43,615 nucleotides of DNA, from positions 1 through 43,615 of the IMG/VR virus record IMGVR_UViG_3300028840_002216; one strand, written 5' to 3'. This stretch comes from a virus. Shown here one piece after another: positions 1 to 43,615 of this stretch. Positions within the stretch are counted from its first letter, which is position 1; every line of letters starts with the position of its first letter. Position numbers and translations under genes: made by a program. The notes under the pieces were generated by a model. It worked only from the letters and a program-made list of their open reading frames with translations, was not told the DNA's origin and did no database searches.

Positions 1-198
1 TGCGGACGCTGCAAGATTGAAATGAAATGCATTAAAACTGGAGCCGTCTTCCGATGGGAAGAGCGCTACTGCAAGCGAGGGGATCTCTATGAGTGTCCGG
101 TTTGCGAGAACCAGGCAGGCTATGTGATGGACAGGACCGAGGGGTACGAAAGCGTAGCCGAGATCCCGAGAGAGTTCTACGTGGAGATGGCAGAGTGA
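1..198 (+). CDS. Zinc-ribbon protein, C-terminal part (cut by window edge)
   Basis: The reading frame is open from base 1 to a TGA at 196-198 and gives 65 residues without a start, so the 5' end lies outside the window. Two CxxC knuckles (CGRC at the start and CPVC near residue 34) suggest a small zinc ribbon, probably structural or nucleic-acid binding. The stop overlaps the GTG start of the next gene (GTGA), which suggests translational coupling. I recognise no specific family, and the function is unknown. Confidence 0.7.
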   Translation, partial: CGRCKIEMKCIKTGAVFRWEERYCKRGDLYECPVCENQAGYVMDRTEGYESVAEIPREFYVEMAE

Positions 199-695
199 AG
201 CGAAAGAAAGCCCCACAGATAGAGTGTCCGAGCTGCGGAGGTAGGAAGTTCACCAGGCACCATGACTGGTACAGGCACAAAGACGCGAGACCGCTCTTCA
301 AATGCATGAAGTGCAGCCACCATTGGACAGCAGGAAAGACCGGCGGAAGGTACATCGGCAAAGAACAGCACGATGGGACGTTTATCTCTCCAGTAGGGCA
401 GGGAAAGTGGAGAGTCACCTGGCCATGCGCGAAGTGTGGTTCTCAGCTCAAAGCAGAATTCAGATTGTTCGATTCAGCGGAGATGTTCGAAGCTCTTACG
501 CGAGACCCAGGAAAAGGGAAGGAAGCAATCACCGGCTGCAATGAGTGCGGGACTCCGTTCGCTCCAAACGAAGATCTTTTGGCAGAGGTGAAGGCTGTTG
601 AATACATCGAGCAATGTCGTCGCGCTGGAATGCTCGAACGATTGAAAGAAGCTCATAGAAAAAAAAAGAACATAGAGCTTAAAAAAACGGCGTAA
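195..695 (+). CDS. Double zinc-ribbon protein of unknown function
   Basis: I start this 166-residue protein at the GTG at 195, which overlaps the upstream stop; extending upstream only adds sequence that shadows the preceding gene. There are four CxxC pairs: CPSC and CMKC near the N-terminus, then CAKC and CNEC, which fit two consecutive treble-clef or ribbon zinc sites. A basic helical tail (RKKKNIELKK) follows. Such proteins are common in phage early regions and may bind nucleic acid, but no specific role can be assigned. A non-coding regulatory stretch follows. Confidence 0.75.
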   Translation: MKRKKAPQIECPSCGGRKFTRHHDWYRHKDARPLFKCMKCSHHWTAGKTGGRYIGKEQHDGTFISPVGQGKWRVTWPCAKCGSQLKAEFRLFDSAEMFEALTRDPGKGKEAITGCNECGTPFAPNEDLLAEVKAVEYIEQCRRAGMLERLKEAHRKKKNIELKKTA

Positions 696-699
696 CTAC

Positions 700-735
700 T
701 TGATAATAGTAGGTAAAGTGCTAGATTATAAATAT
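700..735 (+). promoter_or_regulatory. Promoter-like box P1
   Basis: A TTGATA hexamer (700-705) and a TAGATT hexamer (722-727) are 16 bases apart in an AT-rich gap after a stop codon. The stretch between and after them (AGTAGGtAAAgTGCTAG, then ATTATaAATAT) recurs almost unchanged at 6156-6190 (P2), where the spacing is also 16. The two copies share far more than the hexamers. They may therefore be sites for a phage-modified polymerase or share an activator. The assignment is inferred from position and repetition. Confidence 0.55.
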
Positions 736-741
736 CTCAAA

Positions 742-815
742 GGGGTTTGGGAGTAATGAAAAAGCAAGAGATTCAAAAGGCATTATCGTCGGCATCGCAG
801 ATGCCCCCAAACCCC
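742..815 (+). ncRNA. Nested hairpin leader after P1
   Basis: GGGGTTTGGG (742-751) is the exact reverse complement of CCCAAACCCC (806-815). Just inside the 3' arm sits a second perfect hairpin, GGCATC-GCA-GATGCC (791-805). Transcripts from P1 would begin with this structure. An ATG at 756 lies inside the outer loop, but its frame runs through the tRNA-like region and looks non-coding. It could be a regulatory leader, an attenuator or a small structured RNA. No T-run follows, so it is not a simple terminator. Confidence 0.45.
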
Positions 816-842
816 CCCACTGATTTGTGGTGCCGGCGTCTT

Positions 843-960
843 GGTTCGTCAGTTGCAGGTGTGATGGTAGGCCGTTGCTCATGTGCCTCTCCTGTGTTTG
901 GGGTCACGCTATTTGGATGCAACTCTTCATTGAAGACGGGTTCGAATCCCGGACGGGCCT
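843..960 (+). other. tRNA-like locus with expanded body (possible pseudo-tRNA or attachment core)
   Basis: The 3' end has a T-loop TTCGAAT (943-949) flanked by ACGGG and CCCGG, then an acceptor strand ACGGGCC and discriminator T at 960. GGTTCGT at 843-849 pairs with that acceptor strand over 7 positions (two G-U). The span is 118 bases, however, and no normal D-arm and anticodon arm fit. GTTGC (852-856) pairs with GCAAC (919-923), and a small CTTC-ATT-GAAG hairpin precedes the T-arm. It may be a degenerate tRNA, a tRNA with an insertion, or the 3' tRNA fragment of an attachment site. Confidence 0.3.
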
Positions 961-975
961 CTACTGGAGGTATTG

Positions 976-1353
976 ATGGCAACGCCTGAAGAAATTTGTT
1001 GGGGAAAGAAACCACCGGGCTGGCAAATGGGAGACCCATGGGGAGCAGCCAGCACGTGGCGCAACTACAAGAAGCTACTCCTTGTGCTTGGGTCTGTGGA
1101 GGAGAAGGACGATGGGAAGAAGTGGCTTCACATCTCGGTGTCGCATCGCCGAAGGATGCCGAGCTACGAAGAGATGTGCTACGTGAAGAAGCACTGGATC
1201 GGCGATGAACACAAAGCGATTGAAGTCCATGCACCGGTCGAGGAGCATTTCAATTTTCACGAACATTGCAGGCACCTTTGGTGCTGCCTTGGCGAGGACC
1301 CGCTTCCAGACATGAGGGTCATCGATACGTTCACGGGGGTGAAGGGTGTTTGA
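976..1353 (+). CDS. DUF7694-like phage protein
   Basis: The 125-residue product starts at ATG 976, 5 bases after CTGGAGG; a TTG at 973 is the alternative. The C-terminal half reads RMPSYEEMCYVKKHWIG, followed by a histidine-rich stretch ending HLWCCL and DPLPDM. This matches my memory of the short phage family annotated DUF7694, whose function is not known. It is the first gene after the P1 leader and tRNA-like region and is probably read from P1. Confidence 0.8.
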   Translation: MATPEEICWGKKPPGWQMGDPWGAASTWRNYKKLLLVLGSVEEKDDGKKWLHISVSHRRRMPSYEEMCYVKKHWIGDEHKAIEVHAPVEEHFNFHEHCRHLWCCLGEDPLPDMRVIDTFTGVKGV

Positions 1354-1435
1354 AACAACTCTACTTTTAATAGGATGCGCAGGGCCGTTCATTGGATTGC
1401 TCGTTGCGTTCCTCAGAACAGGAGACACAAAGTGA
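1346..1435 (+). CDS. 29-residue single-span membrane microprotein
   Basis: A short frame starts at GTG 1346 inside the end of the preceding gene and stops at TGA 1433-1435, overlapping the next GTG start (GTGA). The product is almost entirely one hydrophobic segment (TTLLLIGCAGPFIGLLVAFL) with a short polar tail. GGGGGTGAAGG lies just upstream as a possible binding site. Overlap coupling on both sides supports translation, but at this size it could be spurious. No function can be assigned. Confidence 0.4.
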   Translation: MFETTLLLIGCAGPFIGLLVAFLRTGDTK

Positions 1436-1803
1436 TAGAAGAATATAAATTTGGGGACATCATTTTCTCGGTATTTCCATGGCCTGGAGAGAAGAAGCAG
1501 AGCATCCACGTGATGTACAGCGGAGAACTCATTACGCCAGCCGTAATGAAGGGCGTTGTAACCAGAGTCTTAGAAAGGGATAAAGGTGAAACCAGGGGTG
1601 TTTGTGTAGCATGGGATGGTAGCGCTTCTATCGGAGAGGTTGATGTTGACCGAATTTCGAAAACAACACAGGAGGCCAAAGAGTTGGCCACGAAAGAGGC
1701 AGAGAGGATAGCACAAGAATATGCAAGGTACGCTCTCCTCTGCAAGAGAGCAGACATGATGAAGAGCGAGGACGACGACGGAAAAGTCCTCATTGAAAAA
1801 TAG
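1432..1803 (+). CDS. Unknown phage protein with helical C-terminus
   Basis: I start at GTG 1432 (AGGAG about 8 bases upstream, overlapping the previous stop) rather than at the ATG at 1375, which lies inside the microprotein. The 123-residue product has a beta-rich N-terminal half (residues 1-60) and a long charged helix (about 65-105) rich in Lys, Glu and Ala. No family is recognised. It precedes the RecF-like ATPase and may belong to the same transcript. Confidence 0.7.
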   Translation: MIEEYKFGDIIFSVFPWPGEKKQSIHVMYSGELITPAVMKGVVTRVLERDKGETRGVCVAWDGSASIGEVDVDRISKTTQEAKELATKEAERIAQEYARYALLCKRADMMKSEDDDGKVLIEK

Positions 1804-1851
1804 AAAGTGGCCGGCGGACGAAGGCCAATAAACCCAAACAGGAGAGGTCAA

Positions 1852-3117
1852 ATGACAAAGGAAGCGAAGAAGGTTCAGACGATAGTCAAACTCACCGCGG
1901 AGAACGTAAAGCGACTGAAGGCGGTCGAGATCACACCGGACGGCAAGATGGTCGTCATTTCAGGGAAGAACGCCCAGGGCAAAAGCAGCGTGCTGGACTC
2001 CATCATGTTCGCTATCGGCGGAAAGTCGCTGATGGACAAGATGTCCCTGAGACACGGTGCCGAGAGTGGAGAGATTGAGGTGGAGACCCAGGAGCTGGTC
2101 ATCCGGAGGCGCCTCAAGGACAACGGGTCCACGGTTCTCGATGTTCGCCGCAAAGACGGCGGCAAGGTGAAGGCCGCCCAAGGGGTGCTGGACAGCATGA
2201 CCTCCGGGATCTCCTTCGACCCGTTGGAGTTCTCTCGCATGGAAGGAAAGAAGCAGGCAGACGAGGTGAGAAAGCTCGCTGGTTTAGACCTGACTCCATT
2301 CGATGAGAAGAAAGAGGCAGTGTTCGAAGACAGAGCTGAGATCAACAGGAGACTGAGCAGCAAGAAAGCAGCTTTGGAGCAGGCTCCATACCACGATGAT
2401 GCACCAGAGGAAGAGGTATCCGTCAACGACGTGAAGGAAGAGCTGGAAGAGGCAAGGGTGGTCAACCGGAGCATTTCCAAAATCGAGCAGGAAATTGCCG
2501 AAAGCGATGCAGAGATGGAGCGCATCGCAGATCAGCTCAACGAGATCGAGGAGATGAAATCACGTCTCGAAGGTCAGTTTGCTGGAGAGCGCAAGAAGAA
2601 GGAAGTTCTGGAGAATAATCTAAAAGAGTTCACGCCGGTGGAGGAGGACGACCTGTTCGAGAAGATGGCCAACCTCGAAGCGATCAACTCCAAGGTTCGA
2701 GACAACAAGATGTACCGCCAGGTCAAGAGCCAGGTGAAAGAGTTGACGATCCAGTCGGATGCGAAGACCAAGAAGCTTGCAGAGATCGCAGAAGAGCGAA
2801 TGAAGGCCATCACGTCAGCGAAGATGCCCATCGAAGGGTTGACCATTGGCGAGGATGGCACGCTGATGTTCAATGAGATCCCGCTTGAGCAGTGTTCCAG
2901 CGCAGAGAGACTGAAGGTCTCGGTATCTATTGCCATGGCTCAGAACCCGGAGATTCGCATCATGCTGGTGCGCGACGGCTCTCTGTTGGACGACGAGAGC
3001 TTGAAGCTCCTCGCTCAGATGGCCGAGGAGAATGAGACCCAGGTCTGGATGGAGAAGGTAGGGGAAGATGTCGAGGGTTCCATCGTCATCGAAGATGGAA
3101 TGGTAAAAGAGAAGTAG
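1852..3117 (+). CDS. RecF/SMC-type AAA ATPase
   Basis: ATG 1852 follows GGAGAGG; an upstream GTG at 1807 is less likely. The 421-residue protein has an N-terminal Walker A (GKNAQGKSS, near residue 38) and a central coiled coil of about 150 residues rich in Glu and Lys. Its C-terminus has an ABC-signature-like CSSAERLKVSVSIAMAQ and a Walker B-like stretch (RIMLVRDGSLLDD). This is the layout of the compact RecF/SbcC/SMC-like ATPases that many phages carry beside recombination genes. It probably acts on DNA ends or gaps with the SSB encoded next. The stop codon's last base begins the CRISPR-like repeat. Confidence 0.9.
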   Translation: MTKEAKKVQTIVKLTAENVKRLKAVEITPDGKMVVISGKNAQGKSSVLDSIMFAIGGKSLMDKMSLRHGAESGEIEVETQELVIRRRLKDNGSTVLDVRRKDGGKVKAAQGVLDSMTSGISFDPLEFSRMEGKKQADEVRKLAGLDLTPFDEKKEAVFEDRAEINRRLSSKKAALEQAPYHDDAPEEEVSVNDVKEELEEARVVNRSISKIEQEIAESDAEMERIADQLNEIEEMKSRLEGQFAGERKKKEVLENNLKEFTPVEEDDLFEKMANLEAINSKVRDNKMYRQVKSQVKELTIQSDAKTKKLAEIAEERMKAITSAKMPIEGLTIGEDGTLMFNEIPLEQCSSAERLKVSVSIAMAQNPEIRIMLVRDGSLLDDESLKLLAQMAEENETQVWMEKVGEDVEGSIVIEDGMVKEK

Positions 3118-3147
3118 TCGCCCACTTGAATGGGCGTGGATTGAAAC
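3117..3147 (+). repeat. Solitary CRISPR-repeat-like element (type I-C style)
   Basis: A 31-base element starts at the last base of the ATPase stop codon. It begins GTCGC, contains the inverted arms CGCCCA (3120-3125) and TGGGCG (3132-3137) around a CTTGAA loop, and ends with GTGGATTGAAAC. That layout and the 3' handle are characteristic of type I-C CRISPR repeats, which are usually 32 bases. I see no second copy in the window, so there is no array. It lies in a 99-base gap before ssb. Solitary repeat units in phages are known to act as RNA anti-CRISPRs. That role here is inference. Confidence 0.75.
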
Positions 3148-3148
3148 G

Positions 3149-3162
3149 CCGAAGAGCTTCGG
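3149..3162 (+). other. Hairpin directly after the CRISPR-like repeat
   Basis: CCGAAG and CTTCGG flank a two-base AG at 3149-3162. In practice this would be a CCGA/TCGG stem with a six-base loop. It starts two bases after the repeat, where a spacer would lie. No T-run follows, so it is not a canonical terminator. It may define the 3' end or stability of a small RNA containing the repeat. Confidence 0.4.
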
Positions 3163-3216
3163 AATATGGCTGGCCCAGTAGAAAAACAGAGAGGGGTCAG
3201 CAGGAAGGAATTGAAA

Positions 3217-3687
3217 ATGGCTGATGGAGTAAACAAAGTGATCCTGGTCGGGAACCTTGGGAAAGATCCGGAGGTGAGCTACACGCAAAGCGGAACCGCG
3301 AGATGTCGGTTTTCGTTGGCCACCGGAGACAGCTACACGGACAGCAGTGGAGAGCGCCAGGACAAGACCGAATGGCACAACATCGTCGTGTGGGGCAAGC
3401 AGGGTGAGAACGTCGGCAAGTACCTCGCCAAGGGACGTCAGGTGTACATCGAGGGCAAGATTCAGACGCGAAGCTGGGACGACCAGAAGAGTGGTGAGAA
3501 GCGGTACATGACCGAGATCAACGCTCAGCGCGTTGTTTTCCTCGGAGGCAAAGGTGGCGGCGGTCAAGGTGGTGGCGGCCAAGGCGGTGGAGGTGGATAC
3601 AGTCAAGGTGGGGGCGGATACGAAGGAGGCGGCGGAGGATTCAGCGGCGGTGGTGGATACCCGGACGACGACGATATCCCCTTCTAA
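3217..3687 (+). CDS. ssb: Single-stranded DNA-binding protein
   Basis: ATG 3217 follows CAGGAAGGA; the frame is open back to 3166 but the OB fold begins here. The 156-residue protein opens [15 protein letters not shown], has the [14 protein letters not shown] and [16 protein letters not shown] segments of bacterial-type SSB OB folds, a glycine-rich linker (about residues 112-148) and the acidic tip DDDDIPF. The tip normally recruits partner repair and replication proteins. It would coat single-stranded phage DNA and probably works with the upstream ATPase and downstream nucleases. Confidence 0.97.
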
Positions 3688-3711
3688 GCAGCACGCAAAC
3701 AGGAGGAACAC

Positions 3712-3894
3712 GTGGCGGATAAGATTGTACTTGGACAGGAATTCGTAGAATGGCTTGCGATGGCGACGAGCGAGATGTCTCAAGAAGAATACGCAGCCGT
3801 TCTCAATGAGCTTGAGAGTGAAGTTCGTCTGAGTCAGGAGGCCCTGGCTGAAGACATGGGCATCACTATCGAGCAACTACGGCAAGTTCAATGA
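3712..3894 (+). CDS. Small helical protein, possible HTH-like end
   Basis: This 60-residue product starts at GTG 3712, 8 bases after AGGAGG. It is mostly acidic helix, ending LSQEALAEDMGITIEQLRQVQ-like sequence that resembles a helix-turn-helix (LSQEALAEDMGI, then ITIEQL). The stop overlaps the next ATG (ATGA). It might be a small regulator or a host-interaction protein. No family is recognised. Confidence 0.7.
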   Translation: MADKIVLGQEFVEWLAMATSEMSQEEYAAVLNELESEVRLSQEALAEDMGITIEQLRQVQ

Positions 3895-4118
3895 ACCAGG
3901 AACAAAAAATAGCGTTCGCAAACGAAAGAGCAGAGAGGCTGGCTGACGAGAGACGAGAGGCGACATTCCTCGGAGTTCCCGTCAGCAAGCTTTCTCAAAA
4001 GGCTCTTTGCGGAGTGATCGCTGACATGCACCAGCGAGTCGAAGACGACAGGAACCGTCGGATGGAAGAACAGCGGTTCATGGATTCACTACGCAATGCA
4101 AGGGGAACGAGACTATGA
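3891..4118 (+). CDS. Small charged helical protein
   Basis: The 75-residue product starts at ATG 3891, overlapping the previous stop, and ends overlapping the next start at 4115. It is strongly helical, with many Arg, Glu and Asp residues and a KLSQKALCGVIADM segment in the middle. No zinc site or membrane segment is seen. Overlaps on both sides indicate an operon with the nuclease genes downstream. Function unknown. Confidence 0.7.
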   Translation: MNQEQKIAFANERAERLADERREATFLGVPVSKLSQKALCGVIADMHQRVEDDRNRRMEEQRFMDSLRNARGTRL

Positions 4119-4540
4119 ACAAAGGATTCATCAGGGCAGGCGTGTTTCTGATAGGCGGACTTGTTGCCGTTATCGCCAGCGCTGCCACCTACAAAGAGAA
4201 ACCGGATCTCGGAAAGAGAGAGTATCCGGCCAACGTCCAGAGGATTGTCGACGCGGACACATTTGATCTGCTCGTTGACCTCGGATTCCAGACGTACTCG
4301 ATGCAACGTGTGAGGCTCGCAGGTGTAGATGCCTGGGAGATGAGAGGCGAGGAGAAAGTCAAGGGGAAGATGGCCACCGAATTTGTGAAGAGGAGGATGC
4401 CGGAAGACTCATGGGTTGTTGTCTCCTCCGATGGGAAGAAGGGGAAGTACGGCAGGTTCATCGTGGACGTTCAACTTTCAACAGGAGAGCAGCTTGGAGA
4501 GTTGCTACTCAAGGAAGGCCACGCAGAGCCATACGAATAG
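4115..4540 (+). CDS. Staphylococcal nuclease-like protein with N-terminal signal or anchor
   Basis: The 141-residue product starts at ATG 4115. Residues 7-24 are hydrophobic (VFLIGGLVAVIASA), a signal peptide or anchor. The rest fits the thermonuclease fold: VDADTF (metal-ligand Asp), QRVRLAGVDAWE (Arg67, Asp72 and Glu75, matching Arg35, Asp40 and Glu43 of micrococcal nuclease) and KYGRFIVDV (Arg114, matching Arg87). All key catalytic residues therefore appear present. It would cut DNA or RNA at or outside the membrane. A role in degrading host or competing DNA is possible, but this is inference. Confidence 0.88.
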   Translation: MNKGFIRAGVFLIGGLVAVIASAATYKEKPDLGKREYPANVQRIVDADTFDLLVDLGFQTYSMQRVRLAGVDAWEMRGEEKVKGKMATEFVKRRMPEDSWVVVSSDGKKGKYGRFIVDVQLSTGEQLGELLLKEGHAEPYE

Positions 4541-4558
4541 GCTGGCCGGGAGATAACA

Positions 4559-5332
4559 ATGGCGAAGAGAGGGCTTGAAATAAAGAGACCACTCGTGTTC
4601 TTCGACCTGGAGACCACAGGCACAGACACGGAAACGGATAGAGTTGTTGAGCTGGCGGCAGTCAAGATGCTGCCGAATGGAGAGAGAGAAACCTACGTTC
4701 AGCGGTTCAATCCAACCATTCCGATACCGGCAGAGGCAACGGCAGTCCACAACATCACGGATGCGGATGTGAAGGATTGCCCAACCTTCGCAGAGAAGGC
4801 GAAAGAGATCTTCTCGTTCTTCGAGCTTTGCAATTACGCAGGGTACAACGTAATCAAGTTCGACCTCCGGATGCTGTACGAAGAGCTATTCAGGGCAGGG
4901 ATAGCTATGCCGCTCAACGGAGCAATAGTTGATTGCTGCCAAATTTTCCATCAGAGAGAGGAGCGGACACTTGAGGCAGCAGTTCGCTTCTACACAGGGA
5001 AGGAGCATGAGGACGCCCATAACGCTTTGGCCGACGTGGAGGCCACCATCGCAGTGATGTACGGACAGCTCGAACGGTACGAGGATCTCTCATCAAACCC
5101 TGAAGAAATCTACGAGCAGGTGAGAGACCCGGACGCGGTAGATCTCGAAGGCAAGCTGCGCTGGGACGGTCCCCACATGGTTCTCACCTTCGGCAAGGAG
5201 AAAGGAAAGCCCTTGCAGAACGTGGATAAGGGTTACCTCTCTTGGATGCAAGGGAAGAACGTGATCGGCCCAGATGCCAGGCACATCATCGCGAATGCTC
5301 TGCATGGCAGGTACCCAAGTAGGAGGGTGTGA
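4559..5332 (+). CDS. DnaQ-like DEDDh 3'-5' exonuclease
   Basis: The 257-residue protein carries FDLETTGTD (Asp16, Glu18), NVIKFDLRML (Asp102) and EDAHNALADVEAT (His154, Asp159). These make up a complete DEDDh catalytic set of the DNA polymerase III epsilon/RNase T family. The C-terminus (FGKEKGKPLQNVD, then GYLSWM) resembles the small domain found after exonuclease X-type nucleases. It would trim DNA 3' ends in phage replication or recombination. GGGAG lies upstream of ATG 4559. The stop overlaps the next start. Confidence 0.95.
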   Translation: MAKRGLEIKRPLVFFDLETTGTDTETDRVVELAAVKMLPNGERETYVQRFNPTIPIPAEATAVHNITDADVKDCPTFAEKAKEIFSFFELCNYAGYNVIKFDLRMLYEELFRAGIAMPLNGAIVDCCQIFHQREERTLEAAVRFYTGKEHEDAHNALADVEATIAVMYGQLERYEDLSSNPEEIYEQVRDPDAVDLEGKLRWDGPHMVLTFGKEKGKPLQNVDKGYLSWMQGKNVIGPDARHIIANALHGRYPSRRV

Positions 5333-5973
5333 TGGAGGGATACTTCAAGGTGAACGTCCACCTCGGAGACATCAGAGGCAACGAGGACATTGACACGCTG
5401 TTCTTCAGCTACGAGTCTCCTTGGTGGACCCATGACAGAACGCTTCTCAAGGAGAAGGATGGGGAATTGTACAGCCCGTTTGGCGAGAAGATTCAGGAGG
5501 TCGATAAGCTCCAAGCGCTCTACCACTTCGGGAAAGATGGTCGTAAGGTGTGTGGACCTCATGGGGTTATCACCTTCTTGGCGGCCAACCATGTGAACAT
5601 GCAGAAATCCAAAGAGGATTCGACTCCAATCCGATTGAAGGATTGGCCTGCATATCATGAGGTGGTGGACCGACAGGCGGCAGCCAAGCTGGAAGAATTG
5701 CAACAGGCGGATGAGGACATTACCGGGAAGCCATGGAAGAAGAGGCCGCCGGGCAAGTACTCAACCCACTATGCGATCTTCCACAAGCCAAAGGAGAACC
5801 CGGAGGGGTACCTGGTGAGGAGGTTCTTCATCATCGACGGAGGTGTCTATCCGGAGATGTATCACAAGAAAGCCGACACGCTGGAGAAGGCAAGGACTGA
5901 GGTGCCGGACGGACATGTTGGGATACCTCGAAGCGATGAAGATGATGAGACGCTTCTGGAGACGTGGATCTGA
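5332..5973 (+). CDS. Unknown 213-residue phage protein
   Basis: ATG 5332 overlaps the exonuclease stop and follows TAGGAGG; GTG 5329 is the alternative. The N-terminal 80 residues are mixed alpha/beta with several Trp and Tyr residues. The middle contains an acidic helix and KPWKKRPPGK. The end is acidic (RSDEDDETLLETWI). I see no catalytic motif or zinc site and recognise no family. Its overlap with both neighbours puts it in the DNA-metabolism operon. Confidence 0.7.
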   Translation: MEGYFKVNVHLGDIRGNEDIDTLFFSYESPWWTHDRTLLKEKDGELYSPFGEKIQEVDKLQALYHFGKDGRKVCGPHGVITFLAANHVNMQKSKEDSTPIRLKDWPAYHEVVDRQAAAKLEELQQADEDITGKPWKKRPPGKYSTHYAIFHKPKENPEGYLVRRFFIIDGGVYPEMYHKKADTLEKARTEVPDGHVGIPRSDEDDETLLETWI

Positions 5974-6128
5974 TGCCTGAGCTTGACATGGGAGAGCCGC
6001 TTGATGCGAGAGAGCCGCCATGCCCAGAGTGCGACAGCGACCGAACCAGAGTTCACGACGACAGCGAGAAGGATGGCATTTTATACCAATGCACGGTGTG
6101 TAATAAAGTCTGGAAATGCTCAAAATAA
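5973..6128 (+). CDS. 51-residue zinc-ribbon protein
   Basis: The short frame starts at ATG 5973, overlapping the previous stop (TGATG), and ends TAA 6126-6128. It has CPEC near residue 17 and CTVC near residue 41, the two knuckles of a small zinc ribbon, with a typical aromatic YQCTVCNKVWKC end. It is the last gene before the second promoter-like box. Function unknown; nucleic-acid or protein binding is likely. Confidence 0.7.
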   Translation: MPELDMGEPLDAREPPCPECDSDRTRVHDDSEKDGILYQCTVCNKVWKCSK

Positions 6129-6155
6129 AAAAATAGTTTACTTTTAAAAAATAAC

Positions 6156-6190
6156 TTGCAAAAGTAGGCAAAAGTGCTAGGATTATCAAT
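6156..6190 (+). promoter_or_regulatory. Promoter-like box P2
   Basis: TTGCAA (6156-6161) and TAGGAT (6178-6183), 16 bases apart, lie in a very AT-rich 96-base gap. The surrounding AGTAGGcAAAAGTGCTAG and ATTATcAATAT match P1 at 700-735. It would drive the long accessory run starting with the radical SAM gene. The shared box beyond the hexamers is the strongest evidence that it is functional. Confidence 0.6.
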
Positions 6191-6224
6191 ATGAACCCAA
6201 ACACACACAACCAAGGCAGAAATC

Positions 6225-7055
6225 ATGAGCAAACTAGCATTCGATTCATTAGTTGTTGAGGTAACCCGTCGATGCAATATCGACTGTGAGCATTGCCTTC
6301 GCGGCGACCCGGAAGCGGTCAACCTCCAATACCACCATCTCAGAGCGACGCTATCTCAATGTGAGTACATCTCAACGGTAACATTCACCGGTGGAGAGCC
6401 GACGCTGAACCTCGAACCGATTCAATGGTTTCTCAATTACACGAAAGAGCATCAAATTGGCTTTGGTAGTTTCTACATTGCCACCAATGGCGTGAAGATT
6501 TCGGAAGAGTTCATCATTCTTTGCTGCAAGCTCTACGCAGCGGCGGATGAGAAGGACATGTGCAGGGTGGACCTCTCCGACTCGCAGTTCCACCAGGCGG
6601 AGACGGACGCAGATACAGAGCTTCTCGAAGCGCTGTCCTTCTTTGGAAGGAAGTATGGAGAGAACAGGTATCGGTACGAGAGCTGGCTCAATCAAGGTCG
6701 TTACGCGGAATACTCAGACGATGGTCGCGAGATGACACGCGAGGATCTCGAAATAGAATATGGGAGAATCCAAGGCACGCTCTATTTGAATTGCGAAGGC
6801 AATATCATTGCAGGGTGTGATTGGAGTTACGAATCTCAGCGCAATCCGAGCAACATTGTGTGCAAGTCAACTGAGTGCATTGGAACAGCCACGAAGGTGT
6901 GGTCGATGGACAGGGAGGAGCTGGAAGAATACCTCGAAGGAAGAGGGTTCGAGGTTAGAGATGACGAATCCGATGAGGTTCTGAGAGATGCAGTGCGTCT
7001 CGACATCGCAACGAACGAGGACATCGACGAAGACTGGAAGCGAGGTGCAGCATGA
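6225..7055 (+). CDS. Radical SAM protein
   Basis: The 276-residue product has RRCNIDCEHC (Cys17, Cys21, Cys24: the CxxxCxxC that binds the 4Fe-4S cluster) and FTGGEPTLN, the SAM-binding GGEP motif. A later stretch, NCEGNIIAGCDWSYESQ with a further Cys, resembles the C-terminal part of other phage radical SAM proteins and may hold a second metal site. The substrate is unknown; no neighbour gene points to a cofactor or nucleotide-modification pathway. ATG 6225 follows AAGGCAG and it is the first gene after P2. Confidence 0.9.
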   Translation: MSKLAFDSLVVEVTRRCNIDCEHCLRGDPEAVNLQYHHLRATLSQCEYISTVTFTGGEPTLNLEPIQWFLNYTKEHQIGFGSFYIATNGVKISEEFIILCCKLYAAADEKDMCRVDLSDSQFHQAETDADTELLEALSFFGRKYGENRYRYESWLNQGRYAEYSDDGREMTREDLEIEYGRIQGTLYLNCEGNIIAGCDWSYESQRNPSNIVCKSTECIGTATKVWSMDREELEEYLEGRGFEVRDDESDEVLRDAVRLDIATNEDIDEDWKRGAA

Positions 7056-7342
7056 TGGCGAACTTGTCAAGGACCAGGGATGCAATCAGGGAGTACGACA
7101 AGCTGGACGAGGAGTTCGACCGTCTTGCGGCAATGGGAGAGCTTGACGACGACGAGACCGTTGAGTGGCTCAATAAGATTGATGAGTCAGCGAAAGACGT
7201 TGGAAGAGCTTACGCGGAAGACACGAAGGAGTTCAATCGCCGTGTTGATTGCGAGGCATTCATTCGTCCTGGGTCACGCAGTGCAGTGGAGAAGAGCTTT
7301 GCTCGCAGGATGGTAGATCTTTGGGAGGAGGAGGCGCGGTGA
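7052..7342 (+). CDS. Unknown acidic helical protein
   Basis: The 96-residue product starts at ATG 7052 (or 7055), overlapping the radical SAM stop, so the two are likely co-translated. It is helical and acidic in the first two-thirds, with a more basic end (SRSAVEKSFARRMVDL). No motif is recognised. It might partner the radical SAM protein, but only adjacency supports that. Confidence 0.65.
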   Translation: MMANLSRTRDAIREYDKLDEEFDRLAAMGELDDDETVEWLNKIDESAKDVGRAYAEDTKEFNRRVDCEAFIRPGSRSAVEKSFARRMVDLWEEEAR

Positions 7343-7345
7343 CGC

Positions 7346-7379
7346 TTGCTTTACAATACGTATTGAAATAGAATTTCAA
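7346..7379 (+). promoter_or_regulatory. Palindromic operator/promoter candidate
   Basis: The gap between genes holds a perfect 12-base palindrome, CAATACGTATTG (7354-7365). It overlaps an inverted repeat TTGAAAT-aga-ATTTCAA (7363-7379). The same stretch contains TTGCTT (7346-7351), a 17-base spacer and a good -10, TAGAAT (7369-7374). Palindromes lying over a spacer and -10 are typical of repressor operators. The ribosome binding site of the next gene follows at once. Confidence 0.4.
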
Positions 7380-7394
7380 AGGAGTGGCGGACTC

Positions 7395-7679
7395 ATGAAC
7401 GAACAAACAGAAGGCAGATCCTCAGAAGAGGAAATCGACGAAGCGTTTCAAACCATCAAGGCCGGCGGGTTTCAAGGTGAATATCCAAAGTGTCCGAAGT
7501 GTGGACAGGAATACTTCAAATGTCCGGAGTGCGGAGTGGACCCCCTCTTCAGGAATCCAGAGAACGGTGAGACAGGTTGCGACAATTGCGGCCACAAGGT
7601 CGTGATCGAATCCATCATTCTGTTCCGGATTCACGATGCGTCAAATCAGACGAAACGACAAGAAGGAGACGAGGGGTGA
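7395..7679 (+). CDS. Zinc-ribbon protein
   Basis: ATG 7395 follows AAGGAG. The 94-residue product has an acidic N-terminus and three closely spaced knuckles (CPKC, CPEC and CDNC), enough for one or two zinc ribbons. The end is polar. It lies just after the palindromic gap and may be the first gene of a sub-operon. Function unknown. Confidence 0.75.
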   Translation: MNEQTEGRSSEEEIDEAFQTIKAGGFQGEYPKCPKCGQEYFKCPECGVDPLFRNPENGETGCDNCGHKVVIESIILFRIHDASNQTKRQEGDEG

Positions 7680-7948
7680 TTGGATACCTGAAGCAGTTCA
7701 CCACAGTGTCTCCAGTGCTGCGCACGGACCGCGCAAAGCAGGCGTACGGTGAGTTTCTCCAGGACATCATCCACGTACTCACGGAGATGGAAGAGGACGG
7801 TACGCCGCGTTCTGAGATTGGTGAGATGTGGATGAAGCACAAGCGAGAAGCGATGGGTATTGCTGTTTCCATCGACATGTCCGAACAGGAGATGAAGGTG
7901 CGTCTCACCGAGATCGCAGCGAGGATAGCCAGCGGAGGTGAAGAGTGA
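7676..7948 (+). CDS. Unknown helical protein
   Basis: I start this 90-residue product at GTG 7676, which overlaps the previous TGA and has AAGGAG upstream. The longer frame back to 7577 shadows the zinc-ribbon gene. The protein is almost all amphipathic helix, with a GTPRSEIGEMWMKHK segment in the middle. The stop overlaps the GTG start of the hydrolase gene. No family is recognised. Confidence 0.7.
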   Translation: MIGYLKQFTTVSPVLRTDRAKQAYGEFLQDIIHVLTEMEEDGTPRSEIGEMWMKHKREAMGIAVSIDMSEQEMKVRLTEIAARIASGGEE

Positions 7949-8403
7949 AAGACCAGCTCAAGCAGCTTGCGTTTGCAATCAGATTGGCGGCCCTTGCCCA
8001 CAAGGACCAGACAGACAAGGCGGGAGAGGTCTACATCCTTCATCCGCTTACGGTGATGGAGGCTGTGGCTCCGAACGTGCCGGCGATGACCATAGCGGTG
8101 CTGCACGACGTGATTGAAGACACGGATGTGACAGAAGCCTACCTTCGAAGCGAAGGGTTTGACCCGCTCATAGTTGACGTGGTGGCTATTCTCACTCGGC
8201 GCAAGGACGAAGAGTACAGCCGCTACATCAGGAGGGTTGCCGAGGCGAATGGGTATCCAGGAATGCTTGCAAGGGCAGTGAAGCGTGCAGATCTGGAGGA
8301 CAACCTTGCTCCGGAGCGTCTCGAAAAGCTTGACACGCTCACAAGATCCAAGATGCGGCTGAAATACGAGCCAGCTCTTGAGAGAGTGAGAGATGCACAA
8401 TGA
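7945..8403 (+). CDS. SpoT/MESH1-like (p)ppGpp hydrolase, HD domain
   Basis: The 152-residue product is a stand-alone HD domain of the RelA/SpoT hydrolase type. AHKDQTDKAGEVYILHP carries the first metal-ligand His, LHDVIEDTD has the HD pair and the ED pair needed for hydrolysis (Glu58, Asp59), and KRADLEDN has the last metal Asp. The size matches small alarmone hydrolases. It would remove the 3' pyrophosphate of (p)ppGpp, which could blunt a stringent response or alarmone-type toxins during infection; that purpose is inference. GTG 7945 overlaps the previous stop. Confidence 0.85.
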   Translation: MKDQLKQLAFAIRLAALAHKDQTDKAGEVYILHPLTVMEAVAPNVPAMTIAVLHDVIEDTDVTEAYLRSEGFDPLIVDVVAILTRRKDEEYSRYIRRVAEANGYPGMLARAVKRADLEDNLAPERLEKLDTLTRSKMRLKYEPALERVRDAQ

Positions 8404-8690
8404 TACTGTTCCTCTCCATTCTCGCTATCTGGGCGGTGACCGGCCTTCTGATTCTCACAGTCACAATGGGTAGAGGCGGACATGCTTTCTGGGGAGATGT
8501 TCTTCTCGTTGGCATAGGTTGGCCTCTGACGGCTCTCATGTTCCCGGTTTATTGGATTGGGAGAAAGATCCAAAAGAGCAGCGCCAGAACAAAGAAGGTT
8601 CTGGCAGTTGTGTTTTGCGCGGTTCTCATTCTCTCGTTCACGGCATGTGTCGTAGTGAGGGTGCTGACGGCGCTGGGGTATCACCTATGA
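8400..8690 (+). CDS. Small inner-membrane protein, two to three spans
   Basis: The 96-residue product starts at ATG 8400, overlapping the hydrolase stop. Hydrophobic segments lie at about residues 2-22, 33-52 and 67-87, separated by short basic loops (GRKIQKSSARTKK). No lysis, transport or immunity family is recognised. Superinfection exclusion or a membrane partner role is possible but unsupported. Confidence 0.7.
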   Translation: MILFLSILAIWAVTGLLILTVTMGRGGHAFWGDVLLVGIGWPLTALMFPVYWIGRKIQKSSARTKKVLAVVFCAVLILSFTACVVVRVLTALGYHL

Positions 8691-9106
8691 ACGAAGAGAA
8701 AAGAAAAGTTGAATACTGGGATTGCGACGAATGTGCTGAGATCCTCAACCACACAGATCCGGACGATGCGATTGAATATCTGTTGGATGGATTGCTTGGT
8801 CCAGAGATGACAGGGAAGCAGGTGAGAGAGGCTCTTCCAGAGAAGCTCGAAGTGAAAGGTTACGCACGGATGAAGATCGCAGTGCAGGACCCGCTTGAGT
8901 TCATGATCGAGAATCTCTACGAGGAGTATGGCAACCCGGAAGGAGATCCATCAGACGGAATCACGGACGACATGAGAAAGGCAGCCGATGCCCTCATGAA
9001 AGTGGTCGAGGAGCAATACAAACCATGGGCGTGTGAACCGGTTGAAACCGAGGAGATCGATGTCATTGCTTGGGTGGAAAAGAACCGCCCAGACTGGCTT
9101 GAATAA
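8687..9106 (+). CDS. Unknown acidic phage protein
   Basis: I start at ATG 8687, which overlaps the membrane-protein stop; the frame upstream shadows that gene. The 139-residue product begins YWDCDECAEILNHTDPDDAIEYLLDG and is acidic and mainly helical. The ending WVEKNRPDWLE is compact. Similar N-termini occur in other phage hypothetical proteins as I recall, without assigned function. Confidence 0.7.
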   Translation: MNEEKRKVEYWDCDECAEILNHTDPDDAIEYLLDGLLGPEMTGKQVREALPEKLEVKGYARMKIAVQDPLEFMIENLYEEYGNPEGDPSDGITDDMRKAADALMKVVEEQYKPWACEPVETEEIDVIAWVEKNRPDWLE

Positions 9107-9516
9107 TGAAGCATGGGAGGAGGGCGAGAAGTGTTCCAATCAAGAAGATTACAAAGGAGCAAAGAGACCTTCGCCGCCTTCTTTACCCGGAAGCGCAGAT
9201 GCTTCCAAGGCCAACCACAAGAGCAGAGTGCATCAACGAGAAGAGGCCATGCCCTTGGGTTGGCTGCAAGTATCACATGTATCTCGATGTCAACGAAGAG
9301 ACTGGGACTATCAAAATCAACTTCCCAGAGCTTGAACCAGAGGACATCGAGGAGACCTGTGCGCTCGACATCGCGGCGAAAGGTGGCCTCACACTCGAAG
9401 AGATCGGTGATGTCATGAACATCACGAGAGAGCGAGTCAGGCAGATAGAAGAGAAGGTGCTGAGAAAGATCAAAGGCGACATGACAGACGCCTATAAGGA
9501 ATACACGGAGGTTTGA
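9106..9516 (+). CDS. Sigma-70 region 4-like transcription regulator
   Basis: The C-terminal part (about residues 94-123) contains [20 protein letters not shown], the helix-turn-helix of sigma region 4 that recognises -35 elements. The N-terminal part has [17 protein letters not shown] and an ETCALDIA stretch, seen in phage and bacterial proteins of this type. Regions 1-3 are absent, so the 136-residue protein is not a full sigma factor. It could steer host RNA polymerase to the P1/P2-like promoters or act as an anti-sigma mimic. ATG 9106 overlaps the previous stop. Confidence 0.88.
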
Positions 9517-9517
9517 G

Positions 9518-9943
9518 ATGAAACCCAAGGTTATCACCATCTGTGGCTCAAGCAGGTTCTGCGACATCATGGCAGTATGTGGCTGGGTTCTCGAAAGAGA
9601 TGAGAAGGCTATTGTGATGGGTCTTCACCTGCTACCCAATTGGTATTTTGTCCAAGGCTCGGAGGTGTACAGTCACCTTGCCGAGTTCGAGAACTGCGCC
9701 GACGCGATGGACGACCTCCACCTCAAGAAGATTGAGATGAGCGACGAGATATTCGTTGTGAACTATGGAGGATACGTCGGCAAGAGTACGAACAACGAGA
9801 TCAAACACGCAGAGAAGCTCGGGAAGAAGGTAAGGTACTTCACCGATGATGGGGTGGGAGAGGCCGTGAAGTTCAAACTGAACGATGCGGAGAAGCACGG
9901 GTACTCGTTCCACTCAAGGCTTCAATGGGACACGCCGAAATGA
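9518..9943 (+). CDS. Nucleoside deoxyribosyltransferase/DUF4406-like protein
   Basis: The 141-residue product opens ITICGSSRF and has DDLHLKKIEMSDEIFVVN and YVGKSTNNEIKHAEKLGKKV. This is the order of motifs in the Rossmann-like nucleoside 2-deoxyribosyltransferase/DUF4406 superfamily, in which SDEIFVVN and GxST flank the nucleotide pocket. It may act on nucleotides or nucleosides in the phage-infected cell, but the exact activity cannot be read from sequence. Confidence 0.8.
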   Translation: MKPKVITICGSSRFCDIMAVCGWVLERDEKAIVMGLHLLPNWYFVQGSEVYSHLAEFENCADAMDDLHLKKIEMSDEIFVVNYGGYVGKSTNNEIKHAEKLGKKVRYFTDDGVGEAVKFKLNDAEKHGYSFHSRLQWDTPK

Positions 9944-9983
9944 GATATATGGAACGGACAGTATTGAAACTTGGAGCAAAGAT

Positions 9984-10271
9984 ATGACCATGTTCAACAA
10001 CAGAAAACTGACAGAACTAGAGACAAAATTCAGAGAAGGAAAACAGTGTATTGCTTGTGGTGTAAAGGTTCAGGTCACCCCAAAGTATAAAAAGATAAAC
10101 GGAAAGAGCGTGAAAATTGGTGAGATCTGGCCATTCGAATGCAAGGATTGCTCAAATACACGCAAACAGACAATAGCTGGGCATGGGACGCATAGTTTCG
10201 GTTCAGCGAGGGCGAGTGTTCAGCACGAATTCATTCGACGCATTGGCGGAAATTTTAAATATGGGGACTAA
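9984..10271 (+). CDS. Small basic zinc-finger protein
   Basis: ATG 9984 follows TTGGAG; the frame runs back to 9885 but overlaps the previous gene. The 95-residue product is basic and has CIAC near residue 24 and CKDC near residue 57. It ends in a basic, Gly/Ser-rich segment with HEFIRRIGGNF. Nucleic-acid binding is plausible. It lies just upstream of the tRNA region. Confidence 0.65.
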   Translation: MTMFNNRKLTELETKFREGKQCIACGVKVQVTPKYKKINGKSVKIGEIWPFECKDCSNTRKQTIAGHGTHSFGSARASVQHEFIRRIGGNFKYGD

Positions 10272-10286
10272 ACAAACAAGATGATT

Positions 10287-10359
10287 GCCACCATAGCACA
10301 AATGGAAGTGCGCCTGATTTGTACTCAGGAGGTTGCGGGTTCGATCCCTGCTGGTGGCT
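10287..10359 (+). tRNA. tRNA-Thr (anticodon TGT)
   Basis: A complete cloverleaf is visible: acceptor GCCACCA (10287-10293) with TGGTGGC (10352-10358), D-stem GCAC/GTGC, anticodon stem CCTGA/TCAGG with loop TTTGTAC (anticodon TGT at 10320-10322), T-arm GCGGG-TTCGATC-CCTGC, discriminator T. All stems pair, with one G-T-type pair in the T-stem. CCA is not encoded. It would read ACA and related Thr codons. Confidence 0.95.
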
Positions 10360-10429
10360 CAGGGGCGAAAGGTCTTTTGCTGGTATGCGACGAAATGCTC
10401 CTAGAAAAAGGTCAATGGCAAACCAGATT

Positions 10430-10617
10430 GAGCGAGTGGCGGAAGGAGGCGCAGAAGCCCGATGTCCAGAATCCCTTGAGGGTCCGAGGCACGAAGAGGC
10501 TCAGACGCCCGGTAGACGCACCACGCTGGAGTATGAGATGGGTGAAAGTCCCTCAGCTTGATGTAGGCCCACACGGCCAGGTGGTACATCGTGCAGGTTC
10601 GAGTCCTGCCTCGCTCA
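10430..10617 (+). other. Interrupted tRNA-like locus (Leu/Ser-like 5' end)
   Basis: A full T-arm (GCAGG-TTCGAGT-CCTGC, 10593-10609) and acceptor strand CTCGCTC with discriminator A end at 10617. The exact complement GAGCGAG lies at 10430-10436, followed by TGGCGGAA, and GGTAGACGC lies at 10511-10519. Those are the usual pieces of a class II tRNA 5' half, here split by about 60 bases. ACCAC (10519-10523) pairs with GTGGT (10581-10585) as an anticodon stem would, again about 57 bases apart. The total is 188 bases. It could be a tRNA with insertions, a decayed tRNA cluster, or a structured RNA that mimics tRNA. Confidence 0.35.
10442..10514 (+). repeat. Imperfect direct repeat inside the tRNA-like locus
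   Basis: GAGGCGCAGAAGCCCGAT (about 10446-10463) recurs as GAGGCTCAGACGCCCGGT (about 10495-10512), with three mismatches at about 50 bases spacing. It lies exactly within the stretch that separates the two D-arm-like halves. That suggests the insertion arose by local duplication or by recombination between related tRNA genes. Confidence 0.5.
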
Positions 10618-10647
10618 CAAATGCACAGGATTGCGAAGGAAGAACAG

Positions 10648-10992
10648 ATGGAAAAGAAGCAGGAACAACCGAAGGTATACAACTCACTACGGGACTGGAG
10701 AAAAGACGCGAAGGATCTCTTTGGAGAGGACCCCTCTGAGTGGAAATTTATTTGTCCGGTTTGTGGCCACATCGCGACGGTCAAAGACTGGAAGGACACC
10801 ACGGCACCTTCGGGAGCAATTGCCTTCTCTTGCGTTGGAAGGTGGAGAGAGGATTCAAGGGATGCGTTCGGCGAAGAAGGCGAAGGTCCTTGCAACTACA
10901 CCGGCGGAGGATTGTTCAATCTCAACCCGGTGACCATCCATAGTGCAGACGATACGCTTAGAGTATTTGATTTTGCACCGGTTGAGGGATAG
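10648..10992 (+). CDS. VVA0879-like family protein
   Basis: The 114-residue product starts at ATG 10648 (AAGGAAG upstream); the longer frame from 10591 runs through the tRNA-like locus. It shows FICPVCGH, a later SCVGR, GPCNYTGGGLFNL and the closing VFDFAP. This order matches the small phage/bacterial VVA0879 family as I recall it. The cysteines probably bind zinc. Function unknown. Confidence 0.8.
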   Translation: MEKKQEQPKVYNSLRDWRKDAKDLFGEDPSEWKFICPVCGHIATVKDWKDTTAPSGAIAFSCVGRWREDSRDAFGEEGEGPCNYTGGGLFNLNPVTIHSADDTLRVFDFAPVEG

Positions 10993-10995
10993 CAG

Positions 10996-11529
10996 ATGGG
11001 CAAGATGGGCAGAGCTACGAAGTACCACGAGGACGACATCTACGACATAATCGCGCCGTCGGCGTCGTCCGGGTACTACCAGATCTTCGCCCTCAAGTCA
11101 GCGGCGTCGGAGGTGTTCATCGACAAGAAGACGCCTCTCAAGATCGGCGACTACGAGTTCATCCCAGGACAGAAATACAGCGAGTTCGGAAGCACGAAAA
11201 AAACGAGTGCTGGGTTCATCAGCTACAAAGGTGAGCCTCTCACCTTCGTGGGAACCTACAAAAACAATGCGCTGTTCGTAGATGACAGAGGGCCGATGTA
11301 CGACGTATGCGGAAATCCTCTGAGCTATTGGTCGTGGAGATTCAACATTGAGTTTGCGATCTTCATAGCGACCACCCACCAGTGCGCAGGCCGAGTAATG
11401 GAGATGAGAGATGCACCACCAAGAAGGAAGAAAAGCAGAGGGAGAGTGGCCTCAAATGATGGGAAACATGTTTGCCAAGGAGGTCGCAGCGCGAGAACAC
11501 AGGAGGATGATGGACCATCTCCTCGGTGA
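10996..11529 (+). CDS. Unknown phage protein; C-terminus overlaps next gene
   Basis: The 177-residue product starts at ATG 10996, 3 bases after the previous stop. The first 135 residues look like a real beta-rich fold with several Tyr and Phe. From about residue 138 on the composition turns Arg- and Lys-rich (PPRRKKSRGR), and here it overlaps the next gene in another frame. The tail may be non-conserved read-through or the result of a frameshift near 11410. No family is recognised. Confidence 0.6.
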   Translation: MGKMGRATKYHEDDIYDIIAPSASSGYYQIFALKSAASEVFIDKKTPLKIGDYEFIPGQKYSEFGSTKKTSAGFISYKGEPLTFVGTYKNNALFVDDRGPMYDVCGNPLSYWSWRFNIEFAIFIATTHQCAGRVMEMRDAPPRRKKSRGRVASNDGKHVCQGGRSARTQEDDGPSPR

Positions 11530-11713
11530 GCCATACACAAGGATCAAGCTGTGCCTTCCGAACGGAGAGGTGAAGCCAGGTCTGGAAGCTGTCTTTACAG
11601 ACGGAGAGCTGGTTGTTGTCAAAGGCAGCACGTTTCGTGTGGCCTACATGAACAAGGAATCGGTGACATTGGAGCCGGTCAGTCTGGTGGTTGAGCGTGG
11701 GACGGAAGAATAA
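11411..11713 (+). CDS. Unknown small protein overlapping upstream gene
   Basis: The frame gives 100 residues from ATG 11411, or 85 from ATG 11456 (GGAGAG upstream). The later start halves the overlap with the preceding gene. The region from MGNMFAKEVAAREHRRM on reads as a genuine protein: a helix, then a beta-rich part (IKLCLPNGEVKPGLEAVF). Function unknown. The following zinc-finger frame overlaps its end. Confidence 0.6.
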   Translation: MHHQEGRKAEGEWPQMMGNMFAKEVAAREHRRMMDHLLGEPYTRIKLCLPNGEVKPGLEAVFTDGELVVVKGSTFRVAYMNKESVTLEPVSLVVERGTEE

Positions 11714-11870
11714 GAAAGTGAAACTCGCGGAGTGCGATGCCTGTGGAGGCATGGTTCCGCGTTCAAAGCTGAGACCGGTGCTGGGCATCTACTTGAGAGG
11801 AAGAACTCCGAGCGTGTGTCCGGAATGCCGAAGAGCGGAAAGAGAATGTGAAAGCAATGAGAACGGTTGA
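11697..11870 (+). CDS. Small zinc-finger protein (50-57 residues)
   Basis: An open frame begins at GTG 11697, or at GTG 11718 after the previous stop, and ends TGA 11868-11870. It encodes CDAC and, about 26 residues later, CPEC, in a basic protein (VPRSKLRPV, RGRTPS). That spacing fits a small zinc finger. It overlaps both neighbours slightly. Function unknown. Confidence 0.6.
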   Translation: MGRKNKKVKLAECDACGGMVPRSKLRPVLGIYLRGRTPSVCPECRRAERECESNENG

Positions 11871-12111
11871 GGAGATGTGGGAACACTTTGAACAAGTGGT
11901 TGTCCCACCCAATGCAGGAGAAGAGCAAAAGAGCGATATGAAAACGGCATTTTTCGCTGGGACCTTTGCAAATCTTAATGAGTTTTTAGTAGCGACCGAA
12001 GAAGATGATGAGGTTGCAGTCGAAGGGATTGTGCGAAATCTTCAGGAATCTGAGGCGTTTTTCTTGAAGATATGTGGGGACGTTATGCGCGAGAAAGGAA
12101 TCATACAATGA
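11848..12111 (+). CDS. Unknown acidic helical protein
   Basis: The 87-residue product starts at GTG 11848 (GGAAAG upstream) or at the in-frame ATG 11857. It is acidic and helical throughout (VEEMWEHFEQVV, then EEDDEVAVEGIVRNLQ). Its stop overlaps the next ATG at 12108. The fold resembles many small phage proteins without assigned function. Confidence 0.65.
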   Translation: MKAMRTVEEMWEHFEQVVVPPNAGEEQKSDMKTAFFAGTFANLNEFLVATEEDDEVAVEGIVRNLQESEAFFLKICGDVMREKGIIQ

Positions 12112-13076
12112 GTGTTAAACTTGGTTCGAGCAGGATCATCGACGGCAAGAAAGCCACAGTTGTTGAGTTCTGCTCGGAACCGAACACCGGCCTATGCGTG
12201 GTCGAGTACAACAACTGGTCGTTTACCATGCCCAGTGCGTTTGCTGAGCAGATGCTCGCCATCCAGGATGGAGCGCTATTGCTCAAGGTGGTGAAGGACA
12301 AGATCGAGCGCATCTCCCTGAACTTCCAAAGCGACGATACGGTGCTGAGTCTTCTATCTGAGATATTGGAAGCAGCAGAGAAGGCATTCGAGAAGAGGCC
12401 CTATGACACAGTGTTCCCGGAGGAGGTTGAACGAGCTATCGAGAAACTCCCAAGGGAGGTGACCAAGGAAGTTGGTAGCTACAACTTGGTGGACGCGGTC
12501 CTATATTGGCGGAAGCTTTGGGATGAGCTGAAGAAGATGGAGTTGGAACACGGCCAGGCTCAGATAGATCTCATGGCGGCAGACAAGATGGCGCAGTGCG
12601 CAGATCACCTTGTGATGAACCATCTGATAGATGCAAGAAGCGCCTTGGCGGATTCTCGGCTCGAATATGGAGAGCCATATACCTATGAGCATTCAAATCT
12701 GGAGAAACCACAAAGCATTTGTTTTGGACTGGCTCACCAGGAGGTTCTGGTCCGCAGAGAGAATGCGTGGTTGAGAGAGGTTCTTGATGTGGCACTTGAC
12801 GTAGTGGATGACTACGCACCAGAAGAAGATCCGACCCCTGCAATTTCTCTATTGAGAGAGAGAGCAGAGAGGATGCGCTATCTGTTTGAACAGCCGGAGG
12901 GGAAGTCCAAGGATGAGGTCATGACAGCACTGAATTCATGGGCAACAAAGTGGAGCAAGGGGACAGGGTTCGGCTTCCTAACCTGTGGAAGGTGTGGAAA
13001 CACAGCGGTGGAAGGCGATATACCAAGGGGCAAAGAAGCAGAATGCCCAACATGCGGATACACGGGGTGCAAATGA
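12108..13076 (+). CDS. Unknown protein with C-terminal zinc ribbon
   Basis: I start at ATG 12108 after AAAGGA, overlapping the previous stop. The 322-residue product has a beta-rich start (residues 1-65), a long helical middle (about 75-285) and a zinc ribbon at the end, with CGRCG and CPTCG about 20 residues apart. It is the largest unknown protein in the accessory region. A scaffold or nucleic-acid adaptor role would fit, but nothing specific shows it. Confidence 0.7.
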   Translation: MSVKLGSSRIIDGKKATVVEFCSEPNTGLCVVEYNNWSFTMPSAFAEQMLAIQDGALLLKVVKDKIERISLNFQSDDTVLSLLSEILEAAEKAFEKRPYDTVFPEEVERAIEKLPREVTKEVGSYNLVDAVLYWRKLWDELKKMELEHGQAQIDLMAADKMAQCADHLVMNHLIDARSALADSRLEYGEPYTYEHSNLEKPQSICFGLAHQEVLVRRENAWLREVLDVALDVVDDYAPEEDPTPAISLLRERAERMRYLFEQPEGKSKDEVMTALNSWATKWSKGTGFGFLTCGRCGNTAVEGDIPRGKEAECPTCGYTGCK

Positions 13077-13630
13077 TGGATTGGATGAACCCAACAGAAG
13101 AGATGACCGAGGCGAGACAGATTGGCTACAACGAGGGGCGCGAAAGCAGGGACGACGAGGTGAAGGAGCTTGAGGCTCGTGTGATGGAGTTCGAGGAGAG
13201 GGAGGCAGGGTGTTGTCCGGAAGATGTGGGCTTCGAAGAGTACATAGCCACGCTGGAGAAGCGACAGACAAAGTACAAGGTGGATGGCTGGAACAACTTC
13301 TGCCGGGTGTTCGAGATGCCTCCGGAGTTCCCGAATGACTTCTGCTTCGGTGGTGGCCAGCCGGTGATGTTCCAACAGGTAGACTGGTTCAATCCCATAA
13401 GCGGCTTGCCGCAGCCGGCGGTTGATAAAGAGACCTGGAAGGAGAACGTCGGAGAGATCCAGGTGGAGGAGTTCACCGAGCAGCAGCTACGCGAGAAGGT
13501 ACTGCCATTCATCCAGGAGAAGAAATACGTTCACGAAGGGCGCCGGTACATGGTCATCTTCAGCTTTGGTGCCGTGATTGCGTTTGTGGGCGGAAAGGGC
13601 ATTGTGCCGACTGACATCAAAAATGGGTAG
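13073..13630 (+). CDS. Unknown phage protein with coiled-coil start
   Basis: ATG 13073 overlaps the previous stop (ATGA). The 185-residue product starts with a coiled-coil-like helix (EEMTEARQIGYNEGRESRD and on). It continues with a mixed segment rich in Pro, Phe and Trp, and ends in a hydrophobic beta stretch (YMVIFSFGAVIAFVGGKG). No family is recognised. The stop overlaps the next start at 13623. Confidence 0.65.
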   Translation: MMDWMNPTEEMTEARQIGYNEGRESRDDEVKELEARVMEFEEREAGCCPEDVGFEEYIATLEKRQTKYKVDGWNNFCRVFEMPPEFPNDFCFGGGQPVMFQQVDWFNPISGLPQPAVDKETWKENVGEIQVEEFTEQQLREKVLPFIQEKKYVHEGRRYMVIFSFGAVIAFVGGKGIVPTDIKNG

Positions 13631-14024
13631 GGCTGCATACCTTCGCAGGCCCAATCCTTGGAGCGAGAAGAGGAGAAGAGCAGCTCGTGCAAGGATTGAG
13701 AGGCAGAAGGCCGAGGCAAAGAAGACTGGTTTCTTCGACAAGGACGGAGCTGAGATCGAGTACGGAGACGTTGTGGCCTCGATGGTGACCATCAACTTCG
13801 AGGCGTTCAGAGGATTCTCGTTTTCCACTGAAATAGTGAAGCATGGTGAGCCGCGGATGTTCGATGAGGACTATGAGGGTGGTCCGATCCTTGATGGGGT
13901 GTATGGAGCTTGCCCACTTGAACACAGAGATCCAGAGGAGTTGAAGAAGCTCGACGGCGACACCGACCTTCGGAAGTTGCATTCGTACTTCCTCCAACGG
14001 AAGAGAGAGCTGGGGTTGACCTGA
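13623..14024 (+). CDS. Unknown protein with basic N-terminus
   Basis: ATG 13623 overlaps the previous stop; no strong ribosome binding site is seen, so coupling is likely. The 133-residue product has a very basic first 30 residues (EKRRRAARARIERQKAEAKK), suggesting RNA or DNA contact, then an acidic mixed-fold body. No motif is recognised. Confidence 0.65.
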   Translation: MGRAAYLRRPNPWSEKRRRAARARIERQKAEAKKTGFFDKDGAEIEYGDVVASMVTINFEAFRGFSFSTEIVKHGEPRMFDEDYEGGPILDGVYGACPLEHRDPEELKKLDGDTDLRKLHSYFLQRKRELGLT

Positions 14025-14638
14025 TGGCGAGCAAGAAGCACGACGACCTGGTGGACGTGGCAAGAAGGTGGCTATCGAAGCCGTGGAGAAATGCAGGGGA
14101 GGGTGGACATGGAGCTTGCTCGGTGATCTTGACGGATATGACCTCAGCAGCGTGGGAGACCCCAGATGCCATTGGATGGCACGTTGGGCGTTCAACGCTG
14201 GTTGAGGTGAAGGTGTCCAGGGCAGACTTCAGGAAGGACAAGGAGAAGCACTTCAGGAGGCACCCAGAGATGGGCGCCGGCGACTTCAGGTTCTTCATGA
14301 CACCGAAGGGGTTGGTCGAAGTGTCCGAGTTGCCAGACAAGTGGGGCCTCATAGAGGTGGACGAGAAGGGAAAGACTCGGGTCAAGAAGGCTTCAGAGAA
14401 ATTCGATGTGGACAAGGGCCAGGAGGTGGACATGCTCCTCTCCTTGCTTTGTCGTCTCAAGGTTCCCACCGGTAGGCACGTCCGGATACGGGCTTACAAC
14501 ATCGACGATAACCAGACGGAGCCACGAGCCACGGTGACGATGCAGTGTGTGAGACCGGGCCTCGATGGTTTCATCGACTCATTGACAGGCGAAACAAGTC
14601 GCAGTGAAGCGGCTTCAATAAAGGCAGCTACGAAATGA
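14024..14638 (+). CDS. PD-(D/E)XK-like nuclease (MmcB-like)
   Basis: The 204-residue product contains PDAIGWHVGRSTLVEVKVSR, with Asp and the E-V-K pair placed as in the PD-(D/E)XK nuclease fold. The following SRADFRKDKEKHFRR, GAGDFRFFMTPKGLV and LPDKWGLIEV match phage proteins often grouped with MmcB-type DNA repair nucleases. It probably cuts or processes DNA. ATG 14024 overlaps the previous TGA. About the last 70 residues are not recognisable. Confidence 0.75.
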   Translation: MASKKHDDLVDVARRWLSKPWRNAGEGGHGACSVILTDMTSAAWETPDAIGWHVGRSTLVEVKVSRADFRKDKEKHFRRHPEMGAGDFRFFMTPKGLVEVSELPDKWGLIEVDEKGKTRVKKASEKFDVDKGQEVDMLLSLLCRLKVPTGRHVRIRAYNIDDNQTEPRATVTMQCVRPGLDGFIDSLTGETSRSEAASIKAATK

Positions 14639-14871
14639 ATGATAAAAAGCAAGAAAAACGGGCAGTTGACCACAGCACAGGGAACGTAGAGGTAGAACTT
14701 CTCACGAGCAAGCATGAGCATGTGACTCGTGTCGATGTTCCTCCGTTCATTGATATGCCGGAGGTCATAGTCTGGGGCGGCAGAAGCTTCAAGCTGATCG
14801 ACGGAGAGACCGACGACTACTGCGCTCGGTACGCAGAGGTGTTCTCTTACACCGTGATTCCAGAGCTGTAG
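14635..14871 (+). CDS. Small unknown protein
   Basis: The 78-residue product starts at ATG 14635, overlapping the nuclease stop. It has a basic start and a beta-rich body with IVWGGRSFKLIDGE. There are no cysteine pairs or membrane segments. Function unknown. Confidence 0.65.
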   Translation: MNDKKQEKRAVDHSTGNVEVELLTSKHEHVTRVDVPPFIDMPEVIVWGGRSFKLIDGETDDYCARYAEVFSYTVIPEL

Positions 14872-14879
14872 GAGCGACG

Positions 14880-15344
14880 ATGAACTACTCCTACGTCAGA
14901 GGCTGGCTTGTGTACTACGACGGCGAGTTCTGGAGGTACCAGGACAACGGGAAGGTGGTCGACGATGATCGCCCTTGCAAGCGCTGTGGAGAGAAGCCAA
15001 CCGAGGAAGGGTACGACGCCTGTAAAGGTCACGTGAAGGGCGGATTCAGTATCTGTTGCGGACACGGAGCGCACGAGCCAGTCCGCATCATGGCGCAGGA
15101 GCAGATTGAAAAGGCAATCAGCGCACTCGGATTGGTCTTCGGAGAGAAGGAAGGGATGGCTGCGTTGGCGAGGGTTCTCGGAGTGAGCAGATCACAGGTT
15201 GGACGCTGGAAGAATGGTGTTCGACCACGGCAGAAATACATCGACGCAATCTGTGAGCTGGCGGCCACAGCGGATGAGTTTGTGCGAGTGGCGACCGAGG
15301 GAGCAGAGAGAGTGCGGAAGTCGCTGGAGAATACAAATGGTTGA
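14880..15344 (+). CDS. Cys-rich domain fused to helix-turn-helix
   Basis: The 154-residue product has two parts. Residues 1-68 contain RPCKRCGEKPTEEGYDACKGH and a CCGHG, a motif set found in small phage proteins and probably zinc binding. From about residue 70 a helical domain contains MAALARVLGVSRSQVGRWKNG, a clear helix-turn-helix of repressor type. In other phages these parts usually occur as separate proteins, as I recall. The fused form may be a metal-dependent DNA-binding regulator. Confidence 0.78.
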   Translation: MNYSYVRGWLVYYDGEFWRYQDNGKVVDDDRPCKRCGEKPTEEGYDACKGHVKGGFSICCGHGAHEPVRIMAQEQIEKAISALGLVFGEKEGMAALARVLGVSRSQVGRWKNGVRPRQKYIDAICELAATADEFVRVATEGAERVRKSLENTNG

Positions 15345-15648
15345 ACTTAAAGAGATAAAGCCGAAGACGCTCAAGCATACCTGTATATTTTGCGGATTCA
15401 CAATGCTCGCGGTGGAGCCGGCGGACCACGATTTCTTCCATGCCCACTATGCGGCATGTACCGAGAACCCGATGAGGGTGGTTGTCCAGTCATTCAAGAG
15501 GTCCACGACGAAGGAGGGCAGGGCAGTGGACAAGGCGGTAGAGATCCTTGAGAAGGCGCTGGAGTGGGGCATCACATCGAAGAACTTCGACGGTGTCAAG
15601 TGCATGGAGACAACCAAGAGGGCGAAAGAGTTCCTGGAGGACAGATGA
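15337..15648 (+). CDS. C2H2-like small zinc protein
   Basis: ATG 15337 follows GGAG and overlaps the previous stop. The 103-residue product has HTCIFCGFTM, followed by DHDFFHAHYAAC, so Cys and His residues are spaced to bind one zinc. The rest is helical and basic. It may bind DNA or a protein partner of the preceding regulator. Function unknown. Confidence 0.65.
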   Translation: MVELKEIKPKTLKHTCIFCGFTMLAVEPADHDFFHAHYAACTENPMRVVVQSFKRSTTKEGRAVDKAVEILEKALEWGITSKNFDGVKCMETTKRAKEFLEDR

Positions 15649-15863
15649 GCGAGAAGATCAGAAACATGACCATCGGAGAGCTTGTTGAACTCGAAGAAGA
15701 AATCAGCAAGATCTCGACGATAGGAGAATGGAAGGAAGTTCTGAGAAAGTTCCGTGACAAGAATGACCTGGATGATAAGTCAGCGATAGCAATAGGGAAT
15801 TTCATCAATAGAGACGGAGTGAAGAGTTTTCTTCGAAAACACAAACAAGGAGCGAAAAAATGA
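15645..15863 (+). CDS. Small helical protein
   Basis: ATG 15645 follows CTGGAGG and overlaps the previous stop. The 72-residue product consists of charged helices (IGELVELEEEISKI) and ends in a basic tail (FLRKHKQGAKK). The stop overlaps the next start. No family is recognised. Confidence 0.65.
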   Translation: MSEKIRNMTIGELVELEEEISKISTIGEWKEVLRKFRDKNDLDDKSAIAIGNFINRDGVKSFLRKHKQGAKK

Positions 15864-16231
15864 AGAAGGTCGACGAAGGTTTGGAGAGAAAAGTGTTGAA
15901 CGACATAACCCTTGGACAGGTAATAGACCTGGCCTTTGAGATGGAGGAACGAGAGTACAAACGCGGAGAAGATGACGACAGGGAACACGAGGGTGTCCGG
16001 GTGGCAATCAACTGGAGAGAGGGAGGAGAGATCGGCTGCGCGATAGACCTGTACAGGGAATGCCCAAAGGATCACAGAGAGGACGTGCATGTGCTTTGGG
16101 ATAACTCCAAAGATGGACAGAGGAACTCAGACGAGAAGAACATAGACGAGCTGAGAGAATATTTCAGGGCGTCAGGCTGTAGTCTGCGCGAACAAGCGGA
16201 CATGTTGCTAAAGACGAGCGTAACCCACTGA
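15860..16231 (+). CDS. Unknown acidic protein
   Basis: The 123-residue product starts at ATG 15860 with overlap coupling. It begins with a helix rich in Glu, Lys and Val, has an acidic stretch (RGEDDDREHEG) and a mixed C-terminal half (LREYFRASGCSLREQADMLL). Its N-terminal TLGQVIDLAFEME resembles the preceding protein's TIGELVELEEEIS, so the two may be distant paralogues. Confidence 0.6.
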   Translation: MKKVDEGLERKVLNDITLGQVIDLAFEMEEREYKRGEDDDREHEGVRVAINWREGGEIGCAIDLYRECPKDHREDVHVLWDNSKDGQRNSDEKNIDELREYFRASGCSLREQADMLLKTSVTH

Positions 16232-16247
16232 AGAAAGTTGGGAATTG

Positions 16248-16649
16248 ATGGAGAATGAACTGAGAGTAATCACGCTATGGAGACCCTGGGACCAGGCGAT
16301 CCTCCATGGTGGGAAAGACATCGAGAATAGGGTCTGGCCATTGTGGGAGAAGCTGATTGGCAAGACCATGGCGCTGCACGCCGGCAAGAAGTACGACCAA
16401 GAAGGTGCGGACTGGATGATCGAGAATGGTCTGTACATACCTCCGAGCAAGGAGGAGTCACCCACCGGAATCGTTGGCACGTTCAAGGTGGTAGACGTGA
16501 CGCAGCAATCCGATAGCCCATGGTTCTTCGGGCCTTGGGGCTGGGTCGTCGAGGAGGCCGTAGCTCTTCCGGAGCCGATTCCGTGTCCTGGGAAGCAAGG
16601 AGTGTGGACGGTACCCGATGAACTGGTCAAGAGGGTGGTCGGCCAATGA
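16248..16649 (+). CDS. ASCH-domain protein
   Basis: The 133-residue product opens VITLWRPWDQAILHGGKDIENR, of which the RPWDQAILHGGKDIENR stretch is the hallmark start of ASCH (PUA-like) domains. GKTMALHAGKKYD follows. ASCH proteins bind RNA or modified nucleosides, and some hydrolyse N4-acetylcytidine. Whether this one is an enzyme cannot be seen. ATG 16248 is preferred over TTG 16245. The stop overlaps the next start. Confidence 0.85.
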   Translation: MENELRVITLWRPWDQAILHGGKDIENRVWPLWEKLIGKTMALHAGKKYDQEGADWMIENGLYIPPSKEESPTGIVGTFKVVDVTQQSDSPWFFGPWGWVVEEAVALPEPIPCPGKQGVWTVPDELVKRVVGQ

Positions 16650-16795
16650 TGTTCCTGGAGCATTTCGTCATGTCTTTCCTCGCTGTGGAAGCGTTCGTGA
16701 TGGTTGCAGGTGGGTTGGTCTACGGCACACTTCGGCTATGGATGTGGGCGGATGACTGTCTTCGATGGCTATTCGACCCGGATGATATTTTTTAG
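16646..16795 (+). CDS. 49-residue membrane microprotein
   Basis: A short frame starts at ATG 16646 (or 16649), overlapping the ASCH stop, and ends TAG 16793-16795. It has one long hydrophobic stretch (about residues 8-33, with FLAVEAFVMVAGGLVYG), followed by Trp- and Asp-rich tail residues (WADDCLRWLFDPDD). The next gene's ribosome binding site (TAGGAG) overlaps its stop. Probably a single-span inner-membrane protein of unknown role. Confidence 0.6.
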   Translation: MMFLEHFVMSFLAVEAFVMVAGGLVYGTLRLWMWADDCLRWLFDPDDIF

Positions 16796-16803
16796 GAGTT
16801 CAA

Positions 16804-17040
16804 ATGGCAGAGGTAAGAATAGAAGGCATATGCGAAGAATGCGGTAGATTCGGCTCAATATTCGGTGTGCTGAGACCGGAGTCCAAGTTTCTGTCGAGAG
16901 CCGTGGTGATCAAGTGGAGGCATCTCTGCGAGGTGTGTCTCAAGAAGACATCCATCTACGTAGCCAAAGACGGGACGCTCAAGCACAACTTGGTGGGGCA
17001 TGAGGAGCCGACGTACTCGATACTGAAAGACAGGATGTAG
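16804..17040 (+). CDS. Small zinc-finger protein
   Basis: ATG 16804 follows TAGGAG. The 78-residue product has CEEC at about residue 10 and CEVC at about residue 43, with basic beta-rich sequence between them (VVIKWRHLC). A single structural zinc site is likely. Function unknown. Confidence 0.7.
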   Translation: MAEVRIEGICEECGRFGSIFGVLRPESKFLSRAVVIKWRHLCEVCLKKTSIYVAKDGTLKHNLVGHEEPTYSILKDRM

Positions 17041-17048
17041 GAGAACAG

Positions 17049-17447
17049 ATGGAGCATCAACACTACATGGAGCTGCTCGAAACCCACCGGAAGGGAACGA
17101 AGACAGCCATCAGCAAGGCGACCCACCGGATGGTGATGAGAGAGGTTCCGTTGACGGCGGAATACGTTGCCTACGTCCGCGGTCCCTACCCCAGCAGGTT
17201 CTGGGATTGGGTATGGAGGAAGCTCGGTGGGTGGCTATTCAAGAAGGCTGGGTTCGAGTGTGTGTACCCAGGTGACAAGGAAGGCACGATGATCACCCAC
17301 TGCGGCAGGTGCAGTTCAAGGCAGATGGTGGTTGTAGGTGAGAACGGTAGGTGTGAGGAGTGTGTCAATCCTTATCGCTGGGTCCATGGAGAGCTTGAGT
17401 GGCTACACGGAGAGACACAGGAGCCGTACCGCCCGCTTCGAAAGTGA
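17049..17447 (+). CDS. Zinc-ribbon protein with basic Trp-rich segment
   Basis: ATG 17049 follows TAGGAGA. The 132-residue product has a basic N-terminal half with FWDWVWRKLGGWLFKKAG, possibly an amphipathic membrane- or RNA-binding helix. A ribbon follows with CGRC and CEEC about 20 residues apart. The end is Trp/Glu-rich. No family is recognised. Confidence 0.65.
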   Translation: MEHQHYMELLETHRKGTKTAISKATHRMVMREVPLTAEYVAYVRGPYPSRFWDWVWRKLGGWLFKKAGFECVYPGDKEGTMITHCGRCSSRQMVVVGENGRCEECVNPYRWVHGELEWLHGETQEPYRPLRK

Positions 17448-17492
17448 AGAATATTCGGCGAAGGCGGATAAAACCCCGGCCTGAGACAGCAC

Positions 17493-17882
17493 ATGGCCGA
17501 AGAAAAAAGCAGGTTTGAGATGGCGCATGACAAAGACAAGACAAAGGTGGAAGTGAGAGGCCGAATCATCAGTTCGAGGAGCTGGCCGAACCAGGTGAGC
17601 ATCCGCGGTGCCGACGGCGAGGCAGACATTCGCTCGGCTCTCACAGAAGCCGGGTTCCAGGCAGGAGATGAGATTGTCATCACCCTTGTATCCAGGGAAG
17701 AGCGAACCGACACCAAGCCCAAGTTGAAGCTGAGTCATGAAGGTCGCCGCCGAAAAGTCTGGGTGGAGATGTATGGAGACGACGATGATCCGATAACCAC
17801 TTGGGAGGAGTTCAAGACCTTCACCGAGTGTTCGCGGTGCGGAACCTGGCAGGAAGGCCAGTGCGTTTGCTACGCGAGATAG
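17493..17882 (+). CDS. Unknown protein with C-terminal CxxC pair
   Basis: The 129-residue product starts at ATG 17493, with only a weak upstream binding site. Its middle is beta-rich (KVEVRGRIISSRSWPNQ, then GDEIVITLVSR), and it ends with CSRCGTWQEGQCVC, a compact zinc knuckle. Function unknown. Confidence 0.65.
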   Translation: MAEEKSRFEMAHDKDKTKVEVRGRIISSRSWPNQVSIRGADGEADIRSALTEAGFQAGDEIVITLVSREERTDTKPKLKLSHEGRRRKVWVEMYGDDDDPITTWEEFKTFTECSRCGTWQEGQCVCYAR

Positions 17883-17910
17883 AGCAGGCAAGCGGCAGAA
17901 AGAGAATGGA

Positions 17911-18306
17911 ATGAGTGAAATTCTAAAATGGGAAAAGTTGGATGTCGAACACAATCAGGCTGATGAGGTACATGGCTGCTACATCCATCCGGATGACGAC
18001 CTCCACGCGATGGAGGTGCTTCGGATAAAGGGTGCATGGTATGTGTACAACGTTCTGTACATGGAGGTCGGCACAGAGCGAGAAGGCACCGAGGATTCAC
18101 CAACAAGGGTAGCCGAGTTCAGCGTCCTCGAAGAGGCGAAGAAATTCGCGGTGAATAGATGGGCAACAGAAGCGCGGAAGGACTATGGCGATTTGAAGGA
18201 TGCCATGGATGAACTGAACGAGCTGGTCAGAAGCATTGAGACTGGCGTCCGAAAGTACAAGATAGCCATGGAACACCTTCTTGAAGACGCACAAAAGAAT
18301 ACATAG
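17911..18306 (+). CDS. Unknown small protein with helical end
   Basis: The 131-residue product has a mixed N-terminal part with HPDDDLHAMEVLRIKG and a long charged helix at about residues 75-128. No motif is recognised. It is followed by a 41-base gap with a GGGGTGG binding site for the next gene. Confidence 0.65.
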   Translation: MSEILKWEKLDVEHNQADEVHGCYIHPDDDLHAMEVLRIKGAWYVYNVLYMEVGTEREGTEDSPTRVAEFSVLEEAKKFAVNRWATEARKDYGDLKDAMDELNELVRSIETGVRKYKIAMEHLLEDAQKNT

Positions 18307-18347
18307 GTCCACATGATTCTATGTTCAGTAGTTAGGGGTGGAATACG

Positions 18348-18950
18348 ATGGAATTCAAAGCACTCGGTTTTAGCATAGCCTTCGACGATGACGGCTTCTC
18401 AGGCACCCTCCCAGACGGAAGGGACTACTGGTTCAATCAGGAGGAGGGCTATCTCTACATCTGCCAGTCGGGAAACAAGGACATGGCTTGGCGGTGGAAG
18501 GGCGTGAAGGACAGCTTTGCTGCGTCGATGGCTTTGTGCAAGCATCTGGAGCGAGAGCGTTCTCCCATGACGGTGGAGCAGATTGTAGAGGCGAGGGAGA
18601 AGGCGAACGACATTTCTACGAAGATGTCTCAGGGGAAGGCGATACTTGCAGGATTGCAGCGTGGTCTTCACCATCGTCATTTGGAGGCAGTCACGGGTTT
18701 GAAGAAAGGTGACAGGGTTGAATGGCAGGGGCGTGAGTACGAAGTCCTATCGTACCAACTTGGGCACGGCAGTGACGGATTCAGGCGTGCTTGCACTCTT
18801 AAGTGTCGAATTGTTCGTTTAGACGGAGAGCTTGGGAGCAAGACAATCACCATCGACGGAGGATGGACGAAGGTTGAAGAGCTTGAGAAGGACTACGGAG
18901 CTTACGGCATGGAGGGATTGCAGCTTGTGAAGGGAGCGAAGGATGATTGA
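18348..18950 (+). CDS. Unknown two-part phage protein
   Basis: ATG 18348 follows GGGGTGG. The 200-residue product begins with a beta-rich part (GFSIAFDDDGFSGTLPDGRDYWF), contains a helical hairpin in the middle, then a small beta-barrel-like segment (KKGDRVEWQGREYEVLSYQ). The last part resembles SH3-like modules but is not assignable. Its stop overlaps the next start at 18943. Confidence 0.65.
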   Translation: MEFKALGFSIAFDDDGFSGTLPDGRDYWFNQEEGYLYICQSGNKDMAWRWKGVKDSFAASMALCKHLERERSPMTVEQIVEAREKANDISTKMSQGKAILAGLQRGLHHRHLEAVTGLKKGDRVEWQGREYEVLSYQLGHGSDGFRRACTLKCRIVRLDGELGSKTITIDGGWTKVEELEKDYGAYGMEGLQLVKGAKDD

Positions 18951-19557
18951 ACTCAAGGGCTTCAAGGGAAAGATTGAGATAGGTGGTGTAGAGAGGCGTT
19001 TCGACATAAAGGGCGTTTCGACGGAAGAGGCGAAGGTGCCGCATCACTTTGTTGTCGAAAGAGACGGAACGACCAAAGCGACGGGACTCATCGTGGATGA
19101 CGTGAACGAATCAAGCGGCGCTGAGATGGCAGAGTTCGTGCCAGGCACCTTCAAGATGGAGGAGTTTCAGGTTACAAGAGGCGAAGCGACGCACGATAAG
19201 GAGTTCTACGATTGGGCGCGTAAAGCGATGGGAGACCAGGTGGAAGACCACATCGAAGCGACGGTGGTTGAGGGAATGGCGGAAGGACCGGTGCAAGCAG
19301 GCGAAGTGGTTACAGCGGTGAAGGAGAAGACGCAGACGACTATCGACCTTGCTCCAGATGGAACGGTCATTTCGACGAAAGAGGAGATGGTGTTCAGGCT
19401 GGTCGATGGAGATGAGTGTCGGTGCAGAAAGCCATGGGCGAAGGATATGAACCCGGTGACGGGCATGGCGGTCTGTGGAGAGTGCGGAAAGACGGTCACG
19501 GCGAAGCGTCTCTGTGAGTCTGGTGGAGTTCAGATGGCACAGATTATCGACATCTAG
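18943..19557 (+). CDS. Unknown protein with zinc ribbon near C-terminus
   Basis: The 204-residue product starts at ATG 18943, overlapping the previous gene. It is mostly beta-rich, with a charged centre. Near the end it has CRCRKPWAKDMNP followed by CGEC, a possible zinc ribbon. It is the last gene of the accessory run. A +1 step at its stop would continue into the open frame that follows (see 19583-19747). Confidence 0.65.
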   Translation: MIELKGFKGKIEIGGVERRFDIKGVSTEEAKVPHHFVVERDGTTKATGLIVDDVNESSGAEMAEFVPGTFKMEEFQVTRGEATHDKEFYDWARKAMGDQVEDHIEATVVEGMAEGPVQAGEVVTAVKEKTQTTIDLAPDGTVISTKEEMVFRLVDGDECRCRKPWAKDMNPVTGMAVCGECGKTVTAKRLCESGGVQMAQIIDI

Positions 19558-19582
19558 GAAGGCCCTCGGCATACCACTGAAA

Positions 19583-19747
19583 GTGGGTCGACACACCCAC
19601 TGGACAAGATTCTCCGAAACAGCCATAGTTTGGACGCTTGCATTTGCAAAGAAAAGTTGTAAAAGCAAGAGCGACGTTCTTTTGACAAAAGTCTTGTCAA
19701 AGATGCATGAGAGCGGTAAACTTAGGCAAATGGTGCAACAAGGGTGA
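19583..19747 (+). CDS. Possible small helical protein or frameshifted extension
   Basis: From GTG 19583 an open frame gives 54 residues, ending LRQMVQQG. It contains helix-like FSETAIVWTLAFAKK and SDVLLTKVLSKMHES. It has no clear binding site. The same frame stays open upstream past the 19557 stop, so a +1 shift on ATC-TAG-G could fuse it to the preceding protein. It may also be chance, since the region is more AT-rich than its neighbours. Confidence 0.3.
   Translation: MGRHTHWTRFSETAIVWTLAFAKKSCKSKSDVLLTKVLSKMHESGKLRQMVQQG
19681..19701 (+). promoter_or_regulatory. Inverted repeat upstream of terminase genes
   Basis: TTTGACAA (19681-19688) and TTGTCAAA (19694-19701) are perfect inverted arms around a 5-base centre, AAGTC. 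The left arm contains a consensus -35, TTGACA. No convincing -10 lies 16-18 bases downstream. It sits about 50 bases before the small-terminase-like gene and may be an operator for late genes or a binding site near the packaging start. Confidence 0.4.
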
Positions 19748-19753
19748 TCTGGT

Positions 19754-20392
19754 ATGCCATCGAAAAAATCTGGCAAAGGAAGCGGCAGGGGAGGCAAGAA
19801 CCGAGGTTCGGGTAAGCCCCCGAAGAAGGGTGGAACTCTCCCCAAAGGCAAGGGCCGCAGAGGCGCACAGGCCAAGATGCCGCCAGAGAAGTACGAGAAG
19901 ATGTGGAAGGCGTACTGCGAGAAGCAGGAGATCACGCACGCGGCCAAGCAGGCAGGGGTTTGCTACAAGACGGCGAAGAAGTACATCGACGGCCCTGGTG
20001 ACCCCAAGAGACAGATGCCTCCAATCCATGAGCGTTGGCAGAAGATGGAGTCGGACTCCCAGAACAAGGCAGACAGGGAGCTGGTGAAGTCACGGGCGAA
20101 CAACCTCAAGATCGTCCGGCTTGCGAAAGCCAAAGTGGCTGAGAAGCTGATGGGCAACTTCGACCTCGACAAGATCTCAGAGGACAAGGTGCCGGCTGCG
20201 CTCAAGGACCTCATTCAACTCGAAGAGCGACTGCTCGGTGGCGACGATGTGAAGATCGGCGTGAGCGACCGCTCGAATGAGCAGAACCAGTTCGATGGCT
20301 GGACGGATGAGGAGATCGCCGAGTTTGCACGCACCGGACTAATGCCAGCACATGCTGAGGACGGTGAGGATGCAAGCACAGGAACAAAGTAG
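19754..20392 (+). CDS. Terminase small subunit candidate
   Basis: The 212-residue product sits directly before the large terminase. Residues 1-50 are Lys/Gly/Arg-rich (GKGSGRGGKNRGSGKPPKK). A helix-turn-helix-like stretch follows: YCEKQEITHAAKQAGVCYKT. The rest is helical and then acidic. Small terminases have an N-terminal HTH that binds the packaging site and a helical oligomerisation part, which this layout fits. Sequence similarity is not strong, so the call rests mainly on position and HTH. Confidence 0.65.
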   Translation: MPSKKSGKGSGRGGKNRGSGKPPKKGGTLPKGKGRRGAQAKMPPEKYEKMWKAYCEKQEITHAAKQAGVCYKTAKKYIDGPGDPKRQMPPIHERWQKMESDSQNKADRELVKSRANNLKIVRLAKAKVAEKLMGNFDLDKISEDKVPAALKDLIQLEERLLGGDDVKIGVSDRSNEQNQFDGWTDEEIAEFARTGLMPAHAEDGEDASTGTK

Positions 20393-21950
20393 CGGCGGCT
20401 CCCTACACCCAGGCTATCGTCCTCCCAGGCGGCACTTACCGGTCGTCCAGATGGACAAGAAGGCTCTGCGTAATGCTTCCCCACAGCAGAAGAAAAGGAT
20501 GGCTGCGGGCGTTGAAGAGCTTCGTAGGAGAGCAGCGCAGAAGAGCTTCGGTGCGTTCATGGAGTACGTGTTCGCCGACCCGAAGTCCACTGAGCCACTG
20601 AGACAGCAATGGTTCCACGATGAGTGGGACGAAGCATGGTCCACCCACCCGAGAGTCTCAGTCATAGCCCCACGTGACCACGGCAAGACAACCCAGGTAG
20701 TCGGCAGAACCCTGTTCGAGCTGGGCAACGATACCAACCTCCGAATCAAGATTGGATGTGCAAGCGACCCCAGGGCGATGGAGAGGCTGTTCGAGATCCG
20801 GCAGCACCTCGAAACGAACAGACGCCTACACAAGGTGTTCCCTGGCCTGGAGCCAGACCACGACGCCGAATGGTCCAAGCACCGATTGGTAGTAAAGCGT
20901 CGAATCAGACATCGTGACGCATCCATCGAGGCAGCGGGTATCAACATGAACGTCACCGGTGGTCGAGCAGACCTGCTCATCGCTGACGACGTGGTTGACC
21001 GCCGGAATGGGTTCTCGGCCAAGGAGCGTGAGACGGTCAAGCGTGCCTGGTTCGCTGACTGGTCCAACATCCTGGAGCCGGATAGCCGTGTGTGGAACAT
21101 CTGTACGCTCTGGCACAAGGACGACCTGAACCACATCCTGATGGAGAACCCGGAGTACAAGACGCTGCTCTACCGGGTCGGCGATAGCTTCGGGAGTCTC
21201 TGGCCGGACAAGTGGTCAGAAGAGCGCCTCCGGACGAGGTTCCGTGAGATTGGTTCGCTTGAGTTCAATAGAGCATTCCGGAACTACGTGGTTGACGATG
21301 AGAACGCTCTGATACGTGACTACTGGTTGAAGTACGAGGATCTTGGTAGCCTACCCCAGTTCATGGAGCGGCTCGATGACCTCGTGTTTTTCAGCTCATA
21401 CGACACCGCGGTAGGCGTGAAGGAACACAACGACTATTCGTCAGGATGCATCATCGCTGTCGACAAGGAGCTTGGGTTCATCTACGTGGTGGACGCATGG
21501 CATGGCCACCTCACTGTCGGGCAGCAAGCAGAGGCGGTCATCAAGGAGTGGAAGAAGTTCCTACCGTTCAGGATTCTGATAGAGAAGGTCGGCCAGTCCA
21601 CCCTTGATGAGTGGGTGCTGAACAAAGCGCCGATGTTGAGAGGTATCGTTGAGACAACATCCCCCAAGGTGTCGAAGTTCCACAGGTTGCAGGCTTGTAC
21701 CCCGCTGATGGAGGACGGACGTGTCATTTTCTCCTCGCACCTCAACCCGAACGGCGCCGATTGGTCCCCGGAGAGAGGCAATCTGATAGGCGAGCTGACT
21801 GACTTTCCGTTCGGTAGGAACGACGACATGGTGGATGCTTTCTCTCAGGCGGTGAATGGCGCAAGGCGATACTTCCTTGACGCATGGTCCCCAGGAGGCG
21901 AGAATGAATTCAGCATCGGCACCCAAGAAGACACCGGTTATTTGCTATGA
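20370..21950 (+). CDS. terL: Terminase large subunit
   Basis: The 526-residue protein from ATG 20370 (ATG 20352 is possible) has Walker A (APRDHGKTT, residues 100-108) and Walker B (DLLIADDVVD, residues 201-210). The nuclease domain shows FFSSYDTAVG, RILIEKVGQST and FGRNDDMVDAF, with the acidic metal ligands of the RNase H-like fold. It is the packaging motor that pumps and cuts phage DNA at the portal. The start lies inside the small-subunit gene. Confidence 0.97.
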   Translation: MQAQEQSSGGSLHPGYRPPRRHLPVVQMDKKALRNASPQQKKRMAAGVEELRRRAAQKSFGAFMEYVFADPKSTEPLRQQWFHDEWDEAWSTHPRVSVIAPRDHGKTTQVVGRTLFELGNDTNLRIKIGCASDPRAMERLFEIRQHLETNRRLHKVFPGLEPDHDAEWSKHRLVVKRRIRHRDASIEAAGINMNVTGGRADLLIADDVVDRRNGFSAKERETVKRAWFADWSNILEPDSRVWNICTLWHKDDLNHILMENPEYKTLLYRVGDSFGSLWPDKWSEERLRTRFREIGSLEFNRAFRNYVVDDENALIRDYWLKYEDLGSLPQFMERLDDLVFFSSYDTAVGVKEHNDYSSGCIIAVDKELGFIYVVDAWHGHLTVGQQAEAVIKEWKKFLPFRILIEKVGQSTLDEWVLNKAPMLRGIVETTSPKVSKFHRLQACTPLMEDGRVIFSSHLNPNGADWSPERGNLIGELTDFPFGRNDDMVDAFSQAVNGARRYFLDAWSPGGENEFSIGTQEDTGYLL

Positions 21951-22467
21951 CACGAGCAATGGTGCAGCCTTCACCAAGGTGCGCGATGGCGATATGGAGG
22001 TCACCATCATGGTTGAGTCCGATGACTTGAGATCGTTACTTGGAAAGTCGTACGTCGCGGTAGCCACAACGGATGTGTTCGTCGATGACAGGGGCTGGGA
22101 CGCAGTGATCGGAGACTGCCTTGCCCTTCATGGTGGTACGGAGGTCAGGGTGAACGATCACGAGCTGGAGGACATCCTCTCCATGATGGATGAGGCCACC
22201 CTGAGCCTCGACGATGACCCGCTCTTGCCGTTTGAGGTGAAAGACCCATACTACCCACCGGTTAGAGTATCGATGCCCCTGAGTGTTTTCCGTGAGCGTA
22301 TGACCCTGGTCCGTGAAGGCGGTGGGCCACGCTCCGGCAAAGAATACACCGACTGTGGACACGCCAGCATGAATGAGAAATGCCTGTCGTGTTTCGCTCG
22401 TTGGTGGCGCGGGAAAGCCGCAGAGAAAGGTGTCCCATGGGAACAGGAGAACCAAGACTCAGACTGA
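21904..22467 (+). CDS. Unknown protein with C-terminal Cys/His cluster
   Basis: ATG 21904 follows CAGGAGG and overlaps the terminase end. The 187-residue product is acidic and beta-rich in the middle (SYVAVATTDVFVDDRGWD). It ends with DCGHASMNEKCLSCFARWW, a likely zinc site. It lies in the packaging operon, but I recognise no head-assembly family. Confidence 0.65.
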   Translation: MNSASAPKKTPVICYDTSNGAAFTKVRDGDMEVTIMVESDDLRSLLGKSYVAVATTDVFVDDRGWDAVIGDCLALHGGTEVRVNDHELEDILSMMDEATLSLDDDPLLPFEVKDPYYPPVRVSMPLSVFRERMTLVREGGGPRSGKEYTDCGHASMNEKCLSCFARWWRGKAAEKGVPWEQENQDSD

Positions 22468-22856
22468 AGGAGAAGGTAGATTTCTCCAAGGCGAAGAGCA
22501 ACTGCAAGCGTTGCCACGGAACAGGTGTCCACGGATACCGAACCATGGATCTCCCGAGTGGAGAGAAGAACGTGAAGGTCCCTATTGTCTGTCGGTGTGT
22601 CTCACGAGCTGGAGGAATACAGCAAGACTCATTCGACAAGATCCTCGGCGAGATACAGAACGACCTGGATACAGGGAAGTTCGCCGAGAACCTGGTCAAC
22701 GACATCGGTAGGCTTGAGAAGTCGGACCAGGAGAGAGCAATCGAACAACTCCGCGTGCAGAGCCTGCGCACGGATATTGACCAACAAGTAAAGACAGCAC
22801 TGGTCGAGGCGGTTCAGCGGATAGAAGCCAAGGCCAGCCAAGGAGGAGAGCGATGA
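22437..22856 (+). CDS. Small protein with DnaJ-like zinc knuckles
   Basis: ATG 22437 (AAGGTG upstream) lies inside the previous gene's end. The 139-residue product has CKRCHGTGVHG and, after about 25 residues, VCRCVSR. Its CxxCxGxG resembles DnaJ zinc repeats. The C-terminal half is acidic coiled-coil-like helix. It precedes the portal and might help assembly, but that is only by position. Confidence 0.65.
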   Translation: MGTGEPRLRLKEKVDFSKAKSNCKRCHGTGVHGYRTMDLPSGEKNVKVPIVCRCVSRAGGIQQDSFDKILGEIQNDLDTGKFAENLVNDIGRLEKSDQERAIEQLRVQSLRTDIDQQVKTALVEAVQRIEAKASQGGER

Positions 22857-23167
22857 ATCCCTTCAATCATGAAGTAGCGTGGCCGGTAGATGGCAACGGA
22901 GATTTGGCCACAGGTGCCGGCGAGCGCCTGAGAGTCAACCAGCTCGAACACATGGCGTTCGATTATTCCAAAGATGCCACGGCAGACATGCAAGGTTCCC
23001 TTCAAGCGTCGTTTGCAGGGTTGTCATGGGATGACATCCACAACCTGGCGGCGAGCGGCAACGGAACTATCGACAATGCGTACCAGTTTGTGCGCATCAA
23101 CATCACGAATGTCGGCACGGTGGGCCAGGCTGACTCGGAGCTTCGGATTGCCGGGAAGAATAAGTAA
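22853..23167 (+). CDS. Unknown small protein before portal
   Basis: The 104-residue product starts at ATG 22853, overlapping the previous stop; its own stop overlaps the portal start. It is polar, with YSKDATADMQGSLQASFAGL and a beta-like end (FVRINITNVGTVGQ). No family is recognised. Its position suggests a virion or packaging role. Confidence 0.65.
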   Translation: MNPFNHEVAWPVDGNGDLATGAGERLRVNQLEHMAFDYSKDATADMQGSLQASFAGLSWDDIHNLAASGNGTIDNAYQFVRINITNVGTVGQADSELRIAGKNK

Positions 23168-25158
23168 TGGCCCCCAAGAACAAGAGGAAAAAGCCATCGA
23201 GGGCTGAGCAGCTTCAGAAGGCCATCGAGGCCAAGAGAACGACTGTTCATGCCCTCATGGCCAAGGCCAGGGTGCTGGCCGGCGCAGCGATAGATGAAAC
23301 GAGTGCGCTCACCTCCATGTTCGACGATGAGGAGGCATGGGGAGACGCCGGAGCCGTGGTTCCACCCTACGATCCGGAGAGCTTGCTCAACTACATCGAG
23401 CTGTGTCCCCACGTGACGCCGAACATCAGCGCCTACGAGCAGAACATCGAGGGCTTCGGGTATCAGTCGGTACCGATTGAGCCTTGGATGGCTGACCTCA
23501 GTAGCGAAGATGCAGAGAAGGCGGTTCGGGCAGCTCTCGAAGTAGAGATGTGGATGGACGCCCAGGAAGAGGCCCTCCAGCGTGAGTTGGAGGAGCAGGC
23601 GAAGGCCGCTGGGAAGAAAGCCAAGAAGAGCAAGAAGTCCGAAGAGGACGACGACCTCGACGAAGAGACCTCGGAAGACATGGAGGTTACCGACGAAGAG
23701 GTGAAGGAGAAGCTCAGCGAGATTGAAGATGCCCTTCGCCGAGAGAAGTACGTGTTCGATGCGTTCTTCAAGCACGTCTGCTCAGAGATGTCGTTCATCG
23801 ACCTGCGTAGAGCGGTGCGCTCCGACTACGAGAGCCACGGCTGGGGCTGCATGGAGATGATCCGAGACACCTACAAGAGGTTGAAGCGCCTCAAGTACGT
23901 GCCGGGTTACACCGTGCGTCCGCTCAAGGACGAAGGCAAGGTTGTGGAGGTGCTGGAAGACGACTCCATCACTCCAATCTCGGATGGACGAGAGATTAAG
24001 GTGTTGCGTCGATTCAGACGTTACGTCCAAAGAGTGAACGGCCAGAAGATCTACTTCAAGTCTCCCGGCGACCCGAGGGTTGTGTCCCAGAAGACCGGCA
24101 AGGTCTACAAGGACGTGGACACCATGGTCCGCAAGGAGACCAAAGAGGGAAACAATGGCAAGAAGGATATTCCGCAAGAGGCGAACGAGCTGCTATGGAT
24201 GGCTCAGCACTCGCCCAAGACGCCGTGTCCGCCGCCACGCTGGATAGGCAACCTGCTTGCCGTACTCGGTACACGAGAAGCGGATGAGGTGAACTACTTC
24301 TACTTCAACCGCAAGGGCATCCCGCCAGGGTTGTTGTTCGTATCCGGAGGTTCGATACCCAGGCAGCTCAAGGAGCGTATCGAGGGACGCCTCGCCAGTG
24401 AGCTGTACGGTACCGACAACTTCCACAAGATGTTGGTGGTCGAGGCCACTCCGATGAAGACCGAGCCGGGCGTGCAGCCTCAGTTGCCGCAGCTCAAGTT
24501 CGAGTCGTTGTTTGGTAGCCAGCACACGGACCAGTTGTTCTCGCAGTACGATGTGAGGAATTCTGACCGCATCGGCTCATCCTTTCGCTTGCCTCGATTG
24601 CTTCGTGGTGAGACGAAGGACTTCAACCGTGCTACGGCTCTCGCGTCGTTGAGGTTCGCAGAGCAGCAGGTGTTCCAGCCCGAGAGGGATAGAGTTGACT
24701 GGATTTACAACAAGTACATCGTGCCGGAGATAGGCGTGAAGTACCTGCTCTTCAAGAGCAATAGTCCGCCCACAAGGTCGTCAGAGGAGATCACGGAGAT
24801 TGTGAAGGCAGCAGCACCACATGGTGGACTAGTACCTTACGAGATCCGTGAGCTTATGGGAGATGTTCTCAATCGTCCACTCGAAGAGATTGAAGAAGCA
24901 TGGACCAAGCAACCCATGACCATGACGCTGGCCGGTCTCACGTCCGGTAGTGCAGCGGGAGGAGCGGATGCGGAGACGCAAGGCGCACTCCAGGAGTTGG
25001 ACGACCGAGTAGCAGACGTAGAGAATCGTGTAGGAGAGGCCCTCGCCGCAGAGTTGAGAAGCCTTGGCTACGACATGGACGTGACAGCGCGACTTATCGA
25101 TAGACCAGAAGGCGGAGACGATGACATCGAATCAGAAGACGGAGCCAGCGACGAGTAG
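23167..25158 (+). CDS. Portal protein (PBSX-type)
   Basis: The 663-residue product is the portal ring subunit. It has the typical ITPNISAYEQNIEGFGY-like opening (HVTPNISAYEQNIEGFGY), a WGCMEMIRD segment, and the core EVNYFYFNRKGIPPGLLFVSGG. RLPRLLRGETKDFNRATA, EQQVFQPERDRVDWIYNK and PYEIRELMGD follow. All of this matches PBSX-like portals. It is longer than usual, with a Lys-then-Asp/Glu-rich insert at about residues 148-180 (GKKAKKSKKSEEDDDLDEE). The C-terminal 60 residues are acidic coiled coil. Confidence 0.93.
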   Translation: MAPKNKRKKPSRAEQLQKAIEAKRTTVHALMAKARVLAGAAIDETSALTSMFDDEEAWGDAGAVVPPYDPESLLNYIELCPHVTPNISAYEQNIEGFGYQSVPIEPWMADLSSEDAEKAVRAALEVEMWMDAQEEALQRELEEQAKAAGKKAKKSKKSEEDDDLDEETSEDMEVTDEEVKEKLSEIEDALRREKYVFDAFFKHVCSEMSFIDLRRAVRSDYESHGWGCMEMIRDTYKRLKRLKYVPGYTVRPLKDEGKVVEVLEDDSITPISDGREIKVLRRFRRYVQRVNGQKIYFKSPGDPRVVSQKTGKVYKDVDTMVRKETKEGNNGKKDIPQEANELLWMAQHSPKTPCPPPRWIGNLLAVLGTREADEVNYFYFNRKGIPPGLLFVSGGSIPRQLKERIEGRLASELYGTDNFHKMLVVEATPMKTEPGVQPQLPQLKFESLFGSQHTDQLFSQYDVRNSDRIGSSFRLPRLLRGETKDFNRATALASLRFAEQQVFQPERDRVDWIYNKYIVPEIGVKYLLFKSNSPPTRSSEEITEIVKAAAPHGGLVPYEIRELMGDVLNRPLEEIEEAWTKQPMTMTLAGLTSGSAAGGADAETQGALQELDDRVADVENRVGEALAAELRSLGYDMDVTARLIDRPEGGDDDIESEDGASDE

Positions 25159-25570
25159 GTTCGTAGTCGTTGAGGGAGGCACCTCTCTTGCGGCAACCGG
25201 CTTGAAGCATGGCCAGATCACCAAGCACCCGACGAAGCCGATCTGCTTCTTCAAGTGTCCGTTCTGTCACTCGGTGCAGTTCCACGTGTCGGAGGTCATC
25301 GGTCCCGATGATGCTCCCACAGTGAAGCAGCCGTTCGTGTGTGGTTCAGGCACGTGCATGAAGTGCGCGATGTCGTTCCGGATACGTGCCGGCAAGCTGA
25401 CCGACGTGAAGAATCCTGAGCAGAGGAAGGCCGAAGAGACCATTGTGCCGACGTCAGCAAAAAGGTCCGATGTCTCGGAACGACTCGCCAAGAGAATCAA
25501 GAGGCCGCCGCAGATCACCAAGGACATCCTTGAGGAGAAGAGGCGCCAGGCAGCAGAGATGAACAAGTAG
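25121..25570 (+). CDS. Unknown zinc protein overlapping portal end
   Basis: ATG 25121 lies 38 bases inside the portal gene. The 149-residue product has FFKCPFCHSVQFHV and CGSGTCMKCAM, giving Cys pairs for one zinc ribbon, then a basic helical tail. It lies between portal and gpF and may be a minor head component. No family is recognised. Confidence 0.65.
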   Translation: MTSNQKTEPATSRFVVVEGGTSLAATGLKHGQITKHPTKPICFFKCPFCHSVQFHVSEVIGPDDAPTVKQPFVCGSGTCMKCAMSFRIRAGKLTDVKNPEQRKAEETIVPTSAKRSDVSERLAKRIKRPPQITKDILEEKRRQAAEMNK

Positions 25571-27727
25571 ATGATGGCCCAATATGCCAGGGAAGCGCAT
25601 GGTTACGTGACGCTTCATCCGGTTCTGCGAGTAGGCAGGTCTCTCAAGGAGGCCCTGTTGCGCACCAGGGCTTCCACGGTGAGCGTCAGCAAGGTCATGG
25701 GCTATGGTCTACTCATTCCATCGCTTGGCATCCAAGGCGGTGTACGGCTCAATGTAGCCTCGGTAAACAAGGCTCGGCTGGCGGCAGCGGCAGCGGCAAA
25801 GACCCACGGCAAAGCGTATCTATGTAGAGCGGTGGCCATGGGTGGCAAAGGTGCGCCGGTGTACGAGGTCATGGACGAAGTGGTGACTCTCAGCAGCGCA
25901 CAGGCTGCGAGCCAGGACGTTCTCATGGTCGCTCCGAACGGCGTGCTGGTGAACAAGGCGCTGTCGTCGAACAACCCGAGAGACATCACACGCATGGCGG
26001 AGAAGCTCGCCGGTCAGTTGAGAGGTCTCGACCGGAAGTTCATCACGCCATACCTGGAGAGGATGCTCAAGGTTCTCGATGTGAACTGGAGCAACCTGTC
26101 TGCGGCTGACACGGACAAAGTGTTCACTAGAGCGCGGAAGGTGATGAACAAGCTCCGGTTGCAGGAGATCATGCCCACGTGGTCGGCGAAGGTGTTCACC
26201 ACGGCCAAAGGTGTAGCCAAGGATTCCCGGAAGGTGGTCCACGAATACATGACGGCCAGGGTTGGGTTGTCGCTCAACCAGGTGGACATCGACGCGCTAC
26301 GAGCGCAGGCAGCTCAGACTGGGTGGTTCTTGCGTGACCAGTTCGGCCAACGCTCCGATGCTCTCACAGCCAGGGGCAGGGCCATCGTGCAGCAAGGCAT
26401 GAGGCATGGACTCGGACAGAACTGGATAGCCAAGGAGCTACAGCGACAGCTACCGGACATGTGGAAGAAGTACGGTGCCAGCTACGCCCGTGTCGTCGCC
26501 GGCGTCGCGGTCACCAGGGCCAGGGCCTACTCCGATGTGAGCGGGTATCGAGATGCAGGCATTGAGTATCTGGAGGTGCAGGCTATCCTTGATGAGCGCA
26601 CCACGGAGATATGCAGGGCGCTCGATGGAACGATTGTTGAAGTGGACGTGGTTTACAACCAGCAGATGAGAGCGCTTGAGATCGACAACCCGGAAGACAT
26701 CCGGAAGGTATCCCCCTTCATGGTGGAACGCAAAGATCCCAGCGGCCAGCAATACATCGAGACGATGAACGGTTACAGGGTTGCAGACGTGGTTCGTTCT
26801 GGCATGGGCCGACTCGATGACCGCGGTGAGTTCAAGTTCCATCGACTTGGAAGAGACCTCACGAACGTCGGTGTAGGTGTGCCTCCGTACCACTACAACT
26901 GCCGGTCGACGACGGTTCCGAGGACGACGGTGATTTCCGTTCCAAGAGGAATGGTGGCGAGGGCAGCTCCGGTCATGCCAAGGCCGAGACCCACAGCACC
27001 GTACCGGCCCACTACCAGGCAAGGATTCGCCCCGTCTACCACCTCACGAGCTACCAGGCGGGATTTCCAGCGGCCACCAACATACGTACCCCGAACACAG
27101 GTTACGAGGGGCAGAACCACGATAGCGGGACAGAACGACCCGGTGCTGATGGCAGCCCGCCTCGGGTACCCAGCAGAGATGGTCGGAGTCGAGCCAACGA
27201 TTGCCTACCGACGCGCCATCAAGACAGGTGGCTCAGAGGCAGCAGCGGCGAAATGGAAGCTCGACCCGAAGAAACTCGATGAGTTCGAAAAGAAGGCAAG
27301 GTGGCAACTTTACAAGGGAAAACGACCTTCTCCAAACGTTGGTGGTAACGTTCCCGTAAACGTTGGGCCTAACGTTGGTGGTAACGTTGACCCCAACGTT
27401 GCCGGAGACCTTTCCCAAACGTTGCAGAGACTACGATTGGGTGGTAAAGATTTAGCTGTGACCATGCGTATCAGCAAGGTCACCCCTGAGAGGTTGAAGT
27501 CAGTAGTCCTTCATGAGGCGGAGTTTGGAGCGAGTAGGCTCTACTGGATAAGAGGACTAGACGAAGCATCGTCGTTGCGTATGAAATTCGACTGGGCGAA
27601 GGTGAAGATGAGTGCGAATGCTCTCACAGCCCTTCGGAAGGCGAAAACGCAGGATGCGATACGCAAGGCGCTCAAAGACGTAGAAAAGGCAGGATTCTTT
27701 AAGAGGAAAAGAATATCGCCAAAATAA
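25571..27727 (+). CDS. Mu gpF-like minor head protein with long C-terminal extension
   Basis: The 718-residue product contains the gpF-type signature AILDERTTEICRALDGT (near residue 338) and VPPYHYNCRSTTVP (near residue 438), the zinc-like His/Cys motif of SPP1 gp7/Mu gpF head proteins. Usual family members stop soon after. Here about 260 residues follow: a Pro/Arg/Thr-rich linker, a small helical part, the NV repeats (residues 588-610), and a basic C-terminal domain. It is packaged or bound at the portal vertex. ATG 25571 directly follows the previous stop. Confidence 0.88.
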   Translation: MMAQYAREAHGYVTLHPVLRVGRSLKEALLRTRASTVSVSKVMGYGLLIPSLGIQGGVRLNVASVNKARLAAAAAAKTHGKAYLCRAVAMGGKGAPVYEVMDEVVTLSSAQAASQDVLMVAPNGVLVNKALSSNNPRDITRMAEKLAGQLRGLDRKFITPYLERMLKVLDVNWSNLSAADTDKVFTRARKVMNKLRLQEIMPTWSAKVFTTAKGVAKDSRKVVHEYMTARVGLSLNQVDIDALRAQAAQTGWFLRDQFGQRSDALTARGRAIVQQGMRHGLGQNWIAKELQRQLPDMWKKYGASYARVVAGVAVTRARAYSDVSGYRDAGIEYLEVQAILDERTTEICRALDGTIVEVDVVYNQQMRALEIDNPEDIRKVSPFMVERKDPSGQQYIETMNGYRVADVVRSGMGRLDDRGEFKFHRLGRDLTNVGVGVPPYHYNCRSTTVPRTTVISVPRGMVARAAPVMPRPRPTAPYRPTTRQGFAPSTTSRATRRDFQRPPTYVPRTQVTRGRTTIAGQNDPVLMAARLGYPAEMVGVEPTIAYRRAIKTGGSEAAAAKWKLDPKKLDEFEKKARWQLYKGKRPSPNVGGNVPVNVGPNVGGNVDPNVAGDLSQTLQRLRLGGKDLAVTMRISKVTPERLKSVVLHEAEFGASRLYWIRGLDEASSLRMKFDWAKVKMSANALTALRKAKTQDAIRKALKDVEKAGFFKRKRISPK
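27335..27400 (+). repeat. 12-bp periodic array of AACGTT palindromes
   Basis: AACGTT starts at 27335, 27347, 27359, 27371, 27383 and 27395: six copies exactly 12 bases apart. A seventh lies at 27418 and an isolated one at 27763. In frame it encodes Asn-Val every four residues (NVGGNVPVNVGPNVGG). The hexamer is self-complementary, so the opposite strand also reads Asn-Val repeats. The six intervening bases vary. Confidence 0.85.
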
Positions 27728-27735
27728 AGAGTTGT

Positions 27736-27768
27736 TTGACAGCTCAAGCAGGGTTGAGGTAACGTTAA
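27736..27768 (+). promoter_or_regulatory. Weak promoter candidate before capsid assembly genes
   Basis: A consensus TTGACA (27736-27741) lies in the 44-base gap after the gpF-like gene. Eighteen bases later TAACGT is only a poor -10 match and overlaps an AACGTT hexamer (27763-27768). The strong -35 and position make it worth noting, but the evidence is thin. Confidence 0.25.
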
Positions 27769-27771
27769 GCC

Positions 27772-28143
27772 ATGACACACATTTTTGTGCCACATCAGTT
27801 CAGAGCGGGCCGTGGAGAATTCTACAGGCTTGCCAATGACCTCGCGACAGACGAAGAACAGGCAGCGGCGGTTCTGAATGGGTTCATCAGAAATCTGAAG
27901 ATCTCGTTCATAGAAGATGCACGCAGAGAAGGAAAGAACCTAGAACAGATCAAGGGCAAGATTACAGAAGCAGAGAAGAGGCGCCGGGTCGAAATCATCG
28001 CTATGTGGTTCCGCCGCTTGCGAGGAGACTACGGCTTCAGCGCCATCCGAAGCGTCGAGCTTTCTGGTAAAGCTCTGCGTGCAGAACTGGATGGAGAAAC
28101 ATTTACACCGCCCGTAGAGCGAAAGCTCTGGGCGCCGCATTAA
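27772..28143 (+). CDS. Unknown basic helical protein
   Basis: The 123-residue product starts at ATG 27772. It is helical and basic, with ITEAEKRRRVEIIAMWFRRLRGDYGF. It lies between gpF and the acidic scaffold-like gene. No family is recognised; a head-assembly role is suggested only by position. Confidence 0.65.
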   Translation: MTHIFVPHQFRAGRGEFYRLANDLATDEEQAAAVLNGFIRNLKISFIEDARREGKNLEQIKGKITEAEKRRRVEIIAMWFRRLRGDYGFSAIRSVELSGKALRAELDGETFTPPVERKLWAPH

Positions 28144-28153
28144 GGAGACCATC

Positions 28154-28927
28154 ATGAACGAGCAACTGCTCAAAGTCGTGAAGCGTCAGTCTGAGCTTCT
28201 GGCCAAGATGGAGAGTGGAAAGCTTTCCAAGGCCGAGAAGAAAGAGCTGACCGCACTGCGCAAAGCAATCGATGCGTCGACGGGAGCGGGCGAGGACAGC
28301 GGCCCCACCACACGTATCACCACCATGAAACTGTCCGAGTTCCGTGAGCATACCGAGAAGGAGATCGCGGCCCTCGCCCAAAACCCCGATGAGACTCGTG
28401 CCAAGATTTTGGCCAAGAACGTCGAATCGGTCAAAGCGTCTGGCAAGACCAACCCCGACGATGAGGTTGGTGTAGAGGTTCTGGTAGAGCAGTCGGCAGA
28501 CGACCGCCTTGCCAACCTCGAACAGCTCGTGCGGGACCAGGCCAAGCGCATCGCCGAACTGGAGAAGGGTGAGGATGACTCAGACGACTCCGACTCCGAC
28601 GATGACGACGACTCCGACGAAGAGGACGAAGAGGACGGCGACGACGATTCCGATGATTCCGAAGAGGATGAAGGGGACGACGCCGAAAAGAAAAAGAAGG
28701 CGAAGAAGTCCAAGAAGTCCAAGAAGAAGAAGACCAAGAAGTCCGATTCCGACGACGATGACGACGATGACGAGGAAGACGAGAAGACCTGGGAAGGTTG
28801 GGGTGGTGACATGTCCCCACGTTCCAAGGGAGCCGTTGCCGACTTCCAGATGGCGAAAGCCAACTGCGAAGACAGGGACCTCGAAAAAGGCGTGAAAGCG
28901 TCCGTAACGCCCGGCGGCAAGGAGTAG
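28154..28927 (+). CDS. Highly acidic scaffold-like protein
   Basis: ATG 28154 follows AAGGAG. The 257-residue product has helical, coiled-coil-like residues 1-140. About 75 residues of Asp/Glu/Ser follow, split by a Lys block (EKKKKAKKSKKSKKKKTKK), and then a short end with KTWEGWGGDMSPRSKG. Located just before the prohead protease, it may serve as scaffold or as a charge-balanced internal head protein. The composition makes homology calls unreliable. Confidence 0.7.
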   Translation: MNEQLLKVVKRQSELLAKMESGKLSKAEKKELTALRKAIDASTGAGEDSGPTTRITTMKLSEFREHTEKEIAALAQNPDETRAKILAKNVESVKASGKTNPDDEVGVEVLVEQSADDRLANLEQLVRDQAKRIAELEKGEDDSDDSDSDDDDDSDEEDEEDGDDDSDDSEEDEGDDAEKKKKAKKSKKSKKKKTKKSDSDDDDDDDEEDEKTWEGWGGDMSPRSKGAVADFQMAKANCEDRDLEKGVKASVTPGGKE

Positions 28928-28931
28928 TCCC

Positions 28932-29930
28932 ATGAAAGGGATCGGCATCTTTAAAGGCAAAGTCGGGTCCGAGGATGTAGCATTCTTCGGATGCGATGAT
29001 GCCACCTTGCTTGCAGAGATCCACACCGAGGCCAAGGCCATGGTGGGCATGGAGCTGCACAAGGAAGATCCGCCGGTCGGGACTACGGCTCGCCGTGTCG
29101 GCGAGATATTGGTCCACTCTGTCGATGACGATGAGACCTACCAGGTCCAGTCGGAGAAACCTGAGACAGGGAGACGACCAACTGGTTCGCCCGGAGGATG
29201 GGCGGTTCAGTCGCTGGTGTTCTCTAAGGACAAGTTCACGAAGGAACAGGCGAAAGCCTGGATCAAGGAACACAAGCAATTCGTCGATGCGGGAGTCGAT
29301 GAGACCGACACGTCGTACAGGTTCCGCCAGTACGACCCCGGCTACTTCGGCAAATACCGCACGTTCGACTTGGCGGACGGCATCAAGGCCATTTATGGCC
29401 AGATTGCCAAAGAGAAGCGTGAAGACGCTGACGCTGAGAAGGACATCGCTGCTTCAATCGCCGATCACGACGCTGTGAAGGCATTGAACGAGCGCATTCT
29501 GAACAAGGGGCTGACGCTCTTTGAAGAAACCATCGAGAAGGCAGAAGAGAGTGAAGAGAGGTATATCCTCGGACTCGTTCTCGAACCCAACGATGGAGAG
29601 GAAGGCGCTGACTACAAACCGGACACCCAGGGCGACATCTACTCCGCGAAGGCTGTGCGCGACTCTGCTCACGGCTTTATGGAGAAGTACGGCCAGATTG
29701 ACCTCATGCATTCGTGGGATGCTCTGAGTGAGGGCGACGTGGCCATCCTGGAGTCCTACCTAGCCCCAGTCGAGTTCACCATCGGCAAAGGCAAGGATGC
29801 GTACAAGGTCAAAAAGGGAACGTGGCTCATGGCGCTGAGGGTAAAGAACGACGAGATCTGGAAGGCCATCAAGGACGGAAAGATCGGAGCGTTCTCCATC
29901 GGTGGCAAAGCACGCCGAACGGAGGTGTAA
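28932..29930 (+). CDS. XkdF-like prohead protease
   Basis: The 332-residue product has a C-terminal domain typical of PBSX XkdF proteins. It shows YILGLVLEPNDGEEG, DTQGDIYSAKAVRDSAHGF, the His in LMHSWD, the ES pair in AILESYLAPVEF, then KKGTWLMALRVKND and GKIGAFSIGGKA. The His and Ser placement fits the prohead serine protease fold. The N-terminal 100 residues are distinct and include a segment with RPTGSPGGWAVQSL. It probably matures the capsid and scaffold. Confidence 0.88.
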   Translation: MKGIGIFKGKVGSEDVAFFGCDDATLLAEIHTEAKAMVGMELHKEDPPVGTTARRVGEILVHSVDDDETYQVQSEKPETGRRPTGSPGGWAVQSLVFSKDKFTKEQAKAWIKEHKQFVDAGVDETDTSYRFRQYDPGYFGKYRTFDLADGIKAIYGQIAKEKREDADAEKDIAASIADHDAVKALNERILNKGLTLFEETIEKAEESEERYILGLVLEPNDGEEGADYKPDTQGDIYSAKAVRDSAHGFMEKYGQIDLMHSWDALSEGDVAILESYLAPVEFTIGKGKDAYKVKKGTWLMALRVKNDEIWKAIKDGKIGAFSIGGKARRTEV

Positions 29931-29931
29931 C

Positions 29932-31251
29932 GTGACAACTGCGAAGAAGAAAGATCCCGCCGTTGCCCGCCTCGAAGAGATCGACACCATGTTCGTATCC
30001 CTGGTGGACCGCGGCGCAAACAGGCAGAACAAGTTCTTCGTCGTCAAGGCCGACGGCAAAAAGCCGGAGCCGGTAGGCAAAGGCGTGGCGATGGAGCTTG
30101 GCAAAGAGGCGATGGAGACGCTCATGGAGCGGTTCCAGACCCTCAAGGATAAGATGGACAGCGGCTCGCTTTCCCAGGACGACATCAAGGATGCGTTCCA
30201 CGGTCAGTGGCAGCTCGAAGAGCTTATCCGCCAGGCAGTGGCAGTGACAGCAAAGAGCGATACGCTTGCACTTTCCATCGAGAGTGTGTTGCCGGCGCTG
30301 AAAGAACTTGCGAAGCAGGAAGACAACTCGGCTGACAAAGCCACTTGCCCGTACTGCAACGCTCAAGTCGAGCCGGGTGCGTCGATGTGTCCGAAATGTG
30401 GCAAGCCCCTCAAGGCAGGCCAAGGCTCGGATGAACAGAAGGCCGCCCAGAAGGACAGAGCAGAGAAGTACGGAATAGAGATCCTCGCAGAAGAGAAGAG
30501 TCACGTTGTGGCTCCTGCGAAGTCTCCCACGACCGAAGAGCTGTACGGAGATCCCGTCAACTTCCAGTTCCCCCTGGGGTGCGAGAAGGATGAGACCTCC
30601 AAGGAAGTCGTCGGTACATCGTTGCTCCGCTTCAAGCGGAATTATCGCGAGTACGAAGAGAAGAGTCGTACCGTGGTGGCAGCGCGTATCGTGCGTGCGG
30701 CACTGTCCGCCTCGGTGGTGATGGAGCTTCCGGAATCAGTTGCGAAGCTGCTCCCGGAGGATCTGCTGGAAGAGTACAAGAAATCCCAAGCCGACGGTTC
30801 ATCCAACGGTTCGGACGACAACAGGGACGCCAAAGGGAAAGACGATACCGACATGTCTTCCTGGCTCGATGAAGCTGGCGGCAAAGTTCAAAGTGTGCTG
30901 ATGGACGTGAAAGTCCGCTCGGCCCTTGACGCCCACTTGGAGTCCGACGGTGTTGAACTCTCAGCAACGGGTAAGAGAAACGTGCGTGTCGGAGTTGGAG
31001 GAGGCGCACCCTCCGGTGACAATGGGGATGTCCAAGAGCTTCGTGAGAAGAACGCGAAGCTTGAGGCTCAGCTCAAGAAGGCTCGCAAGGAATTGCGTGT
31101 CGCCAAGGCAAAGCTCATCAAGTCGAACGCGACTATCGGTAGCTCCACTGCTCTGTTGACCGGAGAAGAGGAAGCCGAACTCGCGGTAGGCAAGGGCAAC
31201 AGCCTGAGCTGGGCAGGAGACTTAGCCCAAGACGTAGAAGAGGACGAGTAG
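29932..31251 (+). CDS. Scaffold-like protein with XkdF-type start and zinc ribbon
   Basis: GTG 29932 follows GGAGGTG, two bases after the protease. The 439-residue product opens with FVSLVDRGANRQNKFFVV, the N-terminal motif of XkdF-like proteins. A zinc ribbon follows (CPYC and CPKC, about residues 139-155), then DPVNFQFPLGCEKDE, which resembles the DUF6582-type motif. It ends in a coiled coil. It probably assists capsid assembly together with the adjacent protease; the exact role is inferred. Confidence 0.7.
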   Translation: MTTAKKKDPAVARLEEIDTMFVSLVDRGANRQNKFFVVKADGKKPEPVGKGVAMELGKEAMETLMERFQTLKDKMDSGSLSQDDIKDAFHGQWQLEELIRQAVAVTAKSDTLALSIESVLPALKELAKQEDNSADKATCPYCNAQVEPGASMCPKCGKPLKAGQGSDEQKAAQKDRAEKYGIEILAEEKSHVVAPAKSPTTEELYGDPVNFQFPLGCEKDETSKEVVGTSLLRFKRNYREYEEKSRTVVAARIVRAALSASVVMELPESVAKLLPEDLLEEYKKSQADGSSNGSDDNRDAKGKDDTDMSSWLDEAGGKVQSVLMDVKVRSALDAHLESDGVELSATGKRNVRVGVGGGAPSGDNGDVQELREKNAKLEAQLKKARKELRVAKAKLIKSNATIGSSTALLTGEEEAELAVGKGNSLSWAGDLAQDVEEDE

Positions 31252-31296
31252 GAAAGGTAGAAAGGTAAACGTCAAACACCGATTACGGAGGAAACA

Positions 31297-32238
31297 ATGG
31301 CCAAGTCCAATAAAAGCATCATGAACAAGGCGGACATGATCGTCGACGATCTCAAGAACGACGGCGGTTATCTCCAATCCGAGCAGGCGAAGAAGTTCAT
31401 CAAAGACCTCATCAAAGAGGCCACCATTCTGCGCCTGGCAACAGTGTACGGAATGAAGTCGCACACCAGGCTGATCGACAAGATCGGCATCAACGGTCGC
31501 GTGCTTCGTCCCGGTCACAGTGGACGCGCTCTGGGCGTGAACGACCGCACCAAGCCGACCACCAGCCAGACCACGCTCACCACGGTACTGTGCCGTGCTG
31601 AGATGCGTCTGAACGACGAAGTCCTCGAAGACAACATCGAGGGCGGGTCCTTCAAGAACACCGTCATGTCCATGTTCGCGGAGCATATCTCCCTGGACAT
31701 CGACGACATGATGTTGAACGGCGACACCACGTCCTCGGACGACCTGTTGGCGCTGTTCGACGGCGCTCGGAAGCTGGCCGTCACCAACACGGTAAACGTG
31801 GGTGACCAGCCCATCGACAAGACCGTTCTCAAGAAGACGGTCAAGGCGATGCCGAGCCAGTACAACCGCAACCGCGCCAAGCAGCGCTTCCTCACTTCCG
31901 AGGATGGGGAGCTGGAGTACCGCGACTACCTCGCTGACCGCGCCACCGTGCTGGGAGACAAGTTCCTCCAGGACGAGGCTCCCGTGCGGTACGCGAGCCG
32001 TGCGTTGGTTCCCGTGCCGGTCATGCCGGACAACACCGGAACCAGCAGCAAGTCCACGGACATCTTGCTGACCGACCCGAAGAATATGATCGCCGGGTTC
32101 TGGCGCAAGGTGAAGGTCGAGACCGACCGCGACATCACCGCCGGCGAGTGGATCATGGTGGCGAGCGTGCGTCTCGGCTTCCAGTGGATGGAAGAGCGGG
32201 CAGTCGTCAAAGCCTACGACGTAAGGACGCAGGAGTAG
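31297..32238 (+). CDS. Major capsid protein
   Basis: The 313-residue product follows a strong GGAGG and precedes a terminator, as expected for the most abundant virion protein. Features of the HK97-fold capsid include an N-terminal helix, LCRAEMRLNDEVLEDNIEGG, the long spine-helix region HISLDIDDMMLNGD, and a C-terminal strand WIMVASVRLGFQWMEERAVV. Position after protease and scaffold genes supports the call. Confidence 0.9.
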   Translation: MAKSNKSIMNKADMIVDDLKNDGGYLQSEQAKKFIKDLIKEATILRLATVYGMKSHTRLIDKIGINGRVLRPGHSGRALGVNDRTKPTTSQTTLTTVLCRAEMRLNDEVLEDNIEGGSFKNTVMSMFAEHISLDIDDMMLNGDTTSSDDLLALFDGARKLAVTNTVNVGDQPIDKTVLKKTVKAMPSQYNRNRAKQRFLTSEDGELEYRDYLADRATVLGDKFLQDEAPVRYASRALVPVPVMPDNTGTSSKSTDILLTDPKNMIAGFWRKVKVETDRDITAGEWIMVASVRLGFQWMEERAVVKAYDVRTQE

Positions 32239-32254
32239 GCGACTGAGGTGAAGG

Positions 32255-32286
32255 CTGGGGCCTCTCCGGAGGTCCCGGTTCTTTCC
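32255..32286 (+). terminator. Rho-independent terminator after capsid gene
   Basis: CTGGGGCCTC (32255-32264) pairs with GAGGTCCCGG (32269-32278) over ten positions, two of them G-U, with loop TCCG. The T-rich stretch TTCTTTCCCGTT follows. It lies 17 bases after the capsid stop and would end or attenuate the late transcript. Confidence 0.75.
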
Positions 32287-32313
32287 CGTTAACCTTCAAC
32301 ACGGAGAAGTACG

Positions 32314-32556
32314 ATGGCAGAGATTAAAACCAACTTCGGCTTCGGCGGTGCCAATGTGGTACCGAGCGGCGCCCAGGGGAAACCCACCCTCGCACAAGCG
32401 TTGCGTGACATCGCCGACGACCTGGCCAACCTCCAGGTAGCGGAGATCACCAGCCCCGATGCGACGGACCTCGCCACAGCTCTTACCCTGGTCAACGAGA
32501 TCAAGGGAGCGCTGAATACGGTGGCAGGAGAGACCCTGCTCACCACGAAGGGATAG
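32314..32556 (+). CDS. Small head protein of unknown role
   Basis: The 80-residue product starts at ATG 32314 (GGAG upstream). It has GAQGKPTLAQALRDIADDL, and then a helix with Thr and Ala. Short proteins of this type often sit right after the capsid gene in phages. A virion role is likely but not shown. Confidence 0.7.
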   Translation: MAEIKTNFGFGGANVVPSGAQGKPTLAQALRDIADDLANLQVAEITSPDATDLATALTLVNEIKGALNTVAGETLLTTKG

Positions 32557-32594
32557 TCTTCGACTGTCCAGGACTTTGGAACTGAAAATTTGAA

Positions 32595-32616
32595 TCTCGG
32601 CCAAGCCGAGAGGAGG
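32595..32616 (+). promoter_or_regulatory. Hairpin next to ribosome binding site
   Basis: TCTCGGC (32595-32601) and GCCGAGA (32605-32611) form a perfect 7-bp hairpin with a CAA loop. Its last base overlaps the AGGAGG of the next gene (32611-32616). The structure would sit against the ribosome binding site and could tune translation or protect the 5' end of a processed mRNA. Confidence 0.5.
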
Positions 32617-32624
32617 AATGTAAG

Positions 32625-32936
32625 ATGTCACTCGGAACTGTAACTGTCGGAGATAAGGCGGGCCAGAAACGCGCTCCGCAATTCGTTGATCACCTCCAGT
32701 TCGCCGGAGACGGTGCCTACCCGTCCGGTGGAACCGCGGACTTCCAGGAGTACGTGCAGGCGGCATTCGGCGACAAGCGCGAAGTGATCGGTGTCCTCGG
32801 TCAGGACTGCGGCGATTTCGTCCCTGTCTATGACAAGGCCAACGACAAGCTGAAAGTGTACAAGCGCTCGGACGGCGCGGAGGCCAGCGGAAACCTGTCC
32901 ACCACGACGTTCAACATCTTGGTGTTCAGCTACTAG
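32625..32936 (+). CDS. Capsid decoration protein candidate
   Basis: The 103-residue product starts at ATG 32625, 8 bases after AGGAGG. It is beta-rich, with GDGAYPSGGTADFQEYV, VPVYDKANDKLKVYKRSDG and NILVFSY. It lies between two terminators just after the capsid gene, typical for an abundant cement or decoration protein. No definite family assignment. Confidence 0.65.
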   Translation: MSLGTVTVGDKAGQKRAPQFVDHLQFAGDGAYPSGGTADFQEYVQAAFGDKREVIGVLGQDCGDFVPVYDKANDKLKVYKRSDGAEASGNLSTTTFNILVFSY

Positions 32937-32968
32937 GCCGCTGCGATAAGCAGGCAATCGCGGGTGAA

Positions 32969-33025
32969 TGGCGGCCTGAGACCCGTTGAGACCTCTGGCC
33001 GCCACTCCCCCCTTTGACGTTTTTG
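32969..33025 (+). terminator. Terminator after decoration gene
   Basis: TGGCGGCC (32969-32976) and GGCCGCCA (32997-33004) are perfect 8-bp arms with a 20-base loop. A C-run and then CTTTGACGTTTTTG follow. The T-run is separated from the stem, so efficiency may be modest. It lies 32 bases after the stop. Confidence 0.6.
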
Positions 33026-33037
33026 AAAGGAAATCCC

Positions 33038-33802
33038 ATGTTCTATGCCGTACGACTCAAGGAGTACGACCCCCGGAAAGGCGCGGTCAAGCTCACGTAC
33101 ATTTCAGCAGCGCTCGGTGCGAAGTACGTCGCCGGCGAGGGAGACCAGCCGTCCAACTTCTCGATCATCGAGGAGCGCAAGGACAAGAAGCATCTCCTGG
33201 AAATCGCGGAGCTGAAGAAAATCGAGCAATTCGACGTATTCGAATGTGAGACCCTCGAAGAGGTTCACAAGCTCATCAAGGCCGAGGTAAATGCCAGACT
33301 CCTGGAAGGGCGTCCTGGCATCGCGGCCAAGGTTGCCGGAGAGCCTACTCAAATCAAGGAGAAGACTCCCAAGCGTGACCCGAAAGAGATGGCCAAAATC
33401 TTCAAGCCGATTTCGGCAGCGGAAGCTGCGAAGAAGCTCGAAGAAGAGAACGAGAAGAAGGCCAACGTTCCACCCGAGAATCCGGAAGATCCCGATGGTG
33501 ACGATGATGACGACGCCTTCGGCGACGAAGGTGGAGATCTCAGCGAAGACCTCGGAGCCAGCACAGGTGGACGCAAGCCGTCGACTGACCCGGAAGACCC
33601 GGAAGGCTCAGAAGACGGTGGCGAGGAAGCCTTGGCTCTTCGAGATGACGACGTATTCCCGGAATACGACGACATCACCGCGACCCAGATGAAAGAGTTC
33701 GCGGACAAGTACGAGATCGAGTACCCGTCGAGGGTATCGAAACACGACCTCTACGAGCTGCTCAAAGGAGCATTCGGAGTGGCCGAAGAAGACGAAGAGT
33801 AG
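33038..33802 (+). CDS. Structural protein with HeH/SAP-like C-terminus
   Basis: ATG 33038 follows GAAAGGA. The 254-residue product has a folded N-terminal part (MFYAVRLKEYDPRKGAVK), a long acidic Pro/Asp/Glu-rich linker, and a final helical motif ITATQMKEFADKYEIEYPS with HDLYELLKG. The last part is like the HeH/SAP/LEM-type end seen in many phage structural proteins. Probably a head or neck protein. Confidence 0.6.
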   Translation: MFYAVRLKEYDPRKGAVKLTYISAALGAKYVAGEGDQPSNFSIIEERKDKKHLLEIAELKKIEQFDVFECETLEEVHKLIKAEVNARLLEGRPGIAAKVAGEPTQIKEKTPKRDPKEMAKIFKPISAAEAAKKLEEENEKKANVPPENPEDPDGDDDDDAFGDEGGDLSEDLGASTGGRKPSTDPEDPEGSEDGGEEALALRDDDVFPEYDDITATQMKEFADKYEIEYPSRVSKHDLYELLKGAFGVAEEDEE

Positions 33803-33854
33803 GAACAAACCTACTTGAACCACGACAAAGCCGCTTGAGGGCAAGGAGAAAGAC

Positions 33855-34136
33855 ATGAATGAGAACAGGAACGCCGAGAGACAACGGTCGAGCAACGGCG
33901 GAAGACCTTCAACGCACAGGGAGGTCAAGGACCTGGCGTTTGCTGGGTATGTGCATCTCAAGGGCGTGACGCTCTTGAAGGCATCGAAGAAGGGGGGAGA
34001 CTTCACGTTCCTCTTCGACGATGTGGACGGTGTTATCGAGGGACTGAAGATTGAGTACACCAACTCGGCGGAAGCGCGGTTTGACGCTGCAATCCGTCGG
34101 CTGAAACGGCTGTGCCACCGGAGTCTCAGTGACTAG
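33855..34136 (+). CDS. DUF5659-like small protein
   Basis: The 93-residue product starts at ATG 33855 after AAGGAG. It has FAGYVHLKGVTLLKASKKGG, DFTFLFDD, and a helix YTNSAEARFDAAIRRLKRL, resembling the short phage proteins annotated DUF5659. Its function is not known. It sits among late genes. Confidence 0.65.
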   Translation: MNENRNAERQRSSNGGRPSTHREVKDLAFAGYVHLKGVTLLKASKKGGDFTFLFDDVDGVIEGLKIEYTNSAEARFDAAIRRLKRLCHRSLSD

Positions 34137-34161
34137 GCGAAAAGGCACAGGGGTATAGGGG

Positions 34162-34599
34162 ATGGGATTTCCACGCAACCCGCTGACCATCGTGAGGGCA
34201 GATGCTCTCTATTCGCGAAAGCGAGTTCAGGTAGAGTGTCTGTCCTCCGATGAAGTCGGAGACCCGATGGCTGCGAGGGACAACCCTGTGGATGGAGTGT
34301 GGAAAGTTCACCGATCCGACCCATTCGACGTGACCCGAATGCCAGCCTTTGGTATTCTTGTTGAGAAGACGTCGACAACGACAGGTTGGATGCAACTATT
34401 CGGTCCCATTGAAGGGATATACAGCGGATTGGAGCTTGGAAGAGTGTATTTTGTTTGGAGACCAGGGAATCCACCGACACAAGTTCCGCCCACCGCTGGG
34501 CCTTCTGGGTATGCGATGGTTCAAGGAATAGGAGTAGCAGTCGCCGAGGACATCTTGTTGTTGACCGGTGACTTGCAGATGACAATGAGACACTCGTAA
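34162..34599 (+). CDS. Beta-rich virion protein candidate
   Basis: The 145-residue product starts at ATG 34162, with ATAGGGG upstream. Its second half reads as surface-protein-like beta strands: LELGRVYFVWRPGNPP, then YAMVQGIGVAVAEDILLLTG. The fibre protein at 34989 ends in a comparable strand set (AVGVARQGGGG, then GRIIRVGYAINATDL). Both may be decoration or head-fibre modules. Confidence 0.6.
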   Translation: MGFPRNPLTIVRADALYSRKRVQVECLSSDEVGDPMAARDNPVDGVWKVHRSDPFDVTRMPAFGILVEKTSTTTGWMQLFGPIEGIYSGLELGRVYFVWRPGNPPTQVPPTAGPSGYAMVQGIGVAVAEDILLLTGDLQMTMRHS

Positions 34600-34608
34600 G
34601 GAGAAGAC

Positions 34609-34959
34609 ATGACTGAGGAAAAGACAGAACTGAGGATGACCGAGGTAGAGATGGCACGCATGGAGCTACATGAGGCTCGTGCGAATGGACAGCTTGCTAT
34701 TGTTGAGAAGCTTCAACTGGCAGAGAAGTTGCTCGGCATCGACTACCGTGAAAAGGTCGCCGCCAACCGAGCAAAGCAGGCAGATGCGCAACGGTCCATG
34801 ACAGAGGCCCAGGAGGAGGGTCGGGCTGTAATCGCGGGACTCGAAAAGAGGCTCGGTATCAAATTTGACGACTACGTTCTCCAGGATTCTGGAGAGCTTA
34901 AACACAGAGAAGAAATCACCGGTCCTCCAGAAGAGGACGAAACGGACAAAACGACATAA
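34609..34959 (+). CDS. Coiled-coil protein
   Basis: The 116-residue product starts at ATG 34609 after AAGGAG. It is almost wholly charged alpha-helix (MARMELHEARANGQLAIVEK and on), followed by an acidic tail. A rod-like spacer or chaperone for neighbouring fibre proteins is plausible; no family is recognised. Confidence 0.6.
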   Translation: MTEEKTELRMTEVEMARMELHEARANGQLAIVEKLQLAEKLLGIDYREKVAANRAKQADAQRSMTEAQEEGRAVIAGLEKRLGIKFDDYVLQDSGELKHREEITGPPEEDETDKTT

Positions 34960-34974
34960 TCCGGACGCCCGGAT
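34959..34974 (+). other. Small hairpin between fibre genes
   Basis: ATCCGG (34959-34964) and CCGGAT (34969-34974) pair around an ACGC loop, overlapping the previous stop codon. The ribosome binding site GAAGGAGG follows. It has no T-run and so is not a typical terminator; it may be an mRNA processing or stabilising element. Confidence 0.4.
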
Positions 34975-34988
34975 AGAAGGAGGACATC

Positions 34989-36389
34989 ATGGCCGAGAGG
35001 AAATTCGTTTTCATCAACCCGACGTACGGGTTCCACGAAGAGTCGGACCCCACGACGGACACCATCTCACTGGCTGGCTTGGCCATGTCGGGAGACATCC
35101 AGATGACTGGCGGCTCGGAAGTCACGGGACTTCCGGCAACGCCGTCAGGGGCCACAGCAGCGGCCTCCAAGGCTTATGTAGACAACAGTCTATCCGGACT
35201 CAAATGGAGAGACCCAGTGGCCGTCCGGGAGGTCATCAATGATGCCCTGTCTTCCCCCCCTGGATCGCCAAGCGATGGCGATGCCTACATCGTAGGTTCG
35301 TCTCCCACGGGTGGATGGTCCTCCTTCTCCCAGGGTGACCTGGTTGAATGGGACGGAGCTTCTTGGAATCTCATCGTTGCCGGCGTCGGTGCAGAGCCTG
35401 CTGATGGCCTACGAGTCATCGTGACCGAAGGCACCGCGGCGGGTTCGTTCGTAGGCGAGGAAGGCAACATCGGTATCTACGATGCAGGAGGAGACTCCTG
35501 GTCGTTCAACACTCCGGAGGATGGCTGGGCTGTTCTCATCAACGGCGAGAACGGTGTCGACGAGAACACAGCATGGACCTACGACACGGACACGTGGGTG
35601 CAGTTCTCCGGTGCTGGCCAGATCAATGCGGGTGCCGGTCTTGACAAGAGCGGCAACACCATCTTCGTGGGCAACGGAGACGGAATCAAGGTCAACGCAG
35701 ACTCCATCGAGGTGGAGGTTTCGGCGACCAACCCAGGTTTGGAGTTCGAGGGAACGTCTCCGAACAAGACCCTCGCAGTTCAGGTATCGTCCACCGGCGG
35801 TCTCCAGAAGACGGCCTCTGGTGTCGAGGTCAAGCTCGACGACACGCCAGACACCCTGGATGTGGACGCCGACGGCCTGAAGGTTGTAGGTCTCCCCTCT
35901 CTGTTCAAGATCAATGACGTGGCGGTAGGCTCCGACGTGACGGCAGCCAACCTGGATACGCTCACCGACGGCAGCAATGCGGATGCCCTGCATACGCACA
36001 CCATCGCCGCGGTGGACGAAGCCAAGCGCGTCGAAGACACCCACACGAACAACGTGGCGGTGTCAACAGGACAGGTGGTTCGTTGGAGCGGTACCAACAA
36101 CGAGATCACCCCGGCTGCGAACAACAGCGCCCCCAACGCCCGAGCTGTGGGTGTTGCACGTCAAGGCGGCGGTGGTTCGCCGGCGACGTCCGAAATCGTC
36201 AAGCATGGTGTGTGCGCCGGTGTTCTTTCGAGCGCAACGGTCAACACTCCGTACTTCCTCGGCTCCGCTGGTGCGTTGGTCACCTGGGGAAGCATTCCGC
36301 TTCCGGGCCGTATCATCCGAGTGGGCTACGCCATCAACGCGACCGACCTCGATGTCCAGATCATGGACCTCGGCTGGCGGCGTGCGTAA
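34989..36389 (+). CDS. Fibre-like structural protein
   Basis: The 466-residue product begins with ISLAGLAMSGDIQMTGG and KAYVDNSLSGLKWRDPV, a common start of phage fibre proteins. A DUF2793-like segment follows (DAYIVGSSPTGGWSSF, WAVLINGENG). It then has repeats of beta residues and ADALHTH. The C-terminal domain is beta-rich. It probably forms a head or tail fibre. GGAGG precedes ATG 34989. Confidence 0.75.
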   Translation: MAERKFVFINPTYGFHEESDPTTDTISLAGLAMSGDIQMTGGSEVTGLPATPSGATAAASKAYVDNSLSGLKWRDPVAVREVINDALSSPPGSPSDGDAYIVGSSPTGGWSSFSQGDLVEWDGASWNLIVAGVGAEPADGLRVIVTEGTAAGSFVGEEGNIGIYDAGGDSWSFNTPEDGWAVLINGENGVDENTAWTYDTDTWVQFSGAGQINAGAGLDKSGNTIFVGNGDGIKVNADSIEVEVSATNPGLEFEGTSPNKTLAVQVSSTGGLQKTASGVEVKLDDTPDTLDVDADGLKVVGLPSLFKINDVAVGSDVTAANLDTLTDGSNADALHTHTIAAVDEAKRVEDTHTNNVAVSTGQVVRWSGTNNEITPAANNSAPNARAVGVARQGGGGSPATSEIVKHGVCAGVLSSATVNTPYFLGSAGALVTWGSIPLPGRIIRVGYAINATDLDVQIMDLGWRRA

Positions 36390-36403
36390 TCAGCGGGTGA
36401 TGC

Positions 36404-36730
36404 ATGACGGATCGCGTTCAGGTCGTCAAATGGGAGAGTCCGTCTAAGGGCGGAACACAAGAAGATACCGTCCCGACGGAGATCAATCCCAACGAAGACG
36501 GCCTGGACGCTCGCGCCTTATTCATCCAGAATGACACCTCGGAGGATGAAACGGTTCAAGTCACCAGGAACGCTTCTGGTGACATGGTGTTCTCAGACCA
36601 GCAGGTCGACCCTATCACATTGAGCGAGATACTTGCGCAGGCGCTGAACGTGGACGTCATCCTTTGCGATGATGTCCTTGCGGAGGTGCTTGTAGATGAC
36701 GTGACAGCCAATGTGCTGATCGACCAGTAG
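36404..36730 (+). CDS. Small acidic structural protein
   Basis: The 108-residue product starts at ATG 36404. It shows PTEINPNEDGLDARALFIQND and DETVQVTRNASGDMVFSD, patterns common in phage fibre-associated proteins. The ending is a repetitive run (VDVILCDDVLAEVLVDDV). It sits between two fibre genes and probably belongs to the same structure. Confidence 0.65.
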   Translation: MTDRVQVVKWESPSKGGTQEDTVPTEINPNEDGLDARALFIQNDTSEDETVQVTRNASGDMVFSDQQVDPITLSEILAQALNVDVILCDDVLAEVLVDDVTANVLIDQ

Positions 36731-36742
36731 GCGGAGGAGCGA

Positions 36743-39106
36743 ATGAAACATAGCGAAGCATCTCTTGGAGCAAGGCACGCACCCTCCAATTGGGAGTATG
36801 CGAACCAGACTGCTCGGGAGGGCGCCACTGGTCTGGTAGCAGCGGACGTAGGGAAGTTTGCACGGCAGCTTGATGATAACTCGACGTGGATGCTCACCAA
36901 TCACTCGCCGGTCACCTGGACAGGTGTCGGCGGCGGAGCGCCTGCGGCACACGCCTCGACACACAAGGGAGACGGCAGCGATCCTGTTGACAATGCGACG
37001 ACCTCGGTCAGCGGACTCATGTCCAGCTCGGACAAGACGAAGCTCGACGGTGTAGAAGATGGAGCCGACGTGACGGATGCAACCAATGTGTCCGCCGCCG
37101 GCGCCGTCATGAAGTCGCTGTACGACCTGAACACCATTTTGGCAGCGGACGCGGACAACAATCCGCAGCCGCTCACGGTGAACCCGAGTACGTTTGTCGG
37201 ACGGAAGGCCAGCGGGCCTATAGCGGCGATGTCTCCGGGAGAAGCCAGGACGATTCTCAACGTTGCCGACGGAGCGGATGTCACCGGCAGCAATGCTCCA
37301 CAGGCGCACGCTTCGTCTCACCACGATGGAGGCTCGGACGAGCTGGTAGTCGAGGCCCTGGCCACGGCGGGAGCGGTGGGGACGGTTCCAAGGGCGCAGT
37401 CCGATGGCTCCCTTGCCATGGAGGCCCTTGGAAGTCTGGTGCAGATGTTCCAAGGGAACGATACAGCAGGAGGCATGACGGTCGATGCCACTGAAAGGCA
37501 TATCGACTGGAACAATGAAACCATCAAGGATACGGCGTTCACACACAGCACGTCCACGAATCCGGATGAAATCACCGTCAACACGGCTGGATGGTACAAC
37601 GTTGAAGTAGAGGTCAACGTTGTCACGACGGCTGACACAGGGGCGATGCGCTCCAATCCGATGGTGAAGCTGCAAGTTGACACTGGCAGTGGGTTTGCGG
37701 ACCTGGCTTACGAGACCATCGAGTATGTTCGAGAGGACGCATCGATCAATCTCGGCGCAGGGATTTCTATCAGCACGTTCCATGAGTTCAGTGCTGGTGA
37801 CAAGATTCGTGTGGCTGTTTACTACGAGGACTCGTCAACGACGGTTGCGTCCACAAGGGCCAACGGTTCACGCATCCGGATGTCATACATCGACCGTACA
37901 GGAGCGGCCTCCGGGACGGTGGACAACCTCAAGGACGTCGGCGATGTGAGCGCAGCAGCTCCAGGGCCTGGTGCAAAGCTGTTCTTCGACACCAATGATT
38001 CCACATGGAAGAATGAGCCGCTTCCTGTACTGGCCTACGGAGAAGTCATATGTGAGGACTGGTCGCCTTCCTGGGCCGACCTTTATGCTCACGGACCTAT
38101 CTTATTCGCCAACACGAGTTTGGCTGTCACGGGGCTGGTAGGTAACGCTACGGTGGCAACCATCAACGGTCTTACACCGACAGCGAACGATTCCTACGTG
38201 GTGACGAACTCAGGTACAATCACCCTTGGTTCGGTGGCGGTCACAGCAGGAGCCATTGTCGTGTTTAATGGCTCAATCTGGGTGCTGGTGGCGCCAGGTG
38301 TGGGCGGATACGTGATGAACAGAATCCGTGCGCAGCTTTCGACCACCACGGCTCTTATCAGCCCGTACACTGATGGGGTTGATGACGGAAAGGTGATGTG
38401 GTTCGACGGCACGAGCAACACTGGTATAGAGACCACGCTCGATGTAACGATCACTCTACCGGCGACTTCAGGGTTGCCGTCGCAAGACGGTATGATTCGT
38501 CGACTCTACCTTGGAAACCTTGGTGGTAGTGGTGGCCACCTGCATATCGATATTGCAAGCAACGGCACGTTCATTGACGGCCTCAAGTCGCTCGACGTCA
38601 TAAGGAATGGCGAAGCGATTATGCTGGCGGCAGCAAACGGGTCGCTGTCACAGCCATGGGTAAGGATCTCAGGATTGGAGGACCATACTCAGGTGAGACG
38701 CGCTGCGACGTGGGCTTCGACGAACTTCACGACGGCGACGGCGTTGCCGTTCGATACGGTGGATAAATCCGGAAACTCGGACATCGCCGAGTGGACGGTA
38801 TCTCCGAACCCATCACGGATCGACATCAACTACACTGGGCATTACCACTTCTCGGGTATCGCCAATATCGACAGCACCGGCGGCATCACGTGGAACCTTG
38901 AATGCTACTTGAGGAAAAATGGCACCACGGAGATCCCAGGCACGAGAATTAGAACAGGGAACTACGGGTACGAGGACCAGGCCATTGCCTTGTCCGTATT
39001 CGGAATTGACCTCGAAGACGGCGACTACGTTGAATGGGTATTCCAACAGACGGATCTCACCGGAGATCTGTGGTCGGCGACCCTTTCGGTTATGTGTCGC
39101 CACTAG
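36743..39106 (+). CDS. Large fibre protein with TNF/C1q-like modules
   Basis: The 787-residue product has fibre repeats near the N-terminus (DKTKLDGVEDGADVTD and again NVADGADVTG; HASTHKGDGSDPV and HASSHHDGGSDEL). Two jelly-roll-like modules follow. One contains AGWYNVEVEVNVV and FHEFSAGDKIRVAVYY. The other at the C-terminus contains GHYHFSGIANID and GDYVEWVF. Such C1q/TNF-like ends often bind receptors. It probably makes a trimeric head or tail fibre. Confidence 0.8.
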   Translation: MKHSEASLGARHAPSNWEYANQTAREGATGLVAADVGKFARQLDDNSTWMLTNHSPVTWTGVGGGAPAAHASTHKGDGSDPVDNATTSVSGLMSSSDKTKLDGVEDGADVTDATNVSAAGAVMKSLYDLNTILAADADNNPQPLTVNPSTFVGRKASGPIAAMSPGEARTILNVADGADVTGSNAPQAHASSHHDGGSDELVVEALATAGAVGTVPRAQSDGSLAMEALGSLVQMFQGNDTAGGMTVDATERHIDWNNETIKDTAFTHSTSTNPDEITVNTAGWYNVEVEVNVVTTADTGAMRSNPMVKLQVDTGSGFADLAYETIEYVREDASINLGAGISISTFHEFSAGDKIRVAVYYEDSSTTVASTRANGSRIRMSYIDRTGAASGTVDNLKDVGDVSAAAPGPGAKLFFDTNDSTWKNEPLPVLAYGEVICEDWSPSWADLYAHGPILFANTSLAVTGLVGNATVATINGLTPTANDSYVVTNSGTITLGSVAVTAGAIVVFNGSIWVLVAPGVGGYVMNRIRAQLSTTTALISPYTDGVDDGKVMWFDGTSNTGIETTLDVTITLPATSGLPSQDGMIRRLYLGNLGGSGGHLHIDIASNGTFIDGLKSLDVIRNGEAIMLAAANGSLSQPWVRISGLEDHTQVRRAATWASTNFTTATALPFDTVDKSGNSDIAEWTVSPNPSRIDINYTGHYHFSGIANIDSTGGITWNLECYLRKNGTTEIPGTRIRTGNYGYEDQAIALSVFGIDLEDGDYVEWVFQQTDLTGDLWSATLSVMCRH

Positions 39107-39116
39107 GGAGGACGAA

Positions 39117-39587
39117 ATGTCCGCAGAATACGTTTATCCAGATCTGGCGAAGGTGCCGTGCCTGAACTACATCCGGGCGTACATAGCGAAGTCGGAGATG
39201 ACGGACAAGAATATGACCGACATCTCCTACCATGTCGATGAGCATTGGTTGAAGGTGTGGTTCGGAGCCTCGTTATCGGCGGCGGACAAGGACCTGTTGG
39301 ACGGTATCGTTGCTGACAGCCTTGGGATGAGGGTCATCAAGAAGACACGCGAAGCCATCATGGCTGAGATTCTCACCTTGGCGAGTGTGGACCCGGCCCA
39401 GGTTGGCAGGCTCCTCGACGCGCTGGACAACTACACGTCGATGGCAGTTGCCCTAGACAATTTGAATTATTCTCTCGCTCGGATGCGTGTGCAGAAGGTC
39501 TATGCCGATGGTGCGATCACCGAAGCGGACATGAACCTTGTGTTGTCGTGCATTCCGACGTCCGATTATGAGGAGGTTCCAGAATGA
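39117..39587 (+). CDS. Unknown helical late protein
   Basis: ATG 39117 follows AGGGAGG. The 156-residue product is helical, with MTDKNMTDISYHVDEHWLKV and DNYTSMAVALDNLNYS. No family is recognised. It follows the fibre gene and overlaps the peptidase start. Confidence 0.65.
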   Translation: MSAEYVYPDLAKVPCLNYIRAYIAKSEMTDKNMTDISYHVDEHWLKVWFGASLSAADKDLLDGIVADSLGMRVIKKTREAIMAEILTLASVDPAQVGRLLDALDNYTSMAVALDNLNYSLARMRVQKVYADGAITEADMNLVLSCIPTSDYEEVPE

Positions 39588-40132
39588 GCAACAGACCACT
39601 TGTGTGCTTGACGGCCTCGGACACCTGGTACGGCAAGGCCATCAGGGGAGTTACTGGTAGCAACGTCAACCATGCGCTGATCGTTTACTACAGCGAGGCG
39701 CACGGAGGTTGGCAAGCTCTCCAGACGGACCAGCGTGGGCTGGTGGAGGTTCCGGCAGAAACCGTGAAGCATTCGTACATCGAGTGCTACGAGTTCCCGG
39801 ATCTGGACCTCATGACAGCTCTTCCGAAGTGCAGAGATTTGGTCGGCGATTCCTACGACTGGGCAGGGATTGCAGGCTTCCTACTGAAGATCGCCTCATG
39901 GCGGCTCTTCGGTCGACGAATCGTAAATCCTCTCCACGAGAAGGGCGAGCTGTTTTGCAGTGAGTTCGCTGCGAGGTACTTGCAGCTCGTGGACGGAATG
40001 TACGATTGGATGCTGAAGGTGAAGCCCTCGGGCATGGCACCTGGTGGCAAAAGCGAAGAACTCGGAGTCCCCTCGTTGCAGGAGCTTCTCCAAGTTCATG
40101 CTGGAGTCACCCGAAAGGACTGTCCTTTCTAA
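39584..40132 (+). CDS. Permuted NlpC/P60-type peptidase (YiiX-like)
   Basis: The 182-residue product has NVNHALIVYY near the N-terminus and ELFCSEFAARYLQ near the C-terminus. That is the permuted order (His first, Cys last) of the YiiX/YaeF-type papain-like fold. YDWAGIAGFLL between them is also typical. It may cut peptidoglycan peptides or amide bonds, for lysis or as a virion enzyme. ATG 39584 overlaps the previous stop. Confidence 0.8.
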   Translation: MSNRPLVCLTASDTWYGKAIRGVTGSNVNHALIVYYSEAHGGWQALQTDQRGLVEVPAETVKHSYIECYEFPDLDLMTALPKCRDLVGDSYDWAGIAGFLLKIASWRLFGRRIVNPLHEKGELFCSEFAARYLQLVDGMYDWMLKVKPSGMAPGGKSEELGVPSLQELLQVHAGVTRKDCPF

Positions 40133-40134
40133 GG

Positions 40135-40821
40135 ATGGGGAGCAGTGATGAAGAGAAAAGAGAGTCTGGGGTTGATGACCTGCTCAAGGAGTACATCAAA
40201 GAGATCAGGCACGAGAGGTCGAAGAGAGGAAGTCCGGGAATGGCACAGGGATCACATAGCGCACCACCACCGACGGAGGGGCAAGGGTGGGGGTGGGTAA
40301 GAGATGAACTGAAAGAAAAAGCGTCGAAGGATTACGTAGAAGGGCAGATAAAAGCTTTGGAAGCACTAATTCAGGCCGTCAATAAAGAAGGAGAGGAGAC
40401 AAAGAAGATCGCCCTCTCTGGAAGGAATAAAGCGATGGAGCCACATCAGTGTGCCAGAAACAAGACCGTGGACAACCTGGTCTTTGATTCGGAAAAAAGG
40501 AACACGCGAGTGAGAGGCATCATAGTCACAGTGATCAGCGCGATTGTCATCACGGCAGGAACGCTGACCGGATGGCTGTACTCTCACAAGGTCCTCCGGG
40601 ACGATGTGGACGACTTGAAGACAGATGTCGCAGGGCTTCAGGGTGGCATGACCAAGGTGGTCAAGTCCCAGGAAGCCATGCAAGAAGCTTTGGAGCAGGA
40701 CGCCGCTGCTGAGAAACTACAGCAGAAGCAACAGATGGAAGATTTCAGAGACGCACTGAAAGAGGTGCTGCTGGAGGTGAAGGAAGAGGACTCCAGCAAC
40801 AGGCGACGACGAAGCAGATGA
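40135..40821 (+). CDS. Single-span coiled-coil membrane protein
   Basis: The 228-residue product starts at ATG 40135, two bases after the peptidase stop; the start is uncertain because AAGG is very close to it. It has a charged, Pro/Gly-rich N-terminal part and a helix. One membrane span, GIIVTVISAIVITAGTLTGW, lies at about residues 127-146, and an acidic coiled coil follows to the end. Next to the peptidase, it might be a holin- or spanin-like lysis protein, or a virion membrane protein. The evidence is topology only. Confidence 0.65.
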   Translation: MGSSDEEKRESGVDDLLKEYIKEIRHERSKRGSPGMAQGSHSAPPPTEGQGWGWVRDELKEKASKDYVEGQIKALEALIQAVNKEGEETKKIALSGRNKAMEPHQCARNKTVDNLVFDSEKRNTRVRGIIVTVISAIVITAGTLTGWLYSHKVLRDDVDDLKTDVAGLQGGMTKVVKSQEAMQEALEQDAAAEKLQQKQQMEDFRDALKEVLLEVKEEDSSNRRRRSR

Positions 40822-41393
40822 GCCGCGAAGTAGAAATAGGCGCTGATGTCATCGACCAGTTCCCGGTTTGGTCAGGGAACGGCTACGACAAGAAGAGCGG
40901 CGAGACGGTGTTCGATGTCACCATCTGGAAGGATGGTGAGCGCAAGAATCTGTTCCCGTATCTGATAGAAGAGATAGATGCATCAGGGGAGTACCGCTGG
41001 CAGTTCCGTCCGGATGACGTGGGTTTCTGGGTCTTCGAGGTGAAGATCCCCTACAACCAGGATGTGTGGGCCGGCGAGTACCGCGTCACAGCAGCGCGAC
41101 TCAAGGTGAGAGCGTCGATGTCAGATGACAACACGACGACTCGAATCCTCTTGTGGGTGGAGGTCAACGGAAAGCGCAGAACAGACTGGACGAAGGTCGA
41201 GGCGATCATCCGAGACGAAGACGGCACGCAAGTTGTTGACCTCGGAGAGAACGTGACGCCCAATGCGGAGGGGGTCTACGAGTTCGAGACGCCCTCGACG
41301 AACCTTGACTTTCACCGTGCGTACACGGTGGACGTGAAGGCAACGAGAGGCACCACGGAGTGGGATGCCAATGTCGGCTTTGCGAGGATTTGA
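40818..41393 (+). CDS. Beta-sandwich structural protein
   Basis: The 191-residue product starts at ATG 40818, overlapping the previous stop. It reads as one or two Ig-like beta sandwiches: YRWQFRPDDVGFWVFEVKIP and TRILLWVEVNGKRR, then AYTVDVKATRGTTEWD. It is probably a virion surface or adaptor protein. No named family. Confidence 0.65.
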   Translation: MSREVEIGADVIDQFPVWSGNGYDKKSGETVFDVTIWKDGERKNLFPYLIEEIDASGEYRWQFRPDDVGFWVFEVKIPYNQDVWAGEYRVTAARLKVRASMSDDNTTTRILLWVEVNGKRRTDWTKVEAIIRDEDGTQVVDLGENVTPNAEGVYEFETPSTNLDFHRAYTVDVKATRGTTEWDANVGFARI

Positions 41394-41665
41394 TGGCAAT
41401 CATTTCGACAGAGTTCTGGCTCATCGGGGCGAAGTTCTCCGGTCAGCGAGATCCGAGGTATCGACCCCACATCGAGACCGCGGTGGATCTCAAGCCAGAG
41501 CCAACGTCGAGTACGGACTTGAAGCCGACCCCACACTCAGGAGTGGATGAGGCAACAACGACAGCAGAAATGAAGCCTATCCCGACGGCGGCAACCAACT
41601 TGAAACCTGACCCGAGCATTGCCCGGAGTCTCAGGCCCACCCCGCTTGGGGCAGATGAGGAGTAG
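41393..41665 (+). CDS. Small protein with LKPxP repeats
   Basis: The 90-residue product starts at ATG 41393, overlapping the previous stop. After a 35-residue start it has spaced repeats: DLKPEPTSS, DLKPTPHSG, EMKPIPTAA, NLKPDPSIA and SLRPTPLG. The Pro-rich repeats suggest an extended linker or a binding strip for another virion protein. Function unknown. Confidence 0.65.
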   Translation: MAIISTEFWLIGAKFSGQRDPRYRPHIETAVDLKPEPTSSTDLKPTPHSGVDEATTTAEMKPIPTAATNLKPDPSIARSLRPTPLGADEE

Positions 41666-41667
41666 AG

Positions 41668-42687
41668 ATGGCAACGATTAAAATTCGGTGGGCGGTGATA
41701 GAGCTGACCAACGTCATGTCTTTGTTCGATGTACAGCGAGTGTACCGTTCAACAGACGGAGTGGACGGAACCTACGTCGAAATCACCACGCCGGCGACGC
41801 GAGTTCCGCTCGTTGCAGGAGTCACAAACTACTTGTACGACGACACTACGGGAGACCCGGCGTACTACTACAAGATTGACTACTACAACTCAGTGACGAC
41901 CAATGCGTCAGACAAGTCGGACCCTATCCGCGGCGGGTTGTCCGGGTACATAGATGTGCAGGACATCCGAGACGAGGGCTTCACGGAGACGGCTATAGCA
42001 GACCAGGATGTGATTCGCGGTATCGAGATGGCTACGGCGATGATCGATAGGGCAACCATGCAGTGGTTTGAACCGAGAACCAGGACGTTTAAGCTTGACC
42101 AGAAGCGGCAGTACGATGAGCTACACCTGGACATCCCGATCATCGCCATCACGAAGCTGGAGGTGAACGGTACCGAGGAGGACCTCACGAGCTTCGCTGT
42201 TTACAATAGGCACCTCACTCAGGGGCTGCTGAGTCCGGACGACCGTGCGCATCCGCACCTCAAGGTGAAGGAGCTGGACCCGACGGAGAGGTTGTACCCA
42301 CTGTTTGGGCGTCCCTTCCTTCGTGGCCAGCAGATCACTACGGTGGAGGGTGTGTTCGGGTACACAGAGCTTGGCCCGAATGATCCCATCGGCGAGACGG
42401 AAGAGGGGAGCCAGATTCCTCTGGCCTACGGAAGTACGCCGAAGCTCATCCAGCACGCTGCCAAGTTGCTGACCATCCGGTACATGTGGCCCATCGGAAG
42501 CGGCAAGGGCGATGACTTCGCCAACCGCGGTCGAATCAAGAAAGAGCAGACCGAGGACCAGATGTACGAGATGCAAGCCGTGTCCGGCTCCTCGATGGCC
42601 CCAGGTGCAAGCGGAGCCACCGGAGATCCGGAGGTTGATGCCATCCTGTCGTCATTCATGGGTCCGGCACGTTTCGGAGGCGTGTAA
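41668..42687 (+). CDS. Head-tail connector (gp6-like) with N-terminal FN3-like domain
   Basis: The 339-residue product begins with an FN3-like domain of about 90 residues (FDVQRVYRSTDGVDGTYVEI and AYYYKIDYYNS). The rest matches HK97 gp6-type adaptors: YIDVQDIRDEGF, a helix IRGIEMATAMIDRATMQWF, PIIAITKLEVNG, and KLIQHAAKLLTIRYMWP. It would join the portal to the tail. The extra domain may be exposed on the neck. GGAG lies upstream. Confidence 0.8.
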   Translation: MATIKIRWAVIELTNVMSLFDVQRVYRSTDGVDGTYVEITTPATRVPLVAGVTNYLYDDTTGDPAYYYKIDYYNSVTTNASDKSDPIRGGLSGYIDVQDIRDEGFTETAIADQDVIRGIEMATAMIDRATMQWFEPRTRTFKLDQKRQYDELHLDIPIIAITKLEVNGTEEDLTSFAVYNRHLTQGLLSPDDRAHPHLKVKELDPTERLYPLFGRPFLRGQQITTVEGVFGYTELGPNDPIGETEEGSQIPLAYGSTPKLIQHAAKLLTIRYMWPIGSGKGDDFANRGRIKKEQTEDQMYEMQAVSGSSMAPGASGATGDPEVDAILSSFMGPARFGGV

Positions 42688-43190
42688 TGAGAGGCCGATT
42701 GATACAAAAGTTCACCCTGGTACTGAGGAAGCTCGACACCAGGGCGACCGCCGATGTTGCCGATGGCGGGTATGACCCTCAGTTCCGGAGCCTTAAACCT
42801 GTCCCAAACGGGACACAGACAGGCGCCAGCACGAGAAGAGAGCAAGACGCAATCAACATACCCTGTCAGATCAAACGGCAGTTCTGGGGCCTTCTGGAGC
42901 TTCTCCAGAGTGGCAAGGCGAAAGACTCCAACATCGTGTTCATTCTCCACATGAGCGATTTGGAGAGCCTCGGTCTCAGAGACGGTACGACAGGCAACGT
43001 CAACATCAGTTCAGGAACGAGGATCGACAAGGTTCTCAACGAGGACGGCGAAGTGGAATGGAGCTTCGAGGGTCCGCAGCAACTGTTCGTGACGGCGTGT
43101 ACTCCGGCGGGACACGGCCTGAACTTCGCAGGTGTGTCGAAATTCAACCTGTGCAGGCTGATTTGCAGGCCGAGGAGGATGGGGCAATAG
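42687..43190 (+). CDS. Head completion/closure protein candidate
   Basis: The 167-residue product starts at ATG 42687, overlapping the connector stop. It has a basic start, TRREQDAINIPCQIKRQFWG, DSNIVFILHMSDLESLGL, and a Cys-containing C-terminus. Its order after gp6-like and before the gpG/gp10-like gene matches head closure proteins. Sequence identity to a family is not clear. Confidence 0.65.
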   Translation: MRGRLIQKFTLVLRKLDTRATADVADGGYDPQFRSLKPVPNGTQTGASTRREQDAINIPCQIKRQFWGLLELLQSGKAKDSNIVFILHMSDLESLGLRDGTTGNVNISSGTRIDKVLNEDGEVEWSFEGPQQLFVTACTPAGHGLNFAGVSKFNLCRLICRPRRMGQ

Positions 43191-43615
43191 ATGATCCGGA
43201 TGGGAGTACAGGCCACGGGAGCGCAAGCATTCGTGGCCACGATGCGCGGCACGAAACCTCAGTTGCAGCTCGCCATGTCCAGAGCGTTGCGGCAAGAGGG
43301 GCAGGAACTGGTCCGGATCATCAAGACCGGACTGCGAGCGCAGGCTCCAGGCGGAGACAGCATCAAGCCAATCAGCCCGATCACCATCGCGCTTCGAGGG
43401 GCAAGGGGCAAGGGGTCGAAGCCTTCGTCCAAGGCCCTCATGGACAGCGGCGAGATGTGGAGGTCTGTGAAGCTCCACGTTCTTCACGGTGGGATGTCAG
43501 TTTTTGTAGGTGTCCACAGGAACACGATGACCAAGGGCGGGAAGTCCATGGCCAGCATCGCGGAGATGCAGGAGTTCGGTACCAAGAGCTACAAGATTCC
43601 GGTGACGGCGAAGCT
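43191..43615 (+). CDS. gpG/HK97 gp10-like virion morphogenesis protein (cut by window edge)
   Basis: The frame opens at ATG 43191 right after the previous stop and is open to the window end (at least 141 residues). Features of the phage virion morphogenesis family are seen: ALRQEGQELVRIIKTGLRAQ, then KALMDSGEMWRSVKLHV, GMSVFVGVHR and AEMQEFGTKSYKIP. These proteins cap the connector or complete the tail. The 3' end lies outside. Confidence 0.78.
   Translation, partial: MIRMGVQATGAQAFVATMRGTKPQLQLAMSRALRQEGQELVRIIKTGLRAQAPGGDSIKPISPITIALRGARGKGSKPSSKALMDSGEMWRSVKLHVLHGGMSVFVGVHRNTMTKGGKSMASIAEMQEFGTKSYKIPVTAK

Follow-up and report, generated by a model that had tools for sequence, protein, structure and literature searches.

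A solitary type I-C CRISPR repeat unit between a RecF-like ATPase gene and ssb of a phage is a candidate RNA anti-CRISPR

A single type I-C CRISPR repeat unit of 31 nt, GTCGCCCACTTGAATGGGCGTGGATTGAAAC, lies at positions 3117–3147 (+ strand) of the window, by which we mean the whole of IMG/VR record IMGVR_UViG_3300028840_002216 (43,615 bases). The unit is best explained as a type I-C RNA anti-CRISPR (Racr) on the mRNA shared by a RecF-like ATPase gene and ssb, a reading to which we give a probability of about 0.68. A second contig, IMGVR_UViG_3300017971_000264 (G002; 78,055 bases), is 99.99–100% identical to window positions 12839–43615 and extends past the window end. From this overlap the phage genome is at least about 91 kb, and the record is therefore a fragment.

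Read directly, the unit opens with GT ahead of a 6-bp stem, CGCCCA/TGGGCG, whose arms occupy 3119–3124 and 3131–3136 and enclose the 6-nt loop CTTGAA (3125–3130). This stem-loop (3119–3136, + strand) is the predicted Cas5d-bound part, and the homologous positions covary in other solitary units. The last 11 nt, TGGATTGAAAC (3137–3147, + strand), are predicted to form a full 5′ handle, placed by comparison with the homologous I-C repeat of Bacillus halodurans and with the 11-nt and 21-nt tags described previously (PMC3890593, PMC5965380). RNA folding of the unit gave a 6-bp stem, a 6-nt loop and an 11-nt single-stranded handle. The GTCGC start, the stem-loop and the GTGGATTGAAAY end are those of a type I-C repeat, as indicated by the covariance model described below and by comparison with the B. 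halodurans repeat (PMC3890593).

The covariance model (R1) was built from 26 other repeats, 25 of them viral units and one an array repeat of Bacillus methanolicus, with the window unit excluded. When run on the window, R1 found the unit with 36.4 bits (E = 3.8e-9), while the next match had an E-value of 0.51. The sole Rfam match in the stretch was CRISPR-DR9, with 25.4 bits and E = 0.00079, which is under the gathering score of 45. A chance resemblance is extremely improbable; the total folding energy, ordinary for the composition (z about −1.3 to −1.5), is a weak point in its favour, but the R1 E-value and the wide gap to the next match already contradict it.

No second copy of the unit was found on either strand of the window, where the next best ungapped copy has 12–13 mismatches, or in the overlapping contig G002. 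The start of ssb gives a gapped local match of score 12, whose distance from the unit does not fit I-C spacing. Virus-borne mini-arrays have at least two repeats around a spacer, and the window holds a single copy. Three criteria make up the SRUFinder definition of a solitary repeat unit (PMC10651486): a known CRISPR repeat matched with identity and coverage of 90% or more and a bit score of at least 41.1, an intergenic position, and the absence of any second repeat, whole or partial, within 100 bp. The window unit is intergenic, between a gene end at 3117, with one stop base shared, and the likely ssb start at 3217; a 353-aa reading frame on the opposite strand spans it, yet both flanking genes are supported on the + strand. 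No ungapped copy with fewer than 12 mismatches occurs anywhere in the window, the 100 bp around the unit included. The original prediction of a solitary 31-base type I-C repeat, with its GTCGC start, CGCCCA/TGGGCG arms and handle, and with no partner copy and hence no array, is upheld by the sequence and by R1.

Upstream of the unit lies a gene for a RecF/SbcC-like AAA ATPase (1807–3117, + strand; Pfam AAA_23, 2.9e-12; PHROG 1499, 1.5e-84). The third base of its TAG stop codon is the first G of the unit, so that the unit does abut the stop codon as predicted, and overlaps it by one base. Downstream, ssb (3217–3687, + strand; Pfam SSB, 2.1e-39) has a likely start at ATG 3217, picked from the sequence, with AGGAAGG upstream, 69 nt past the end of the unit.

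Ahead of the gene run that holds the unit is a promoter-like element, TTGATA ... TGCTAGATTAT (699–729, + strand), which resembles three further sites in the phage, at window 6155–6186 and at G002 55803 and 57496, all on the + strand. The four copies read TTGCAA or TTGATA followed by TGCTAG or TGTTAG, and both G002 copies share with window 6121–6233 a stretch of about 110 bp at 75–80% identity. A terminator scan of window 1–6500 gave just two weak sites, and between the element and the unit the only terminator-like site was a weak one inside the ATPase gene. Given the upstream element and the few weak terminators, the unit is probably read on a long transcript; the earlier proposal that it is read on the operon transcript is strengthened by the element and its three same-strand copies, and we infer that the unit lies in the early region. 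No promoter-like site was found within 250 bp upstream of the unit, which counts against the Racr reading, as tested stand-alone Racrs have such a site near.

Two further features of this part of the window were observed. Window 930–957 (GGGTTCGAATCCCGGACGGGCC) resembles a tRNA 3′ half and weakly matches the annotated tRNA-Asp of Lactococcus phage P1048; no tRNA was called there by ARAGORN, and the stretch may be either a degenerate tRNA or an attachment site. A radical SAM protein encoded at window 6225–7055 gave weak viperin-type matches (NCBIfam viperin, 3.4e-6; PADLOC pVip, 3.1e-8).

Relatives of the phage were sought through its proteins. The major capsid protein identified relatives (about 60–64% identical) in records of up to 102 kb, and ssb is present in four of them. 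The searched I-C pattern gave no unit in these capsid relatives, which counts against the Racr reading, and searches for the ATPase gene in members of this group found none. A peptide pattern for the ATPase likewise found no relatives in viral contigs, and the nearest proteins of the ATPase, portal, terminase and capsid, all below 60% identical, disagree on the host. PADLOC, run on the 67 called genes of the window, gave no cas model among the matches listed, which is weak evidence because 25 of 36 families were listed; a DEDDh exonuclease model labelled as CAS-associated matches the gene at 4559–5332 (Pfam RNase_T). A scan of neighbouring genes likewise recognised no known acr gene, and this too counts against the Racr reading.

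We gathered viral contigs with degenerate I-C patterns and removed copies with a neighbour within 300 nt. This gave a first set of 53 solitary units (46 distinct), including one from a B. methanolicus prophage, and a second set of 47 (40 distinct), hence about 100 other solitary I-C units in total, nearly all on viral contigs. Handle and outer stem were prescribed by the search patterns, which is why the same handle recurs and why just the free positions test the structure. Among the 31-nt units of the first set, pair 6/17 was formed in 17 of 19 distinct sequences, with four pair types (shuffle mean 8.7, maximum 15), and in the second set pair 6/18 was formed in all 40 (shuffle mean 23.5, maximum 32). 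The covariation is strong, although no probability can be attached to it because shuffling leaves shared ancestry in. The covarying stems show that the RNA hairpin of the class is under selection.

The surroundings of the units are less uniform. Co-orientation with the flanking genes was strong in the first set (30–31 units with both genes on the same strand vs 4–6 with both opposite) but failed in the second (18–20 vs 11–12), and it was dropped as general evidence. Adjacency to ssb was likewise dropped as a general feature, with two further loci near ssb in the first set and none of 46 new loci in the second. Some viral contigs have a more complex layout. In one (L049), a solitary I-C unit precedes ssb by 231 nt and a two-repeat I-C mini-array lies about 800 nt further on, and two separately placed solitary units occur on viral contigs L010 and L035, L004, L048 and L063. 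The unit at L046:3142–3173 is readable in frame from an upstream ATG and may lie in coding sequence.

A short hairpin, CCGAA-GAGC-TTCGG (3149–3162, + strand), follows the handle. The original prediction had placed a compact hairpin in the spacer position; the hairpin is real, but a role in the design of the unit is not supported, as no 5-bp hairpin occurs within the first 16 nt downstream of any of the 53 other solitary I-C units, and a hairpin shared by the class was rejected. Hairpins of 5 bp occur in 1.3% of random 16-nt stretches of the window and in 13% of 35-nt stretches. From these chance rates and the absence after the other units, the hairpin is probably either incidental or, among the 54 units tested, peculiar to this phage.

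A near match to a host type I-C repeat, which had been put forward as support for the prediction, did not emerge from the genomes and repeats compared. The exact 31-mer was absent from GTDB genomes and from IMG/VR, and no site with up to three mismatches was found in 399 genomes of the phylum of B. methanolicus. The best identity among the repeats compared was 87.5%, against the SRUFinder threshold of 90%, and the lack of a host repeat at 90% or more counts against the Racr reading. Furthermore, 229 spacers from the fetched arrays gave no convincing match to the phage, just short ones at chance level.

The nearest relative, at that 87.5%, is a solitary 31-nt unit (L051) of B. methanolicus DE0196, one of three genome matches to a stem-specific pattern. 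It has the identical CGCCCA/TGGGCG stem, a 6-nt loop and a handle equal but for the last base. In contrast to the window unit, its loop is different, it lies near phage tail and amidase genes (the contig encodes a Sipho_Gp37 tail protein and an amidase), and its host is known and has its own I-C array. That array has 20 repeats, nearly all GTCGCACCTTATATAGGTGCGTGGATTGAAAT, which have the start, the handle and the last T of the handle in common with L051, whereas the stem is different. Mimicry of shape, not of exact sequence, would also explain the lack of a near-identical host repeat for the window unit. Two units on viral contigs (L192 and L193) also have the CGCCCA/TGGGCG stem and GTGGATTGAAAC, but differ from the window unit in a 4-nt loop, TTGA, and in lacking GT at the start.

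Cas5d of type I-C systems cleaves the repeat at the foot of its hairpin, so that an 11-nt 5′ tag remains, and keeps hold of the 3′ hairpin (PMC3890593, PMC5965380). In RacrIF1, the nuclease and Cas7 collect on the RNA upstream of the cut (PMC10651486). By analogy, the unit would be transcribed within the mRNA of the ATPase gene and ssb, and in a type I-C host Cas5d would take its hairpin and handle for a pre-crRNA repeat. The predicted cut falls between 3136 and 3137, and Cas5d would remain on the 3′ hairpin of the upstream piece. As in RacrIF1, this piece would retain both Cas5d and Cas7, here at the 3′ end of the ATPase transcript. Cas7 could polymerise on this upstream RNA in the absence of a proper guide, and the Cas proteins would thereby be tied up in non-productive complexes, starving the phage-targeting crRNAs.

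This proposal has two tested counterparts. RacrIC1, from a Bifidobacterium pseudocatenulatum prophage, begins 11 nt after acrIC5, shares one bicistronic RNA with it and inhibits type I-C (PMC10651486). Like the window unit, it is a solitary I-C unit right after a gene end and on the transcript of that gene, as is predicted here; it differs in following acrIC5 and in having been tested experimentally, whereas the window unit, a candidate by sequence, overlaps the stop of the ATPase gene and precedes ssb. RacrIF1, from a Thiocystis violascens prophage, is also a phage-borne, solitary mimic of a repeat, without cas genes (PMC10651486), but it is of type I-F, has its own promoter and is cut by Cas6f, whereas the I-C unit of the window would be on an operon with Cas5d as the expected nuclease. 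The earlier view of the solitary repeat as an RNA anti-CRISPR candidate agrees with this published class (PMC10651486) and with the roughly 100 units that have a covarying stem.

The position of the unit, exactly between two same-strand genes with its first base within a stop codon, could instead suggest a Cas5d processing or sensing site in phage mRNA, at which a cut between the ATPase gene and ssb alters their expression and decoy action is secondary or absent. Many other units indeed lie a short way ahead of a start codon. However, the genes beside the units vary from phage to phage, and the scarcity of ssb beside them described above also speaks against a site of this kind, which we consider unlikely. 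That a single cut both traps Cas5d and tunes the phage replication genes is rather doubtful; if it were true, the phage would sense and answer type I-C immunity with one element.

Since true arrays and two-repeat mini-arrays are also present among the same viral contigs, the unit might be a functionless remnant of a host-derived array or mini-array. Against decay of this sort, every stem pair and the whole handle are intact, no degenerate second repeat lies at I-C spacing, and the stems of the class covary; a remnant is accordingly improbable. Very unlikely is a one-spacer guide, in which RNA past the handle would serve as a crRNA that targets a rival or the host, even though the handle is complete and virus-borne mini-arrays with such a use are known (PMC11656645). 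A I-C crRNA takes its 3′ hairpin from a second repeat, which is missing here, the downstream hairpin starts one base past the handle, and the 40 nt after the unit have no other long match in the phage.

The RNA anti-CRISPR reading leaves the window unit as a credible Racr candidate of an already described kind, a well-formed new example in an unusual place. To the young class of RNA inhibitors it adds a type I-C candidate on a gene-bearing transcript, not a dedicated small RNA. The sequence comparisons suggest that in solitary units the shape of the repeat stem is retained as its sequence drifts, and units of this sort could escape searches that demand strict identity to host repeats.
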